Part shown: positions 1-47,599 of the stretch, piece after piece | How the letters are laid out: each line of letters starts with the position of its first letter | Numbering within the stretch: the stretch's first letter is position 1 | NCBI GenBank assembly: GCA_027621915.1 | Contig: JAQCAD010000023.1 | Location: forward strand, 1-47,599 | Reading direction: 5' to 3' | Source of the DNA: Pseudomonadota bacterium | GTDB lineage: Bacteria; Pseudomonadota; Gammaproteobacteria; Steroidobacterales; Woeseiaceae | Length of the DNA stretch: 47,599 nucleotides | Translations under genes and position numbers: made by a program | The notes under the pieces: generated by a model | Told to the model about the DNA's origin: nothing | Databases searched by the model: none | The model's input: only the letters and a program-made list of their open reading frames with translations

Positions 1-537
1 GATGCTGGCGAGATCCTGGCGTCACAGGAAGTTCATGACATCAGTGTTGCACTGGGCGTTGACCCCGGCAACCCAAATCTGGACAACCTTCGCTATCACA
101 AGGTATGCATTCTTGCTGATGCGGATTCCGATGGCCTGCATATCGCAACCTTGCTGTGCGCGCTGTTCCTGCGTCATTTTCGGGAGTTGATTCTTGCTGG
201 TCACGTCTATGTCGCAATGCCGCCTCTTTATCGAATTGATGTTGGCAAGGAAAAATTCTATGCACTCGATGATAGCGAGCGACAGGGGATTCTCGACAGA
301 ATCGAGGCTGAGAATATTAAGGGCAAGGTATCCGTTACTCGCTTTAAGGGCCTTGGCGAGATGAATCCATCGCACCTTCGTGAAACGACGATGAATCGAG
401 ACACGAGGCGTCTGGTGCAACTGACGGTAAGCGCAAAAGACAATACGGACCAGCTCATGGACATGTTGCTGGCTAAGAAGCGTTCTGGCGACAGGCGTAA
501 GTGGCTTGAAGACAAGGGCAACCTCGCGGAAGTCTGA
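1..537 (+). CDS. parE: DNA topoisomerase IV subunit B, C-terminal part (5' end outside window)
   Basis: ATPase subunit of topoisomerase IV, which decatenates daughter chromosomes together with ParC. Only the last 178 codons are present; the frame is open from base 1. The TOPRIM metal-binding motif DADSDG is visible near residue 41 of the fragment, followed by the C-terminal block [10 protein letters not shown] that packs against ParC in type IIA enzymes. The stop is 17 bases upstream of parC and the order parE-parC on one strand indicates one operon. GyrB is the alternative, but adjacency to a ParC rather than a GyrA and the lack of a GyrB-type insert favour ParE. Confidence 0.95.
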
Positions 538-554
538 CGAGGGGACGGAGTGCT

Positions 555-2810
555 ATGCAAAATCAGCTGAATCTCGAAGGCGTTGAGCAGCAGGCCTTAA
601 AGGAATATACCGAGAAGGCCTACCTCGATTACTCGATGTACGTCATTCTGGATCGTGCGCTTCCGCAAATCGGTGACGGGCTAAAACCGGTACAACGCCG
701 TATCACCTACGCGATGAGCGAGCTCGGGTTATCCGCTGGCCAGAAACACAAAAAATCCGCTCGTACGGTGGGTGACGTAATTGGCAAATTCCATCCGCAC
801 GGAGATTCTGCGTGTTACGAGGCGATGGTGCTGATGGCGCAGGATTTTTCCTACCGATATCCCATCGTAGACGGGCAGGGGAACTGGGGTTCTACTGACG
901 ACCCGAAATCATTTGCTGCGATGCGTTATACCGAATCCCGGCTGCGGCCTTATGCGAAGACATTGCTGGCTGAGCTCGGCCAGGGGACGGTTGATTGGGC
1001 ACCCAATTTTGACGGCACGATGGACGAACCTGTTGTGTTGCCGGCACGTCTGCCAAACCTGTTGCTCAACGGAACCACAGGTATTGCTGTTGGCATGTCG
1101 ACGGACGTTCCGCCGCATAATCTTCGCGAAGTCGCCAGCGCCCTGGTTCACCTGATAGACAACCCGGATGCGACGGTCTCGCATCTGATGAAACACATTA
1201 AAGGACCGGATTTTCCGACCGGTGGCGAGCTCGTTTCGCCAAGGTCTGACATCAAGCACATCTACACAACCGGCGGTGGCACGCTAAGGTTGCGAGCGTC
1301 TTACAGACAGGAAGACGGCGACATTATTATCGACTCGCTGCCATACCAGATCTCGGGAAGTAAGGTGCTGGAGCAAATCGCGGCTCAGATGCGCAACAAG
1401 AAGCTGCCCCTGGTCGAGGACCTGCGCGACGAGTCAGATCATCAGGAGCCGATTCGCCTGGTAATTTCGCCAAAAAGCAAAAAAATTGACGTTGACGAAC
1501 TGATGTCTCACCTTTTTTCAACGACATCACTCGAGCGTACGGTGCGAGTCAACATGAACGTTGTAGCGCTGGATGGTCGTCCACGCACATTCAGCCTCGT
1601 TGCACTCTTAAATGAATGGCTTAGTTTCAGGAAAATCACTGTCAAACGCCGCCTGGAGCATCGCCTTCAGATTGTTCTCGATCGCCTGCATATTCTCGAT
1701 GGCTTGTTGATCGCTTATCTCAATATTGACGAAGTCATAAGAATTATTCGCACCGAAGACGATCCGAAAACGGTGTTGATGAAGAAGTTCAAGATATCCG
1801 ATATTCAGTCTGAATCCATTCTGAATCTGCGATTGCGGAATCTGGCTAAGCTCGAAGAATTCAAGATCAAAGGTGAGCAGGCGGAACTCAACGATGAGCG
1901 CGACGCGTTACAACAAACGCTTAAGAGTGCCGCCAAGCTAAAGAATCTGATTAAGACCGAAATATTGGAAGACGCGGAAAGTTACGGTGATCCGCGTCGA
2001 ACTGGAATTGTCGAGCGTGCTGCGTCGCAGGCACTGGACGAATCTTTGTTGGTTGCGAGCGAGCCAGTTACAGTCGTGCTGTCACAAAGAGGCTGGGCAC
2101 GCGCGGCTAAAGGGCATGAGGTTGATGTTCTCGCGTTGAGTTACAAGTCCGGAGACGGATTTTTATCTGCGACGCAAGGCAGGAGCAACCAACTCGCCAT
2201 GTTTATCGATAGTACGGGCCGCGTCTACAGCGTGCTTGCACAGACGTTGCCGTCCGCGCGAGGGCAGGGTGACCCATTATCGGGATTGTTCAAGCCGCCG
2301 GACGGCGCGGAGTTTTGCGGCGCAATGATTGGTGATCCGGACGACAAATTCTTGCTGGCGAGCGACGCAGGCTATGGCTTTATTGCGACGCTTGATGACC
2401 TGGTTTCGCGAAACAAGGCTGGCAAATCGATACTCAAAGTGCCGCCGGGGGGCAGGGTTGTTGTGCCATCACCGGTGCCGCGTGACAGGGAGTGCCTGAT
2501 CGCGGCCGTATCGTCGATCGGTCGAATGCTCTGCTTTGAAATGGAAGATCTGCCGGAACTTGCGAAAGGAAAGGGAAATAAACTCATCAATATTCCAGGC
2601 AAAAAATACAAAGATGGCGACGAGCAGCTTGTAGCAGCTGCCGTGGTACCGGAGGAAGGAAATTTGCAGGTTCTCACCGGCGCACGAATGATGACCCTTA
2701 AGTGGGGTGATCTCGACGACTATTACGGGGATCGCGCGCTTCGTGGAAGCATGTTGCCCAAAGGCTGGCGCAAGGTTGAAAGGCTCATTGCCGTCGGCAG
2801 TGCTGACTAG
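555..2810 (+). CDS. parC: DNA topoisomerase IV subunit A
   Basis: DNA breakage-reunion subunit of topoisomerase IV. At 751 aa it matches the usual ParC length (E. coli 752). The catalytic tyrosine is Y125 in [10 protein letters not shown]. The quinolone-resistance-determining region reads [10 protein letters not shown], with S85 and E89 equivalent to E. coli S80 and E84, so it has the susceptible form at both classical positions. A long central coiled-coil stretch and a C-terminal beta-propeller region follow. The start has a strong upstream purine run (GGGGACGGAG) about 5 bases before the ATG. It is the second gene of a parE-parC operon and is convergent with the minus-strand FimV-like gene. 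Confidence 0.97.
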
Positions 2811-2857
2811 CCAATCGGTTAATTGCAGGAGGTGACCCGCGGATCGTTTTCCTGCTG

Positions 2858-4873
2858 TTATTTTTTCCGGGATTGGGATTGGCCGGGTTTTGCCGGCATC
2901 TCAACCGTTATGTCACTGCCTGCAGCACTCATCGCACGACTGCTGTCTGACTCGCTCGCATCAGCGATTGAATCATTCTCAGCGTCCATCGATTCGGGCA
3001 TTTCGGTCGTCAATTCGGCGGTAACGTCGCTATCAAGTTGTGTTGAATCAGCAATCGGCATTTCGGTCGTCAAAACGCCTGGATCCTCGCCGTCCATCAG
3101 ACTGGCCAGCTCCATTGCCACTCGCTCAATTTCAGCATTTAGCGCCATTGTGGCGGTGAACTCCTCCTGGTAGTCCTGCTCCAGTGCGAGGTAATCCACT
3201 GCAGAGCTTAACGTGTAGCCACCACCGACGTCGTCGGCCAATGCATCACCAATTTGAACGGCCTGCAAATCCTTCTCAGTCGCATCGTACTCTCCAATGC
3301 GCTGCTTGGTCGCGTCGACGATCATTGACAGGTCATAGTCGTCGTCGATCGGCGGCTCTTCGTTATCAAGAATTGACATCGGTTCCACCCGATGATGCGG
3401 TGCGATGATATCCGTCGGGACAAATTCCGGTTCGCGTGCTGCAGCTTCCGTAATTTCCAGGTCAAGATCCGTGTCGCCCGGAGATGTTGCAGAAAATCCA
3501 AAGTCCTGGGCGACGTCGATCATCGAAGCCGCACTCAGTCCGGTTCCGGCGCCAAGGTCCGCATCAAGTGAAATGGCTTGTGCATTGATCGTATCGGCAA
3601 ACTCGAAGTCAACGTCCTGAATTGCACGTGCTTTCTGTGCCGAATCGTCGTCTCTGCGTCGTGCGGCTGGCTCAGCCGCAGCATCGCCAACTGGGCCAAA
3701 TCGCTCACGTAGCGCCCTGCCGAAAAGCAACAACCCGAGTATCAGGGCAATTCCGGTGCCACCCAGCCATATCAGCCAATTCCATGCACCGCTGGTTCCG
3801 GTGCCGCGCGGCATCGCCGAACTTGCGAATGGCGCGCCGGTCGACGGGTCCGCCGAAGTTTTTGCAGGCGTCGCAGTATCGAGGCTGTCTGACCCAGCAG
3901 GTAACATGACGACGTCACCGGGGCGCAACTCGGGATCTGCTTTGCTCACGGCCAGTGACTCTTCGACTGAGGGTAACTGGAGGTCAGGCGGTGCCTCCTG
4001 ATTTTTTTCAATTGTGGAAACTGTGCGTGACGCAATCTCCGGAGTTGCTAAACGGTCAGCCACTTCCGTGGCAAAGCCTGGCGCGAGCAAGCTTCCTGAC
4101 GAAGGGGTTGGTGGTGTCTCGGCTAAAACGGCGAGATCGTCATTCAGATCCGGGATGTACAGGCTGGATCCGGCAATAATCCGGTTTTTGTCGTGACTGG
4201 AAAACGCCTCCGGATTCGCGGCAAATACTATGTCGACCGCACGCCACAAGCCAATTCGCCGATTTTCGATTCGGGAAACGATTGTCGAAACAGAGTCACC
4301 TGGTTGCACCAAATAACGCCCGTTCATGGCGACTGACGATCGATCAGCGGCTGTTGCCATCGCAGGTGACCGGAGCACAGGCGTCCCGGGCGAACGGGAA
4401 TCGGCGTCAACCTCTGCAACGGTCCGCGTTTGCGGCACGATAGACTCGCCGATCCCGGTCTTTCGGACCGAACCTGCGCGTACTTCTCGTGGGACGGGGT
4501 CTATCATCAAAGTGTATTCGCGCATCAGTCGAGGTGTATAAGCGCAATTTACGCCGACCTGCACATTCAGTATCGGCTCGCGAATCGGCGAATTCCCCGA
4601 GATCAAAAATGCGTTACCCGTAATTGAAATTGCGGCATCGCTGAATGTGGGCATCTCGTCACCGAACCTGCCCGTTCGAAAATAGATGCAGTAACTATTA
4701 ATTTGCTCGTTCGGATTCAACGCGTAAGAGATACTTGCCCTGAGCGGCTGACCGAGTGCCGAGTTAACCTGGATTTCACCAAGTTCCAGTGCGTGCGCTG
4801 GTAACGCTGTGACACCACAGGCGCTACCCACAGCAATTAATGCCGGCAGAAAATACTGCGATTGTCGTTTCAT
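2858..4873 (-). CDS. Short FimV/HubP-like membrane protein with LysM domain
   Basis: Predicted inner-membrane, peptidoglycan-binding protein of the FimV/HubP type, a family that organises cell poles and type IV pilus assembly. From the ATG at 4873 the product is 671 aa: signal peptide about 1-28 (ending PAHA), FimV N-terminal domain about 29-130 (LELGEIQVNSALGQPLRA), LysM about 187-242 (YLVQPGDSVSTI), one transmembrane helix about 364-387, then an acidic cytoplasmic tail. Two cysteines (C62, C110) sit in the periplasmic domain. The tail repeats a T-x-EMP motif three times. Unlike the full-length fimV at 14821 it lacks the TPR-rich FimV C-terminal domain. An in-frame start 24 codons upstream is possible, but the 4873 ATG begins a clean signal peptide and follows a GGAAGAAG purine run. 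Confidence 0.85.
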   Translation of the reverse strand: MKRQSQYFLPALIAVGSACGVTALPAHALELGEIQVNSALGQPLRASISYALNPNEQINSYCIYFRTGRFGDEMPTFSDAAISITGNAFLISGNSPIREPILNVQVGVNCAYTPRLMREYTLMIDPVPREVRAGSVRKTGIGESIVPQTRTVAEVDADSRSPGTPVLRSPAMATAADRSSVAMNGRYLVQPGDSVSTIVSRIENRRIGLWRAVDIVFAANPEAFSSHDKNRIIAGSSLYIPDLNDDLAVLAETPPTPSSGSLLAPGFATEVADRLATPEIASRTVSTIEKNQEAPPDLQLPSVEESLAVSKADPELRPGDVVMLPAGSDSLDTATPAKTSADPSTGAPFASSAMPRGTGTSGAWNWLIWLGGTGIALILGLLLFGRALRERFGPVGDAAAEPAARRRDDDSAQKARAIQDVDFEFADTINAQAISLDADLGAGTGLSAASMIDVAQDFGFSATSPGDTDLDLEITEAAAREPEFVPTDIIAPHHRVEPMSILDNEEPPIDDDYDLSMIVDATKQRIGEYDATEKDLQAVQIGDALADDVGGGYTLSSAVDYLALEQDYQEEFTATMALNAEIERVAMELASLMDGEDPGVLTTEMPIADSTQLDSDVTAELTTEMPESMDAENDSIADASESDSSRAMSAAGSDITVEMPAKPGQSQSRKK

Positions 4874-5088
4874 TGTTTTGCGGCTTCTTCCATTTTCGCC
4901 AGTTACATTCACAGCCTGATACCTCGCTGCCCGGTTCGAACTCATCCTTGCGATCGCGAAGCTGCACTTGAAGTGAAGCAGCTACGTACCCGTTGCATAA
5001 AAGCAGATTAGGTAGCGCCCAATGCGCTGTAAACAGACGCACTCATGGTTTTCAATTTCGGTCGCCGGAAACGTGTTTTTGATTGCAA

Positions 5089-5110
5089 AAATGTGACTAA
5101 TGTCACAATT
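5089..5110. promoter_or_regulatory. CRP/Vfr-type operator palindrome
   Basis: Perfect TGTGA-N6-TCACA palindrome (TGTGA at 5092-5096, TCACA at 5103-5107) with A/T-rich flanks (AAA before, ATT after), which is the CRP/Vfr consensus. It lies in the 297-base gap between the FimX-like gene and the short FimV-like gene, both on the minus strand, about 220 bases upstream of the latter's ATG. In Pseudomonas the CRP homologue Vfr controls type IV pilus and virulence genes (established knowledge). That the site drives the FimV-like gene is inference; no clear -10/-35 pair was found next to it. Confidence 0.6.
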
Positions 5111-5170
5111 GCCGTCATGACGTGATTAACCGAAAACCGGAACCTGGAAACGGAAACTGACCAATTCGCG

Positions 5171-7324
5171 CTACTGTGACCCAATTGCCTCAAGCGTGGT
5201 GGGGGCAGCGCGAACCACTTCCTGCAGGACTACTTCGGGTTCGTGCACATAATGACCTTGCATGTAGTGGACGCCGAGCTGAAAGAGAACGGCCATCGCA
5301 TTTGCGTTTTCCACGCGCTCGGCAATCGTCTCGATATTGCGTTGCTGTGCTGCAGATGCGAGTTGCCGGACAGCTTCCTGCATGGCCGTATCAGTCAAAA
5401 GAGAATGCATCAATTCTCCGTCGATCTTGATGTAATTCGGCTTGAGGATATCGAGAATCTGGAAGCGATTCTTGTCAACACCATAATGTTCCAGCGCAAA
5501 ACCAATTCCGGCCTTACGCAGCTCATCCGCTTTTTCTTTCGATTCTTTTATGTACTTCGCAGCATCCTGCTCGGGTATTTGAATGCAGAAGCAGGCCGGA
5601 TCGACCGCGTGATCCTGAAGTTCCGACCGAATCCATTCGACGAGAGAGTTATCCTGCATTGAATGTCGGGAAATACGAACGAACACAGTCTTCGCATTGG
5701 TGTCCTTGCAGTGCTCGATAGCCGCGGAAATGATCCAGCGGTCGATAGTCTTCATCAAATTATTCCGTTCAGCTGCCGGAAGGAACTCGGAAGGCAGAAT
5801 CGAGTTGCCTTGCTCATCGAGCATTCGAATCAGCATGTCGAACATCTTTGTGGATTCACTGCGCAGACCAGCGATTGGTAATTGCGCGAGGCGGAATCGC
5901 TTCTCTAGCATTGCCGCCTTGATCCTCTTCACCCATATTTCGTCGTATTTGCGCAACCGTGTATCGATATCCGTCGACTCGCGAAGGAACACTGAGTTGC
6001 CCCCGACAGATCTGCCCTGGTCATGAGCGTCCGCGACTGCGGACACCATTTCTTCGAGACTCGAAAACATGCTGCTTACGCCGACAACGCCGACTGTGCA
6101 TGTAAGGCGTACTTTTTGGTCGCCAATGTTGAATTCGTGTTTCTGCACATGTTCAACCAGTTGCTTACCCCAGACCTCAGCATCACGCTCGTTACCTCGC
6201 TCAAGAAGCGCCATGATTACGGTGCCCTCAAATCGACCTGCGACATCGCGAGGATGCATCCGCTTTCGAACCTCTTCAGAAAACTGTGCGAGAATTTCTT
6301 CGGTTTCGAGGATGCCGACCGCACTGCGCACCTCTGAAAAATCATCGGGTTTGATGTAGACGAGCGCTTGCAGACCGGATTTCGGCTTGCGCGAGAGGCG
6401 TTTCGTAACTCGCTCGAGAAACTGTGCGCGATGAAAAAAGAGCGTTGTCGGATCTCGTTTAAGGGCTTCGTGAACAAGCTTCGTTGGTTCCTCGGCCGCC
6501 GTTGGCAAAGATTCAATTCGAATCTGAACGTAAGGGCCATCATCGAATTCTACAATGCGGAATTCCAGGTCGAGGGCCGCCGCACTTCCGTCTTTCGCCC
6601 GCGTCTTCGCGTGGAGTTTGTCGCCCTTTTTCCATTTACTTTGCGTTGTGGCGATAAGCGCGCCTTTTACAGCGGCGTGGCTCTCTTCGAGGAAATTATC
6701 CATCAGCGGCAGGCCGACGATCTCGTCTTGCGTTTTTGCCTGAAATATACGCAGCCAGGCGTTGTTGACTTCGGTAACGATGCCTTCCTGTATGTACGCG
6801 ATTGCCGTGCTCGAGTTTTGCATGTAGTCGTGCAGTTGTTTTCGATATTCGGTCGCCGAGTTGAGCGTCGAATTCAGTGCGCGCTCCACCCGGAACGCAC
6901 GGAGTTCGCGATTGACAACGGCCAGGATTCGGGCCTTTTGGTCGCGTGACACCAAGTCAGCGGCTCCGTCTTTCATCGCCTTGAGGATCGACTCTTCATC
7001 AACTGATTCGCTGAGGGCAATGATCGGGACTTCCGGTATGAATCTGTCCTTCTGCTTGACGACTTGTCGAATCGGGTCCGGATAATTGTTCAAGTTGATA
7101 ATGATGAGTTCAATCCGTTCTTTGCCGAGAATATCGTCGAATCGGCCGGGCGTCTCGATCCAGTGACAATGCGCAGTATGTCCGGCGTCCCGCAGACTTC
7201 CGTTTACGAGTTGAACATCGTCCTGAGTGCCCGATAGTACGGCGATCGATACTGTATGCTTTTCGGTCAAGTCGAGGCCCTGAGTTCCCTGTTGCCGGCG
7301 GCGCCGGGCGTGTTCTGCCAACAC
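5171..7324 (-). CDS. FimX-like REC-PAS-GGDEF-EAL protein with degenerate catalytic motifs
   Basis: Probable cyclic-di-GMP effector and not an enzyme. The 717 aa contain a receiver-like domain about 24-145, a PAS domain about 160-275, a GGDEF-like domain about 290-450 and an EAL-like domain about 463-705. The GGDEF signature is replaced by RFEGT (364-368), so diguanylate cyclase activity is unlikely. The EAL motif position reads DML, and the metal-binding DDFG position reads EHYG. Late EAL-fold elements (KIDGELM, IAERVEN, MQGHYVHEP) remain. This domain order, length and decay resemble Pseudomonas FimX (691 aa), which binds c-di-GMP through a degenerate EAL domain and controls type IV pilus assembly. 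The FimV-like neighbour supports that role. The start is a GTG with no clear Shine-Dalgarno; a TTG 18 codons in is an alternative. Confidence 0.85.
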   Translation of the reverse strand: MLAEHARRRRQQGTQGLDLTEKHTVSIAVLSGTQDDVQLVNGSLRDAGHTAHCHWIETPGRFDDILGKERIELIIINLNNYPDPIRQVVKQKDRFIPEVPIIALSESVDEESILKAMKDGAADLVSRDQKARILAVVNRELRAFRVERALNSTLNSATEYRKQLHDYMQNSSTAIAYIQEGIVTEVNNAWLRIFQAKTQDEIVGLPLMDNFLEESHAAVKGALIATTQSKWKKGDKLHAKTRAKDGSAAALDLEFRIVEFDDGPYVQIRIESLPTAAEEPTKLVHEALKRDPTTLFFHRAQFLERVTKRLSRKPKSGLQALVYIKPDDFSEVRSAVGILETEEILAQFSEEVRKRMHPRDVAGRFEGTVIMALLERGNERDAEVWGKQLVEHVQKHEFNIGDQKVRLTCTVGVVGVSSMFSSLEEMVSAVADAHDQGRSVGGNSVFLRESTDIDTRLRKYDEIWVKRIKAAMLEKRFRLAQLPIAGLRSESTKMFDMLIRMLDEQGNSILPSEFLPAAERNNLMKTIDRWIISAAIEHCKDTNAKTVFVRISRHSMQDNSLVEWIRSELQDHAVDPACFCIQIPEQDAAKYIKESKEKADELRKAGIGFALEHYGVDKNRFQILDILKPNYIKIDGELMHSLLTDTAMQEAVRQLASAAQQRNIETIAERVENANAMAVLFQLGVHYMQGHYVHEPEVVLQEVVRAAPTTLEAIGSQ

Positions 7325-7490
7325 GAAATAAGTCTATACAGATCGCCTGAGGGAGTCCCTGATCCAGTGTCAAAAGCGTGACGGCTATCAATAAATAGGG
7401 GTTGCACCGCGCTGATTGTGCTCCCACGGGGTTCCGTACCGGCCTTTTCGGGGCCGTCAGCTGGTGCTTATCCTGAGAACAATTCACAGG

Positions 7491-7496
7491 TATGAT
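7491..7496 (+). promoter_or_regulatory. Possible -10 element of efp
   Basis: TATGAT matches the sigma-70 -10 consensus at five of six positions and lies 82 bases upstream of the efp ATG. The hexamer 17 bases further upstream (TTATCC) is a poor -35, so this is a weak prediction. The rest of 7325-7578 is the divergent upstream region of efp and the FimX-like gene; it also holds a CGGCC/GGCCG hairpin near 7440-7457. Confidence 0.3.
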
Positions 7497-7578
7497 TGCG
7501 CGCGCTGCCGGGATCGTGCCTCAGGCGGCAGTACCCAACGTAAATGTACCGGCCTTCGCGCCGCGTGTGGAATCGCAA

Positions 7579-8145
7579 ATGGCAAACTACAGTACCAGTG
7601 AATTCAAATCAGGGCTTCGTATCATTTTGGATAATGACCCTTGCGTCATCGTGGAAAACGAATTCGTGAAGCCGGGCAAAGGTCAGGCCTTTAATCGTGT
7701 TCGCGTCAAAAATCTGAAGACGGGAAAAGTAGTTGATAAAACATTCAAGTCAGGTGATAGCCTCGAAGGAGCAGACGTCGTAGACACCGACATGCAGTTT
7801 CTGTACTCGGACGGCGAGTTCTGGCACTTCATGGTTGCGGATACGTTCGAGCAATATGCTGCTGACGAGAAGTGCGTCGGTGATTCGAAGAAGTGGCTGA
7901 CTGAACAGGACATTTGCCAGGTTACATTGTGGAACAATTCACCATTACTTGTTGCGGCGCCGAACTTTGTCGAGCTCGAGATTACGGAAACTGATCCGGG
8001 ACTGCGTGGCGACACTTCGGGCGGTGGTGGAAAACCTGCGACGCTGTCAACTGGCGCTGTCGTTCGCGTTCCACTATTCGTCGAGCAAGGAGAATACGTT
8101 AAAGTTGACACCCGTTCCGGGGAGTATGTTTCGCGAGTCAAATAA
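7579..8145 (+). CDS. efp: Elongation factor P
   Basis: Translation factor that rescues ribosomes stalled at polyproline stretches. With the ATG at 7579 the protein is 188 aa, exactly the E. coli length, beginning [14 protein letters not shown]. An in-frame ATG at 7492 would add 29 unmatched residues and is rejected. The modification loop reads KPGKGQ with lysine at residue 34, the residue beta-lysylated by EpmA in enterobacteria; epmA lies 0.5 kb away on the other strand, which supports lysylation here. Three beta-barrel domains span the length; the C-terminal [14 protein letters not shown] is typical. The 3' end overlaps the convergent msrC by 8 bases. Confidence 0.96.
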
Positions 8146-8620
8146 AATTCAGCAGATCTTGTTTGGTCTTTGCCAGGCACTTCACGAAACGCTGGCAAAG
8201 AAGTTCGAGCCCGGATTGATCGACTTCAGAGAACCTGGCTTCGCGTGGGCTGTCAATATCGAGAACGGCAAAAACCGCCCCATTCGCGATTAGCGGCACT
8301 ACCACCTCTGATTTTGAATTGGGATCGCAAGTGATATGTCCGTGGAAATTGTGGACGTTGTCGACTTTAATAGTTCGTTTCTCGGCGGCGGCAGTTCCAC
8401 ATACGCCCCGACCCAGCGGGATATGCACGCACGCCGGCTGTCCCTGGAATGGGCCAAGCACAAGTTCGTCACCGCGCAATATATATAGTCCGAGCCAATT
8501 GATATCGTGAATTTCGGAAAACAACAGACCTACGAAATTTGCACTGGCGGCGAGCAGATCGTTCTCTTCTCCGATCAGCGCATCAAGCTGACGGTCGAGT
8601 ATTTTGTAGTCAACTGTCAT
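8138..8620 (-). CDS. msrC: Free methionine-(R)-sulfoxide reductase
   Basis: GAF-domain enzyme that reduces free L-methionine-(R)-sulfoxide (E. coli YebR/MsrC family). 160 aa, a single GAF domain. The three catalytic/resolving cysteines are conserved: C64, C74 (LGRGVCGTA) and C98 (GHITCDPNS), matching E. coli C84, C94 and C118. The core motifs [10 protein letters not shown] and LVLGPFQG also match. It is the last gene of the five-gene minus-strand operon and starts one base after the epmA stop, so translational coupling is likely. Its 3' end overlaps efp tail to tail. Confidence 0.93.
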
Positions 8621-8621
8621 T

Positions 8622-9575
8622 TCAGATTCCCGGCGTAAACGTGGCTACAGATCGTATATCATTCTGACCTTCGTCAATCATCAGCAGGCGGTCAAAACCA
8701 AGCGCTACCCCGGCGGCCTGCGGCATTCCAGTAACTAACGCCTCGATAAGCATTGTGTCGATCTCGTATGGCTGAAGTCCTTTTGATTTCCTTTTCTCAC
8801 AATCAGCCTCGAAACGCATTTTTTGCTCATTGGCGTCCGTCAACTCAACAAATCCGTTCGCGAGCTCGATTGGGCCACAATACATTTCAAACCTTTCTGC
8901 CACACGGCTGTCGTCCGGACAAATACGTGCAAGCGCTGACTGACTGGCAGGGTAATGATAAACAACGGTCAACCTGTCGGTCGGAAAAGTATTGGCCACG
9001 CGACTCGCCATTGCCAGGTCGAGCCACGCATCATGGTCGTCGGCAAGCGAGGAACGTAACTGCGCGTCTGCGTCAACCGTCGTTGCCAGCAATTCAACAT
9101 CCGCGAGCAACGGGTCGATTGCCAGCGCCGTTTGAAATGCCTCGACGTAACTTACGAAAACTGGCGTTCGCTCGAGCCTGTATTTTGACAGCAGGCTTGT
9201 TGCTAATCCGGTTGTCTCGTGCATGATCGCCTGCAGGTCGAAATTCCGTCGATACCATTCGATCATCGTGAACTCGGGCAGATGATTTCGACCGACTTCG
9301 CCGTCCCTGTAAACGCTGCAAATCTGATAAACATCCGGATAGCCCGCAGCAAGGAGTCGCTTCATGAAATATTCCGGGGACGTTTGCAAAAACATTTGCC
9401 GGCCCGATACACAAGCGCCGATGCTTTCGATGTTTGGATCAGTTGACGTTCGAGTCGACAGGCTCGGTGTGCTGACTTCGAGAATGTCCCGTGTACCAAA
9501 GAATCGACGAGCGGTTTCCAGCATTTGAGCGCGGGCTTTGGCCATTTCCGGTGGTGAGTTTGGCCGCCAGTTCAA
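8622..9575 (-). CDS. epmA: EF-P--(R)-beta-lysine ligase
   Basis: LysRS-like enzyme (PoxA/GenX/YjeA) that attaches (R)-beta-lysine to EF-P lysine 34. Class II synthetase motifs are visible: TSPEYFMKRLLAAG, GRNHLPEFTMIEWYR, the motif near ELANGFVELTDA, and the C-terminal motif 3 GVALGFDRLLM. It lacks the anticodon-binding domain of LysRS. I chose the TTG at 9575, which overlaps the psd stop as TTGA and gives 317 aa (E. coli 325) with an N-terminus aligning to E. coli EpmA (LNWRPNSPPEMAKARAQML). An ATG at 9545 is the alternative. The longer upstream open frame is psd read in another frame. The partner epmB is not in this window. Confidence 0.92.
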   Translation of the reverse strand: MNWRPNSPPEMAKARAQMLETARRFFGTRDILEVSTPSLSTRTSTDPNIESIGACVSGRQMFLQTSPEYFMKRLLAAGYPDVYQICSVYRDGEVGRNHLPEFTMIEWYRRNFDLQAIMHETTGLATSLLSKYRLERTPVFVSYVEAFQTALAIDPLLADVELLATTVDADAQLRSSLADDHDAWLDLAMASRVANTFPTDRLTVVYHYPASQSALARICPDDSRVAERFEMYCGPIELANGFVELTDANEQKMRFEADCEKRKSKGLQPYEIDTMLIEALVTGMPQAAGVALGFDRLLMIDEGQNDIRSVATFTPGI

Positions 9576-10474
9576 GGTCGTGGCGCCATTCGTCCAATGA
9601 CCTCGCCCACTCTGACGGTTTGGCCATGGGCCAGGTCTGCAAAGTTGTTCGTGCATTCTGCTGGCATTAGCAATATGACGGTCGATCCCATGTTGAACCA
9701 CCCAATGTTGTCCCCTTTGCTGAAACTCAATTCGCCGTCGACATCGGCAAGGTTTATCTGTTCTGCCACGCCGTATGTTCTTGGCTTGATGTCGCCAGTC
9801 CAGATCGTACTGATGCTCCCTACGTTCATTGCGCCGACGAATATCAGGACCATAGGACCCGTGTCGGTGAGCAAATGGCATATGAGTCTTTCATTTCGAA
9901 CGAACAATCCCGGTAAATGGGCGACAGTTGCCTCATTTACGCTGAAAAGGTCGCCGGGAACATATCGCGCTGCGACCAGCTTTCCGGCCAATGGTGCATG
10001 CACCCTGTGGTAGTTATATGGCGCCAGATAGATCGTAGCGAAGGCGCCGTTGATGTAGGACTGTGCCTCCTGCGTGTCAGTCGCGAGCAAGTCAGTCATC
10101 GAGTATCTGAGGCCCTTCGCCTGAATTATAGAATCCTTTTCTAGAACTCCGGCAGCGCTCACCGTGCCATCGACAGGCGAAACAATTACATCAGAATTGC
10201 TGTCTATCGAACGCGCATCGTGTTCCAGCTCACGGATAAAAAAATCGTTGAATGTCACGAAGCCGTCTGGGACTGGCAGCAGGACTTCTTCGATATCAAC
10301 TTTGTAAAAGTTGACGAATTGTCGAATGAAGAAATTCTTGACCCGGGTGTTACGAATTCGTGCCAGTCGGAAGACAACGGCCGTCAACAAAGCTTTAGGT
10401 ATCGTTTTTTGCAGTAACACAAAAAGTAACGCGGTTAGGTCGGACATTTCAGAAAATCGAAATTCGGTCGTCAC
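9572..10474 (-). CDS. psd: Phosphatidylserine decarboxylase proenzyme
   Basis: Converts phosphatidylserine to phosphatidylethanolamine at the inner membrane. It is a self-cleaving pyruvoyl enzyme. 300 aa; the cleavage motif is FNMGST with S264 as the pyruvoyl-forming serine (E. coli LGST, S254). The self-cleavage triad partners are D102 (VDG) and H159 (YHRVHAP). The start overlaps the PCu(A)C stop as ATGA, a coupling signature; a second in-frame ATG nine codons in is possible. Flanked by copper-chaperone genes upstream and epmA downstream in one operon, a mix of functions without an obvious biochemical link. Confidence 0.95.
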   Translation of the reverse strand: MTTEFRFSEMSDLTALLFVLLQKTIPKALLTAVVFRLARIRNTRVKNFFIRQFVNFYKVDIEEVLLPVPDGFVTFNDFFIRELEHDARSIDSNSDVIVSPVDGTVSAAGVLEKDSIIQAKGLRYSMTDLLATDTQEAQSYINGAFATIYLAPYNYHRVHAPLAGKLVAARYVPGDLFSVNEATVAHLPGLFVRNERLICHLLTDTGPMVLIFVGAMNVGSISTIWTGDIKPRTYGVAEQINLADVDGELSFSKGDNIGWFNMGSTVILLMPAECTNNFADLAHGQTVRVGEVIGRMAPRP

Positions 10475-10911
10475 TCGACCGGCATACGGTTCTGCATCGT
10501 CGCGTTGACGATCAGCAATCCGTTGTCGTGACGAATTTCCAGAGTTACCGGCGAACCAGGAAGTGTATTGGTCGACGGTTTCATGAGCATTACGTGCAGC
10601 CCGCCCGGAGTGAAATCAACACTGGACGCAGGGTCAATCTCAATCGATCCGACTGGTCGCATTCTCGAAACGCCATCTTCAAGCGCTGTCTCGTGCATTT
10701 GCACGTCGTCGTACTGGGGGCTGTCAATCTGGTTGACTGTGATTGTCGTGTCACTTCGGTTTTCAATTCTGAAATAGGCTACGGCCGCGCTGCTGCCAGG
10801 CAATGGCGCAAGTATTTTGACTTCGACAATCGATATCGGCGGCCCCGATTCCTGTGCACACCCAGGCATTAAAGTGATGCCTGCCAAAAACCCGAGCCAT
10901 GTCGACTTCAC
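10471..10911 (-). CDS. Periplasmic copper chaperone PCu(A)C, lipoprotein
   Basis: Copper(I) chaperone that hands copper to the CuA or CuB centre of cytochrome oxidase, usually with a SCO protein. 146 aa. The N-terminus has a lipobox (LMPGC, C18), so it is probably membrane anchored. The family metal motif H(M)-X10-M-X21-H-X-M is intact: M72-H73, M84, H106 and M108 with exact spacing. The start is a GTG sharing one base with the stop of the upstream SCO gene (TAGTG), so the pair is coupled. No CuA oxidase genes lie in this window. Confidence 0.93.
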   Translation of the reverse strand: MKSTWLGFLAGITLMPGCAQESGPPISIVEVKILAPLPGSSAAVAYFRIENRSDTTITVNQIDSPQYDDVQMHETALEDGVSRMRPVGSIEIDPASSVDFTPGGLHVMLMKPSTNTLPGSPVTLEIRHDNGLLIVNATMQNRMPVE

Positions 10912-11525
10912 TACAGATCCATCAGAACAGGCAGATCGTGAACAAAACTGTTGACAGTATGAGGCGCGCTGAATGATGCAAAGATCTCGGCATCCTCGTT
11001 CACAACGAGGACGACGGCCGAGTGATCCACGCTGTATTCGCCATTCGATAATTCCGCCTTCGCAAAAAAAACGCCCGCTGCCGAAGTCAGATTTTGTATT
11101 TCGACGATATCACCGGTAACACCTTGAATTTTATCACCAAAATATTTGACGTAGGCTGCCATGGTCTCCGGCAGGTCCCGCTCAGGGTCGACACTTACGA
11201 ATATGATGTCGGGCGTCTCCTGGCCTGATTCCCCGATTGTTTCATTTGCGATCGCGAGCTGCTGCATCGTAGCAGGGCAAATATCCGGGCAATGCGTAAA
11301 GCCGAAAAAAAGCAGGCTCCACTTTCCCTCAAGGTTTGCTTTCGTGAACGGACTGCCAGACTGATCCACCAGATTGAGTTGAGGAAGTGGTTTGGGCGCT
11401 GGCCAGACAGTAGCGGACTCCAGATTCGTCCTGTTTGTTTGAATAGCCTGATACATGAATAAGGTACCACCGGCAATTGCCAGTAGCATGAAAGAAAAGA
11501 ACAGAATTTTACGTGTTGTGCCCAT
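10911..11525 (-). CDS. SCO1/SenC family copper-binding protein
   Basis: Membrane-anchored thioredoxin-fold protein that assembles the copper centre of cytochrome c oxidase. 204 aa with one N-terminal transmembrane helix (about 6-28) and the copper/redox motif C79-P-D-I-C83 in [15 protein letters not shown]; the third ligand is H168 in SVDHSAVV. It is the first gene of the minus-strand operon SCO, PCu(A)C, psd, epmA, msrC, divergent from prmB with about 114 bases between starts. No strong promoter could be assigned in that gap; a TAGAAT -10-like hexamer lies near 11536-11541. Confidence 0.93.
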
Positions 11526-11639
11526 AGTGGCGGTATTCTAACCCAGCTTAAGGTCGAGTTCGCGAGTGCGATCTTTCCGGGACGATCGGCGGCACCCGTG
11601 CTAGATTCTGTCTGGACAAAACAGCAAAGACTTTTTCTG

Positions 11640-12575
11640 ATGTCAAACGTCACATCCGACGATTCCGTTGCAACACTCATTCAGGTCATAGCCGATCAGT
11701 TCTCGTCGGCGAACCTTGTTTACGGGCATGGCACTGGAAACGCCACCGATGACGCTGCCTACCTGGTTTTTGCCGCGCTGGACCTCAGTCATGAAAATGC
11801 CCACGCAGAATACCGGCGAACGGTATTGCCAGACGCTGCAAGCAGGGTTCACGACCTTGCACGAAGACGCATAAATGACCGGATTCCGGTGGCTTACCTG
11901 GTTAATCAGGCGTGGTTTGCTGGCCTGAAGTTCTTTGTTGACGCGCGCGTTCTCGTCCCAAGGTCGCCGCTGGCCGAGCTGGTTAACAATCGTTTTCGGC
12001 CCTGGATCGCACCGGCACGGGTCGAGCGCGTGCTCGATCTCGGGACCGGCAGTGGCTGCATCGCTATTGCGGTGGCAACCGAATTTCCAGACGCCAGCGT
12101 CGATGCCCTGGATATTTCAGCTGAGGCACTGGCGGTCGCCAGCATCAATGTTGAACGTCACGGCCTGGCTGATCGCGTCCGCCTGATTCAGTCGGACTTT
12201 TTCTCGGCTCTAAAGATGAATGACGACAGTCCTTTTTATGATGTGATTGTCAGTAATCCGCCCTATGTAGATGCTGAAGATATGGCGGCACTGGCAGCCG
12301 AATTCAGACACGAACCTGGATTAGGTCTCGCGGCCGGCGGTGACGGTCTGGATTCAGTGTTAACGATACTGCATGATGCATCCCGTTTTCTCGCTGATCA
12401 CGGTATTCTCGTCGTTGAGGTTGGAAATAGTCAGCAGGCCCTCGAGCAGCGCTTTCCCGAGGTCGCATTCACCTGGCTTGAGTTTGAAATCGGCGGTGAC
12501 GGGGTATTTATGTTGACCAAAGAGGAACTCGATCGCCACCAGCATCGGTTCAGGGCACAGGATCATGTCAGGTAA
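11640..12575 (+). CDS. prmB: Ribosomal protein L3 N5-glutamine methyltransferase
   Basis: SAM-dependent methyltransferase that modifies a glutamine of ribosomal protein L3. From ATG 11640 it is 311 aa (E. coli 310). Diagnostic parts: [17 protein letters not shown] and [16 protein letters not shown] (PrmB signature), SAM-binding [12 protein letters not shown], and the catalytic N206-P-P-Y209. An upstream GTG at 11598 would add 14 residues and is less likely. Its end overlaps the aroC start by 11 bases, and the prmB-aroC pair is conserved in Gammaproteobacteria. Confidence 0.94.
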
Positions 12576-13656
12576 CAGTTTCGGCAGAATTTTTACGATA
12601 ACGACTTTTGGTGAGAGCCATGGCCCTGCCATGGGCTGCGTTGTTGACGGGTGCCCGCCAGGGCTGGCCCTCAGTGAAGCCGATGTTCAGGCGGATCTTG
12701 AACGGCGCCGCCCCGGAAAATCACGCCATACCACACAGCGCCAGGAACCCGACCAGGTGCGAATTCTCTCTGGCGTATTTGAGGGGCAGACAACAGGTAC
12801 GCCGATCGGTCTGATGATCGAAAACATCGACCAGCGCTCAAAAGACTACGGCGATATCAAAGACAAATTTCGGCCGGGCCATGCTGATTACACGTATCAG
12901 CAGAAATACGGCATTCGCGACTATCGCGGCGGCGGCCGATCGTCGGCCCGCGAGACGACGATGCGGGTTGCGGCAGGAGCCATCGCGAGAAAGTACCTTT
13001 TGGAGCGGCTTGGCATAGTGATACAGGGCTACCTGTCCCAGCTGGGCCCTATTGAACTGGCGGCGGTTGACCTCTCGGCAGTGGACACCAACCCTTTCTT
13101 TTGTGCGGACCCCCAGCGACTACCGGAGCTCGAGGCATTTATGGATGACCTCCGCGAGCAGGGCGATTCGATAGGCGCAAAAATCAGTGTGTTGGCGACG
13201 CACGTTCCACCAGGGCTCGGCGAACCGGTCTTTGACAAGCTCGAAGCGGATCTTGCGCACGGTTTGATGAGCATTAACGCGGTGAAAGGCGTGGAAGTTG
13301 GTTCTGGATTTGCTTCGGTCATCCAGAGAGGCAGCGAACATCGCGACGAGATCTCGGAACACGGATTTACCAAGAACGACGCTGGCGGAACGCTCGGCGG
13401 AATTTCATCGGGCCAGAACATTCTCACGAGTATTGCATTGAAGCCGACATCCAGCATTTCGAAGCCAGGCGCGACGATTAACAAAGAAGGTAAATCCGCC
13501 GAAATAATTACGTCAGGTCGACATGATCCGTGTGTCGGGTTGCGCGCTACGCCCATCGCCGAGGCGATGGTTGCTTTGGTCCTGATGGATCATTACCTTA
13601 GGCATCGCGCACAAAACGCCGATGTCAGGTCGGCGACGCCTGTTGTTACAGACTGA
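12565..13656 (+). CDS. aroC: Chorismate synthase
   Basis: Last step of the shikimate pathway, converting 5-enolpyruvylshikimate-3-phosphate to chorismate with reduced FMN. 363 aa, full length. All three family signatures are visible: [14 protein letters not shown] near the N-terminus, [19 protein letters not shown] mid-protein, and [17 protein letters not shown] near the C-terminus. It overlaps prmB by 11 bases. Confidence 0.97.
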
Positions 13657-13698
13657 TCCCGTCAACTTTCCTTAAACTTCCGAATCGATAAGAAACTC

Positions 13699-14721
13699 AT
13701 GTCCGCTAAATACGATATTGCAGTGGTCGGCGCTACCGGTGTGGTCGGTGAAGCCCTGCTAGACATTCTGGCCAAGCGAAAATTTCCGTATGGAAAAGTT
13801 TACGCGCTGGCCAGTGAACGTTCCCTCGGTAAGACAGTCGATTTTGGAAATCGAACACTGAATGTCGATAACCTCGCAGAGTTCGACTTCGCCAAAGTTC
13901 AGATCGGTCTGTTTTCGGCGGGTGCGTCTGTATCCAAAGTATACGCGCCGAAAGCCGCTGCTGCGGGTTGCGTTGTCGTCGACAACACTTCGCAGTTTCG
14001 GTACGACGATGACATTCCGCTGGTTGTGCCGGAAGTTAATCCGCATGAGATTGCGGCCTACAAAGCGAAAGGCATTATTGCCAATCCAAACTGTTCGACG
14101 ATCCAATTGGTCGTTGCGCTGAAGCCGATCTACGATGCCGTCGGCATTGCGCGCATCAACGTGGCTACTTACCAGGCGTTGTCTGGCGCAGGAAGAAGCG
14201 CTGTTGAAGAACTGGCCAGGCAATCGGCAAAATTACTGAACGGGCAGCCGCTGGAGCTCAAAGGCGAGGCAAAGCAAATCGCGTTCAACGCCGTTCCTCA
14301 TATCGACATGTTTCTGGAAAATCGATATACCAAAGAGGAAATGAAGATGGTGTGGGAAACCCGAAAGATCATGGGTGACAACGAAATTGCCGTAAATGCA
14401 ACGGCGGTTCGAATTCCGGTCTTTTTCGGACACTCGGAAGCGGTGAACGTCGAAACGAAGCGGAAAATAACGGCGAAAGAGGCCTGCGAACTGCTGAGCT
14501 CGGCACCCGGCGTTCAACTCATTGATGGCACGGAAATGGGCCAGTATCCGACGGCTGTATCGGATGCGTCGGGGAATGATGCTGTTTTTGTCGGAAGAGT
14601 GCGTGAAGACATCAGTCATCCGAGTGCAATTAACCTTTGGATTGTGTCCGATAATATTCGTAAGGGCGCCGCTCTAAATAGCGTCCAAGTAGCTGAAATA
14701 TTGGCGAAAAAGTATTTATAA
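13699..14721 (+). CDS. asd: Aspartate-semialdehyde dehydrogenase
   Basis: Makes aspartate semialdehyde for lysine/diaminopimelate, threonine and methionine synthesis. 340 aa. NADP-binding GATGVVGEALL at the N-terminus; the active-site cysteine is C132 in NPNCST, so this is an enzyme and not the cysteine-less USG-1 paralogue often next to fimV. A further conserved stretch is GQYPTAVSDASGNDAVFVGRV (here residues about 280-300). It sits upstream of fimV as in Pseudomonas, but aroC replaces the leu genes found upstream there. Confidence 0.95.
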   Translation: MSAKYDIAVVGATGVVGEALLDILAKRKFPYGKVYALASERSLGKTVDFGNRTLNVDNLAEFDFAKVQIGLFSAGASVSKVYAPKAAAAGCVVVDNTSQFRYDDDIPLVVPEVNPHEIAAYKAKGIIANPNCSTIQLVVALKPIYDAVGIARINVATYQALSGAGRSAVEELARQSAKLLNGQPLELKGEAKQIAFNAVPHIDMFLENRYTKEEMKMVWETRKIMGDNEIAVNATAVRIPVFFGHSEAVNVETKRKITAKEACELLSSAPGVQLIDGTEMGQYPTAVSDASGNDAVFVGRVREDISHPSAINLWIVSDNIRKGAALNSVQVAEILAKKYL

Positions 14722-14770
14722 GCTATAGTTCACCGGCAAAGCTTACGGGCATCTACAATCTATCAGTTCA

Positions 14771-14807
14771 AGCTCCGGGCGGTCCGTTCTTACGGAATTG
14801 GGGAGCT
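14771..14807 (+). promoter_or_regulatory. Stem-loop over the fimV ribosome-binding region
   Basis: AGCTCC (14771-14776) pairs with GGAGCT (14802-14807), and TCCG (14783-14786) pairs with CGGA (14793-14796). This places a GGGGAG purine run in the 3' arm of a hairpin directly before the probable Shine-Dalgarno GGAG (14808-14811), which is 9 bases from the fimV ATG. It could modulate translation, but no experiment or conservation is available here. Confidence 0.4.
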
Positions 14808-14820
14808 GGAGAATCAGACT

Positions 14821-17800
14821 ATGTCGTCAAGACTTAATCGTATGTGGCTCATGCCATTCCTATTGCTTGCGAGTCAGGCATGGGCGCTGGGCCTCGGAGA
14901 GATACGACTGAGTTCGGCGCTTAATGAACCGATGCGGGCCGAGATTGATTTGCTTTCGGCGACGCCTGATGAACTCGACAATCTGACAATTGGTCTTGCG
15001 TCTGCGGAGACATTTGATCGCTACGATCTCGATCGCCCTTTGTTTTTGACCCGATTGCGATTCGATATCGTCAAATCCGGCCGAACTGACGGCAATTTTA
15101 TCCGGGTAACGTCGCTCGAACCGGTAACGGAGCCGTTTGTAACCTTTCTCGTTGAAGCATCGTGGTCACGCGGCCGTCTGCTTCGCGAGTACACCATATT
15201 GCTCGATCCGCCGACATTTGCACCACCGCCGGCCACGCAATCTACACAGGCGGTGACAGCACCGAGTCGCGCGACGACAGCAGACTCCGGACAAATTCAG
15301 CGGCAGGTCCCGGCGCCAGTGCCTTCACCGGCGCCCGCGAGGTCGCAGGTTCAAGCGCCGGTTCAAAGCCAGTCGCCGCAAGTTACGGCTCCCGCGCAAT
15401 CGCAAACTCAGGGCCAACCGACTTTCGACGAAACCCCGGGCGACGTTCTCGTGGTTCAGCGAGGCGAAACGCTCTGGGGTATCACCACCAGGGTACGTCC
15501 GGATTCACGTCTGACAATTAACCAGACGATGTTGGCAATTTTCGAGGCGAACCCGGAGGCCTTTGGCGACAATATCAACGTGATGCGTGCTGGCGCAACG
15601 CTCCGTATTCCCAGCGCGGACGATATTTTCCGTATCAGTCGCGGTGATGCGTTTGCTGAAGTGCAGCGGCAGAACAACGCCTGGGGCGGTCTGCCTGGCG
15701 TCGTCGCACCGACCCAAGCTCGGCCGAGCCTCACGCTGGTTCCACCTGATGAGGACGATGATATCGGCCTGATCGATGACAGCGTCGATACCGGACCCTT
15801 GGATGCGACTGTTGATCAGGTCGTGGACCCGGTTGCCAGCCGGATTAGTGAAATCGAAGGCATATTGCTGGATCAGGATGCCCTGATAGAGATTCCGGAC
15901 AACGAGCTTGCCGCATTAAGAGCCGAGCTTGCGGAGCTTCGTGGCGAAGATCCGCCAGTAGTCGATGTCGATGATGAAGTTCAGACAGATGATGCGGTAG
16001 CCGATGTCGACACCGTGACGCCACCGGTGGTCACATCGCCGGCTCGAGACGAGGGACTTGTCGAAAAGGCTCTGGGCCTTCTCACCAATTTTTGGGTCCT
16101 GGTTGGCGCTGCGCTTTTAGTCACCGTGATAATTCTGGTCTGGTTCATGCGCCGCGCCGCGAATCGGGACGATGAAGATGTTACAGGCGTCTGGGATTCC
16201 CTTGATGATGACGAGATCCACACTGACTCGGTTGCCTCGACCGAACGTTTGCGTGCACTGGCACGGCACGACCGCGGGACAATTGTTGTTGAAGAGACGG
16301 AGCAAACGGCAGAATCCGATCTTGCATTTGGTATGGACACGTTGGAAGTGCCATTTGTCAAGGACACGCGCGCACCGGTTAAAGATTCAAAAAAACCGGC
16401 GGTTGGCAAAAAATCCGGTGATACCGGAATTAACAAGACGATTGAAGATACCTTTAGCAGTGAAACTGCAATCAATCTCGATCAGTCAGATCCTGCTGCC
16501 GAGGCAGACTTCCACATGGCGTATGGGCTTTATGATCAGGCTGCCGATCTGATCAATGGCGCATTGACTGCGGAACCCGATCGACAGGATCTTCTTTCCA
16601 AACTTTGTGAAATCTATTTTGTCTGGGGCAATCGCGACGCATTTATCGACGCTGCAGGGCGATTGAAAGCCGCAGTTGGCGGAGGTTCAAATCCGGATTG
16701 GGACAAAGCGGTCATCATGGGTCGGCAGATTGCGGGCGATCATGAAATGTTTTCGGGCGTCAGCGCGGAAGGTGCTACCCGGGCCGTCGATTTGTCGTTC
16801 GATGGCGGCATGGATGAATCTCCCGATCTCGATATCGATTTCGCCAGCGACCCTGAATCGGACGAGAACGACGTCATTGACCTCGGAGCCGGCTTCGACG
16901 ACGACATAATTGACCTTGGAGATGATGACACCGGGCAGGTGATGATATCGCCGCATGGTGGCCGCGATATCGATTTCAATGTCGACGAGCCCGAATCAGG
17001 CGCCTCGATCACTCGTAAGATGCCTGGCTCATCAGATACCGACATGTCGTTGTTTGAGGGCACACAAGACCTGCCGGCAGCAGATCTGACTGACGATGAG
17101 ATCTTCGGAAATTCGTCAGCGAAGACGGTTGAAACGCCTACTATAGAGCAACAATTCGACACGGATGCAACAGGTACGTTGCAGTCATTATCGACTTCAG
17201 ATAAGGATTTTCCGGAAATTGATTGGACGGCAGAAATAAACCTGGATGACCTGGGGCTCGACATCGGGGATCTCGAGGAGTCTTCCGTCGCGTTGGATAT
17301 CACGGATGAAAGCCGGTCGCTCAAGTATGACGATCTCGAAATTACGGGTACGAATGCTGCGCTGGATGATGACGAATCAAGCGCGGCCACCGGCAGGAAT
17401 CCGGTAGTTCTGGATGACGACGCAACGCATTTGGCTTCGTTCGACGAGTATGGTGAAGATACCGACGTGGGTATCGACACAAGCCTGCTTGACGCAACGG
17501 GTCAGAGCCAGATTCTTACGGACGATATGGCAGTAGAGACGGGCCGCCATCGTGCGGTTCAGTTGTCAGGCGATGACGAGACGATGCTCGCGCCACTGGA
17601 CGACGATGATGATGATGAAGGCGATTTTGATTTCGCCAAAACTGAAGCGCTGCCAAAAGATATATTCAGTTCGAATATGTCGTCGGACGAAACCGGCAGG
17701 ATGCCGGCCTTCGCCGGCAGCACCGATATGGATCTCGACCTGGACGACTTAACGGCCGCGCTTAAAGTCAGCGAAGTGGGCGATACAGTCAACCAGGGTC

Positions 17801-18075
17801 GCGATGACGCGACTGTCGAGCAACCGAGACTTCGTTCCAAGCGGGATAGCGGTGATACCGGCATCACTCAGACCCTGGCGCCTGAGGACATGTCCGGGGA
17901 TTTGCACGAAGCCCGTACGATGACCGAGGTCGGTACCAAGCTGGATCTGGCACGTGCCTATGTCGATATGGGTGACCCTGGTGGTGCCCGCAGCATTCTT
18001 GAAGAAGTACTCGATGAGGGCGATGCGGGGCAAAAACAGCAGGCCCAGCGGTTACTGGATTCATTACCGTCCTGA
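14821..18075 (+). CDS. fimV: FimV/HubP polar hub protein
   Basis: Inner-membrane, peptidoglycan-binding hub needed for type IV pilus assembly, twitching and polar localisation. 1084 aa: signal peptide 1-22 (ending AWA), FimV N-terminal domain about 23-130, Pro/Gln/Ala-rich linker about 130-205, LysM about 210-268 (LVVQRGETLWGI), a transmembrane helix about 424-442, then a very acidic cytoplasmic region with TPR-like segments (about 560-625) and the family C-terminal motif (KLDLARAYVDMGDPGGARSI). The long D/E-rich region contains repeated TG(R/I) short motifs such as TGRMP, TGRNP and TGRHR. The context asd-fimV-truA-accD-folC matches the Pseudomonas fimV locus. Confidence 0.95.
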   Translation: MSSRLNRMWLMPFLLLASQAWALGLGEIRLSSALNEPMRAEIDLLSATPDELDNLTIGLASAETFDRYDLDRPLFLTRLRFDIVKSGRTDGNFIRVTSLEPVTEPFVTFLVEASWSRGRLLREYTILLDPPTFAPPPATQSTQAVTAPSRATTADSGQIQRQVPAPVPSPAPARSQVQAPVQSQSPQVTAPAQSQTQGQPTFDETPGDVLVVQRGETLWGITTRVRPDSRLTINQTMLAIFEANPEAFGDNINVMRAGATLRIPSADDIFRISRGDAFAEVQRQNNAWGGLPGVVAPTQARPSLTLVPPDEDDDIGLIDDSVDTGPLDATVDQVVDPVASRISEIEGILLDQDALIEIPDNELAALRAELAELRGEDPPVVDVDDEVQTDDAVADVDTVTPPVVTSPARDEGLVEKALGLLTNFWVLVGAALLVTVIILVWFMRRAANRDDEDVTGVWDSLDDDEIHTDSVASTERLRALARHDRGTIVVEETEQTAESDLAFGMDTLEVPFVKDTRAPVKDSKKPAVGKKSGDTGINKTIEDTFSSETAINLDQSDPAAEADFHMAYGLYDQAADLINGALTAEPDRQDLLSKLCEIYFVWGNRDAFIDAAGRLKAAVGGGSNPDWDKAVIMGRQIAGDHEMFSGVSAEGATRAVDLSFDGGMDESPDLDIDFASDPESDENDVIDLGAGFDDDIIDLGDDDTGQVMISPHGGRDIDFNVDEPESGASITRKMPGSSDTDMSLFEGTQDLPAADLTDDEIFGNSSAKTVETPTIEQQFDTDATGTLQSLSTSDKDFPEIDWTAEINLDDLGLDIGDLEESSVALDITDESRSLKYDDLEITGTNAALDDDESSAATGRNPVVLDDDATHLASFDEYGEDTDVGIDTSLLDATGQSQILTDDMAVETGRHRAVQLSGDDETMLAPLDDDDDDEGDFDFAKTEALPKDIFSSNMSSDETGRMPAFAGSTDMDLDLDDLTAALKVSEVGDTVNQGRDDATVEQPRLRSKRDSGDTGITQTLAPEDMSGDLHEARTMTEVGTKLDLARAYVDMGDPGGARSILEEVLDEGDAGQKQQAQRLLDSLPS

Positions 18076-18140
18076 TTGACGACTGCTCAGTCAAGGGACA
18101 GTCGCGCCTGCCCATTAAATAAATTATTGAAGCCACGACT

Positions 18141-18923
18141 ATGCGTGTCGCGCTTGGCATTGAATACGATGGTACCCGCTACGTCGGATGGCAACGCCAG
18201 AAATCCGGCGTCGGAGTTCAGGCAATGGTCGAGAAATCGATCGGCAAAGTTGCTGACGAAGCTGTGTCAGTGATATGTGCGGGAAGGACTGACACTGGCG
18301 TCCATGCGACCGGGCAGGTCGTCCACTTCGATACAACTGCAGTTCGGACTGGTCGGGGATGGTTGCTGGGCGCCAATTCTGATTTGCCAGAAGACGTTAA
18401 CGTATCCTGGGCTACGCCGGTACGCGACGATTTTCACGCGCGTTTTTCGGCGACTTGCCGGTCATACCGATACCTGATTCTGAACAGGGATCATCGATCG
18501 GCGCTCAATCGCCATCGCGCGTGGTGGGTATTTGAACCACTTGACGAAAACGCAATGCAGGAGGCTGCGTCGCATCTTGTCGGTGAGCACGATTTTTCGT
18601 CATTCAGGGCGGCAGGGTGCCAGGCATCTACGCCGGTACGCAACCTAAGTGAACTCGTCGTCTGCAGGCAGGGAGACCTGATTGCGATTACTGTTCGGGC
18701 CAACGCGTTCCTGCAGCATATGGTACGGAACATTGCCGGCACGCTGGTGGCGGTCGGTCGCGGAGATCAACAGCCGAATTGGGTATTGTCCGTGTTGGCC
18801 GATCGCGACCGCAGCAAAGGCGGAATTGCCGCACCACCACACGGATTGACGTTAATCGGGGTCGAGTACCCGAAAAAATTTGGCATCCCTTGGAATACGT
18901 GTGCAGATGAAATTCGTTTATGA
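18141..18923 (+). CDS. truA: tRNA pseudouridine(38-40) synthase
   Basis: Makes pseudouridine at positions 38-40 of the tRNA anticodon stem-loop. 260 aa. The catalytic aspartate is D51 in CAGRTDTGVHATGQV; other TruA stretches are YDGTRYVGWQRQ and NAFLQHMVRNIAGTLVAVGRG. It directly follows fimV as in Pseudomonas and ends nine bases before accD. Confidence 0.96.
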   Translation: MRVALGIEYDGTRYVGWQRQKSGVGVQAMVEKSIGKVADEAVSVICAGRTDTGVHATGQVVHFDTTAVRTGRGWLLGANSDLPEDVNVSWATPVRDDFHARFSATCRSYRYLILNRDHRSALNRHRAWWVFEPLDENAMQEAASHLVGEHDFSSFRAAGCQASTPVRNLSELVVCRQGDLIAITVRANAFLQHMVRNIAGTLVAVGRGDQQPNWVLSVLADRDRSKGGIAAPPHGLTLIGVEYPKKFGIPWNTCADEIRL

Positions 18924-18932
18924 TGCGAGACT

Positions 18933-19796
18933 ATGAGCTGGTTTGAGAAATTGATGCCGTCGCGCATTAACACTGAAATTCGTACGCGTTCTGTTCCCCA
19001 GGGCGTGTGGATGAAGTGCGCGTCCTGCGACGAGCAGCTTTATCGCAAGGAAGTCGAACGAAATCTGAACGTGTGTCCGAAGTGCAATCACCATATGCGT
19101 ATCGGTGCGAGGGCGCGTCTGGATTACTTTCTTGATCCAGACTCACAGGAAGAAATTGGCAGCAACCTGGAGCCTGAGGATCCGCTGAAGTTTCGGGACA
19201 GCAAACGCTATCGGGATCGAGTAATCCAGGCGCAAAAAAAGACTGGAGAAAAGGACGCGTTAGTTGCCGCGAAGGGCACATTGAAAGGCCGCCCGGTCGT
19301 GGTGTGCGCTTTCGAATTCGGATTCATGGGTGGCTCTATGGGATCGGTTGTCGGCGAACGGTTTTGCCGGGGTGCCCGATGCAGCATCGATACCAATGCA
19401 CCCCTCATTTCTTTTGCGGCAAGTGGTGGTGCGCGAATGCAGGAAGCGCTTTTTTCGTTACTGCAGATGGCGAAAACAGCTGCGGTGCTGGCGGAGATGT
19501 CAGAGAGGAAAGTGCCCTTTGTATCCGTATTAACTGACCCGACAACGGGTGGTGTTTCAGCAAGCCTCGCCATGCTGGGTGACATAAATATCGCCGAGCC
19601 CAAAGCACTTATCGGATTTGCCGGACCGCGTGTGATCGAACAGACCGTCGGTCAGAAGCTGCCGGAGGGATTTCAGCGCAGTGAATTTCTGCTCGACCAT
19701 GGTGCGATAGACATGATCGTCGATCGGCGCCATTTACGCCGTGAGATTGCGATTCTGCTGGCGAAACTTGAACATCGCCCAGCGCCAGCTGAATAA
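18933..19796 (+). CDS. accD: Acetyl-CoA carboxylase carboxyltransferase subunit beta
   Basis: Beta half of the carboxyltransferase that makes malonyl-CoA, the committed step of fatty acid synthesis; works with AccA. 287 aa. An N-terminal zinc ribbon with C29, C32, C48 and C51 is followed by the crotonase-fold core ([33 protein letters not shown]). It is only nine bases from truA; trpF, which lies between them in Pseudomonas, is missing. Confidence 0.97.
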
Positions 19797-19812
19797 AGCG
19801 ACTTTGCCCGTT

Positions 19813-21135
19813 GTGAACCCTCCCGGTTCATCAAACACGCTCAACGACTGGCTGCCCTGGCTGGAAACGCTGTCGCCGCGCGAGATCGTGCTTGGCCTTG
19901 ACCGTGTGCATACAGTGCTTGGGCGACTTGATCTGCCTCGCCCATCATTGGTAATCAGTGTGGCGGGCACGAATGGCAAAGGTTCCTGTGCTGCAATGTT
20001 CGATTCTTTGCTTGGCAGGGGTGGAATGAAAACCGGTTGCTATACCTCACCGCATCTTAATTTTTACAATGAACGCATTCGCATTGATGGTAAGCCGGCT
20101 TCGGACGAACTCATTGTCACGGCGCTGGCGCATGTCGAGACTGTGCGTGGTGATGTCCCGTTGACTTTCTTTGAATTTGGCACGCTAGCGGCGCTGGCAG
20201 CGTTCGCTTCCGAGGGCGTTGATGCATGGATTCTCGAAGTTGGAATGGGGGGGCGACTGGACGCTGTCAATGCCATCGAGCCGGACGCAAGTTTGATAAC
20301 GAGCGTCTCGCTTGATCATTGCGCCTGGCTTGGCGACGACATTGAGTCTATAGCGACGGAGAAGGCGGGCGTCATGCGCGCATCCAAACCGACTATTTTC
20401 GGATCTCCGGAACTTCCTGCTGCGATTTCGGCTGTAGCGATGCGGCTTGGCACTGACCTCAGAGTTGCCGGGCGCGATTTTCGATTCGAAGAACACGAAG
20501 ACGACGCAGGCCAATGGTCATGGCAAGGCCGGCGAATCGTGAGGTCCGGATTACGGAGACCCGCATTAACTGGCCGAATACAACTGCAAAATGCAGCATC
20601 GGTACTGGCCGTGCTTGAGGCGTTGGAATTGGACGATTTGCTGGCGGTCGATCTAGTCAATGAGGCCTTGTCGACTGTCAGACTCGACGGTCGCTTTCAG
20701 ATTGTCGACGCTCAGAATCGCTGGATTCTTGATGTTGCTCATAACCCTGGCGCGTCGGTCGTTTTGGCAGATCGGCTTCGGGAACAGAAATTTAGAGGAA
20801 CGGTTACGGCCATCGTCGGCATGATGGCCGATAAAGACGTGGCGGGATTCGTTGCTCCGCTGCGGGACATCGTTGACACGTGGATTGCAGTGACTGTCAA
20901 TGGTTCTCGAGCTGAGTCAGCAAGCGTGCTTGCCCGGAAAATAGCGAATGAAAGTCAAAAGCCCTGTCGAATTGTGGAAAGTGCAACGGTTGCTTTTCAG
21001 CAGGCTGAAAATAACGCTGCGTCGAACGATGTTGTATTGGTTACCGGCTCGTTTTATCTTGTCGGTCCCGCGTTGGAGTGGCTGGCAGATCGGGGACAGA
21101 TTGTGCAAACAGAAGGGTTAGCAACCGGCCAATAA
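19813..21135 (+). CDS. folC: Folylpolyglutamate synthase / dihydrofolate synthase
   Basis: Adds glutamate to dihydropteroate and to folates. The P-loop SVAGTNGKGSC near residue 50 and the Mur-ligase-type segments EVGMGGRLDAVNAIEPD and DVAHNPGA are present. I place the start at the GTG 19813 (440 aa), 16 bases after the accD stop, because the sequence from there (NTLNDWLPWLETLSPREIVL) aligns with FolC N-termini. The open frame reaches 19741 inside accD, and TTG codons lie between, so the start is uncertain. Next to accD and dedD as in many Gammaproteobacteria. Confidence 0.94.
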   Translation: MNPPGSSNTLNDWLPWLETLSPREIVLGLDRVHTVLGRLDLPRPSLVISVAGTNGKGSCAAMFDSLLGRGGMKTGCYTSPHLNFYNERIRIDGKPASDELIVTALAHVETVRGDVPLTFFEFGTLAALAAFASEGVDAWILEVGMGGRLDAVNAIEPDASLITSVSLDHCAWLGDDIESIATEKAGVMRASKPTIFGSPELPAAISAVAMRLGTDLRVAGRDFRFEEHEDDAGQWSWQGRRIVRSGLRRPALTGRIQLQNAASVLAVLEALELDDLLAVDLVNEALSTVRLDGRFQIVDAQNRWILDVAHNPGASVVLADRLREQKFRGTVTAIVGMMADKDVAGFVAPLRDIVDTWIAVTVNGSRAESASVLARKIANESQKPCRIVESATVAFQQAENNAASNDVVLVTGSFYLVGPALEWLADRGQIVQTEGLATGQ

Positions 21136-21194
21136 AGCCGTATCATGCCGACCCGGGGAGTTCTCAGTGAAGCGGCTGGGTTATACTCGCGCGA

Positions 21195-21201
21195 AAGGGA
21201 G
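21195..21201 (+). promoter_or_regulatory. Shine-Dalgarno that selects a TTG start for dedD
   Basis: AAGGGAG lies six bases before an in-frame TTG (21208), but 18 bases before the first ATG (21220). Ideal SD spacing therefore points to the TTG as initiation codon. Confidence 0.6.
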
Positions 21202-21207
21202 CAAGCG

Positions 21208-21822
21208 TTGCTGCAAAACATGTCTGACAGGGCGGTGAAAGAGCGGGTTATCGGCGCGATCGTGCTCGTTGTTTTCGCAGTTCTGGTAGTCCCGGTATTT
21301 CTCGACGGTAAATCCGATCAGCAGGAAACCGTCAGTGCGGCCGTGACGCTTCCCGGACAAAATAACCAGGACCGAAAACAGCAGACGATTGTCCTTGATC
21401 GAAATCGGACTGAGCCGGTACCCGCTTCACAATTACCGACTCCCGCACCGATCGAAAAAGTTGATGTTTCAGAAACACTCACCATGGCGCCCGAAACGCC
21501 GCCTGCGCAAAAGCCTGTGGCGGCAGGTCAGACCAGCGACGCCCCGACCCCGGTTCGGACAGAGGCCGGGTCGGCTGCCACTTCGACAACCGGAATGTGG
21601 GCAGTCCAGCTAGGGAGTTTCTCGAATCAGGAAAACGCTGAGCGCCTTGCTGCTGGTCTGAGGGGTCAGGGCTATGCGGCGTTCCTGAGCCGGCTGGAAA
21701 CCGATTCGGGCGCGTTGCACCGGGTGCGCATCGGTCCGCAAAAAAATCGAGAGAGCGCGGAGGCAATCGCCGCTCAGCTGGGCAAGAGCGGCCATAACGG
21801 CCAGGTTGTTCCACACCCGTGA
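21208..21822 (+). CDS. dedD: SPOR-domain cell division protein DedD
   Basis: Inner-membrane septal protein that binds denuded glycan strands through its SPOR domain. 204 aa from the TTG start: a short cytoplasmic N-terminus (MSDRAVKERVIG from the next ATG), a transmembrane helix about 14-34 (AIVLVVFAVLVVPVFL), a Pro/Thr-rich periplasmic linker, and a SPOR domain about 125-204 (GMWAVQLGSFSNQENAERLA). The open frame extends back to 21145 without support. The position between folC and cvpA is the canonical dedD place. Confidence 0.9.
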   Translation: MLQNMSDRAVKERVIGAIVLVVFAVLVVPVFLDGKSDQQETVSAAVTLPGQNNQDRKQQTIVLDRNRTEPVPASQLPTPAPIEKVDVSETLTMAPETPPAQKPVAAGQTSDAPTPVRTEAGSAATSTTGMWAVQLGSFSNQENAERLAAGLRGQGYAAFLSRLETDSGALHRVRIGPQKNRESAEAIAAQLGKSGHNGQVVPHP

Positions 21823-21905
21823 GTGCGCGTGGCAAACTCCTGATAGAATCTTGCCAATTGTTCCATTGCGGCACCGCACCGGCCAAACCAAATGCTTAGT
21901 TTCTG

Positions 21906-22436
21906 ATGCCGATTGTCGACATAATTATTATCCTCGCGACGCTTGTTTCAGTTGTCATCGGTTGGTTCCGTGGCCTCATTAAAGAGGCGATCGCTATCGT
22001 ATCGCTGCTCGTGGCCATTTGGGCGGCAATGCATCTTGGTCCATACGCCGGAGGATGGCTGGGTGGAAATATCGATTCCACCGAGCTGCAGCTCTGGGCG
22101 GGGCGCTTTCTGATATTTGTTGTAATTCTCGCTTTGGGTGCACTGGTCGGATGGGGAATCTCCAAAATTGTGCACTTGTCCGGCCTGAGTGGAACAGACC
22201 GGGCGCTGGGCGGTTTTTTCGGCCTCGTGCGTTCCATATTGCTCGTCGGCGTTTTCGTTCTGGGGGGGCGGTATGCCGGGGCTGACGCCAATCTCTGGTG
22301 GAGGGAATCGAAACTGATCCCTTATGGCGAACACGTGGCGGACTGGATCATCGTAATGGCACCACGGGGCATAGAGATGCTCGATCCGAGCAATATGCCG
22401 CATGAGTTTCGCCTGAAAATTCCGAATGTAAACTGA
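21906..22436 (+). CDS. cvpA: CvpA family membrane protein
   Basis: Small integral membrane protein named from colicin V production; its general role is linked to envelope integrity. 176 aa with four hydrophobic segments (about 5-22, 28-45, 62-84, 100-120). The family motif GLSGTDRALGGFFGLVRSILLV is evident. It sits 28 bases upstream of purF, the conserved cvpA-purF arrangement. Confidence 0.92.
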   Translation: MPIVDIIIILATLVSVVIGWFRGLIKEAIAIVSLLVAIWAAMHLGPYAGGWLGGNIDSTELQLWAGRFLIFVVILALGALVGWGISKIVHLSGLSGTDRALGGFFGLVRSILLVGVFVLGGRYAGADANLWWRESKLIPYGEHVADWIIVMAPRGIEMLDPSNMPHEFRLKIPNVN

Positions 22437-22464
22437 GTTAGTCGAAAAGGATTTGTGAATCAAT

Positions 22465-24006
22465 ATGTGTGGCATCGTCGGAATTGTTGGAAAAAAGCCA
22501 GTCAACCAGTCGATTTACGATGCGCTTACAGTGCTGCAGCACCGTGGTCAGGACGCCGCTGGCATCGTTACCTGGGGTGATGATGGTCTGAAAATCAGAA
22601 AGAGCAATGGTCTGGTTCGCGATGTTTTTCGTCACCGCCACATGAGGAACCTGACGGGCAATGTCGGTATGGGGCACGTCCGCTACCCAACGGCCGGATC
22701 ATCAAAATCATCAGAGGCGCAGCCTTTTTACGTCAATTCGCCGTATGGCATTTGTCTCGCGCACAACGGAAATCTGACCAATCACAAAGAGCTTGCGGAC
22801 CTTTTGACTCGCGAGGATCGGCGTCATTTGAACACAGGATCCGATTCTGAAGTCCTGCTGAATGTGTTTGCCCATGAATTGCAGAATCTGGAAGACGGCC
22901 GACCGATGGTGGAGCAGATATTTGCTGCCATTGAAGCAGTCCACAATCGATGTTCAGGCGGATATGCGGTGGTAGCGATGATCGTCGGTTACGGAATCGT
23001 AGCTTTCCGTGACCCCAACGCGATCCGGCCGATAATGGTTGGTGAACGTGAAACACTGGCAGGCACGGAATTCATGGTGGCGTCGGAAAGCGTCGCAATG
23101 ACAACGCTGGGTTTTAAAAGCGTTCGAGATCTCGGACCAGGCGAGGCAATCTTTATTTCAAACGACGGTGTCTTGCACAGTCGACAGTATTCCGGTGCCA
23201 CCAGTTACTCCCCATGCATTTTCGAGTTTGTCTATTTCGCACGGCCAGATTCGATTATCGACAAACTGTCTGTCTACAAGGCGCGATTGCGAATGGGCGA
23301 GCAGCTGGCCGGGCAGATCGTCAGAGAGTGGCCGGATCACGATATTGATGTCGTGATACCGATTCCGGACACCAGCCGCACGGCGGCCGTGCAGGTTGCC
23401 TACCACCTGGGCGTCAAATATCGCGAAGGGTTTATCAAAAATCGGTACATCGGCAGGACTTTCATCATGCCGGGGCAGGCGGAGCGAACGCAATCTGTGC
23501 GGCGCAAACTCAATGCAATCGATCTCGAGTTCCGCGGCAAGAATGTACTGCTGGTGGACGATTCGATTGTCCGTGGCACGACGTCACGACAAATCATAAA
23601 AATGGCGCGCGAGGCTGGCGCAAGGCGAGTGTATTTCGCGTCGGCGGCGCCGCCAGTCAGATTTCCGAACGTCTACGGTATCGACATGCCGGCAGCTTCA
23701 GAGCTGATTGCGAATGGCCGCACAGTGAAACAAATCGAGGAACTGATCGGTGCCGACCGCCTGATATACCAGGATCTGCATGGCCTGATTCGCTCGGTAA
23801 GGCACGATAATTCCGAAATACGGAATTTCGATACATCGTGCTTTTCCGGGGAGTACGTTACCGACGACGTAACGCCCGCCTATCTTCACGCTCTTGAGAC
23901 TGCGAGATCCGACGAAGCGAAATTCCATAAGAACTCCAAGCGAACAGTGCGAGAGCTGGTCGTCGGGGATGAACCCAAGGGGGCCGGTCGCGCTGTCAGC
24001 GTGTGA
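22465..24006 (+). CDS. purF: Amidophosphoribosyltransferase
   Basis: First committed step of purine synthesis: PRPP plus glutamine to 5-phosphoribosylamine. 513 aa (E. coli 505). The N-terminal nucleophile cysteine follows the initiator methionine (MCGIVGIVG), with the glutaminase domain about 2-235. The PRPP-binding motif [15 protein letters not shown] lies at about 365-380. The sequence begins directly at the Ntn cysteine, so this is the non-iron-sulfur E. coli type without propeptide. Confidence 0.97.
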
Positions 24007-24063
24007 GTCAGGGGAGTCGATCGTCCACTGCGGAATCGGCCGGAAAACAGGAAGGCCGCCGGC

Positions 24064-25266
24064 ATGAGCATAAAAGTCATGATTATTGACGGGCAGGCCG
24101 ATTTCCGGTCCTTGCTCATGCACCATGTGACGACGCATTGGCCGGATGCAATCATCTCCGCATACGATCCTGTCGCTGCGGGTCAGCTTCCTCGTGAATT
24201 CTCGGGTGCCGGTAACGACATCATCCTGCTTGGTGATAGTCAGGGTGACAAGGATCCAATTCTGACCTTGCGTCAGTTCGCCAAGAAGCCGACTTTTCCG
24301 GCTGTAATCTATTTCGGTGACGACAATAAAGTGCAGGCTCTGTCAGCGGGCGCCACCGCCTATTTCCAGAGGGACAATATTCGACACAACGCATTTATCG
24401 TGCACGTGAGCGACATTCTTCGAAACCGACAGCGCGTCGCCTCGACAGATTCATTATTTGTCGGCGACATGGCAACCGGCATTCATCCGCTGATCAAGGG
24501 CTATCGATTCCTCAAACGTCTTGCGGTCAGCGAACACTCCGCAGTTTATGTGGCCAGGAAGGAGTCGGTCGACGTCAACATGGTGCTAAAAGTGTTGCGA
24601 CAAGTGCCGGATGTATCGGACGGATTGGGTGCCTTCGATCGATTCCTGCAGGAATACGAGATGATCGCCGGGTTGCATCATCCAAACATTGTCAAGATTT
24701 ACGACCTCGGCGTGAGCGATGACCACGCCCACATCGCGATGGAGTACGTTCCGGGCGGAGACCTCAGGAAACGGATAGACGAGGGGATATTGCAGGCCGA
24801 TGCGGTTGAGTACATGAGACAGATCGCCAGCGCGCTTTCGAAATTACATTCATTAGGAATCCTTCACCGCGATCTCAAACCCGGGAACATCATGGTGCGG
24901 GATGACAACACGCTGGTACTGATCGATTTCGGGCTGGCCAAACGAATGCGCCTTGAACAGGAGATCACCGGCAATGGCGAGATTTTCGGTACGCCGTATT
25001 ATATGAGTCCTGAGCAGGGTCACGCCGGCGATGTTGATGAACGCAGTGATATTTATGCGTTAGGTGTGATTTTTTATGAGATGTTAACCGGGAAAAAGCC
25101 CTACCTGGGGCCCGACGCGATGAGCATTATCCTAAAACACACGAAGGCACCGGTCCCAATACTCCCGCATCGACTCAGTCAGTATCAGGCGCTGTTGAAC
25201 ATGCTGCTTGCCAAGCGGCCACAGGATCGCCTCCAGTCGGCAAAAGAGGTGCTCGATTGGCTGTAG
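24064..25266 (+). CDS. Pseudo-receiver / Hanks-type Ser/Thr protein kinase fusion
   Basis: Predicted cytoplasmic serine/threonine kinase fused to an N-terminal receiver-like domain. 400 aa. Residues 1-125 look like a CheY fold (MIIDGQADFRSLL, NDIILLGDSQG), but the acidic pair is DG and glycine occupies the phospho-acceptor position, so classic phosphorylation is doubtful. Kinase domain about 146-400: catalytic lysine K176, HRDLKPGN with D270 and N275, DFG with D288, and GTPYYMSPE. The glycine loop is atypical (LAVSEHSAVYVA), as in some bacterial kinases that remain active. There is no transmembrane or PASTA segment. An AGGAAGG Shine-Dalgarno lies 8 bases before the ATG. The stop overlaps the miaE start, so the two are coupled. 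Its substrate is unknown. Confidence 0.88.
   Translation: MSIKVMIIDGQADFRSLLMHHVTTHWPDAIISAYDPVAAGQLPREFSGAGNDIILLGDSQGDKDPILTLRQFAKKPTFPAVIYFGDDNKVQALSAGATAYFQRDNIRHNAFIVHVSDILRNRQRVASTDSLFVGDMATGIHPLIKGYRFLKRLAVSEHSAVYVARKESVDVNMVLKVLRQVPDVSDGLGAFDRFLQEYEMIAGLHHPNIVKIYDLGVSDDHAHIAMEYVPGGDLRKRIDEGILQADAVEYMRQIASALSKLHSLGILHRDLKPGNIMVRDDNTLVLIDFGLAKRMRLEQEITGNGEIFGTPYYMSPEQGHAGDVDERSDIYALGVIFYEMLTGKKPYLGPDAMSIILKHTKAPVPILPHRLSQYQALLNMLLAKRPQDRLQSAKEVLDWL
25244..25251 (+). promoter_or_regulatory. Shine-Dalgarno for miaE inside the kinase gene
   Basis: AAGAGGTG, five bases before an in-frame TTG at 25257, within the last codons of the kinase gene. It is a strong match to the anti-SD sequence and supports the TTG start and translational coupling. 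Confidence 0.65.
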
Positions 25267-25919
25267 CATCTGTCCCGGAAACTGTTGCTGATTTTCTCGA
25301 TACGCACACGCCACCAGAGTGGGTCGCAGAGGCGTGTCGACGATTACCGGAGCTTCTGCACGACCATGCCAACTGCGAGCTGAAAGCTGCGTCGACAGCG
25401 TTGGGCATTATCTATCGATATCCGGACAGGGCGTTGCTGGCGCACCGAATGTCGCGCCTCGCGCGCGAAGAATTGCGTCATTTTGAGCAGGTTAGAAAGA
25501 TGCTTTCAGAAATGTCGATTCCATTTGAGCACCTCTCAGCGTCGCGATATGCAGGCACACTTCGCCGTGAAGTCAGGGACAGGGAGCCACAACGCTTGCT
25601 GGACTTGCTGCTGGTTGGTGCGCTGATAGAGGCGCGCTCATGCGAGAGATTCGCGGCGCTCGTGCCCCATCTCCCAAATGAAATTGGCAATTTTTATGCG
25701 GGCCTGCTGGCTTCTGAGGCCAGGCACTTTGAGCAATATCTGGCGTTTGCCCGCGAAGAGTGTGATGTTGACGATGATGTGTTCGAAGAACGGCTGGCAA
25801 AACTCAAAAAAATTGAGGCTGACCTGATATCTGCACCGGATAGTCAGTTCAGGTTTCATTCTGGAGTCCCCAGCTCGCGCGAACCGGCTTCTGATCATTT
25901 TCCGGTCGGCGCAGACTGA
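25257..25919 (+). CDS. miaE: tRNA 2-methylthio-N6-isopentenyladenosine37 hydroxylase
   Basis: Di-iron monooxygenase that hydroxylates ms2i6A37 to ms2io6A37 in tRNAs reading UNN codons. 220 aa, ferritin-like helical bundle. The iron ligands can be read as E41 (CELKAA), E72 and H75 (EELRHF), E125 (IEARSCERF), and E154 and H157 (SEARHFEQY), matching the duplicated E...ExxH pattern. It starts at a TTG and overlaps the kinase gene by 10 bases. miaA and miaB, which make its substrate, are not in this window. Confidence 0.92.
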   Translation: MAVASVPETVADFLDTHTPPEWVAEACRRLPELLHDHANCELKAASTALGIIYRYPDRALLAHRMSRLAREELRHFEQVRKMLSEMSIPFEHLSASRYAGTLRREVRDREPQRLLDLLLVGALIEARSCERFAALVPHLPNEIGNFYAGLLASEARHFEQYLAFAREECDVDDDVFEERLAKLKKIEADLISAPDSQFRFHSGVPSSREPASDHFPVGAD

Positions 25920-25957
25920 TCGTCAGTGCCAAGAACGGAGCCTGAGATGCAAAAATA

Positions 25958-26680
25958 TCAGCGTGCGAGCGAACTCAAAACCGGCCCGTTCCGGTCCCAG
26001 CGGACCACACTGCCGTGCTCGTACCAGTCACCGAGTACGATCCGCCTGGCTTGCTTGCCGTCAACCTCTATTTCATGCACGGCTGGTCGGTGAGTATGTC
26101 CGTGCAGCATGAGTGTTACATTTGCCTGCCGGAGCGCTGATTTGATCGCGGCCTGATTGACGTCAGTGATTGCCTGGTCGATGTTGTCGCCGTGCGCTTT
26201 GCTGTCAGCACGTGCCTGCTCGGAAAACGAAATTCTTTCTTCCAGTGACCTGGTCAACATCGTGGCCTGCCATTTCGGATCGCGAGTCATTTTTCGAACC
26301 GCCTGATACTGGATATCGTCGGTGCAGTAGATATCTCCATGGCTGAGCAAAACGTTTTCGCCGTGAACTTCGACGATGTAGGGATCTGTCAGAATAGTAA
26401 TCCCGGTTTCGTCGGCGAAATCCTGACCAATCATGAAGTCGCGATTGCCATGCATGAAAAATACAGGAATGTTTTTCTTCGTCAGCTTGCGAAGGCCCTG
26501 TTTAATCCATGCATAGTGTTCATTGGGATCGTCGTCGCCGACCCAGAATTCGAACAAATCACCGAGAATATAAAGCGCATCGGCGTTTAGCGCCTCGGTT
26601 TCCAGGAACTGAAGAAACTGATTCGCAATATCTGGCCTGTCGACCTCAATGTGGAGGTCGGAAACAAAGAGTGTTGTCAC
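25958..26680 (-). CDS. lpxH: UDP-2,3-diacylglucosamine diphosphatase
   Basis: Lipid A pathway enzyme that hydrolyses UDP-2,3-diacylglucosamine to lipid X and UMP at the inner membrane. 240 aa (E. coli 240). The calcineurin-like metal ligands are visible: D8 and H10 in SDLHIE, D41 in LGDLFEFW, N79 in HGNRDF, H114 in LLSHGD, and the HGHTHRP pair. It follows the cyclophilin gene on the minus strand with a six-base gap, as in Pseudomonas, and is convergent with miaE. Confidence 0.95.
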   Translation of the reverse strand: MTTLFVSDLHIEVDRPDIANQFLQFLETEALNADALYILGDLFEFWVGDDDPNEHYAWIKQGLRKLTKKNIPVFFMHGNRDFMIGQDFADETGITILTDPYIVEVHGENVLLSHGDIYCTDDIQYQAVRKMTRDPKWQATMLTRSLEERISFSEQARADSKAHGDNIDQAITDVNQAAIKSALRQANVTLMLHGHTHRPAVHEIEVDGKQARRIVLGDWYEHGSVVRWDRNGPVLSSLAR

Positions 26681-26686
26681 CTTTGG

Positions 26687-27262
26687 CTACTCGAAATTGA
26701 AGCGAAATGCCTTTTTTATGACAATTGGAACGTTCGGGACATCCGATGAAAACTGCCCCTGCGGGCCGGTTCGTACTTCCCCAATGGTTTTGACCACATC
26801 CATTCCTTCGACGACATTACCGAAAACAGCGTAACCCCAGCGATCTCGTTGCGGGTCCAGCGCTTTATTGTCTTCAAGATTAATAAAGAACTGCGCGCCT
26901 GCCGTATGCGGGCTTTCCAGTCTTGCCATTGCAATAGTTCCGCGCACGTTACTTAAACCATTGCCGGATTCATTGACGATGAAATCACCAGTTTCCCTCA
27001 GCTGTAGTCCGGGCGTGTAGCCGCCGCCCTGAATCATGAAATCCTTGATTACACGATGAAAAACTGTGCCGTCATAATAGCCTTCATCGACCAGTTTCAG
27101 GAAATTCGCCACAGTAATTGGGGCGCGTCGACCATCGAGTTCGACAACGATGTCTCCCTCCGTGGTTTCGAACTTGATATACGGGTGCGGCGGTACCGCA
27201 ACCTGTGATTGAGTGATGGGTGCCAGGGCGAGGATCAAGACAGTCAAAAAAAACTTTTTCAT
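26687..27262 (-). CDS. ppiA: Secreted cyclophilin-type peptidyl-prolyl isomerase
   Basis: Periplasmic peptidyl-prolyl cis-trans isomerase. From the ATG at 27262 it is 191 aa with a signal peptide (MKKFFLTVLILALAPITQ) followed by the cyclophilin core: FHRVIKDFMIQGGG, GTIAMARLESPHTAGAQFFIN and YAVFGNVVEGMDVV. The upstream open frame to 27484 only reads through spacer. The symbol is by function and signal peptide; a PpiB-like assignment is possible if the leader is not used. First gene of a pair with lpxH. Confidence 0.88.
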   Translation of the reverse strand: MKKFFLTVLILALAPITQSQVAVPPHPYIKFETTEGDIVVELDGRRAPITVANFLKLVDEGYYDGTVFHRVIKDFMIQGGGYTPGLQLRETGDFIVNESGNGLSNVRGTIAMARLESPHTAGAQFFINLEDNKALDPQRDRWGYAVFGNVVEGMDVVKTIGEVRTGPQGQFSSDVPNVPIVIKKAFRFNFE

Positions 27263-27379
27263 AGGAATCTCTGGTGTGAACTGTGGGTCACACGATACCA
27301 AAGCCGATGCGCCCACTAAAGCTCGGTCTACGTGGCGGACACCGGTTGAACCGCTATATTCTCGAATTGGCCAAGCAGA

Positions 27380-27408
27380 TTGACTGCCTGGGTACCCAGC
27401 CGTATTAT
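27380..27408 (+). promoter_or_regulatory. Sigma-70 promoter of the tRNA-Pro/Arg cluster
   Basis: TTGACT (27380-27385) and TATTAT (27403-27408) are separated by exactly 17 bases and followed by a GC-rich discriminator (CGTGCCCCCGCC), as expected for a stringently controlled stable-RNA promoter. The first tRNA begins 48 bases downstream. This accounts for the otherwise empty 27263-27456 stretch. Confidence 0.8.
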
Positions 27409-27456
27409 CGTGCCCCCGCCGGGCCCTGGTCTCAAGCGGGGGAAGGATTCTGGAAT

Positions 27457-27533
27457 CGGGGCATGGCGCAGCCTGGTAGCGCATCTGCTTTGGGAGCAGA
27501 GGGTCGGGAGTTCGAATCTCTCTGCCCCGACCA
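27457..27533 (+). tRNA. tRNA-Pro (anticodon TGG)
   Basis: 77-base cloverleaf with acceptor arms CGGGGCA/TGCCCCG, a discriminator A and an encoded CCA. The anticodon loop CTTTGGGA region puts TGG at 27491-27493. The T-arm GGTTCGAATC-like segment reads GAGTTCGAATCTC. First tRNA of the cluster upstream of tig. Confidence 0.97.
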
Positions 27534-27563
27534 TGAATTGCTGAGTAATTTGGTAGCGAATTT

Positions 27564-27640
27564 GCGCCCGTAGCTCAATCGGATAGAGCACTGGCCTTCT
27601 AAGCCAGATGTTGCAGGTTCGAGTCCTGCCGGGCGCGCCA
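27564..27640 (+). tRNA. tRNA-Arg (anticodon TCT)
   Basis: 77 bases; acceptor GCGCCCG/CGGGCGC, discriminator G, encoded CCA. Anticodon stem CTGGC/GCCAG with loop CTTCTAA gives TCT, reading AGA/AGG. Followed at once by a CTCCCT/AGGGAG hairpin (27645-27667) that may guide 3' processing. Confidence 0.97.
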
Positions 27641-27666
27641 AATCCTCCCTCGAAGCGTGCCAGGGA

Positions 27667-27699
27667 GAAGTTGGTTGGTGAGGATTTATCTTTAGTGCA
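27667..27699 (-). repeat. ACTAAAGAT dispersed repeat, copy 1
   Basis: Read on the minus strand it matches the copy at 46147-46179 at 27 of 33 positions, sharing ACTAAAGAT and an AATCC-CACC-ACCAA core. The plus-strand reading includes GGATTTATCTTTAGTGCA. It lies just after the hairpin behind tRNA-Arg. Confidence 0.7.
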
Positions 27700-27825
27700 G
27701 GGATATATTGGGTACAAAGACCAGCCATGGTGCCGAATGAAAGTACATGGCGATCTGTGAAAACCTGCCTTTAGTGATGTCTTGTTTGAACTGCGATGAC
27801 CAGCCGCAATGTTGAACGAAGGTCA

Positions 27826-27855
27826 GACTGTTGGTGAGGATTTATCTTTAGTGCA
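27826..27855 (-). repeat. ACTAAAGAT dispersed repeat, copy 2
   Basis: Same 18-mer GGATTTATCTTTAGTGCA as copy 1 (here 27838-27855), followed like copy 1 by GGATAT-n-TGGGTAC-n-AAGACCAGC. The similar downstream tails show a unit of roughly 60-100 bases repeated between the tRNA genes. Confidence 0.7.
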
Positions 27856-27942
27856 CGGATATTCTGGGTACGAAGACCAGCGTCGGTGCAAAACGAGGGT
27901 TACTGGCGAAGTTGATATTCGTCGGTACAATACAACGATTAT

Positions 27943-28019
27943 GGTGGGCGTAGCTCAGTTGGTAGAGCCCCGGATTGTGATTCCGGTCGTCGTGGGTTCG
28001 AGTCCCATCGTCCACCCCA
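27943..28019 (+). tRNA. tRNA-His (anticodon GTG)
   Basis: Acceptor GTGGGCG/CGTCCAC with the histidine-specific extra G at -1 (27943) opposite C73, and an encoded CCA. Anticodon GTG at 27977-27979. The T-arm GGGTTCGAGTCCC is canonical. A TCTCCC/GGGAGA hairpin (28023-28047) follows, paralogous to the one after tRNA-Arg. Confidence 0.97.
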
Positions 28020-28045
28020 AATTCTCCCTCGTCGTGCTAGTGGGA

Positions 28046-28078
28046 GAGGTCGGTCGGTGAGAATTTATCTTTAGTGCA
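28046..28078 (-). repeat. ACTAAAGAT dispersed repeat, copy 3
   Basis: Contains GAATTTATCTTTAGTGCA, one base different from copies 1 and 2, in the same position relative to the hairpin after tRNA-His as copy 1 has after tRNA-Arg. A partial fourth unit (CAGCCGCGATGACGAACAAGG, then AAATTTATCTTG) continues to about 28148. Confidence 0.65.
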
Positions 28079-28247
28079 TTATATTTATTGGCACGATGAT
28101 CAGCCGCGATGACGAACAAGGGTGATTGGCTGGTGCAAATTTATCTTGAACCGGCCGTCTTTCTTGGCAATCTGAACGCCTCAGATGACGAGCGATCGAT
28201 AAGGTTTTAGATGGCGTGTTTCAGGGGAGCGGCGATTCTTAGCGGCG

Positions 28248-28280
28248 ACACTAAAGATCGATCTGCGCCCAGCAATGCAG
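28248..28280 (+). repeat. ACTAAAGAT dispersed repeat, copy 4, upstream of tRNA-Lys
   Basis: Opposite orientation to copies 1-3. Its ACTAAAGATC is followed 56 bases later by the first base of tRNA-Lys. The copy at 46147 has the same spacing (55 bases) to an identical GGGCCTTT, so the two flanks look paralogous. Confidence 0.6.
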
Positions 28281-28306
28281 TTTCTAATCCATCCATAGGG
28301 CGGATT

Positions 28307-28382
28307 GGGCCTTTAGCTCAGTTGGTAGAGCAGGAGACTCTTAATCTCTTGGTCCGGGGTTCGAGCCCCCGAGGGCCCACCA
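28307..28382 (+). tRNA. tRNA-Lys (anticodon CTT)
   Basis: 76 bases; acceptor GGGCCTT/AGGGCCC with a T-G pair, discriminator A, encoded CCA. Anticodon stem GAGA/TCTC with loop CTCTTAA gives CTT, reading AAG. A TTT-anticodon lysine tRNA is expected elsewhere in the genome. pdxH ends eight bases downstream on the opposite strand. Confidence 0.96.
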
Positions 28383-28389
28383 ATTTTTC

Positions 28390-29061
28390 CTACGGCGCGA
28401 GTCGCTCAATTGCCCAATCGTCGTTGTGCTTCGTGTAGAGGAAGCGATCGTGCAGGCGATTAACCCGCCCCTGCCAGAACTCGATTTCTTGAGGAACGAC
28501 CCGATAGCCACCCCAAAACGAGGGCAGGGGCACTTCACCGTCACCAAATTTCCGTTTCATTTCGTCGAATTTCGCCTCAAGCATTGATCGTGAGCTAATC
28601 ACGCTGCTTTGCGCGGATACCCATGCACCGATTTGGCTGCCCCTCGGTCGCGTCGCAAAATATTTCAGCGTCTCGGCGGTTGAAATCTTATCGGCGTATC
28701 CCCTGATTAGAATCTGCCGGCCTTGTTCGCGCCAGAAGAACAACAAAGCGACGTTATTATTCTCTTGTATCTGCCGCGCCTTGCTACTGCCATGATTCGT
28801 GAAAAAAACAAATCCACGACTATCAAAATATTTCAGTAGTACGGTTCGAGACCAAGGGCGATGATGTTCATCGACGGTCGACAAGCTGACAGCGTTCGGA
28901 TCGAGTCCGTCCGCAGCACACGCGTCGCGAAACCAGACTTCGAACTGGCGAACAGGGTCAGCATCCAGATCCTCCCGCTCTAGCTTGAGACCGGTCGCGG
29001 AACGTCGCAATGCTGAAACGCTTGCGCCGACGCCCTCCGATGAGTCCCTTTTATCATCCAT
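28390..29061 (-). CDS. pdxH: Pyridoxamine 5'-phosphate oxidase
   Basis: FMN enzyme that oxidises pyridoxine or pyridoxamine phosphate to pyridoxal 5'-phosphate. From the ATG at 29061 the product is 223 aa (E. coli 218). Family blocks: DPVRQFEVWFRDA, NAVSLSTVDEHHRPWSRTVLLK, FFTNHGSSKARQI, ATRPRGSQIGAWVSAQSS, and the C-terminal PQEIEFWQGRVNRLHDR with the substrate-binding RLH. The upstream open frame to 29259 is spacer. The ATG is preceded by AAGG at a short spacing. It sits between tRNA-Lys and tRNA-Leu on the opposite strand. Confidence 0.94.
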   Translation of the reverse strand: MDDKRDSSEGVGASVSALRRSATGLKLEREDLDADPVRQFEVWFRDACAADGLDPNAVSLSTVDEHHRPWSRTVLLKYFDSRGFVFFTNHGSSKARQIQENNNVALLFFWREQGRQILIRGYADKISTAETLKYFATRPRGSQIGAWVSAQSSVISSRSMLEAKFDEMKRKFGDGEVPLPSFWGGYRVVPQEIEFWQGRVNRLHDRFLYTKHNDDWAIERLAP

Positions 29062-29207
29062 ACCCTTGCTTCTGAATTCGACGACCGCCCGCAATTCCAT
29101 ACCCATGGCGGTCAAATAGCAATAAGCACCTGCCGTGCATGAAACGCTCGGCAAATGCTGATTTCGCGTTATACTTCGCGGCTGAACTGGGAGCGGCGGA
29201 CGACACG

Positions 29208-29292
<85 letters not shown>

Positions 29293-29340
29293 GTTTCATC
29301 TGGTAACGTATCTCATTGATTTTAAAATGATAATCAGCTA

Positions 29341-29369
29341 TTCGATCGAGGCTTGCGTCTTCGATCGAA
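29341..29369. repeat. Inverted repeat in the tig leader
   Basis: TTCGATCGA (29341-29349) and TCGATCGAA (29361-29369) form a perfect 9-bp inverted repeat with an 11-base spacer, ending 22 bases before the tig ATG. It could be an RNA hairpin or a dimeric operator; no T-tract follows, so it is not a terminator. Confidence 0.5.
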
Positions 29370-29391
29370 CCCCAACAAAGGTTTAGAAAAA

Positions 29392-30699
29392 ATGCAGGTC
29401 ACAGTCGAATCGACAGGAAAACTTGAACGCCGTATGCGTATTGAGCTGCCCGCCGAGCGCATTGAAAAAGAAGTAGAGTCGCGCCTGAAACGCGTCGGTA
29501 AGACGGCCAAGATCAAAGGGTTCCGACCCGGCAAGATTCCGGCGAATGTCATCAAGCAGCATTATGGCTCGCAGGTTCGTCAGGAAGTTTTGTCGGATCT
29601 CATGGGCCAGAGTTATCGCGACGCCGTCCGGCAGGAAAATCTGAATCCGGTTGCGCAACCACGGATAGAGCCGGACCGGTCGTCAAAGGCCGATTCATTT
29701 GCTTATACAGCGACCTTTGAGGTTTTGCCTGAGGTCAAATTGCAGGGTCTGGACAAAATCGTTGTCACCGTCCCCGATATTGAAATCAATGATGCCGATT
29801 GTGCTGACATGCTCGAAAATCTTCGAAAGCAGAAATCCACCTGGTCCACCGTCGAGCGCGAGTCGGCAAAAGACGATCGGGTAATCGTGGATTTTGACGG
29901 CAAACTGAAAGGCGAGACGATTAAGGGCGGCAAGGGAAATGAAGTTCCAGTGGTGCTTGGTGAGGGCCAGATGCTGCCCGACTTTGAGAAGGCGCTTTTC
30001 GGTGTCAGGGCTGCAGACGAGAAGTCGTTCAAAGTCAAATTTCCCAAGGATTATCAGGCCGAGGAACTACAGGGCAAGAAGGTCGAATTCTCTATCAAGG
30101 TACACAGGGTCGAAGAGCGGCAGATGCCGCCGCTGGATGACGGTCTTGCCGAGCTTTACGGCGTGACCGACGGCGGCCTTGAAAAGCTGAAAGCAGATGT
30201 CATGGACAACATGAGGCGCGAGTCGGAGCAACGGAAGCGTTCCGATATTCGACAACAGGCGATGACTGGCCTGCTCGATGCCAACCCGCTGGAAGTGCCG
30301 GTTGCAATGATCGAGCAGGAGGCGCATTCCATGCAGCACGAGGTCATGCGCCAGTACGGCATAGAGGATCACGACCATACTCATGAACACGCACCGCCCA
30401 TCGAGAATCTGCGCCCCGGGGCGGAAAAGCGGGTTCGCCTGAGCCTGTTGATTCGGCAGATCATTGACGACAACAAGATCGAGGTTGACAGTGTGCGGCT
30501 TAAGGAACGGGTCGAACAGATTTGTGCAGGATATGAAAACGCCGAAGAAATGGCCGCGATGTATCTTGGAAATCCCCAGGTTATGTCGCAGATAGAGCCA
30601 ATGGTTATGGAAGACCAGGCCGTTGATTGGATTGTCAAAAACGGCAAAGAGCGGCAAAAGAAGATCAGTTTCAAGGATTACATGAAGCCGTCGGCGTAG
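29392..30699 (+). CDS. tig: Trigger factor
   Basis: Ribosome-bound chaperone with peptidyl-prolyl isomerase activity that meets nascent chains at the exit tunnel. 435 aa from the ATG at 29392 (E. coli 432). The ribosome-docking signature reads GFRPGKIP (about 43-50); the FKBP-like PPIase domain spans about 150-245; a long helical C-terminal arm domain follows. The 13 codons upstream in the open frame are not supported. Heads the tig-clpP-clpX-lon-hupB-ppiD series. Confidence 0.97.
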
Positions 30700-30734
30700 A
30701 ATGCCGGCACAACCCAATGAAAACAGGAAAATCC

Positions 30735-31367
30735 ATGAGCGTTAATGCTTTGAATCTTGTCCCGATGGTGGTCGAACAGACCGCTCGCGGCGAACGCGCC
30801 TATGATATTTACTCGCGGCTCCTTAAGGATCGCCTGATTTTCATCGTCGGCCCCGTTGAGGACCAGATGGCGAACCTGATCGTGGCGCAGCTTCTGTATC
30901 TTGAGTCTGAGAACGCGGATAAGGACATCCAGCTCTATATCAATTCACCCGGCGGCTCTGTGACGGCGGGGCTCTCGATTTACGACACCATGCAATTCGT
31001 CAACTGTGACGTTGGCACGATCTGCGTTGGCCAGGCAGCCAGTATGGGCGCACTCCTGCTTGGTGGCGGGGCGAAGGGAAAGCGCTATGCATTGCCGCAT
31101 TCTCGCATCATGGTGCATCAGCCCAGTGCCGGCTTTCAGGGGCAGGCGACGGACATCGATATTCACGCCCGGGAAGTTCTGGAACTAAAACGCCGACTGA
31201 ACGAAATTATGGCTAAAAATACCGGTCAGTCGGTCGATACCATTGAAAAGGACCTGGAGCGGGACAATTTCATGAGTGGAGAGACCGCTGTGAAATATGG
31301 TCTGATTGACACTGTATTGGGCAACCGGGCCGAGATGAGCGCATCCAAGAAGGGTGATTCCAAGTAA
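30735..31367 (+). CDS. clpP: ATP-dependent Clp protease proteolytic subunit
   Basis: Serine protease tetradecamer working with ClpX or ClpA. 210 aa. The catalytic triad is S103 (GQAASMGA), H128 (RIMVHQP) and D177 (ERDNFM), offset by eight from the E. coli proenzyme. The ATG at 30735 has AGGA seven bases upstream and removes an unsupported 36-codon extension that reads back into tig. Only 35 bases separate it from tig. Confidence 0.97.
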
Positions 31368-31410
31368 AATCAGTGGCTTAACGCCGCTTTTCCCCTTTTC
31401 TGAGACGTGG

Positions 31411-31471
31411 CACTTTGCACGCCCAAAGTGCGCGTGTTATATACACATTCAGTCGTAACAGACTGATTTTT
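31411..31471 (+). promoter_or_regulatory. clpX upstream region: weak promoter and terminator-like hairpin
   Basis: TTGCAC (31415-31420) and TATATA (31438-31443) are 17 bases apart, a weak sigma-70 promoter overlapping a CACTTTG/CAAAGTG inverted repeat (31411-31430). Then TCAGTC (31449-31454) and GACTGA (31461-31466) form a six-pair hairpin followed by TTTTT (31467-31471), which resembles a weak terminator or attenuator between clpP and clpX. clpX starts 22 bases later. Confidence 0.4.
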
Positions 31472-31492
31472 GGTAGCTAGAGGCATGACCCT

Positions 31493-32803
31493 ATGAGCGA
31501 TGACTCCCGCGGCAAGAACGAGGACGGCAAGCTCCTGTATTGTTCTTTTTGCGGCAAAAGCCAGCATGAAGTTCGCAAGTTAATCGCGGGTCCGTCTGTC
31601 TTTATCTGTGACGAATGCGTTGAGCTTTGCAATGACATTATCCGTGAGGAGCTTGAAGATTCAGGCGAGACGGGTCACGACAAGTTGCCGAAACCGCAGG
31701 AAATAAGTGCCATCCTCGACGAGTACGTGATCGGACAACCCCGGGCGAAGAAAGTCCTGGCGGTCGCTGTTTACAATCATTACAAGCGACTCGATGATCG
31801 CGCGGCAGACCGTAAGGACGATGTGGAGCTCGCCAAGAGCAATATCCTGCTGATCGGTCCGACCGGTTGCGGCAAAACGCTGCTGGCAGAGACGCTGGCC
31901 AGGCTCCTCAATGTGCCGTTCACGATTGCCGATGCGACCACGCTGACTGAAGCGGGTTATGTTGGCGAAGATGTTGAAAACATCATTCAGAAACTTCTGC
32001 AAAAATGTGATTACGATGTCGAAAAGGCCCAGACTGGCATCGTCTATATCGATGAAATCGACAAGATTTCCCGAAAATCCGACAATCCTTCGATCACCCG
32101 GGACGTTTCGGGTGAAGGTGTCCAGCAGGCGCTCCTGAAACTCATTGAAGGCACGATAGCCTCAGTGCCGCCGCAGGGTGGTCGCAAACACCCGCAGCAG
32201 GAATTTTTGCAGGTTGATACCAGCAATATCCTCTTTATTTGTGGTGGTGCTTTTGCGGGGCTCGAAAGGATAATCCAGGATCGTTCGTCCAAGAGCGGCA
32301 TTGGTTTCGTCGCCAATGTGAAAACTGAGCAGGAACAAAAGAACGTTGGTGAACTGCTCAACGAAGTGGAGCCTGAGGATCTTATCAAGTTTGGTCTCAT
32401 TCCTGAGTTCGTTGGTCGTCTGCCCGTTGTGGCAACGCTTGAGGAGCTGGACGAGGACGCCCTGGTAAGCATCCTGGAAGAACCGAAAAATGCCCTGACA
32501 AAACAATATCGAAAACTTTTCAATATGGAAGGCGTCGAACTTGAGTTTCGCCACGATGCGCTCCGTGCCGTCGCCAAGCGGGCAATGAAACGCAAGACCG
32601 GCGCCCGCGGACTTCGAACGATTCTCGAGAGTGTCCTCTTGGACACCATGTACGAGTTGCCCTCATCGTCGAGTGCGAAAAAGGTGGTGCTGGATGAAGC
32701 GGTGATCAATGGCGAGACCCAGCCGTACGTCATCCACGAGTCCGAAGAGCCACCGACAGTCAATATCGAGCAACAAAAACGTCCAACCGGGTCTGATCAT
32801 TGA
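31493..32803 (+). CDS. clpX: ATP-dependent Clp protease ATP-binding subunit ClpX
   Basis: AAA+ unfoldase that feeds substrates to ClpP. 436 aa (E. coli 424). The N-terminal zinc-binding domain has CSFC...CDEC; the Walker A motif is [10 protein letters not shown] and Walker B is VYIDEIDKI. The RKH pore loop and the IGF-type ClpP-docking loop are present ([13 protein letters not shown]). Follows clpP with 125 bases of intergenic sequence. Confidence 0.97.
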
Positions 32804-32808
32804 GAATG

Positions 32809-32883
32809 GGGGTCAGAACCCTTTTTTGGTGTAGCCCGAGAGCAATATCGTTGTAGTGGTCAAATAAAGGGTTCTGGCGCCCT
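32809..32883. repeat. GGGGTCAG-type palindrome (divergent copy) after clpX
   Basis: GGGGTCAGAACCCTTT (from 32809) is mirrored by AAAGGGTTCTGGCGCCC (32867-32883), sharing an 11-bp CAGAACCCTTT core, about 40 bases apart. It starts five bases after the clpX stop and the second arm is followed by TTTTTATT, so it can act as a clpX terminator. Related in sequence to the palindromes at 40781 and 46066. The rest of 32884-33078 is the lon upstream region, where I could not fix a promoter. Confidence 0.6.
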
Positions 32884-33078
32884 TTTTATTGCGTCTCCCT
32901 TTCGCTTGGGTAAGGGGGTAGCAACTGGCCGACAGATTGAGCGGGATTGCACTCGTCGTGCGTGTGCGTCGGTTCGTGCGAAACAACGGATTCAAACTTG
33001 ATTCCGGCAGTTTCGGACGCATGTCCCGCCTATCTAAAATGCGAACTACCCTGGCGTTGACTGGAAGGACGAACCTTA

Positions 33079-35538
33079 GTGTCTGAAAAAGATTTGACGA
33101 TTGATATCGATGTTGATGACCTCGTGAGCGAATTCGAGGACGATGCAAAAGGCGTACCTGTACTGCCATTGCGAGATGTCGTCGTGTACCCGCACATGGT
33201 TATCCCGCTGTTTGTCGGTCGCGAAAAATCGATCGTTGCGCTTGACCGTGCAATGAATAGTGGCAAAAAGATTCTGCTCGTCGCGCAGCAGACAGCCGAT
33301 ATGGACGATCCGGCACCTGAAGATCTTTACTCCGTCGGAACTTTAGCGACGATTCTCCAGTTACTCAAACTACCAGATGGCACCGTGAAAGTGCTGGTAG
33401 AGGGCGGAGCGCGCGCTCGCGTTGACGAGCTTTTCGTAAGCGATCACTTCGCTGCGGAGATCAGCATTCTCGAGGAAGAAGATCGCGCCGAGGAGCGCGA
33501 GGTTGACGTACTTGTTCGCTCGATCGTCGCGCAATTCGAGCAATACGTGAAATTGAACAAGAAAGTGCCGCCCGAGATTCTCACATCGCTATCGGGAATC
33601 GATGAGCCCGGCAGACTGGCCGATACCGTTGCAGCGCACATGGCGCTGAAGCTTGCAGAAAAGCAAAGAATCCTTGAAATCCAGGACGTGAAGGCCCGTT
33701 TGGAGCAGGTTCTCGGAATCATTGAAGGCGAGATCGACGTTCTGCAGATTGAGAAACGAATTCGCGGTCGCGTCAAACAACAGATGGAAAAGAGTCAGCG
33801 CGAGTACTACCTGAATGAACAAATGAAAGCCATTCAGAAAGAACTTGGCGAAATGGAAGATGCGCCGAATGAACTCGCCGACCTCGAGAACAGAATTGAA
33901 AAAGCGGGCATGACCAAGGAAGCCAAGGAGAAGGCAAGCTCGGAACTGAACAAACTCAAATTGATGTCGCCGATGTCTGCAGAGGCTACGGTCGTTCGCA
34001 ATTACATCGACTGGTTGTTGAAAGCGCCGTGGAAGAAGCGCACCAAAGTCTTAAGAGATCTCAGCCGTGCCGAGGAAGTGCTCGAGGAAGATCACTACGG
34101 ACTAGACAAGGTGAAGGAACGCATTCTTGAGTACCTTGCCGTTCAGCTGCGGGTAAGGCGCCTCAAAGGACCGATTCTTTGCCTGGTAGGCCCGCCGGGA
34201 GTGGGTAAGACTTCGCTGGGACAGAGCATTGCACGAGCGACGAATCGTAAGTTCGTACGAATGTCACTGGGCGGAGTCCGTGACGAAGCGGAAATACGCG
34301 GACACCGGCGCACATATATTGGCTCCATGCCAGGGAAGATCATTCAAAACCTGGCCAAAACGCGCGTACGCAATCCGCTGTTTCTGCTGGACGAAGTTGA
34401 CAAGATGGCCATGGATTTTCGTGGAGATCCTTCGTCAGCACTGCTGGAAGTTCTGGATCCTGAGCAGAATTCAAGTTTCGCCGATCACTATCTTGAGGTC
34501 GATTTCGATCTTTCGGATGTGATGTTTGTGTGTACCGCAAACAGTCTCAACATTCCGGCGCCTTTGCTTGACCGAATGGAAGTCATTCGTATTCCCGGCT
34601 ATACCGAGGATGAAAAGCTCAATATTGCACTTCGTTATCTCATCCCGAAGCAGCTTAAGGAAAACGGCCTCAAGGATAAGGAGCTTTCCATTAGCCGGGC
34701 GACAGTGCTGGACATCATCCAGCATTACACGCGCGAGTCCGGTGTCAGGAATCTGGAGCGAGAGCTGTCGAAGATTTGTCGCAAGGTGGTCAAGTCGCTG
34801 CTGCTCAAGCCAACAGGTAAAGGTGTTCAGATTACGCCGAAGAATCTGCAAAAATACCTCGGCGTCCGCCGTTTTCGCCATGGCAAGGCTGAGGAGAATA
34901 ACCAGGTTGGCCAGGTGACCGGACTTGCCTGGACCGAGGTCGGCGGTGAGCTACTGACCATTGAGGGCGCAGTTGTGCCGGGCAAAGGCAAACTCACCCA
35001 TACGGGTCAACTGGGCGAAGTCATGACCGAATCCATCCAGGCTGCCATGACTGTAGTCAGAAGTCGTGCAGCGGTTTTGGGTATCGATCCTGACTTTCAT
35101 CAGAAGCTCGATGTGCACGTCCATGTGCCTGAGGGAGCGACGCCAAAGGACGGACCATCTGCGGGAGTTGGCATGTGCACGGCACTGGTATCAGCACTAA
35201 CCAATATTCCCGTAAGAGGTGCTGTCGCTATGACCGGCGAGATCACTTTGCGTGGCGAAGTGTTGCCAATCGGCGGGCTGAAAGAGAAGTTGCTTGCAGC
35301 CCACAGAGGGGGCATAGAGACCGTGCTTATTCCCCAGGAGAACGAAAAGGACCTGGCAGAAATCCCGAAGAACATCAAAGACAAACTGAATATTGTTCCG
35401 GTGAAATGGATTGATCAGGTTCTTGAGGCAGCATTACAACATCTGCCGGTGCCTATCGCTAAAACGGACCCCGCCAAACCGGAGCCAGAGGCGGCCCAAA
35501 AAGCTGAAAAATCAACCGATATTGTCCGCCCCCATTAG
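33079..35538 (+). CDS. lon: ATP-dependent Lon protease
   Basis: Cytoplasmic AAA+ serine protease that degrades misfolded and regulatory proteins. 819 aa from a GTG start (E. coli 784, extended mainly at both ends). N-terminal substrate-binding domain ([20 protein letters not shown]), Walker [11 protein letters not shown], Walker [11 protein letters not shown], and a C-terminal protease domain with catalytic S694 ([11 protein letters not shown]) and K737 ([12 protein letters not shown]). The start is preceded by GGAAGGACG about ten bases upstream. Confidence 0.97.
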
Positions 35539-35568
35539 GTTCGAAAACCCTTATAAACACTGGCCTTG

Positions 35569-35597
35569 TTGACGCTGTTTTGGTCACTTGGTATAAG
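35569..35597 (+). promoter_or_regulatory. hupB: Sigma-70 promoter of hupB
   Basis: TTGACG (35569-35574) and TATAAG (35592-35597) with exactly 17 bases between. Predicted transcription starts near 35604, leaving an approximately 180-base leader before the hupB ATG at 35783. This explains most of the 244-base lon-hupB gap. Confidence 0.8.
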
Positions 35598-35782
35598 CTT
35601 ACGCGAGCTTTACCGGGCTGAAAGCTAAGCGTGGCAAGGTGTTGGCGACTTACATTTGGAGTCGCCGGCGTTATCAAAGGGTAAATGCGTTCGCAGAAAC
35701 TGGAGCGCCCACGGAGATGCGGGACAATTTTTTCAACAATCCGCATTGTTAAATTCTGATTATCAATACCAAGGGTGAATGC

Positions 35783-36055
35783 ATGAATAAGAGAGAACTC
35801 ATAGAGGCGGTTGCAGCTTCGGCAGGTTTGTCGAAGGCTGATGCAACCAAGGCGGTCGACGGCGTACTTGACAGCGTTACTCGCACACTCGCGGGCGGCG
35901 GCGGTGTATCGCTCGTTGGCTTTGGAACATTCTCAGTTAAAGCACGCGCAGCCCGTATGGGACGTAATCCGAGAACCGGTGAAGCGATCCAGATTAAGGC
36001 GAGCAAAGTGCCTGGTTTCAAGGCTGGCAAAGCCCTGAAGGATGCCGTAAACTAG
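35783..36055 (+). CDS. hupB: DNA-binding protein HU-beta
   Basis: Small histone-like protein that bends and compacts DNA. 90 aa, the standard HU length. The DNA-binding arm signature [24 protein letters not shown] is present (residues about 46-69) and the N-terminus [15 protein letters not shown] is typical. It has its own strong promoter and sits downstream of lon in the conserved order. Confidence 0.97.
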
Positions 36056-36123
36056 CGCGCCCTTCGGGTCGGGGGGTAGAAAACCTGTCGTCTTGACGTT
36101 GGTTTTCGACGTTCGATCTGAAG

Positions 36124-36143
36124 TTGCGACCTTCGAGTCGCAA
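36124..36143. repeat. Hairpin downstream of hupB
   Basis: TTGCGAC (36124-36130), a six-base CTTCGA loop, then GTCGCAA (36137-36143): a perfect seven-pair stem. No T-tract follows closely, so it is not a standard intrinsic terminator, though it may protect the hupB mRNA 3' end. Confidence 0.45.
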
Positions 36144-36152
36144 ACACTATTT

Positions 36153-36227
36153 GGGGACAGTGACCTTAATTGTTTCTTTGCCAGGCTGAGCATGAATTCG
36201 GCTTAGGCAATTAAGGTCACTGTCCCC
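36153..36227. repeat. GGGGACAG palindrome with perfect 20-bp arms
   Basis: GGGGACAGTGACCTTAATTG (36153-36172) and its exact reverse complement (36208-36227) enclose 35 bases. The GGGGACAG end resembles the termini of intergenic palindromes seen with REP-associated tyrosine transposases in other Gammaproteobacteria (recalled, not tested). It lies between hupB and tRNA-Val, with 16 bases to the tRNA, and no transposase is nearby. Confidence 0.8.
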
Positions 36228-36243
36228 GATTTCTGTGTTAACT

Positions 36244-36319
36244 GGGTGCTTAGCTCAGCTGGTAGAGCATCGCCCTTACAAGGCGAGGGTCGGCGGTTCG
36301 ATCCCGTCAGCACCCACCA
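36244..36319 (+). tRNA. tRNA-Val (anticodon TAC)
   Basis: 76 bases; acceptor GGGTGCT/AGCACCC, discriminator A, encoded CCA. Anticodon stem TCGCC/GGCGA with loop CTTACAA gives TAC. Six bases upstream of tRNA-Asp, so the two are co-transcribed. The pair sits between hupB and ppiD. Confidence 0.97.
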
Positions 36320-36325
36320 GGTTAT

Positions 36326-36402
36326 GGAGTGGTAGTTCAGTTGGTTAGAATACCGGCCTGTCACGCCGGGGGTCGCGGGTTCGAGTCCCGTCCACTCCGC
36401 CA
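36326..36402 (+). tRNA. tRNA-Asp (anticodon GTC)
   Basis: 77 bases; acceptor GGAGTGG/CCACTCC, discriminator G, encoded CCA. Anticodon stem CCGGC/GCCGG with loop CTGTCAC gives GTC. Ends seven bases before an intrinsic terminator. Confidence 0.97.
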
Positions 36403-36409
36403 CAAGAAA

Positions 36410-36440
36410 GCCGGGCCCCGCAAGGGCCCGGCATTTTTTT
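36410..36440 (+). terminator. Intrinsic terminator after tRNA-Val/tRNA-Asp
   Basis: GCCGGGCCC (36410-36418), loop CGCAA, GGGCCCGGC (36424-36432), then A and seven Ts. A strong nine-pair GC stem with a T-tract: a textbook Rho-independent terminator. Confidence 0.93.
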
Positions 36441-36450
36441 GTCTGCCCTT

Positions 36451-36479
36451 GTCATTGTGAGCGCACAGAAGCGATCTTC
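36451..36479 (+). repeat. GTCATTGNGAGCGCA repeat, copy 1
   Basis: GTCATTGTGAGCGCACAGAA followed by GCGATCTTC closely matches the element at 43795. It resembles the widespread intergenic repeat family with GTCATTGCGAG ends. It lies between the tRNA terminator and ppiD; the remaining bases to 36673 hold a GAAGCGA/TCGCTTC inverted pair (36469-36512) and nothing else I recognise. Confidence 0.55.
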
Positions 36480-36673
36480 TCGCCGTTCCGATACCGTTGG
36501 CAGGTCGCTTCATCTCGTCGATCCTCGAAATGGCCACTAGTTACTTGGCGTCTGTTGCCACGTGAAGTATCATCGCACGCCAGATTTTCGTAGCTGCAAC
36601 GATAGCTTAACCATCCATTCCTGCCACGACTGACTGCAGAACGTGGCCCCCTAAACTACTTAGACGAACCGTT

Positions 36674-38572
36674 ATGCTTCAACATATTCGTGAACGATTC
36701 ACCGGCGTGTTTGCCATCACACTGCTTGGCATGCTCGCCGTTTCATTCATTTTCTTCGGGATTGGCAATTTCACTTTTCTCAGCGGCGGCTATGCCGCAA
36801 AAGTTGCTGATGCCGAAATCTCGATCTTTCAGCTCGAGAATGCCTACCAAAATCAATTGCTCCAGTATTCCGAATACGGAAACCTGCCAGCAGAAGCACG
36901 GCAGCAACTGAAATCGAACACGCTTGAGCGGATGATTCGTGAAACCGTGGTTGACCTGTATGTCGCCGACGAAGGGTACCGGGTGGGTGATCAGCAAATC
37001 GCGGAAATCATTCAGTCGGCGTCTCAGTTTCAGGACAATGGTGTATTTAGCAAAGAACTGTATTACGCGTGGCTTGAGCAAACCGTACAGGATCCGCGCG
37101 TGTTTGAAGCCCAGCAGAGGCAGGCGGTCCGTCTGAGTCAGCTGCAAAGAGGCGTTGGCGCTACTGCCTTTGTTACGCCGAGCGAATACCGCCAGTATTT
37201 GAATCTGTATGCCGAAAAACGCCAGGCATCGATCGCGATATTTGACATCGCATCGCTTGCCGAGACCATCGTCGTTCGCGATGAAGATGTGCAGGCATAT
37301 TACGATTCGCGGCCAGACGACTTTCGATCGCCGGAATCCGTAGATTTCGAATTCCTGGAAATCAATCGCCAAACCCTGGCCAGCGAAATTCAAATAGGTG
37401 ACGACGTTCTGCAGCAGTATTACGAAGACAATACGTCTCGCTTCCAGCAGGATGAGCGACGCACAGCAAGTCATATTCTGATTTTGTCCGGAGATAATGA
37501 GGTTGCTGCCGAAGAGCAGGCACGCGCGCTTACCGCCAGGATCAATGCGGGTGAACCCTTTGCTGATCTCGCGCGGCAACATTCAAAAGACGGCGGTACG
37601 GCTAACCAGGGCGGCAGTCTCGGCACGGTCATGCAGTCGCAAATGCCTGGTGCGCTGGGCGATACAATTTTCTCGATGGAGCAGGGTCAGGTACGAGGCC
37701 CGGTGAAAACGGATTTCGGTTTCCACATTGTACGTCTCGATGAAATTGTGACAGGTGGACCATTGCCCCTGGACCAGGTCCGGAGCGAGTTGCTTCAGGA
37801 GCTTCGCGCCCAGGGCGTCGAGGGCCAGGTCCAGCAGTTGGAACGGCAACTCTCCGATGCGCTTTTCGATGCTACGGATTTGCAGTCGGTCGCAGCAGCT
37901 GCCGGTCTCCCCGTGCAGCATGTTGCGGGATTCACGCGAAGTGGCGGCGAACCATTCGGCCAAAATCAGGCGGTCATCGAGGCTGCATTTGATTCACTGA
38001 CTTTGAATGATCACGAAATTAGCGACGTCATCGAAGTCGATGTCAATCGATCCGTAATGATTCGGGTAACAGAGCATCATGAAGAATCACGGCGCCCGCT
38101 CGATGCGGTACGCGAGGATATCGTATTTGCCCTGCAGTCCGATCGTGCTTTGAATATTGTTGATGATCGTTCACGTCGATTGCGTGAGGCGTTGGAGGAA
38201 GGTCGTCTTTTTGCCGATATGGCACGCGAGCTGGAAGCCAGCTATACGCCGAACCTGACCGTCGGTCGTACAGAAGAAGATGTTGACACGGCGGTTCTCG
38301 ATGCAATCTTTCGTGCGAAGAAACCGTCGACCGGTAAGGCTCGCCTTGGCAGCGTGGTAACCACTACTGGTGACTATGCCGTGTTCTTGGTCCATGCAGT
38401 GATCCCTGGACGACCGGAATCGATCCCGCTTGACGAGCGCGACCAGCGCAAGGAACAACTTCAATCGGTCGCAGGTGCAATGACTTACAACGCGTTCGTC
38501 AACGAGCTGACCAGCAAGACGGATATCGAGCGAAACGAGAGCGCACTGACCGAACAAGATTTGCTGCAATAA
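36674..38572 (+). CDS. ppiD: Periplasmic folding chaperone / peptidyl-prolyl isomerase PpiD
   Basis: Inner-membrane-anchored chaperone at the SecYEG exit. 632 aa (E. coli 623). One transmembrane helix about 11-33, SurA-like N-terminal region, and a parvulin domain about 262-368 (TASHILILSGDNEV, GGSLGTVMQSQMPGALGDTIF, KTDFGFHIVRLDEI). Downstream of lon-hupB in the conserved order. Confidence 0.95.
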   Translation: MLQHIRERFTGVFAITLLGMLAVSFIFFGIGNFTFLSGGYAAKVADAEISIFQLENAYQNQLLQYSEYGNLPAEARQQLKSNTLERMIRETVVDLYVADEGYRVGDQQIAEIIQSASQFQDNGVFSKELYYAWLEQTVQDPRVFEAQQRQAVRLSQLQRGVGATAFVTPSEYRQYLNLYAEKRQASIAIFDIASLAETIVVRDEDVQAYYDSRPDDFRSPESVDFEFLEINRQTLASEIQIGDDVLQQYYEDNTSRFQQDERRTASHILILSGDNEVAAEEQARALTARINAGEPFADLARQHSKDGGTANQGGSLGTVMQSQMPGALGDTIFSMEQGQVRGPVKTDFGFHIVRLDEIVTGGPLPLDQVRSELLQELRAQGVEGQVQQLERQLSDALFDATDLQSVAAAAGLPVQHVAGFTRSGGEPFGQNQAVIEAAFDSLTLNDHEISDVIEVDVNRSVMIRVTEHHEESRRPLDAVREDIVFALQSDRALNIVDDRSRRLREALEEGRLFADMARELEASYTPNLTVGRTEEDVDTAVLDAIFRAKKPSTGKARLGSVVTTTGDYAVFLVHAVIPGRPESIPLDERDQRKEQLQSVAGAMTYNAFVNELTSKTDIERNESALTEQDLLQ

Positions 38573-38647
38573 GAAACGTATGATGGTCCTGCTGGCGCGG
38601 TGCCGGCAGTGTCCTGTGCAATACCAAATGCATTGCCGGAGTCAACG

Positions 38648-39940
38648 ATGAGAAAACTCGAACTTCACTGGCAGATCCTGATTGCCATTTTGCTTGCAGG
38701 TATTGCCGGCTATCTGGTCAATAGATCGATTGCCGCGGGTGTCGACGACCCATCTCTTTTCGGTGTCAGTCTGATCGCGGCATTTGACTATGTCGGCTCG
38801 CTGTTCCTGAATGCATTGAAGATGATCATCGTGCCGCTGATCTTTTCATCGATTGTCATCGGCGTGGCGGGTATCGGTTCCGGTGGCAACCTTGGAGCCC
38901 TGGGCGGCCGCACGCTGTTGTTTTATTTAGCGACCACCCTTGCGGCAACCTGTCTTGGTTTACTTCTGATTAATCTTGTCGGGCCGGGGTATGTCGATGG
39001 CGTGCCAGCGGGCGCCATGCTGGCACTGGATACATCGGGCGCCGATATTGCTGCCATCGCTGAAGGTCGTGGTCCGGGCGACGTTGCGAAAGTTTTTCAC
39101 AGCATGGTGCCGCCAAATATTGTTCAGGCTGCCGCAGATGGGCAGATGCTGGGCATCATATTTTTTGCGATTCTGTTCGGATATTTCATGACGCGCCTCG
39201 CGCATGAACTTGCAGAACCATTGTTCAAGTTCTGGGACGGGGTTTTCCATGTCATGATGCGCATGACGGAATGGATAATGAAATTTGCACCCATCGGCGT
39301 TTTCGGCCTGGTAGCGAAAGTCGTCGCGGAGGCTGGGTTCGGCGCTGTTCGACCGCTTTTTGTTTTCGCGCTGACGGTTATTCTGGCGCTTCTCCTGCAT
39401 ATTCTTGTGATCATGCCGCTTTTCTTAAGATTCGTCGGCAAAGTGCATCCCTACAAAATGTTCCCGGCGATGGCACCAGCAATGCTTACCGCGTTTTCGA
39501 CTGCGTCTTCATCGGCCACGCTCCCGGTGACAATGAAGCGGGTCGAAGAGAACGTCGGTGTATCGAATAAAATTTCGAGTTTTGTATTGCCGCTCGGCGC
39601 GACCGTCAATATGAACGGCACAGCGCTTTATGAATGCGCAGCTGCGATGTTTCTTGCACAGGCTTATGGCCTCGACCTGACGGTGGGCGTTCAGTTTTCG
39701 ATCGTGTTCATTGCACTGATGACATCGGTTGGTGTGGCCGGCGTGCCCTCAGCATCGCTTGTAGCGATAGCGATCATTCTCGGAGCAATCGGCTTGCCCG
39801 TTGAAGCAATTGGCGTCCTGCTGGTATTCGACAGGGTCCTGGATATGGCGCGAACGGCCGTCAATATTTTTGGCGATGCGTGTTGCGCGGTGATCGTCGC
39901 GAGGCTGGATGGCGAGAAGACGAATATCGCGATTGACTGA
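38648..39940 (+). CDS. DAACS-family dicarboxylate/amino acid:cation symporter
   Basis: Sodium- or proton-coupled uptake of glutamate/aspartate or C4-dicarboxylates at the inner membrane (GltP/DctA-type). 430 aa from the ATG at 38648, which has GGAG eight bases upstream; the open frame to 38600 is not supported. Family marks: the serine-rich hairpin TASSSATLPVTMKR, NMNGTALYE, and the C-terminal RVLDMARTAVNIFGDACCAVIV. About eight hydrophobic segments. The substrate cannot be fixed from sequence alone. Confidence 0.9.
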   Translation: MRKLELHWQILIAILLAGIAGYLVNRSIAAGVDDPSLFGVSLIAAFDYVGSLFLNALKMIIVPLIFSSIVIGVAGIGSGGNLGALGGRTLLFYLATTLAATCLGLLLINLVGPGYVDGVPAGAMLALDTSGADIAAIAEGRGPGDVAKVFHSMVPPNIVQAAADGQMLGIIFFAILFGYFMTRLAHELAEPLFKFWDGVFHVMMRMTEWIMKFAPIGVFGLVAKVVAEAGFGAVRPLFVFALTVILALLLHILVIMPLFLRFVGKVHPYKMFPAMAPAMLTAFSTASSSATLPVTMKRVEENVGVSNKISSFVLPLGATVNMNGTALYECAAAMFLAQAYGLDLTVGVQFSIVFIALMTSVGVAGVPSASLVAIAIILGAIGLPVEAIGVLLVFDRVLDMARTAVNIFGDACCAVIVARLDGEKTNIAID

Positions 39941-39950
39941 CGTGAATGCG

Positions 39951-40745
39951 TCAGTCCTCGTCAAAAACCATACCCATAATATTTGAACCTGCATCAACAA
40001 AAGTCGTTTCGCCGGTGATGCCGCTGGCAAGATCCGAACACAGGAATGCGGCCGCGTTGCCGATTTCTTCAATGGTCACGGTGCGACGCAGCGGCGCTGA
40101 TTTCTCGGCGTAGCTGAGCATTTTCCGAAAACCACCGATGCCGGCTGCTGCCAGCGTTTTGACGGCACCCGCCGAAATTGCATTGACCCGAATCCCCTGC
40201 GGACCGAGATCCGCCGCCAGGAAACGAACACAGGCTTCGAGGCTTGCTTTGGCCAGCCCCATTACGTTGTAGTTAGGGACAACCTGGGTTGCGGCGTTGT
40301 ACGTCATGGTCAGAATCGCGCCATTGCGACCCTTCATCATCGGCTTCGCGGCCTTGGCGAGTGCGGCGAGGCTATAGCTGGAAATGTCGTGCGAAATTCG
40401 AAATCCCTCGCGAGTGACTGCGTCGGTGAAGCCGCCTTCCAGCTGTTCTCGCGGCGCATAGCCGACCGAATGCACGACGATGTCCAGGCCGTCCCACTGC
40501 TTGCCAAGACCGGCAAAGACAGCATCGATTTCTTCGTCGCTCGATACGTCGCAGGGAAACAGCAGATCAGTATTCTGACCGAGTCGCCCGGCGAGTTTTT
40601 CGACGCGGCTCTTGAGTTTGTCATTTTGATAAGTGAATGCAATTTCCGCACCTTCGCGCGCGAAGGCCTCTGCAATTCCTGTCGCGATCGAACGATCACT
40701 CGCGACGCCGACGATCAGCGCGCGTTTTCCGGCCATGAAACCCAT
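39951..40745 (-). CDS. fabI: Enoyl-[acyl-carrier-protein] reductase (NADH)
   Basis: Final reduction step of each fatty acid elongation cycle. 264 aa from the ATG at 40745 ([19 protein letters not shown]), matching the E. coli MGFLSGKR start; the longer frame to 40775 is less likely. The catalytic pair is the Tyr and Lys of [13 protein letters not shown] (E. coli Y156 and K163), preceded by the substrate-facing TY. The triclosan-contact region reads HSVGYAP: the glycine equivalent to G93 is kept, and phenylalanine 94 is a tyrosine. Convergent with the symporter and downstream of mltD on the same strand. Confidence 0.95.
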
Positions 40746-40780
40746 TCGTTTTCCCCATCTGTTTTTTCTAATCAATTAAA

Positions 40781-40824
40781 AATAAAGGGGTCAGAGCCCT
40801 TTATTGGGCTCTGACCCCGTTATT
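40781..40824 (-). terminator. GGGGTCAG palindrome acting as terminator after mltD
   Basis: GGGGTCAGAGCCC (40787-40799), six-base loop TTTATT, and its perfect 13-bp complement (40806-40818), with outer AATAA/TTATT pairing. On the minus strand the stem is followed by TTTATTTTT, an intrinsic-terminator tail directly downstream of mltD. Apart from two bases exchanged between loop and flank it is identical to the element after the NhaD-like gene at 46066. Confidence 0.8.
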
Positions 40825-40828
40825 GATG

Positions 40829-42463
40829 TCAACTGGACTGTGCGGTGACGTCAACGTACATCATCAGTTTCTGCCCAGGTCTCAGTATCTTGTTCTTGTC
40901 GATTTTGTTCCAGCGGACCAGGTCCGAGACAGTGATTCGGAAGCGGCTGGCGATCAGGTAAAGCGAGTCGCCACTGCGTACGGTGTAGTTAAGTTTCCGC
41001 GTCGTGCCATTGCTCGTGACGACGTTGCCAGGCACCGCCTGGTTCGTCCACACCACCAGGTTCCGGCCAACCGAAAGCGTGTCGCGCGGAGCCATGCCGT
41101 TCCAAGCTGCGAGCTTGTTCATGTCGACGTCGTAGCGCCGGCTGATCGTCCAGAAACTCTCGCCTGATGCGACCACATGATCGATTCGATTGCCCGATCG
41201 CGTCGTATTCTGTTTTCGGCTGCGTCTTTCATCCGCGCTTTGCCCATATTCGCTAAGCGGTTTCGTTGCGACCGGAATCATCAGGTGATCGCCGGCGCGA
41301 ATGGTGTTGCCGGTCAGTTTGTTGGCACTGCGTATTGTCGCGATGGTCGTGTTGTAGCGCTCCGCGATCTGGGAAATTGCTTCGCCGTTTTTTACTTTGT
41401 GGCGTTGCCAGCGCAGGCGCTCTTCCGGTGGCACGGATTCGAGCGCTGAAATGAAGTCATTGGCGACGTTGATTGGCAGTACGAGGCGATGCGGGCCATC
41501 CGGGTCCGTTGCCCAGCGGTTGTAGCCAGCATTGAAAGCATAGAGCGTATCGAGTTCAATTCCGGCGAGTTCGGCTGCAAGCGCAAGATCCAGCTGGCCA
41601 CCGACGTCTGCAACAACGAACTGCGGTTCATCGACGAGCTCGGGAAGTGTAATCCCGTACTGCGCGGGGTTCCTGACCAGTGCAACCAGCGCCATCAGGC
41701 GCGGCACGTATGCGCTTGTTTCGCGCGACAACGACAAATTCCAGAAGTCCGTTGGTTTGGACTTTGCCTGGTTGCGTTTGACCGCTTTGAGCACATTGCC
41801 TTCGCCCGAATTGTAGGACGCTATGGCAAGCAGCCAGTCTTCTTTCATCAGGTTGTGCAGATAAGCCAGGTATTCCAGCGCACCTCTGGTCGAGTCGACT
41901 GCGTCGCGTCGACCGTCGTACCACCAGTTCTGGCGGATGCCAAAACGTTTGCCCGTGCCGGGGATAATCTGCCACAGGCCGGCAGCGCGACCGTGCGAGT
42001 ACGCGAAAGGATCAAACGCACTTTCAACAATTGGCAATAATGCAAGTTCGAGTGGCAGGTCCCGCGCTTCAAGTTCGGTGACAATAAAGGGCAGGTAGCG
42101 TTGCGCGCGTGTAAATACACGCTCCACATATTCCGGATTCTTGACGAACCAGTTGAGCTCTGACTGAACGCGGTCGTTCATCACCGGGTCCAAAGAAAAC
42201 TCCCGGCGCAGTCTGGCCAGTAGATCGGTAGAAGGTCTGGATGCGACCGAAACTTCTGTGGCCAGTGGATCGAGTTCCAGCCAGATGTGGTCTGCCTGTT
42301 CGGTGAACGGGCTGCCGATGATAGAGGCCTGGGCAATATCGTCGCCGGGGAACGCCGGATTGGCTGACGCCGCGCCCGGCCAGGCCAGCGCGCCCAACAG
42401 GCACGCTCCTGTCAGCAATCGGGAGCGAAAACCCGACGATAATCCCTGTTTTATGTTCAGCAT
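40829..42463 (-). CDS. mltD: Membrane-bound lytic murein transglycosylase D
   Basis: Cleaves peptidoglycan glycan strands, forming 1,6-anhydromuropeptides. 544 aa with a signal peptide about 1-34 (ending AASA; no lipobox cysteine at the cleavage site), an SLT domain about 120-260 with catalytic E147 (LLPIVESAFDP) and the AGLWQIIPGTGKRFG motif, and three C-terminal LysM repeats beginning near KNGEAISQIAERY, ASGESFWTISRRY and RSGDSLYLIASRF. Divergent from the yafS-like gene, as in enterobacteria. Confidence 0.95.
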   Translation of the reverse strand: MLNIKQGLSSGFRSRLLTGACLLGALAWPGAASANPAFPGDDIAQASIIGSPFTEQADHIWLELDPLATEVSVASRPSTDLLARLRREFSLDPVMNDRVQSELNWFVKNPEYVERVFTRAQRYLPFIVTELEARDLPLELALLPIVESAFDPFAYSHGRAAGLWQIIPGTGKRFGIRQNWWYDGRRDAVDSTRGALEYLAYLHNLMKEDWLLAIASYNSGEGNVLKAVKRNQAKSKPTDFWNLSLSRETSAYVPRLMALVALVRNPAQYGITLPELVDEPQFVVADVGGQLDLALAAELAGIELDTLYAFNAGYNRWATDPDGPHRLVLPINVANDFISALESVPPEERLRWQRHKVKNGEAISQIAERYNTTIATIRSANKLTGNTIRAGDHLMIPVATKPLSEYGQSADERRSRKQNTTRSGNRIDHVVASGESFWTISRRYDVDMNKLAAWNGMAPRDTLSVGRNLVVWTNQAVPGNVVTSNGTTRKLNYTVRSGDSLYLIASRFRITVSDLVRWNKIDKNKILRPGQKLMMYVDVTAQSS

Positions 42464-42575
42464 GCGGATATCCTACGTACGGGCGAGCAGCTTGCAAGTA
42501 CCAGTTTCACAGCCCGGACAGACCAGCAGACGCGGAACCTGATCCGGCGGGCATCGGCCGAGGTGGGCAATCGAA

Positions 42576-43358
42576 ATGGCAAAATTAATACCGGAACCCG
42601 AACAATCGCAAAGAACAGCCACCGATTGGCTGAAAACGCCATTCGGGCAGGCATTGCTGGCCCACGAGGCGCGCGTGGTTGAGGAGGCCTTCGACGGTAA
42701 ATTCGGTGAGCAACTGTTGCAACTGGGCCTGTGGGGCGAGCCCAACGCCTTCACGCGCTTTGCGCGCACCCAGCGTGCCTGCTGTATCGCCGACTGGCCG
42801 GACAGGGTGCCTGGCGCGGCCCTGGGCGCGTTCGGACAGCTGCATCGGTTGCCGATCGCAACCGAATCTGTCGATGTCGTCTTTCTGCCGCATACGCTGG
42901 ACTATTCCGACGATCGGTCCCACGCGATCCTGCGCGAAGCTGACCGGGTCCTGACTCCTCACGGACACCTGGTGGTGCTTGGATTCAAACCGGGCGGCCT
43001 GTGGGGCCTGAGACGCCTTGTTCCCGGGGCGGGCTTGCCGCCTGGCGCCCCGCATCTCATGTCCGACCGCCGTCTGTCAGACTGGCTGCTGCTCCTTGAT
43101 ATGCGGATCCACAGCGTCACCCGTTATTTCTTCCGCTGGCCGCTGCCCGGCAACAAGGGTCAAAGTTCGCCGGAGTGGGAAAATCGCGGCCGGCGATTCT
43201 GGCCGGAACTTGCGGCATGCTATATGCTCTCGGCCCAGAAACGGGTCGTTACCATGACACCTGTGAAACAGCCGTGGCGCGCGCGTGCGAAGGTCGTCGG
43301 CAGCATCGTAGAACCAACAACCCGGGTTTCCCGCATTCGCTTTGACCGAAATCGTTGA
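42576..43358 (+). CDS. YafS-like SAM-dependent methyltransferase
   Basis: Predicted class I methyltransferase of unknown substrate. 260 aa. The glycine-rich SAM motif I is degenerate ([13 protein letters not shown]), but later elements resemble methyltransferase type 11: an acidic loop ([19 protein letters not shown]) and [17 protein letters not shown]. The position between mltD and rnhA-dnaQ is that of E. coli yafS, which is the main reason for the name. It overlaps rnhA by 17 bases. Methyltransferase activity is not certain given the weak motif I. Confidence 0.82.
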
Positions 43359-43788
43359 GATATATACTGACGGAGCCTGCAGGGGTAATCCCGGTCCCGG
43401 CGGCTGGGGTGTTCTGCTGATTGTCGGCAAGCATCGCAAGACCGTGCATGGCGGTGAGCCGCTGACAACAAACAACCGTATGGAACTCAAGGCGGCAATC
43501 GAGGCGCTCAACGTGCTGAAGGAACCACGCCACGTTCTCTTGCACACCGATTCGAAATACGTGATGGATGGCATCAATGAATGGATGCCCAACTGGAAAA
43601 AGCGCGGCTGGAAAACAGCGGCAAAAAAACCGGTCAAGAATCAGGATCTGTGGCGTGAGCTGGACGATGCCATCGCACGCCATGAAATCGAATGGAAGTG
43701 GGTACGCGGTCATACCGGCGTGCCCGGCAACGAAGAAGCGGATGCATTGGCCAACCTGGGCATCGACGAGATGATTCTGGACACATAA
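43342..43788 (+). CDS. rnhA: Ribonuclease HI
   Basis: Cleaves RNA in RNA-DNA hybrids. 148 aa (E. coli 155). All active-site residues are present: D10 ([11 protein letters not shown]), E48 ([12 protein letters not shown]), D70 (HTDSKYV), H124 (RGHTG) and D134 (NEEADALA). The start is a TTG overlapping the upstream gene by 17 bases, so expression is probably coupled. Followed by dnaQ after 63 bases. Confidence 0.96.
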
Positions 43789-43794
43789 TATTGA

Positions 43795-43839
43795 GTCATT
43801 GCGAGCGCAGCGAAGCAATCTTCATGAATTGGCAATGAC
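43795..43839. repeat. GTCATTGCGAGCGCAG palindromic repeat, copy 2
   Basis: GTCATTGC (43795-43802) and GCAATGAC (43832-43839) are perfect inverted ends of a 45-base element with GAGCGCAGCGAAGCAATC inside. It fills the rnhA-dnaQ gap and matches the copy at 36451. This is a widespread type of intergenic repeat; its function is unclear. Confidence 0.7.
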
Positions 43840-43851
43840 GCTGGGGAAAAC

Positions 43852-44553
43852 ATGCGCCAGGTAGTTCTAGATACAGAAACAACCGGATTGTCGGCCGCAC
43901 AAGGTCACCGAATTATCGAAATCGGTTGTGTCGAATTGGTAAACCGGCGCCTGACCGGGCGCGAGTATCACCGCTTCTTGAATCCGGATCGTGATATCGA
44001 CGAAGGCGCCGAAAGAGTGCATGGCATCAGCCGCGCCGACCTCGAAGGGCAGCCACGCTTTCCGGAGATCGTCGATGAGTGGCTGGAATTCGTCAGAGAC
44101 AGTGAACTCGTCATCCACAATGCTGCATTCGATGTGGGTTTCCTCGAGAACGAACTGCAGTTGATGAACCATCCGAAACCTGCCATCACCGATCACGCGA
44201 TGGTGCTGGACACGCTGTCGCTCGCGCGAGAAATACATCCGGGACAGCGCAACAGTCTCGATGCGTTGTGCAAGCGTTACACCATTGATGCATCCGGTCG
44301 CGACGTGCATGGCGCGTTGATCGACGCCGAACTTCTGGCGCGCGTCTATCTTGCGATGACCGGTGGTCAGGCTGCGTTGTCACTGGACGAAGACGAATCC
44401 ATCGATGTCGGTATCGGTGTAGAGGTGCTGGTGCGGCCGCGGCGCAATGATCTGAACCTGGTCGTCATCAGGGCGAGCGACGAGGAATTGGCCGCCCATG
44501 AGGCGCTAATGGACAAGATGCAGGAAGCGGGGCCCTGCCTGTTTCGCGATTGA
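43852..44553 (+). CDS. dnaQ: DNA polymerase III subunit epsilon (3'-5' proofreading exonuclease)
   Basis: Proofreading subunit of the replicative polymerase. 233 aa (E. coli 243). DEDDh residues are all visible: D7 and E9 (LDTETTGL), D94 (HNAAFDVGFL), H153 and D158 (HGALIDAELLARVY). The C-terminal segment has an LSLDEDESI stretch; a clear QxSLPL-type clamp-binding motif is not obvious, though QAALSLDED is in the expected linker. Third of the yafS-like, rnhA, dnaQ series. Confidence 0.95.
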   Translation: MRQVVLDTETTGLSAAQGHRIIEIGCVELVNRRLTGREYHRFLNPDRDIDEGAERVHGISRADLEGQPRFPEIVDEWLEFVRDSELVIHNAAFDVGFLENELQLMNHPKPAITDHAMVLDTLSLAREIHPGQRNSLDALCKRYTIDASGRDVHGALIDAELLARVYLAMTGGQAALSLDEDESIDVGIGVEVLVRPRRNDLNLVVIRASDEELAAHEALMDKMQEAGPCLFRD

Positions 44554-44683
44554 TGGAAACTGTTATCGCCGATGGTATACTGCACACCGAACTCGTTGGG
44601 GGGATGGGCGACAGCATTCAGTTTGCCGCCTTTATTTTTGCCTTAAATTCATGGCATTAGATAAACAATAAGAGAAGCGAGCT

Positions 44684-46039
44684 ATGGAAGTATTAGAATG
44701 GAATAACGCGATGATGGTGTCGGGCATCATCCTGACGCTGACGTTCATCGGCATCTTTACCGAGGCGGTGCACGGATTTCACCGGACGAAATTCGCAATG
44801 GGTGGCGCGGGATTGATGATCCTGGCCGGCCAGTATTTCGGCTTCTACAATACCGAGCTTGCAGTCGAAGCGGTCGATTGGAACGTCGTGTTCCTGCTGG
44901 GCGGCATGATGACGATTGTAGGCATCATGATTCCAACCGGTGGCTTCCAGTATCTCGCGTACAAAATCGCCGATATGACGAAGGGTAATCTGTTTTTCAT
45001 GATGGCGTTGATGGGCACGTTGGTTACCGTGCTGTCATTGCTGCTCGACAACGTGACTACGGTGGTCATATTCGGGCCGTTGATCATTCTAATCTGTAAA
45101 TCGATGAAGGTTACGCCTGTTCCTTACTTGCTTGCCGCCGCATTGTTGTCCGATACGGGCGGTGTTGCGACACTGGTCGGCGATCCCCCGAACCTGATGA
45201 TTGGTTCCGCGGCGGACATCGATTTCAATACGTTCCTATTTCACATGGGCGGCCTGGTGTTTGCAGCCTGGATAGTAATCCTTGTCTTCCTCAAGTTTCT
45301 GTTCAGGAAAGAGCTCGCCGAGAGACCGGTGATGCCGGACTTCAGTGAGCAGGAGGTCATCAAGGACCCGAACACCTGGAAAGTTTCCTTGTGGGTGCTT
45401 GTAGGCATGGCGGTGCTCTTTGTTTTGCACGGCAAGCTGCACTGGGAGCCGTGGTTTGTTGCAGCGATCGGACTGACTACGCTGGTCTTCGTCGCGCATC
45501 ACATCGAACTTGACGAATCTTTTTCCAAGGCTGAGCTGAGCCTGCTCATGTTCTTTGTTTCGCTCTTTATTCTTGTAGGTGGCGTTGAAGAGAGCCACTT
45601 CCTCGAGTATCTCGGCCAATACATTTTCCCATTTGTGCAGGCGGATCTTATGACTGCCTGCATTGTATTGATGTGGGGTTCAGCGGTCTTTTCTGCGGCA
45701 ATCGATAACATCCCCTTCACGGCTGCGATGATTCCTATCATCATGGGTATGGAGACGCAGGGCATCAATGTCACGCCGCTATGGTGGGCACTCGCGGTTG
45801 GTGTTGGAATGGGTGGTAACGGTACGCACCTGGGCTCAACCGCCAACGTATTTATTGTGACGATTTCAGAGCGGCTGGCCAAGGAAACCGGCGACAACAG
45901 TTACCGCATCACGCCGGGATTATGGTTCCGCAAGGGCTCACCGGTCATGATCATGACGTTGGTCGTCTCATCGCTGATTTTCTGGTTATTCTTCGACTTC
46001 TACGAAAATCCGCTGCCGTCCTCGTCGTTCGGAAAGTAG
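44684..46039 (+). CDS. NhaD/ArsB-superfamily ion transporter
   Basis: Inner-membrane ion transporter of the IT superfamily (ArsB/NhaD/P-protein). 451 aa with about 12 hydrophobic segments. Diagnostic re-entrant motifs: LLDNVTTVVIFGPL and VATLVGDPPNLMIGSAADI in the first half, and AAIDNIPFTAAMIPII and GMGGNGTHLGSTANVFIV in the second, the inverted duplication typical of the family. A sodium/proton antiport role is likely in a marine cell, but arsenite or another anion cannot be excluded. Confidence 0.87.
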   Translation: MEVLEWNNAMMVSGIILTLTFIGIFTEAVHGFHRTKFAMGGAGLMILAGQYFGFYNTELAVEAVDWNVVFLLGGMMTIVGIMIPTGGFQYLAYKIADMTKGNLFFMMALMGTLVTVLSLLLDNVTTVVIFGPLIILICKSMKVTPVPYLLAAALLSDTGGVATLVGDPPNLMIGSAADIDFNTFLFHMGGLVFAAWIVILVFLKFLFRKELAERPVMPDFSEQEVIKDPNTWKVSLWVLVGMAVLFVLHGKLHWEPWFVAAIGLTTLVFVAHHIELDESFSKAELSLLMFFVSLFILVGGVEESHFLEYLGQYIFPFVQADLMTACIVLMWGSAVFSAAIDNIPFTAAMIPIIMGMETQGINVTPLWWALAVGVGMGGNGTHLGSTANVFIVTISERLAKETGDNSYRITPGLWFRKGSPVMIMTLVVSSLIFWLFFDFYENPLPSSSFGK

Positions 46040-46065
46040 GGCATGACAGAGGGGTTTAGTAAGAA

Positions 46066-46112
46066 ACAAAAGGGGTCAGAGCCCGTTATTGGGCTCTGAC
46101 CCCTTTATTGAG
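46066..46112 (+). terminator. GGGGTCAG palindrome acting as terminator after the NhaD-like gene
   Basis: AAAGGGGTCAGAGCCC (46069-46084), loop GTTATT, and the perfect 16-bp complement ending CCCCTTT (46091-46106), then ATTG. It begins about 27 bases after the stop and has a T-rich trailing side in the direction of transcription. Nearly identical to the element at 40781, which is oriented the same way relative to its own upstream gene. Confidence 0.75.
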
Positions 46113-46115
46113 ATT

Positions 46116-46140
46116 AAGGCCGGTTTTTACCGGCCTTTTT
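46116..46140 (+). terminator. Second intrinsic terminator after the NhaD-like gene
   Basis: AAGGCCGG (46116-46123), loop TTTTTA, CCGGCCTT (46130-46137) continuing into TTT. An eight-pair GC-rich stem plus T-tract, directly behind the palindromic element. Confidence 0.88.
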
Positions 46141-46146
46141 CGTTAG

Positions 46147-46179
46147 TGGACTAAAGATCAATCCGCACCGACCAATTGC
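46147..46179 (+). repeat. ACTAAAGAT dispersed repeat, copy 5
   Basis: Matches the reverse complement of the tRNA-cluster copy at 27667-27699 at 27 of 33 positions and copy 4 upstream of tRNA-Lys in the same orientation. It lies 18 kb away from the other copies. Confidence 0.65.
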
Positions 46180-46205
46180 GGAATTACTGTCATTGCAGCC
46201 GGATT

Positions 46206-46284
46206 GGGCCTTTTTGTTACTGGTCGTTGTAATTCGCGCCTGGTTTCACAAGGCGCTCTGCGACCTCGATCACCAAAAAGGCCC
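46206..46284 (+). other. tRNA-sized inverted-repeat element, possible tRNA-Lys relic or structured RNA
   Basis: GGGCCTTTTTG (46206-46216) pairs with CAAAAAGGCCC (46274-46284), closing a 79-base element with an inner GCGCCT/AGGCGC hairpin (46236-46256, nine-base loop). The first eight bases and the preceding CGGATT are identical to the tRNA-Lys 5' end at 28301-28314, and the repeat copy upstream has the same spacing. The interior does not align with tRNA-Lys and no D- or T-arm is convincing. It could be a decayed tRNA, a small RNA or a leader structure for the following gene. Together with copy 5 and the terminators it accounts for most of the 319-base gap. Confidence 0.4.
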
Positions 46285-46358
46285 CACGACTGTGCTTTAA
46301 TGTCGTCGCGTAATAAAATCAGTGGCTTACACTCTGAAAAAGCACAGAATCAAAATCA

Positions 46359-47599
46359 ATGAGCTTTGACATCCACAACATAAGAATCGGCGTTATTGGC
46401 CTGGGCTATGTCGGCCTGCCGCTGGCCGTTGAGTTCGGACGCAAGTACCCGACGGTCGGATTTGACGTCAAGAAATCCCGAATCGAAGCGTTGCTAGGCG
46501 GAACTGATTCGACACTCGAGATATCAGAAGCTGAGTTAGCCGAGGCAACTCGATTGACGTACAGCTCGTCAATCGACGATCTCCGCACGTGTAATCTGTT
46601 TATCGTCACAGTGCCAACGCCAATAGATGAGGGAAACCGGCCGCTACTGACCCCGTTGCGTGATGCCAGCATTACAGTTGGCAGCGTGTTAAAAAAAGGC
46701 GATGTAGTCGTCTACGAATCGACCGTCTATCCTGGCGCCACGGAAGAGTTCTGTATTCCTTTACTTGAAAATGGCTCAGGGCTCAAATTGAACAAGGATT
46801 TTTTCGCCGGGTATAGTCCAGAGCGCATCAACCCTGGCGATCGCGAACATCGTTTGCCGACAATTTTGAAAGTGACTTCGGGATCGACGCCCGATGCGGC
46901 GGAATACATCGATAAGGTTTATCGATCAATTATTACTGCCGGTACTCACAGGGCGTCCAGCATCAAGGTTGCTGAGGCTGCAAAAGTAATCGAGAACACC
47001 CAGCGCGACGTCAATATTGCATTGATAAACGAGCTGGCGATGATTTTCGAAAGAGTCGGAATCGATACTCAGGAAGTGTTGGAGACTGCCGGTACGAAGT
47101 GGAATTTCCTGCCGTTTCGCCCAGGTCTTGTCGGTGGCCATTGTATTGGCATCGATCCCTATTACCTGACTTACAAGGCACAACAATTGGGCTATCACCC
47201 GCAAATGATTCTCGCTGGTCGTCGCATCAACGACAATATGTCACTTTACGTATCATCGAGAATTATCAAACTGATGCTCGGCAAGAGCATGCAGCCAAAT
47301 GGTTCGCGCATCTTAATTATGGGGCTGACGTTCAAAGAGAATTGTCCTGACGTGCGTAACACAAAAGTTGCCGATATAGTGACCGAGCTTTCGACTTACG
47401 GTGCTATTGTCGACGTCCATGATCCCTGGGCTGACAGCGAAGAAGCGATGCGTGAGTATGGGATTGCGCTCATCGAAAATCCCGACGAATGTGCTTACGA
47501 TGCGGTGGTGTTGGCGGTCGGCCACAAGCAATTCATCGATCTGGGCGAGGCCAGGCTAAGAGCTTACGGCAAGCCGAAATCTGTACTTTTCGATATTAA
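46359..47599 (+). CDS. UDP-N-acetylhexosamine 6-dehydrogenase, TviB/WbpO type (3' end outside window)
   Basis: NAD-dependent four-electron oxidation of UDP-GlcNAc (or UDP-GalNAc) to the uronic acid, a precursor for capsule, Vi-type antigen or O-antigen. 413 codons are present and the frame is open to the window edge; family length suggests only about 10-20 residues are missing. NAD-binding [17 protein letters not shown] at the N-terminus; catalytic C262 in [33 protein letters not shown] and [13 protein letters not shown] as in TviB. The ATG at 46359 has no clear Shine-Dalgarno. Probably the first gene of a polysaccharide locus beyond the window. Confidence 0.92.

Follow-up and report, generated by a model that had tools for sequence, protein, structure and literature searches.

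A Hanks-type kinase with a conserved pseudo-receiver beside miaE in Woeseiaceae, a probable orphaned output of a phosphorelay

The published section on Group 1 Rup small-GTPase systems describes four parts: a GTPase without the G3 glutamine, a coiled-coil protein, a membrane protein with an OmpA C-terminus and, as output, a histidine kinase with an invariant Gln in its N-terminus (Wuichet and Sogaard-Andersen, 2014, PMC4316618). A second kind of described module is the bacterial pseudo-receiver, for which a review gives the mechanism of the class as unknown and terms its control a mystery (PMC12632262). Here we consider a gene that touches on both. It lies in a stretch of 47,599 nucleotides from a bacterium of the family Woeseiaceae (Gammaproteobacteria, contig JAQCAD010000023.1; hereafter the window), and it encodes a Hanks-type kinase with a receiver-like N-terminal domain, directly followed by the tRNA hydroxylase gene miaE. 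On balance, we think that this kinase is an orphaned phosphorelay output whose receiver is now a conserved pseudo-receiver and for which miaE is an operon neighbour; we regard this reading as probable. Where genomes, loci and families of the order have to be told apart, they carry the labels G, L and f, respectively, G000 being the window's genome.

Table 1. Features of the purF-lpxH interval in the window, with positions counted from the first letter of the stretch
Feature	Position	Strand	Basis or remark
purF, upstream anchor of the locus	22465..24006	+	TIGR01134, E 5e-155
Hanks kinase gene	24064-25266	+	ATG start, 400 aa; ORF
Pseudo-receiver domain, kinase residues 1-122	24064..24429	+	AlphaFold, Foldseek, alignment
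Acceptor position Gly57	24232-24234	+	Gly where receivers have Asp
Linker, kinase residues 123-145	24430..24498	+	AlphaFold confidence low across 123-142
Hanks-type Ser/Thr kinase domain, residues 146-400	24499..25263	+	Pfam and motif reading
Kinase Lys176	24589-24591	+	catalytic Lys intact
Kinase H268RDLKPGN275	24865-24888	+	intact
Kinase D288FG290	24925-24933	+	intact; SPEQG also in kinase domain
AGAGG, Shine-Dalgarno-like	25245..25249	+	in kinase Lys-Glu-Val codons, 7 nt before miaE TTG
10-bp overlap TTGGCTGTAG	25257..25266	+	miaE start within kinase Asp-Trp codons; kinase stop TAG
miaE, tRNA ms2io6A hydroxylase, 220 aa	25257..25919	+	PF06175, E 2.4e-70
lpxH, convergent downstream anchor	25958..26680	-	TIGR01854, E 2.5e-87, above cut-off

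Both genes sit inside a frame that is shared with relatives (Table 1). In relatives whose loci extend to purF, this gene lies upstream of the kinase, of an Hpt gene, of a MOFRL gene or of miaE, and lpxH lies downstream in most sufficiently long loci, even in the absence of miaE or of the kinase. Judged from these gene orders, the purF-lpxH frame is largely fixed, with the kinase and miaE being gained and lost separately inside it. The Pfam Pkinase model covers residues 157-397 of the window kinase (E 1.8e-48), and the nearest solved kinase domains by sequence are those of StkP (1e-43) and PknB (2.7e-39); the NCBIfam model PknB_PASTA is matched by the kinase part only, with a score of 231 for a cut-off of 450. 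The sequence-only reading had described an atypical glycine loop next to intact HRDLKPGN and DFG motifs, and each of these points holds: the loop reads LAVSEHSAVYVA, which has no GxGxxG, and varies across 63 aligned sequences, and the two motifs are intact, as is Lys176. All three catalytic elements are invariant across 55 aligned rows, with Gly274 as the sole exception.

What is the N-terminal domain? A fold search with the full-length kinase gave kinases or kinase complexes for all 50 matches listed, and the N-terminal domain was therefore modelled alone. The resulting AlphaFold model (pLDDT 90) adopts the (beta-alpha)5 fold of receivers, albeit with a loop in place of helix alpha2, and among the best 50 matches listed by Foldseek, receivers such as KdpE, PmrA and CpxR were found with a probability of 1.00, a TM score on the query of 0.62-0.78 and E values from 2e-6 to 4e-5. 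The Pfam model Response_reg has no match in the N-terminus of the window kinase; in the same domain of relatives, the Pfam receiver match ranges from weak in L078 (0.0055) to strong in L043 (1.5e-15). In place of the Asp-Asp pair the domain has Asp9-Gly10, the conserved T and K are absent, and Gly57 at the acceptor position is common to all 36 aligned sequences of the window's family. A receiver-like domain without a good phospho-acceptor had been proposed from the letters of the sequence, and model and acceptor position now bear this out. Conceivably, a small-molecule donor or a non-cognate histidine kinase still phosphorylates the receiver, with Asp58 or a different acidic residue as the site. 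The retained fold and the invariance of Asp9 (34 rows) fit this idea, but position 58 is D, E, N or S depending on the family member, the domain has neither T nor K, and the Hpt matches of the window's genome all fall within one frame of 1827 aa; we consider residual phosphorylation improbable.

The domain is nevertheless under constraint. In the window's family, dN/dS of the pseudo-receiver was 0.05-0.16 in 8/8 pairs and that of the kinase domain 0.04-0.13 in the seven computable pairs, with the pseudo-receiver exceeding its own kinase domain in six of the seven pairs for which both could be computed; the single pair from f11, where the receiver is complete, is under looser constraint (0.46 for the receiver, 0.26 for the kinase). 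These ratios indicate that the pseudo-receiver is held by purifying selection and cannot drift freely. They also bear on the notion that the kinase is a decaying remnant with no current role. Such decay is suggested by five family genomes that lack the kinase beside an intact miaE, by nine that lack both genes, and by an in-frame TGA in the kinase match of G040. However, the catalytic residues are intact, both domains show low dN/dS, and 11 of the 14 kinase losses in the family sit in genomes of at most 2.0 Mb (the rest being G005, G018 and G008), all of which makes a mere remnant hard to believe in.

Sister families show the kinase in different company. After the kinase, loci of f5, f7, f14 and f16 that extend far enough encode an OmpR-type regulator and a protein of 180-200 aa that may form a coiled coil, then an OmpA-type membrane protein, a Ras-like GTPase and a hybrid histidine kinase, followed by miaE. 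By Pfam, the hybrid kinase has a HisKA-HATPase-receiver architecture in 8/8 loci scanned (L043, L045, L050, L056, L057, L060, L064, L071), and the OmpR-type regulator was recognised in 9/9 (L043, L045, L050, L056, L057, L058, L060, L064, L210). The GTPase matches Ras (E 6.9e-32 and 2.6e-28) and lacks the G3 glutamine in all nine rows (WDIAGTD and variants). The OmpA-type protein aligns over most of its length in nine rows; its OmpA match reaches 28.3 for a cut-off of 27.2 in L043 and stays below the cut-off in L060. For the protein of about 190 aa there are Apolipoprotein matches only, far below the cut-off (E 0.003-0.007). An Hpt is encoded upstream of the kinase in eight of the nine cassette genomes. 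In seven of them it stands alone (L043, L045, L050, L056, L058, L060, L064), with six above the Pfam cut-off and that of L043 just below it (23.8 vs 24.6 bits), and in L057 it forms the C-terminus of a DUF4147-MOFRL protein; in the ninth genome, G097, the contig stops before the Hpt position. Family f8 has Hpt and cassette at the locus, but without a receiver-kinase there. Hpt domains pass phosphate to receivers. With the D residues scored by script and T and K read off the alignment, D-D, D, T and K are complete in 9/9 cassette genomes, in 2/2 of f11, and in 0/36 of the window's family. The f9 receivers (3/3) have D-D and D but no T and K, and those of f2, f4, f10 and f15 miss at least one D. 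Family f11 combines a complete receiver with the absence of the cassette.

How far the cassette and the state of the receiver are linked depends on the phylogeny. In the concatenated tree, the cassette genomes make up one side of a branch (SH-aLRT 91, not starred in the tree), so that cassette presence may go back to a single event, whereas the PurF tree requires three changes. The link comprises one independent pair on supported branches and three on all branches. We rejected cassette-receiver co-evolution as independent evidence, because a single supported independent pair cannot reach significance and because the cassette genomes fall on a single branch side. It is possible that the cassette was inserted between miaE and a kinase that already had an intact receiver, rather than being the ancestral state.

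Relatives outside the order were sought in a class survey of 369 genomes (kinase query at 1e-60, PF06175 at 1e-20). The kinase query matched 133 genomes, many across the kinase domain only, and MiaE was found in 51. Among the matches listed, 20 loci outside the order, drawn from 17 genomes, were picked by hand, with G279, G310, G190 and some second copies omitted; they are therefore relatives by architecture and not proven orthologues. D-D, D, T or S, and K, read off the alignment, are all present in 15 of these loci, the incomplete receivers being those of L201, L202, L207, L208 and L209. Hybrid kinase, Hpt and receiver-kinase are encoded in tandem in L195 and L197, and Hpt and receiver-kinase in L204. 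A strong Hpt match lies nearby in just three of the 20 loci (two further ones are weak), so relay genes are not generally found at the locus outside the order. PF06175 had no match at 1e-20 in any of the 17 genomes.

In the window's genome, which is 95% complete, neither the OmpA-type protein of Rup nor its GTPase has a match at 1e-15. No separate Hpt gene was found there either, the 1827-aa frame with its Hpt matches lying on another contig. At this completeness the absence of Rup and Hpt parts is likely, albeit not certain. A weak stand-alone Hpt might evade such a search, as the L043 Hpt below the cut-off illustrates. Elsewhere in the window's genome there are three matches to PP2C-type phosphatases, and 11 genomes of the family have a separate Rup set.

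MiaE belongs to a known hydroxylase chemistry that acts on tRNA. The window protein is full length and matches PF06175 with 236.8 bits (cut-off 27) and the NCBIfam equivalog NF047790 with 216.7 bits, which is below the cut-off of 320 of this longer model (251 positions); it is homologous over nearly its full length to solved MiaE structures (E 4e-56 for PDB 2itb, 3.7e-57 for 8fhc). The TTG at 25257 is the sole ATG, GTG or TTG in the open frame upstream of the conserved region. Overlap between genes can couple their translation. The sequence-only reading had placed a Shine-Dalgarno sequence for miaE in the last kinase codons, and had noted an overlap of 10 bases with a TTG start as well as translational coupling; the first two stand as described (Table 1). 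Across the family, with miaE starts picked by rule, the overlap amounts to exactly 10 bp in 27 of 35 junctions, to 4 bp in six and to 13 bp in one, and one junction has a gap of 6 bp instead; the count takes in 35 of the 46 two-gene genomes of the family. At the level of sequence, it is confirmed that the exact 10-bp overlap exceeds chance. Coupling is likewise well supported by sequence, in the sense that miaE would be coupled to whichever gene precedes it.

Does the overlap reflect a functional pair? It had been suggested that the kinase controls MiaE. In such a dedicated arrangement, the kinase would phosphorylate MiaE or a partner of MiaE and thereby tune ms2io6A37 to the signal of the pseudo-receiver, with the overlap keeping the pair in step. 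For the distribution of both genes, orthologue places were compiled by hand, 72 for the kinase (those in G001 and G069 being partial) and 75 for MiaE; paralogue rows (e.g., G090:C112 and G077:C252) were omitted from the former, and distant second copies, together with the only copy of G074, which is also distant, from the latter. Genes are called adjacent if fewer than 150 bp separate the kinase and MiaE matches. Of 61 genomes in the window's family, 46 have both genes, five miaE only, one the kinase only (at a contig end) and nine neither. The genes are adjacent in 45 of the 46 two-gene genomes, the exception being G028 with 1.9 kb between them. This adjacency and the 27 exact junctions speak for dedicated control. 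The other families of the order contribute 38 genomes: 21 have both genes, four the kinase only (in one of these it lies at the end of a contig, and another has a distant MiaE elsewhere), three miaE only and ten neither. The two-gene genomes among them have adjacent genes in 11 cases, which also favours a pair and argues that the long co-residence is real; in seven the genes are 5.3-5.5 kb apart, in two they are split by a 1.4-kb DUF3422 gene, and in one they lie on two contigs. The conservation that was to be expected of a functional pair is thus found within the family, but outside it the partners may be several kilobases apart or one of them missing. In nine of 11 named loci (L081-L091; the contig of L085 is also that of G090), miaE directly follows the kinase, one of these nine being cut by the contig end, and in the other two lpxH does so.

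Against dedicated control, the two genes are lost in both directions. In f15 (L041, L042, L046) lpxH comes next after the kinase, without an intervening miaE, and the five miaE-only genomes of the family retain miaE without the kinase; in G018, G005 and G037, miaE directly follows purF. G018, which has miaE only, falls outside the window's family in the PurF tree. In G048, the kinase has been deleted and both of its ends are left before an intact miaE start, which is carried by the 3' end. The 5' end of this scar agrees with its best relative at 34 of 42 bases, against at most 24 in 1000 shuffles. The 3' end agrees with four relatives at 22-24 of 33 (at most 20-21 in 1000 shuffles), although with the window's kinase at 18 of 33 only. 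In G056, the sister of G048, neither kinase end is seen by eye, and miaE starts at another ATG. A deletion relic in G005 was also considered and rejected; its purF-miaE gap shows nothing above shuffles, and G048 is therefore the sole scar counted.

Moreover, miaE overlaps other genes in sister families. It overlaps the hybrid kinase, whose stop lies at -4, -4 and -8 (L056, L057 and L050, respectively), and the DUF3422 gene, with its stop at -8 in both L054 and L055; the other junctions between hybrid kinase and miaE are at -14, -20, +19, +11, +10 and +47 (L060, L043, L045, L064, L071, L072). The Trp codon that supplies the miaE start is also found near the kinase C-terminus of three f15 sequences that have no adjoining miaE, so the miaE start may have arisen as a side effect of the kinase sequence; the idea that this penultimate Trp is conserved for the sake of the miaE start was rejected for the same reason. 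Outside the order, 17 genomes with the kinase architecture have no MiaE match, and the main text of a Pseudomonas tRNA-modification screen (PMC12300143) contains the word 'kinase' zero times. The absence of a described kinase-MiaE system, as had been stated beforehand, agrees with the literature surveyed (titles and abstract openings, with few subscription papers covered), in which none was found. Given the independent losses, the scar and the overlaps with other genes, we rejected kinase-MiaE control as the main reading and consider it unlikely; the functional pair proposed earlier is unsupported. A corollary is a caution against taking a conserved overlap for regulation, since miaE overlaps different genes in different families.

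How, then, might the kinase be governed? We envision that in the sister families phosphate would pass from the hybrid kinase to the Hpt histidine and on to the receiver aspartate, and that the Asp phosphate would change the activity of the Ser/Thr kinase. In Woeseiaceae, there are no relay genes at the locus and the receiver has lost its acceptor; together with the purifying selection on the domain, this makes a phosphorylation-independent pseudo-receiver most likely. Phosphorylation of the window receiver has probably been lost in vivo, and dimerisation or the binding of a ligand or partner would set the activity of the kinase instead. The order of events that we favour is a loss of the relay followed by decay of the receiver; we do no more than favour it, because phylogenetic control is weak. 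The kinase, otherwise intact, would act on substrates other than MiaE, which would be a neighbour and not a kinase substrate. miaE itself would be an independent gene of the purF-lpxH frame whose start often falls within the end of the preceding gene; as the kinase precedes it here, it would be translated by coupling or reinitiation after the kinase. What speaks against an orphaned output is the adjacency outside the family, the long junctions, f11, the small number of Hpt matches outside the order and the weak phylogenetic link. Taking a wider view, gammaproteobacteria may recurrently have a circuit that runs from a hybrid histidine kinase through Hpt into a receiver-Ser/Thr kinase, placed in several families within an envelope-sensing Rup GTPase/OmpA cassette at the purF-miaE locus and cut in the window's family, where the kinase would have been kept with a conserved pseudo-receiver and a new input. 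For this broader proposal we see slightly less than even chances.

The individual parts are of known kinds. The wiring of a phosphorelay into a Hanks kinase and Rup, and its natural disconnection, are absent from the literature surveyed, and titles and abstract openings, with few subscription papers covered, yielded no description of a bacterial receiver-Hanks kinase. The window MiaE does not differ in kind from solved MiaE hydroxylases (PDB 2itb, 8fhc, 6zma), its gene neighbourhood alone being unusual. PknB/StkP-type Hanks kinases provide the nearest solved kinase domains, from which the window kinase differs by its N-terminal pseudo-receiver. The sister-family cassette resembles the published Group 1 Rup description in having counterparts of three parts and, in its small protein, a putative counterpart of the coiled-coil one. 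It departs from it in its output, a histidine kinase of the hybrid type, and in the addition of Hpt, an OmpR-type regulator and a receiver-Ser/Thr kinase; the section on Group 1 Rup in PMC4316618 mentions none of these additions. The window's genome gave no Rup match. If the relatives are wired as we suppose, Hanks kinases would be tied to phosphorelays as well as to the Group 1 Rup GTPases, which are uncharacterised. Pseudomonas PA3346 is similar in that a receiver phosphorylated by a histidine kinase switches an enzyme of Ser/Thr phosphorylation, but its output is a phosphatase and its receiver is functional (as described in PMC12189002). Fungal Rim15, as presented in the review of pseudo-receivers, is likewise a protein kinase, with a genuine receiver in certain lineages and a pseudo-receiver (D to Glu) in others, yet it is eukaryotic, its receiver is C-terminal and the replacement is Glu rather than Gly (PMC12632262). 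The bacterial pseudo-receivers covered there share with the window domain a receiver fold without phosphotransfer residues and an orphan status; the window protein stands apart by its Hanks kinase output and by a domain that is invisible to Pfam as a receiver, and the main text of the review contains 'Pkinase' and 'threonine kinase' zero times (PMC12632262). The locus thus offers a natural comparison, in which one kinase gene at one locus has likely relay partners and a complete receiver in some families, whereas in others the partners are missing and the receiver, though constrained, is dead, such that the control of bacterial pseudo-receivers becomes testable on a kinase output.

Other genes can lie between the receiver-kinase gene and miaE. 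In the related family f11 this place is taken by a DUF3422 gene whose last 8 bp are shared with the start of miaE (loci L054 and L055), and genome G028 carries there an opposite-strand frame of 405 amino acids with no Pfam match, both neighbours being retained. The two matches in G040 (L213 = G040:C63) contain in-frame stops, TGA in the kinase and TAA in MiaE, which may reflect either real decay or an assembly error. Additional receiver-kinase copies, 37-38% identical to the window's kinase, occur in G090 and G077 (L065, L066), and purF was not seen on the contigs that bear them.

Coordinates of features at the compared loci
Feature	Locus	Position
DUF3422 gene	L054	3536-4861
DUF3422 gene	L055	4658-5974
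405-aa frame	L079 (G028)	2942-4156
Rup-type cassette	L043	2982-10789
Hpt, cassette kept	L210 (f8)	2022-2333
Hpt, cassette kept	L211 (f8)	2093-2404
DUF4147-MOFRL protein, C-terminal Hpt	L057	1876-3456
Hybrid kinase, Hpt, receiver-Ser/Thr-kinase operon	L197	5859-8575
Three Hpt matches, all within an 1827-aa frame	G000:C70	17697-18887

No Hpt match was found in the window's genome beyond the single long frame on C70. The Hpt-bearing MOFRL protein of L057 lies immediately upstream of the receiver-kinase, a slot held in L040, L084, L085 and L090 by MOFRL-type proteins without a noted Hpt. Outside the order, the compact L197 operon has its genes in the sequence tabulated; at the first junction the start frame of the downstream gene overlaps the preceding stop by 4 bp, and at the second there is a 3-bp gap.

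In the window's family, 11 of the 61 genomes encode the Rup OmpA-type protein and GTPase separately, elsewhere in the genome (G016, G017, G021, G026, G027, G030, G034, G044, G050, G054, G057). In sister families, the purF-miaE interval itself holds a cassette resembling Group 1 Rup (PMC4316618; L043, L045, L050, L056, L057, L058, L060, L064), to which Hpt, an OmpR-type regulator and a receiver-Ser/Thr kinase are added; at the two f8 loci the receiver-kinase is absent. Thus extended, this Group 1 Rup-type cassette is apparently an uncharacterised signalling system.
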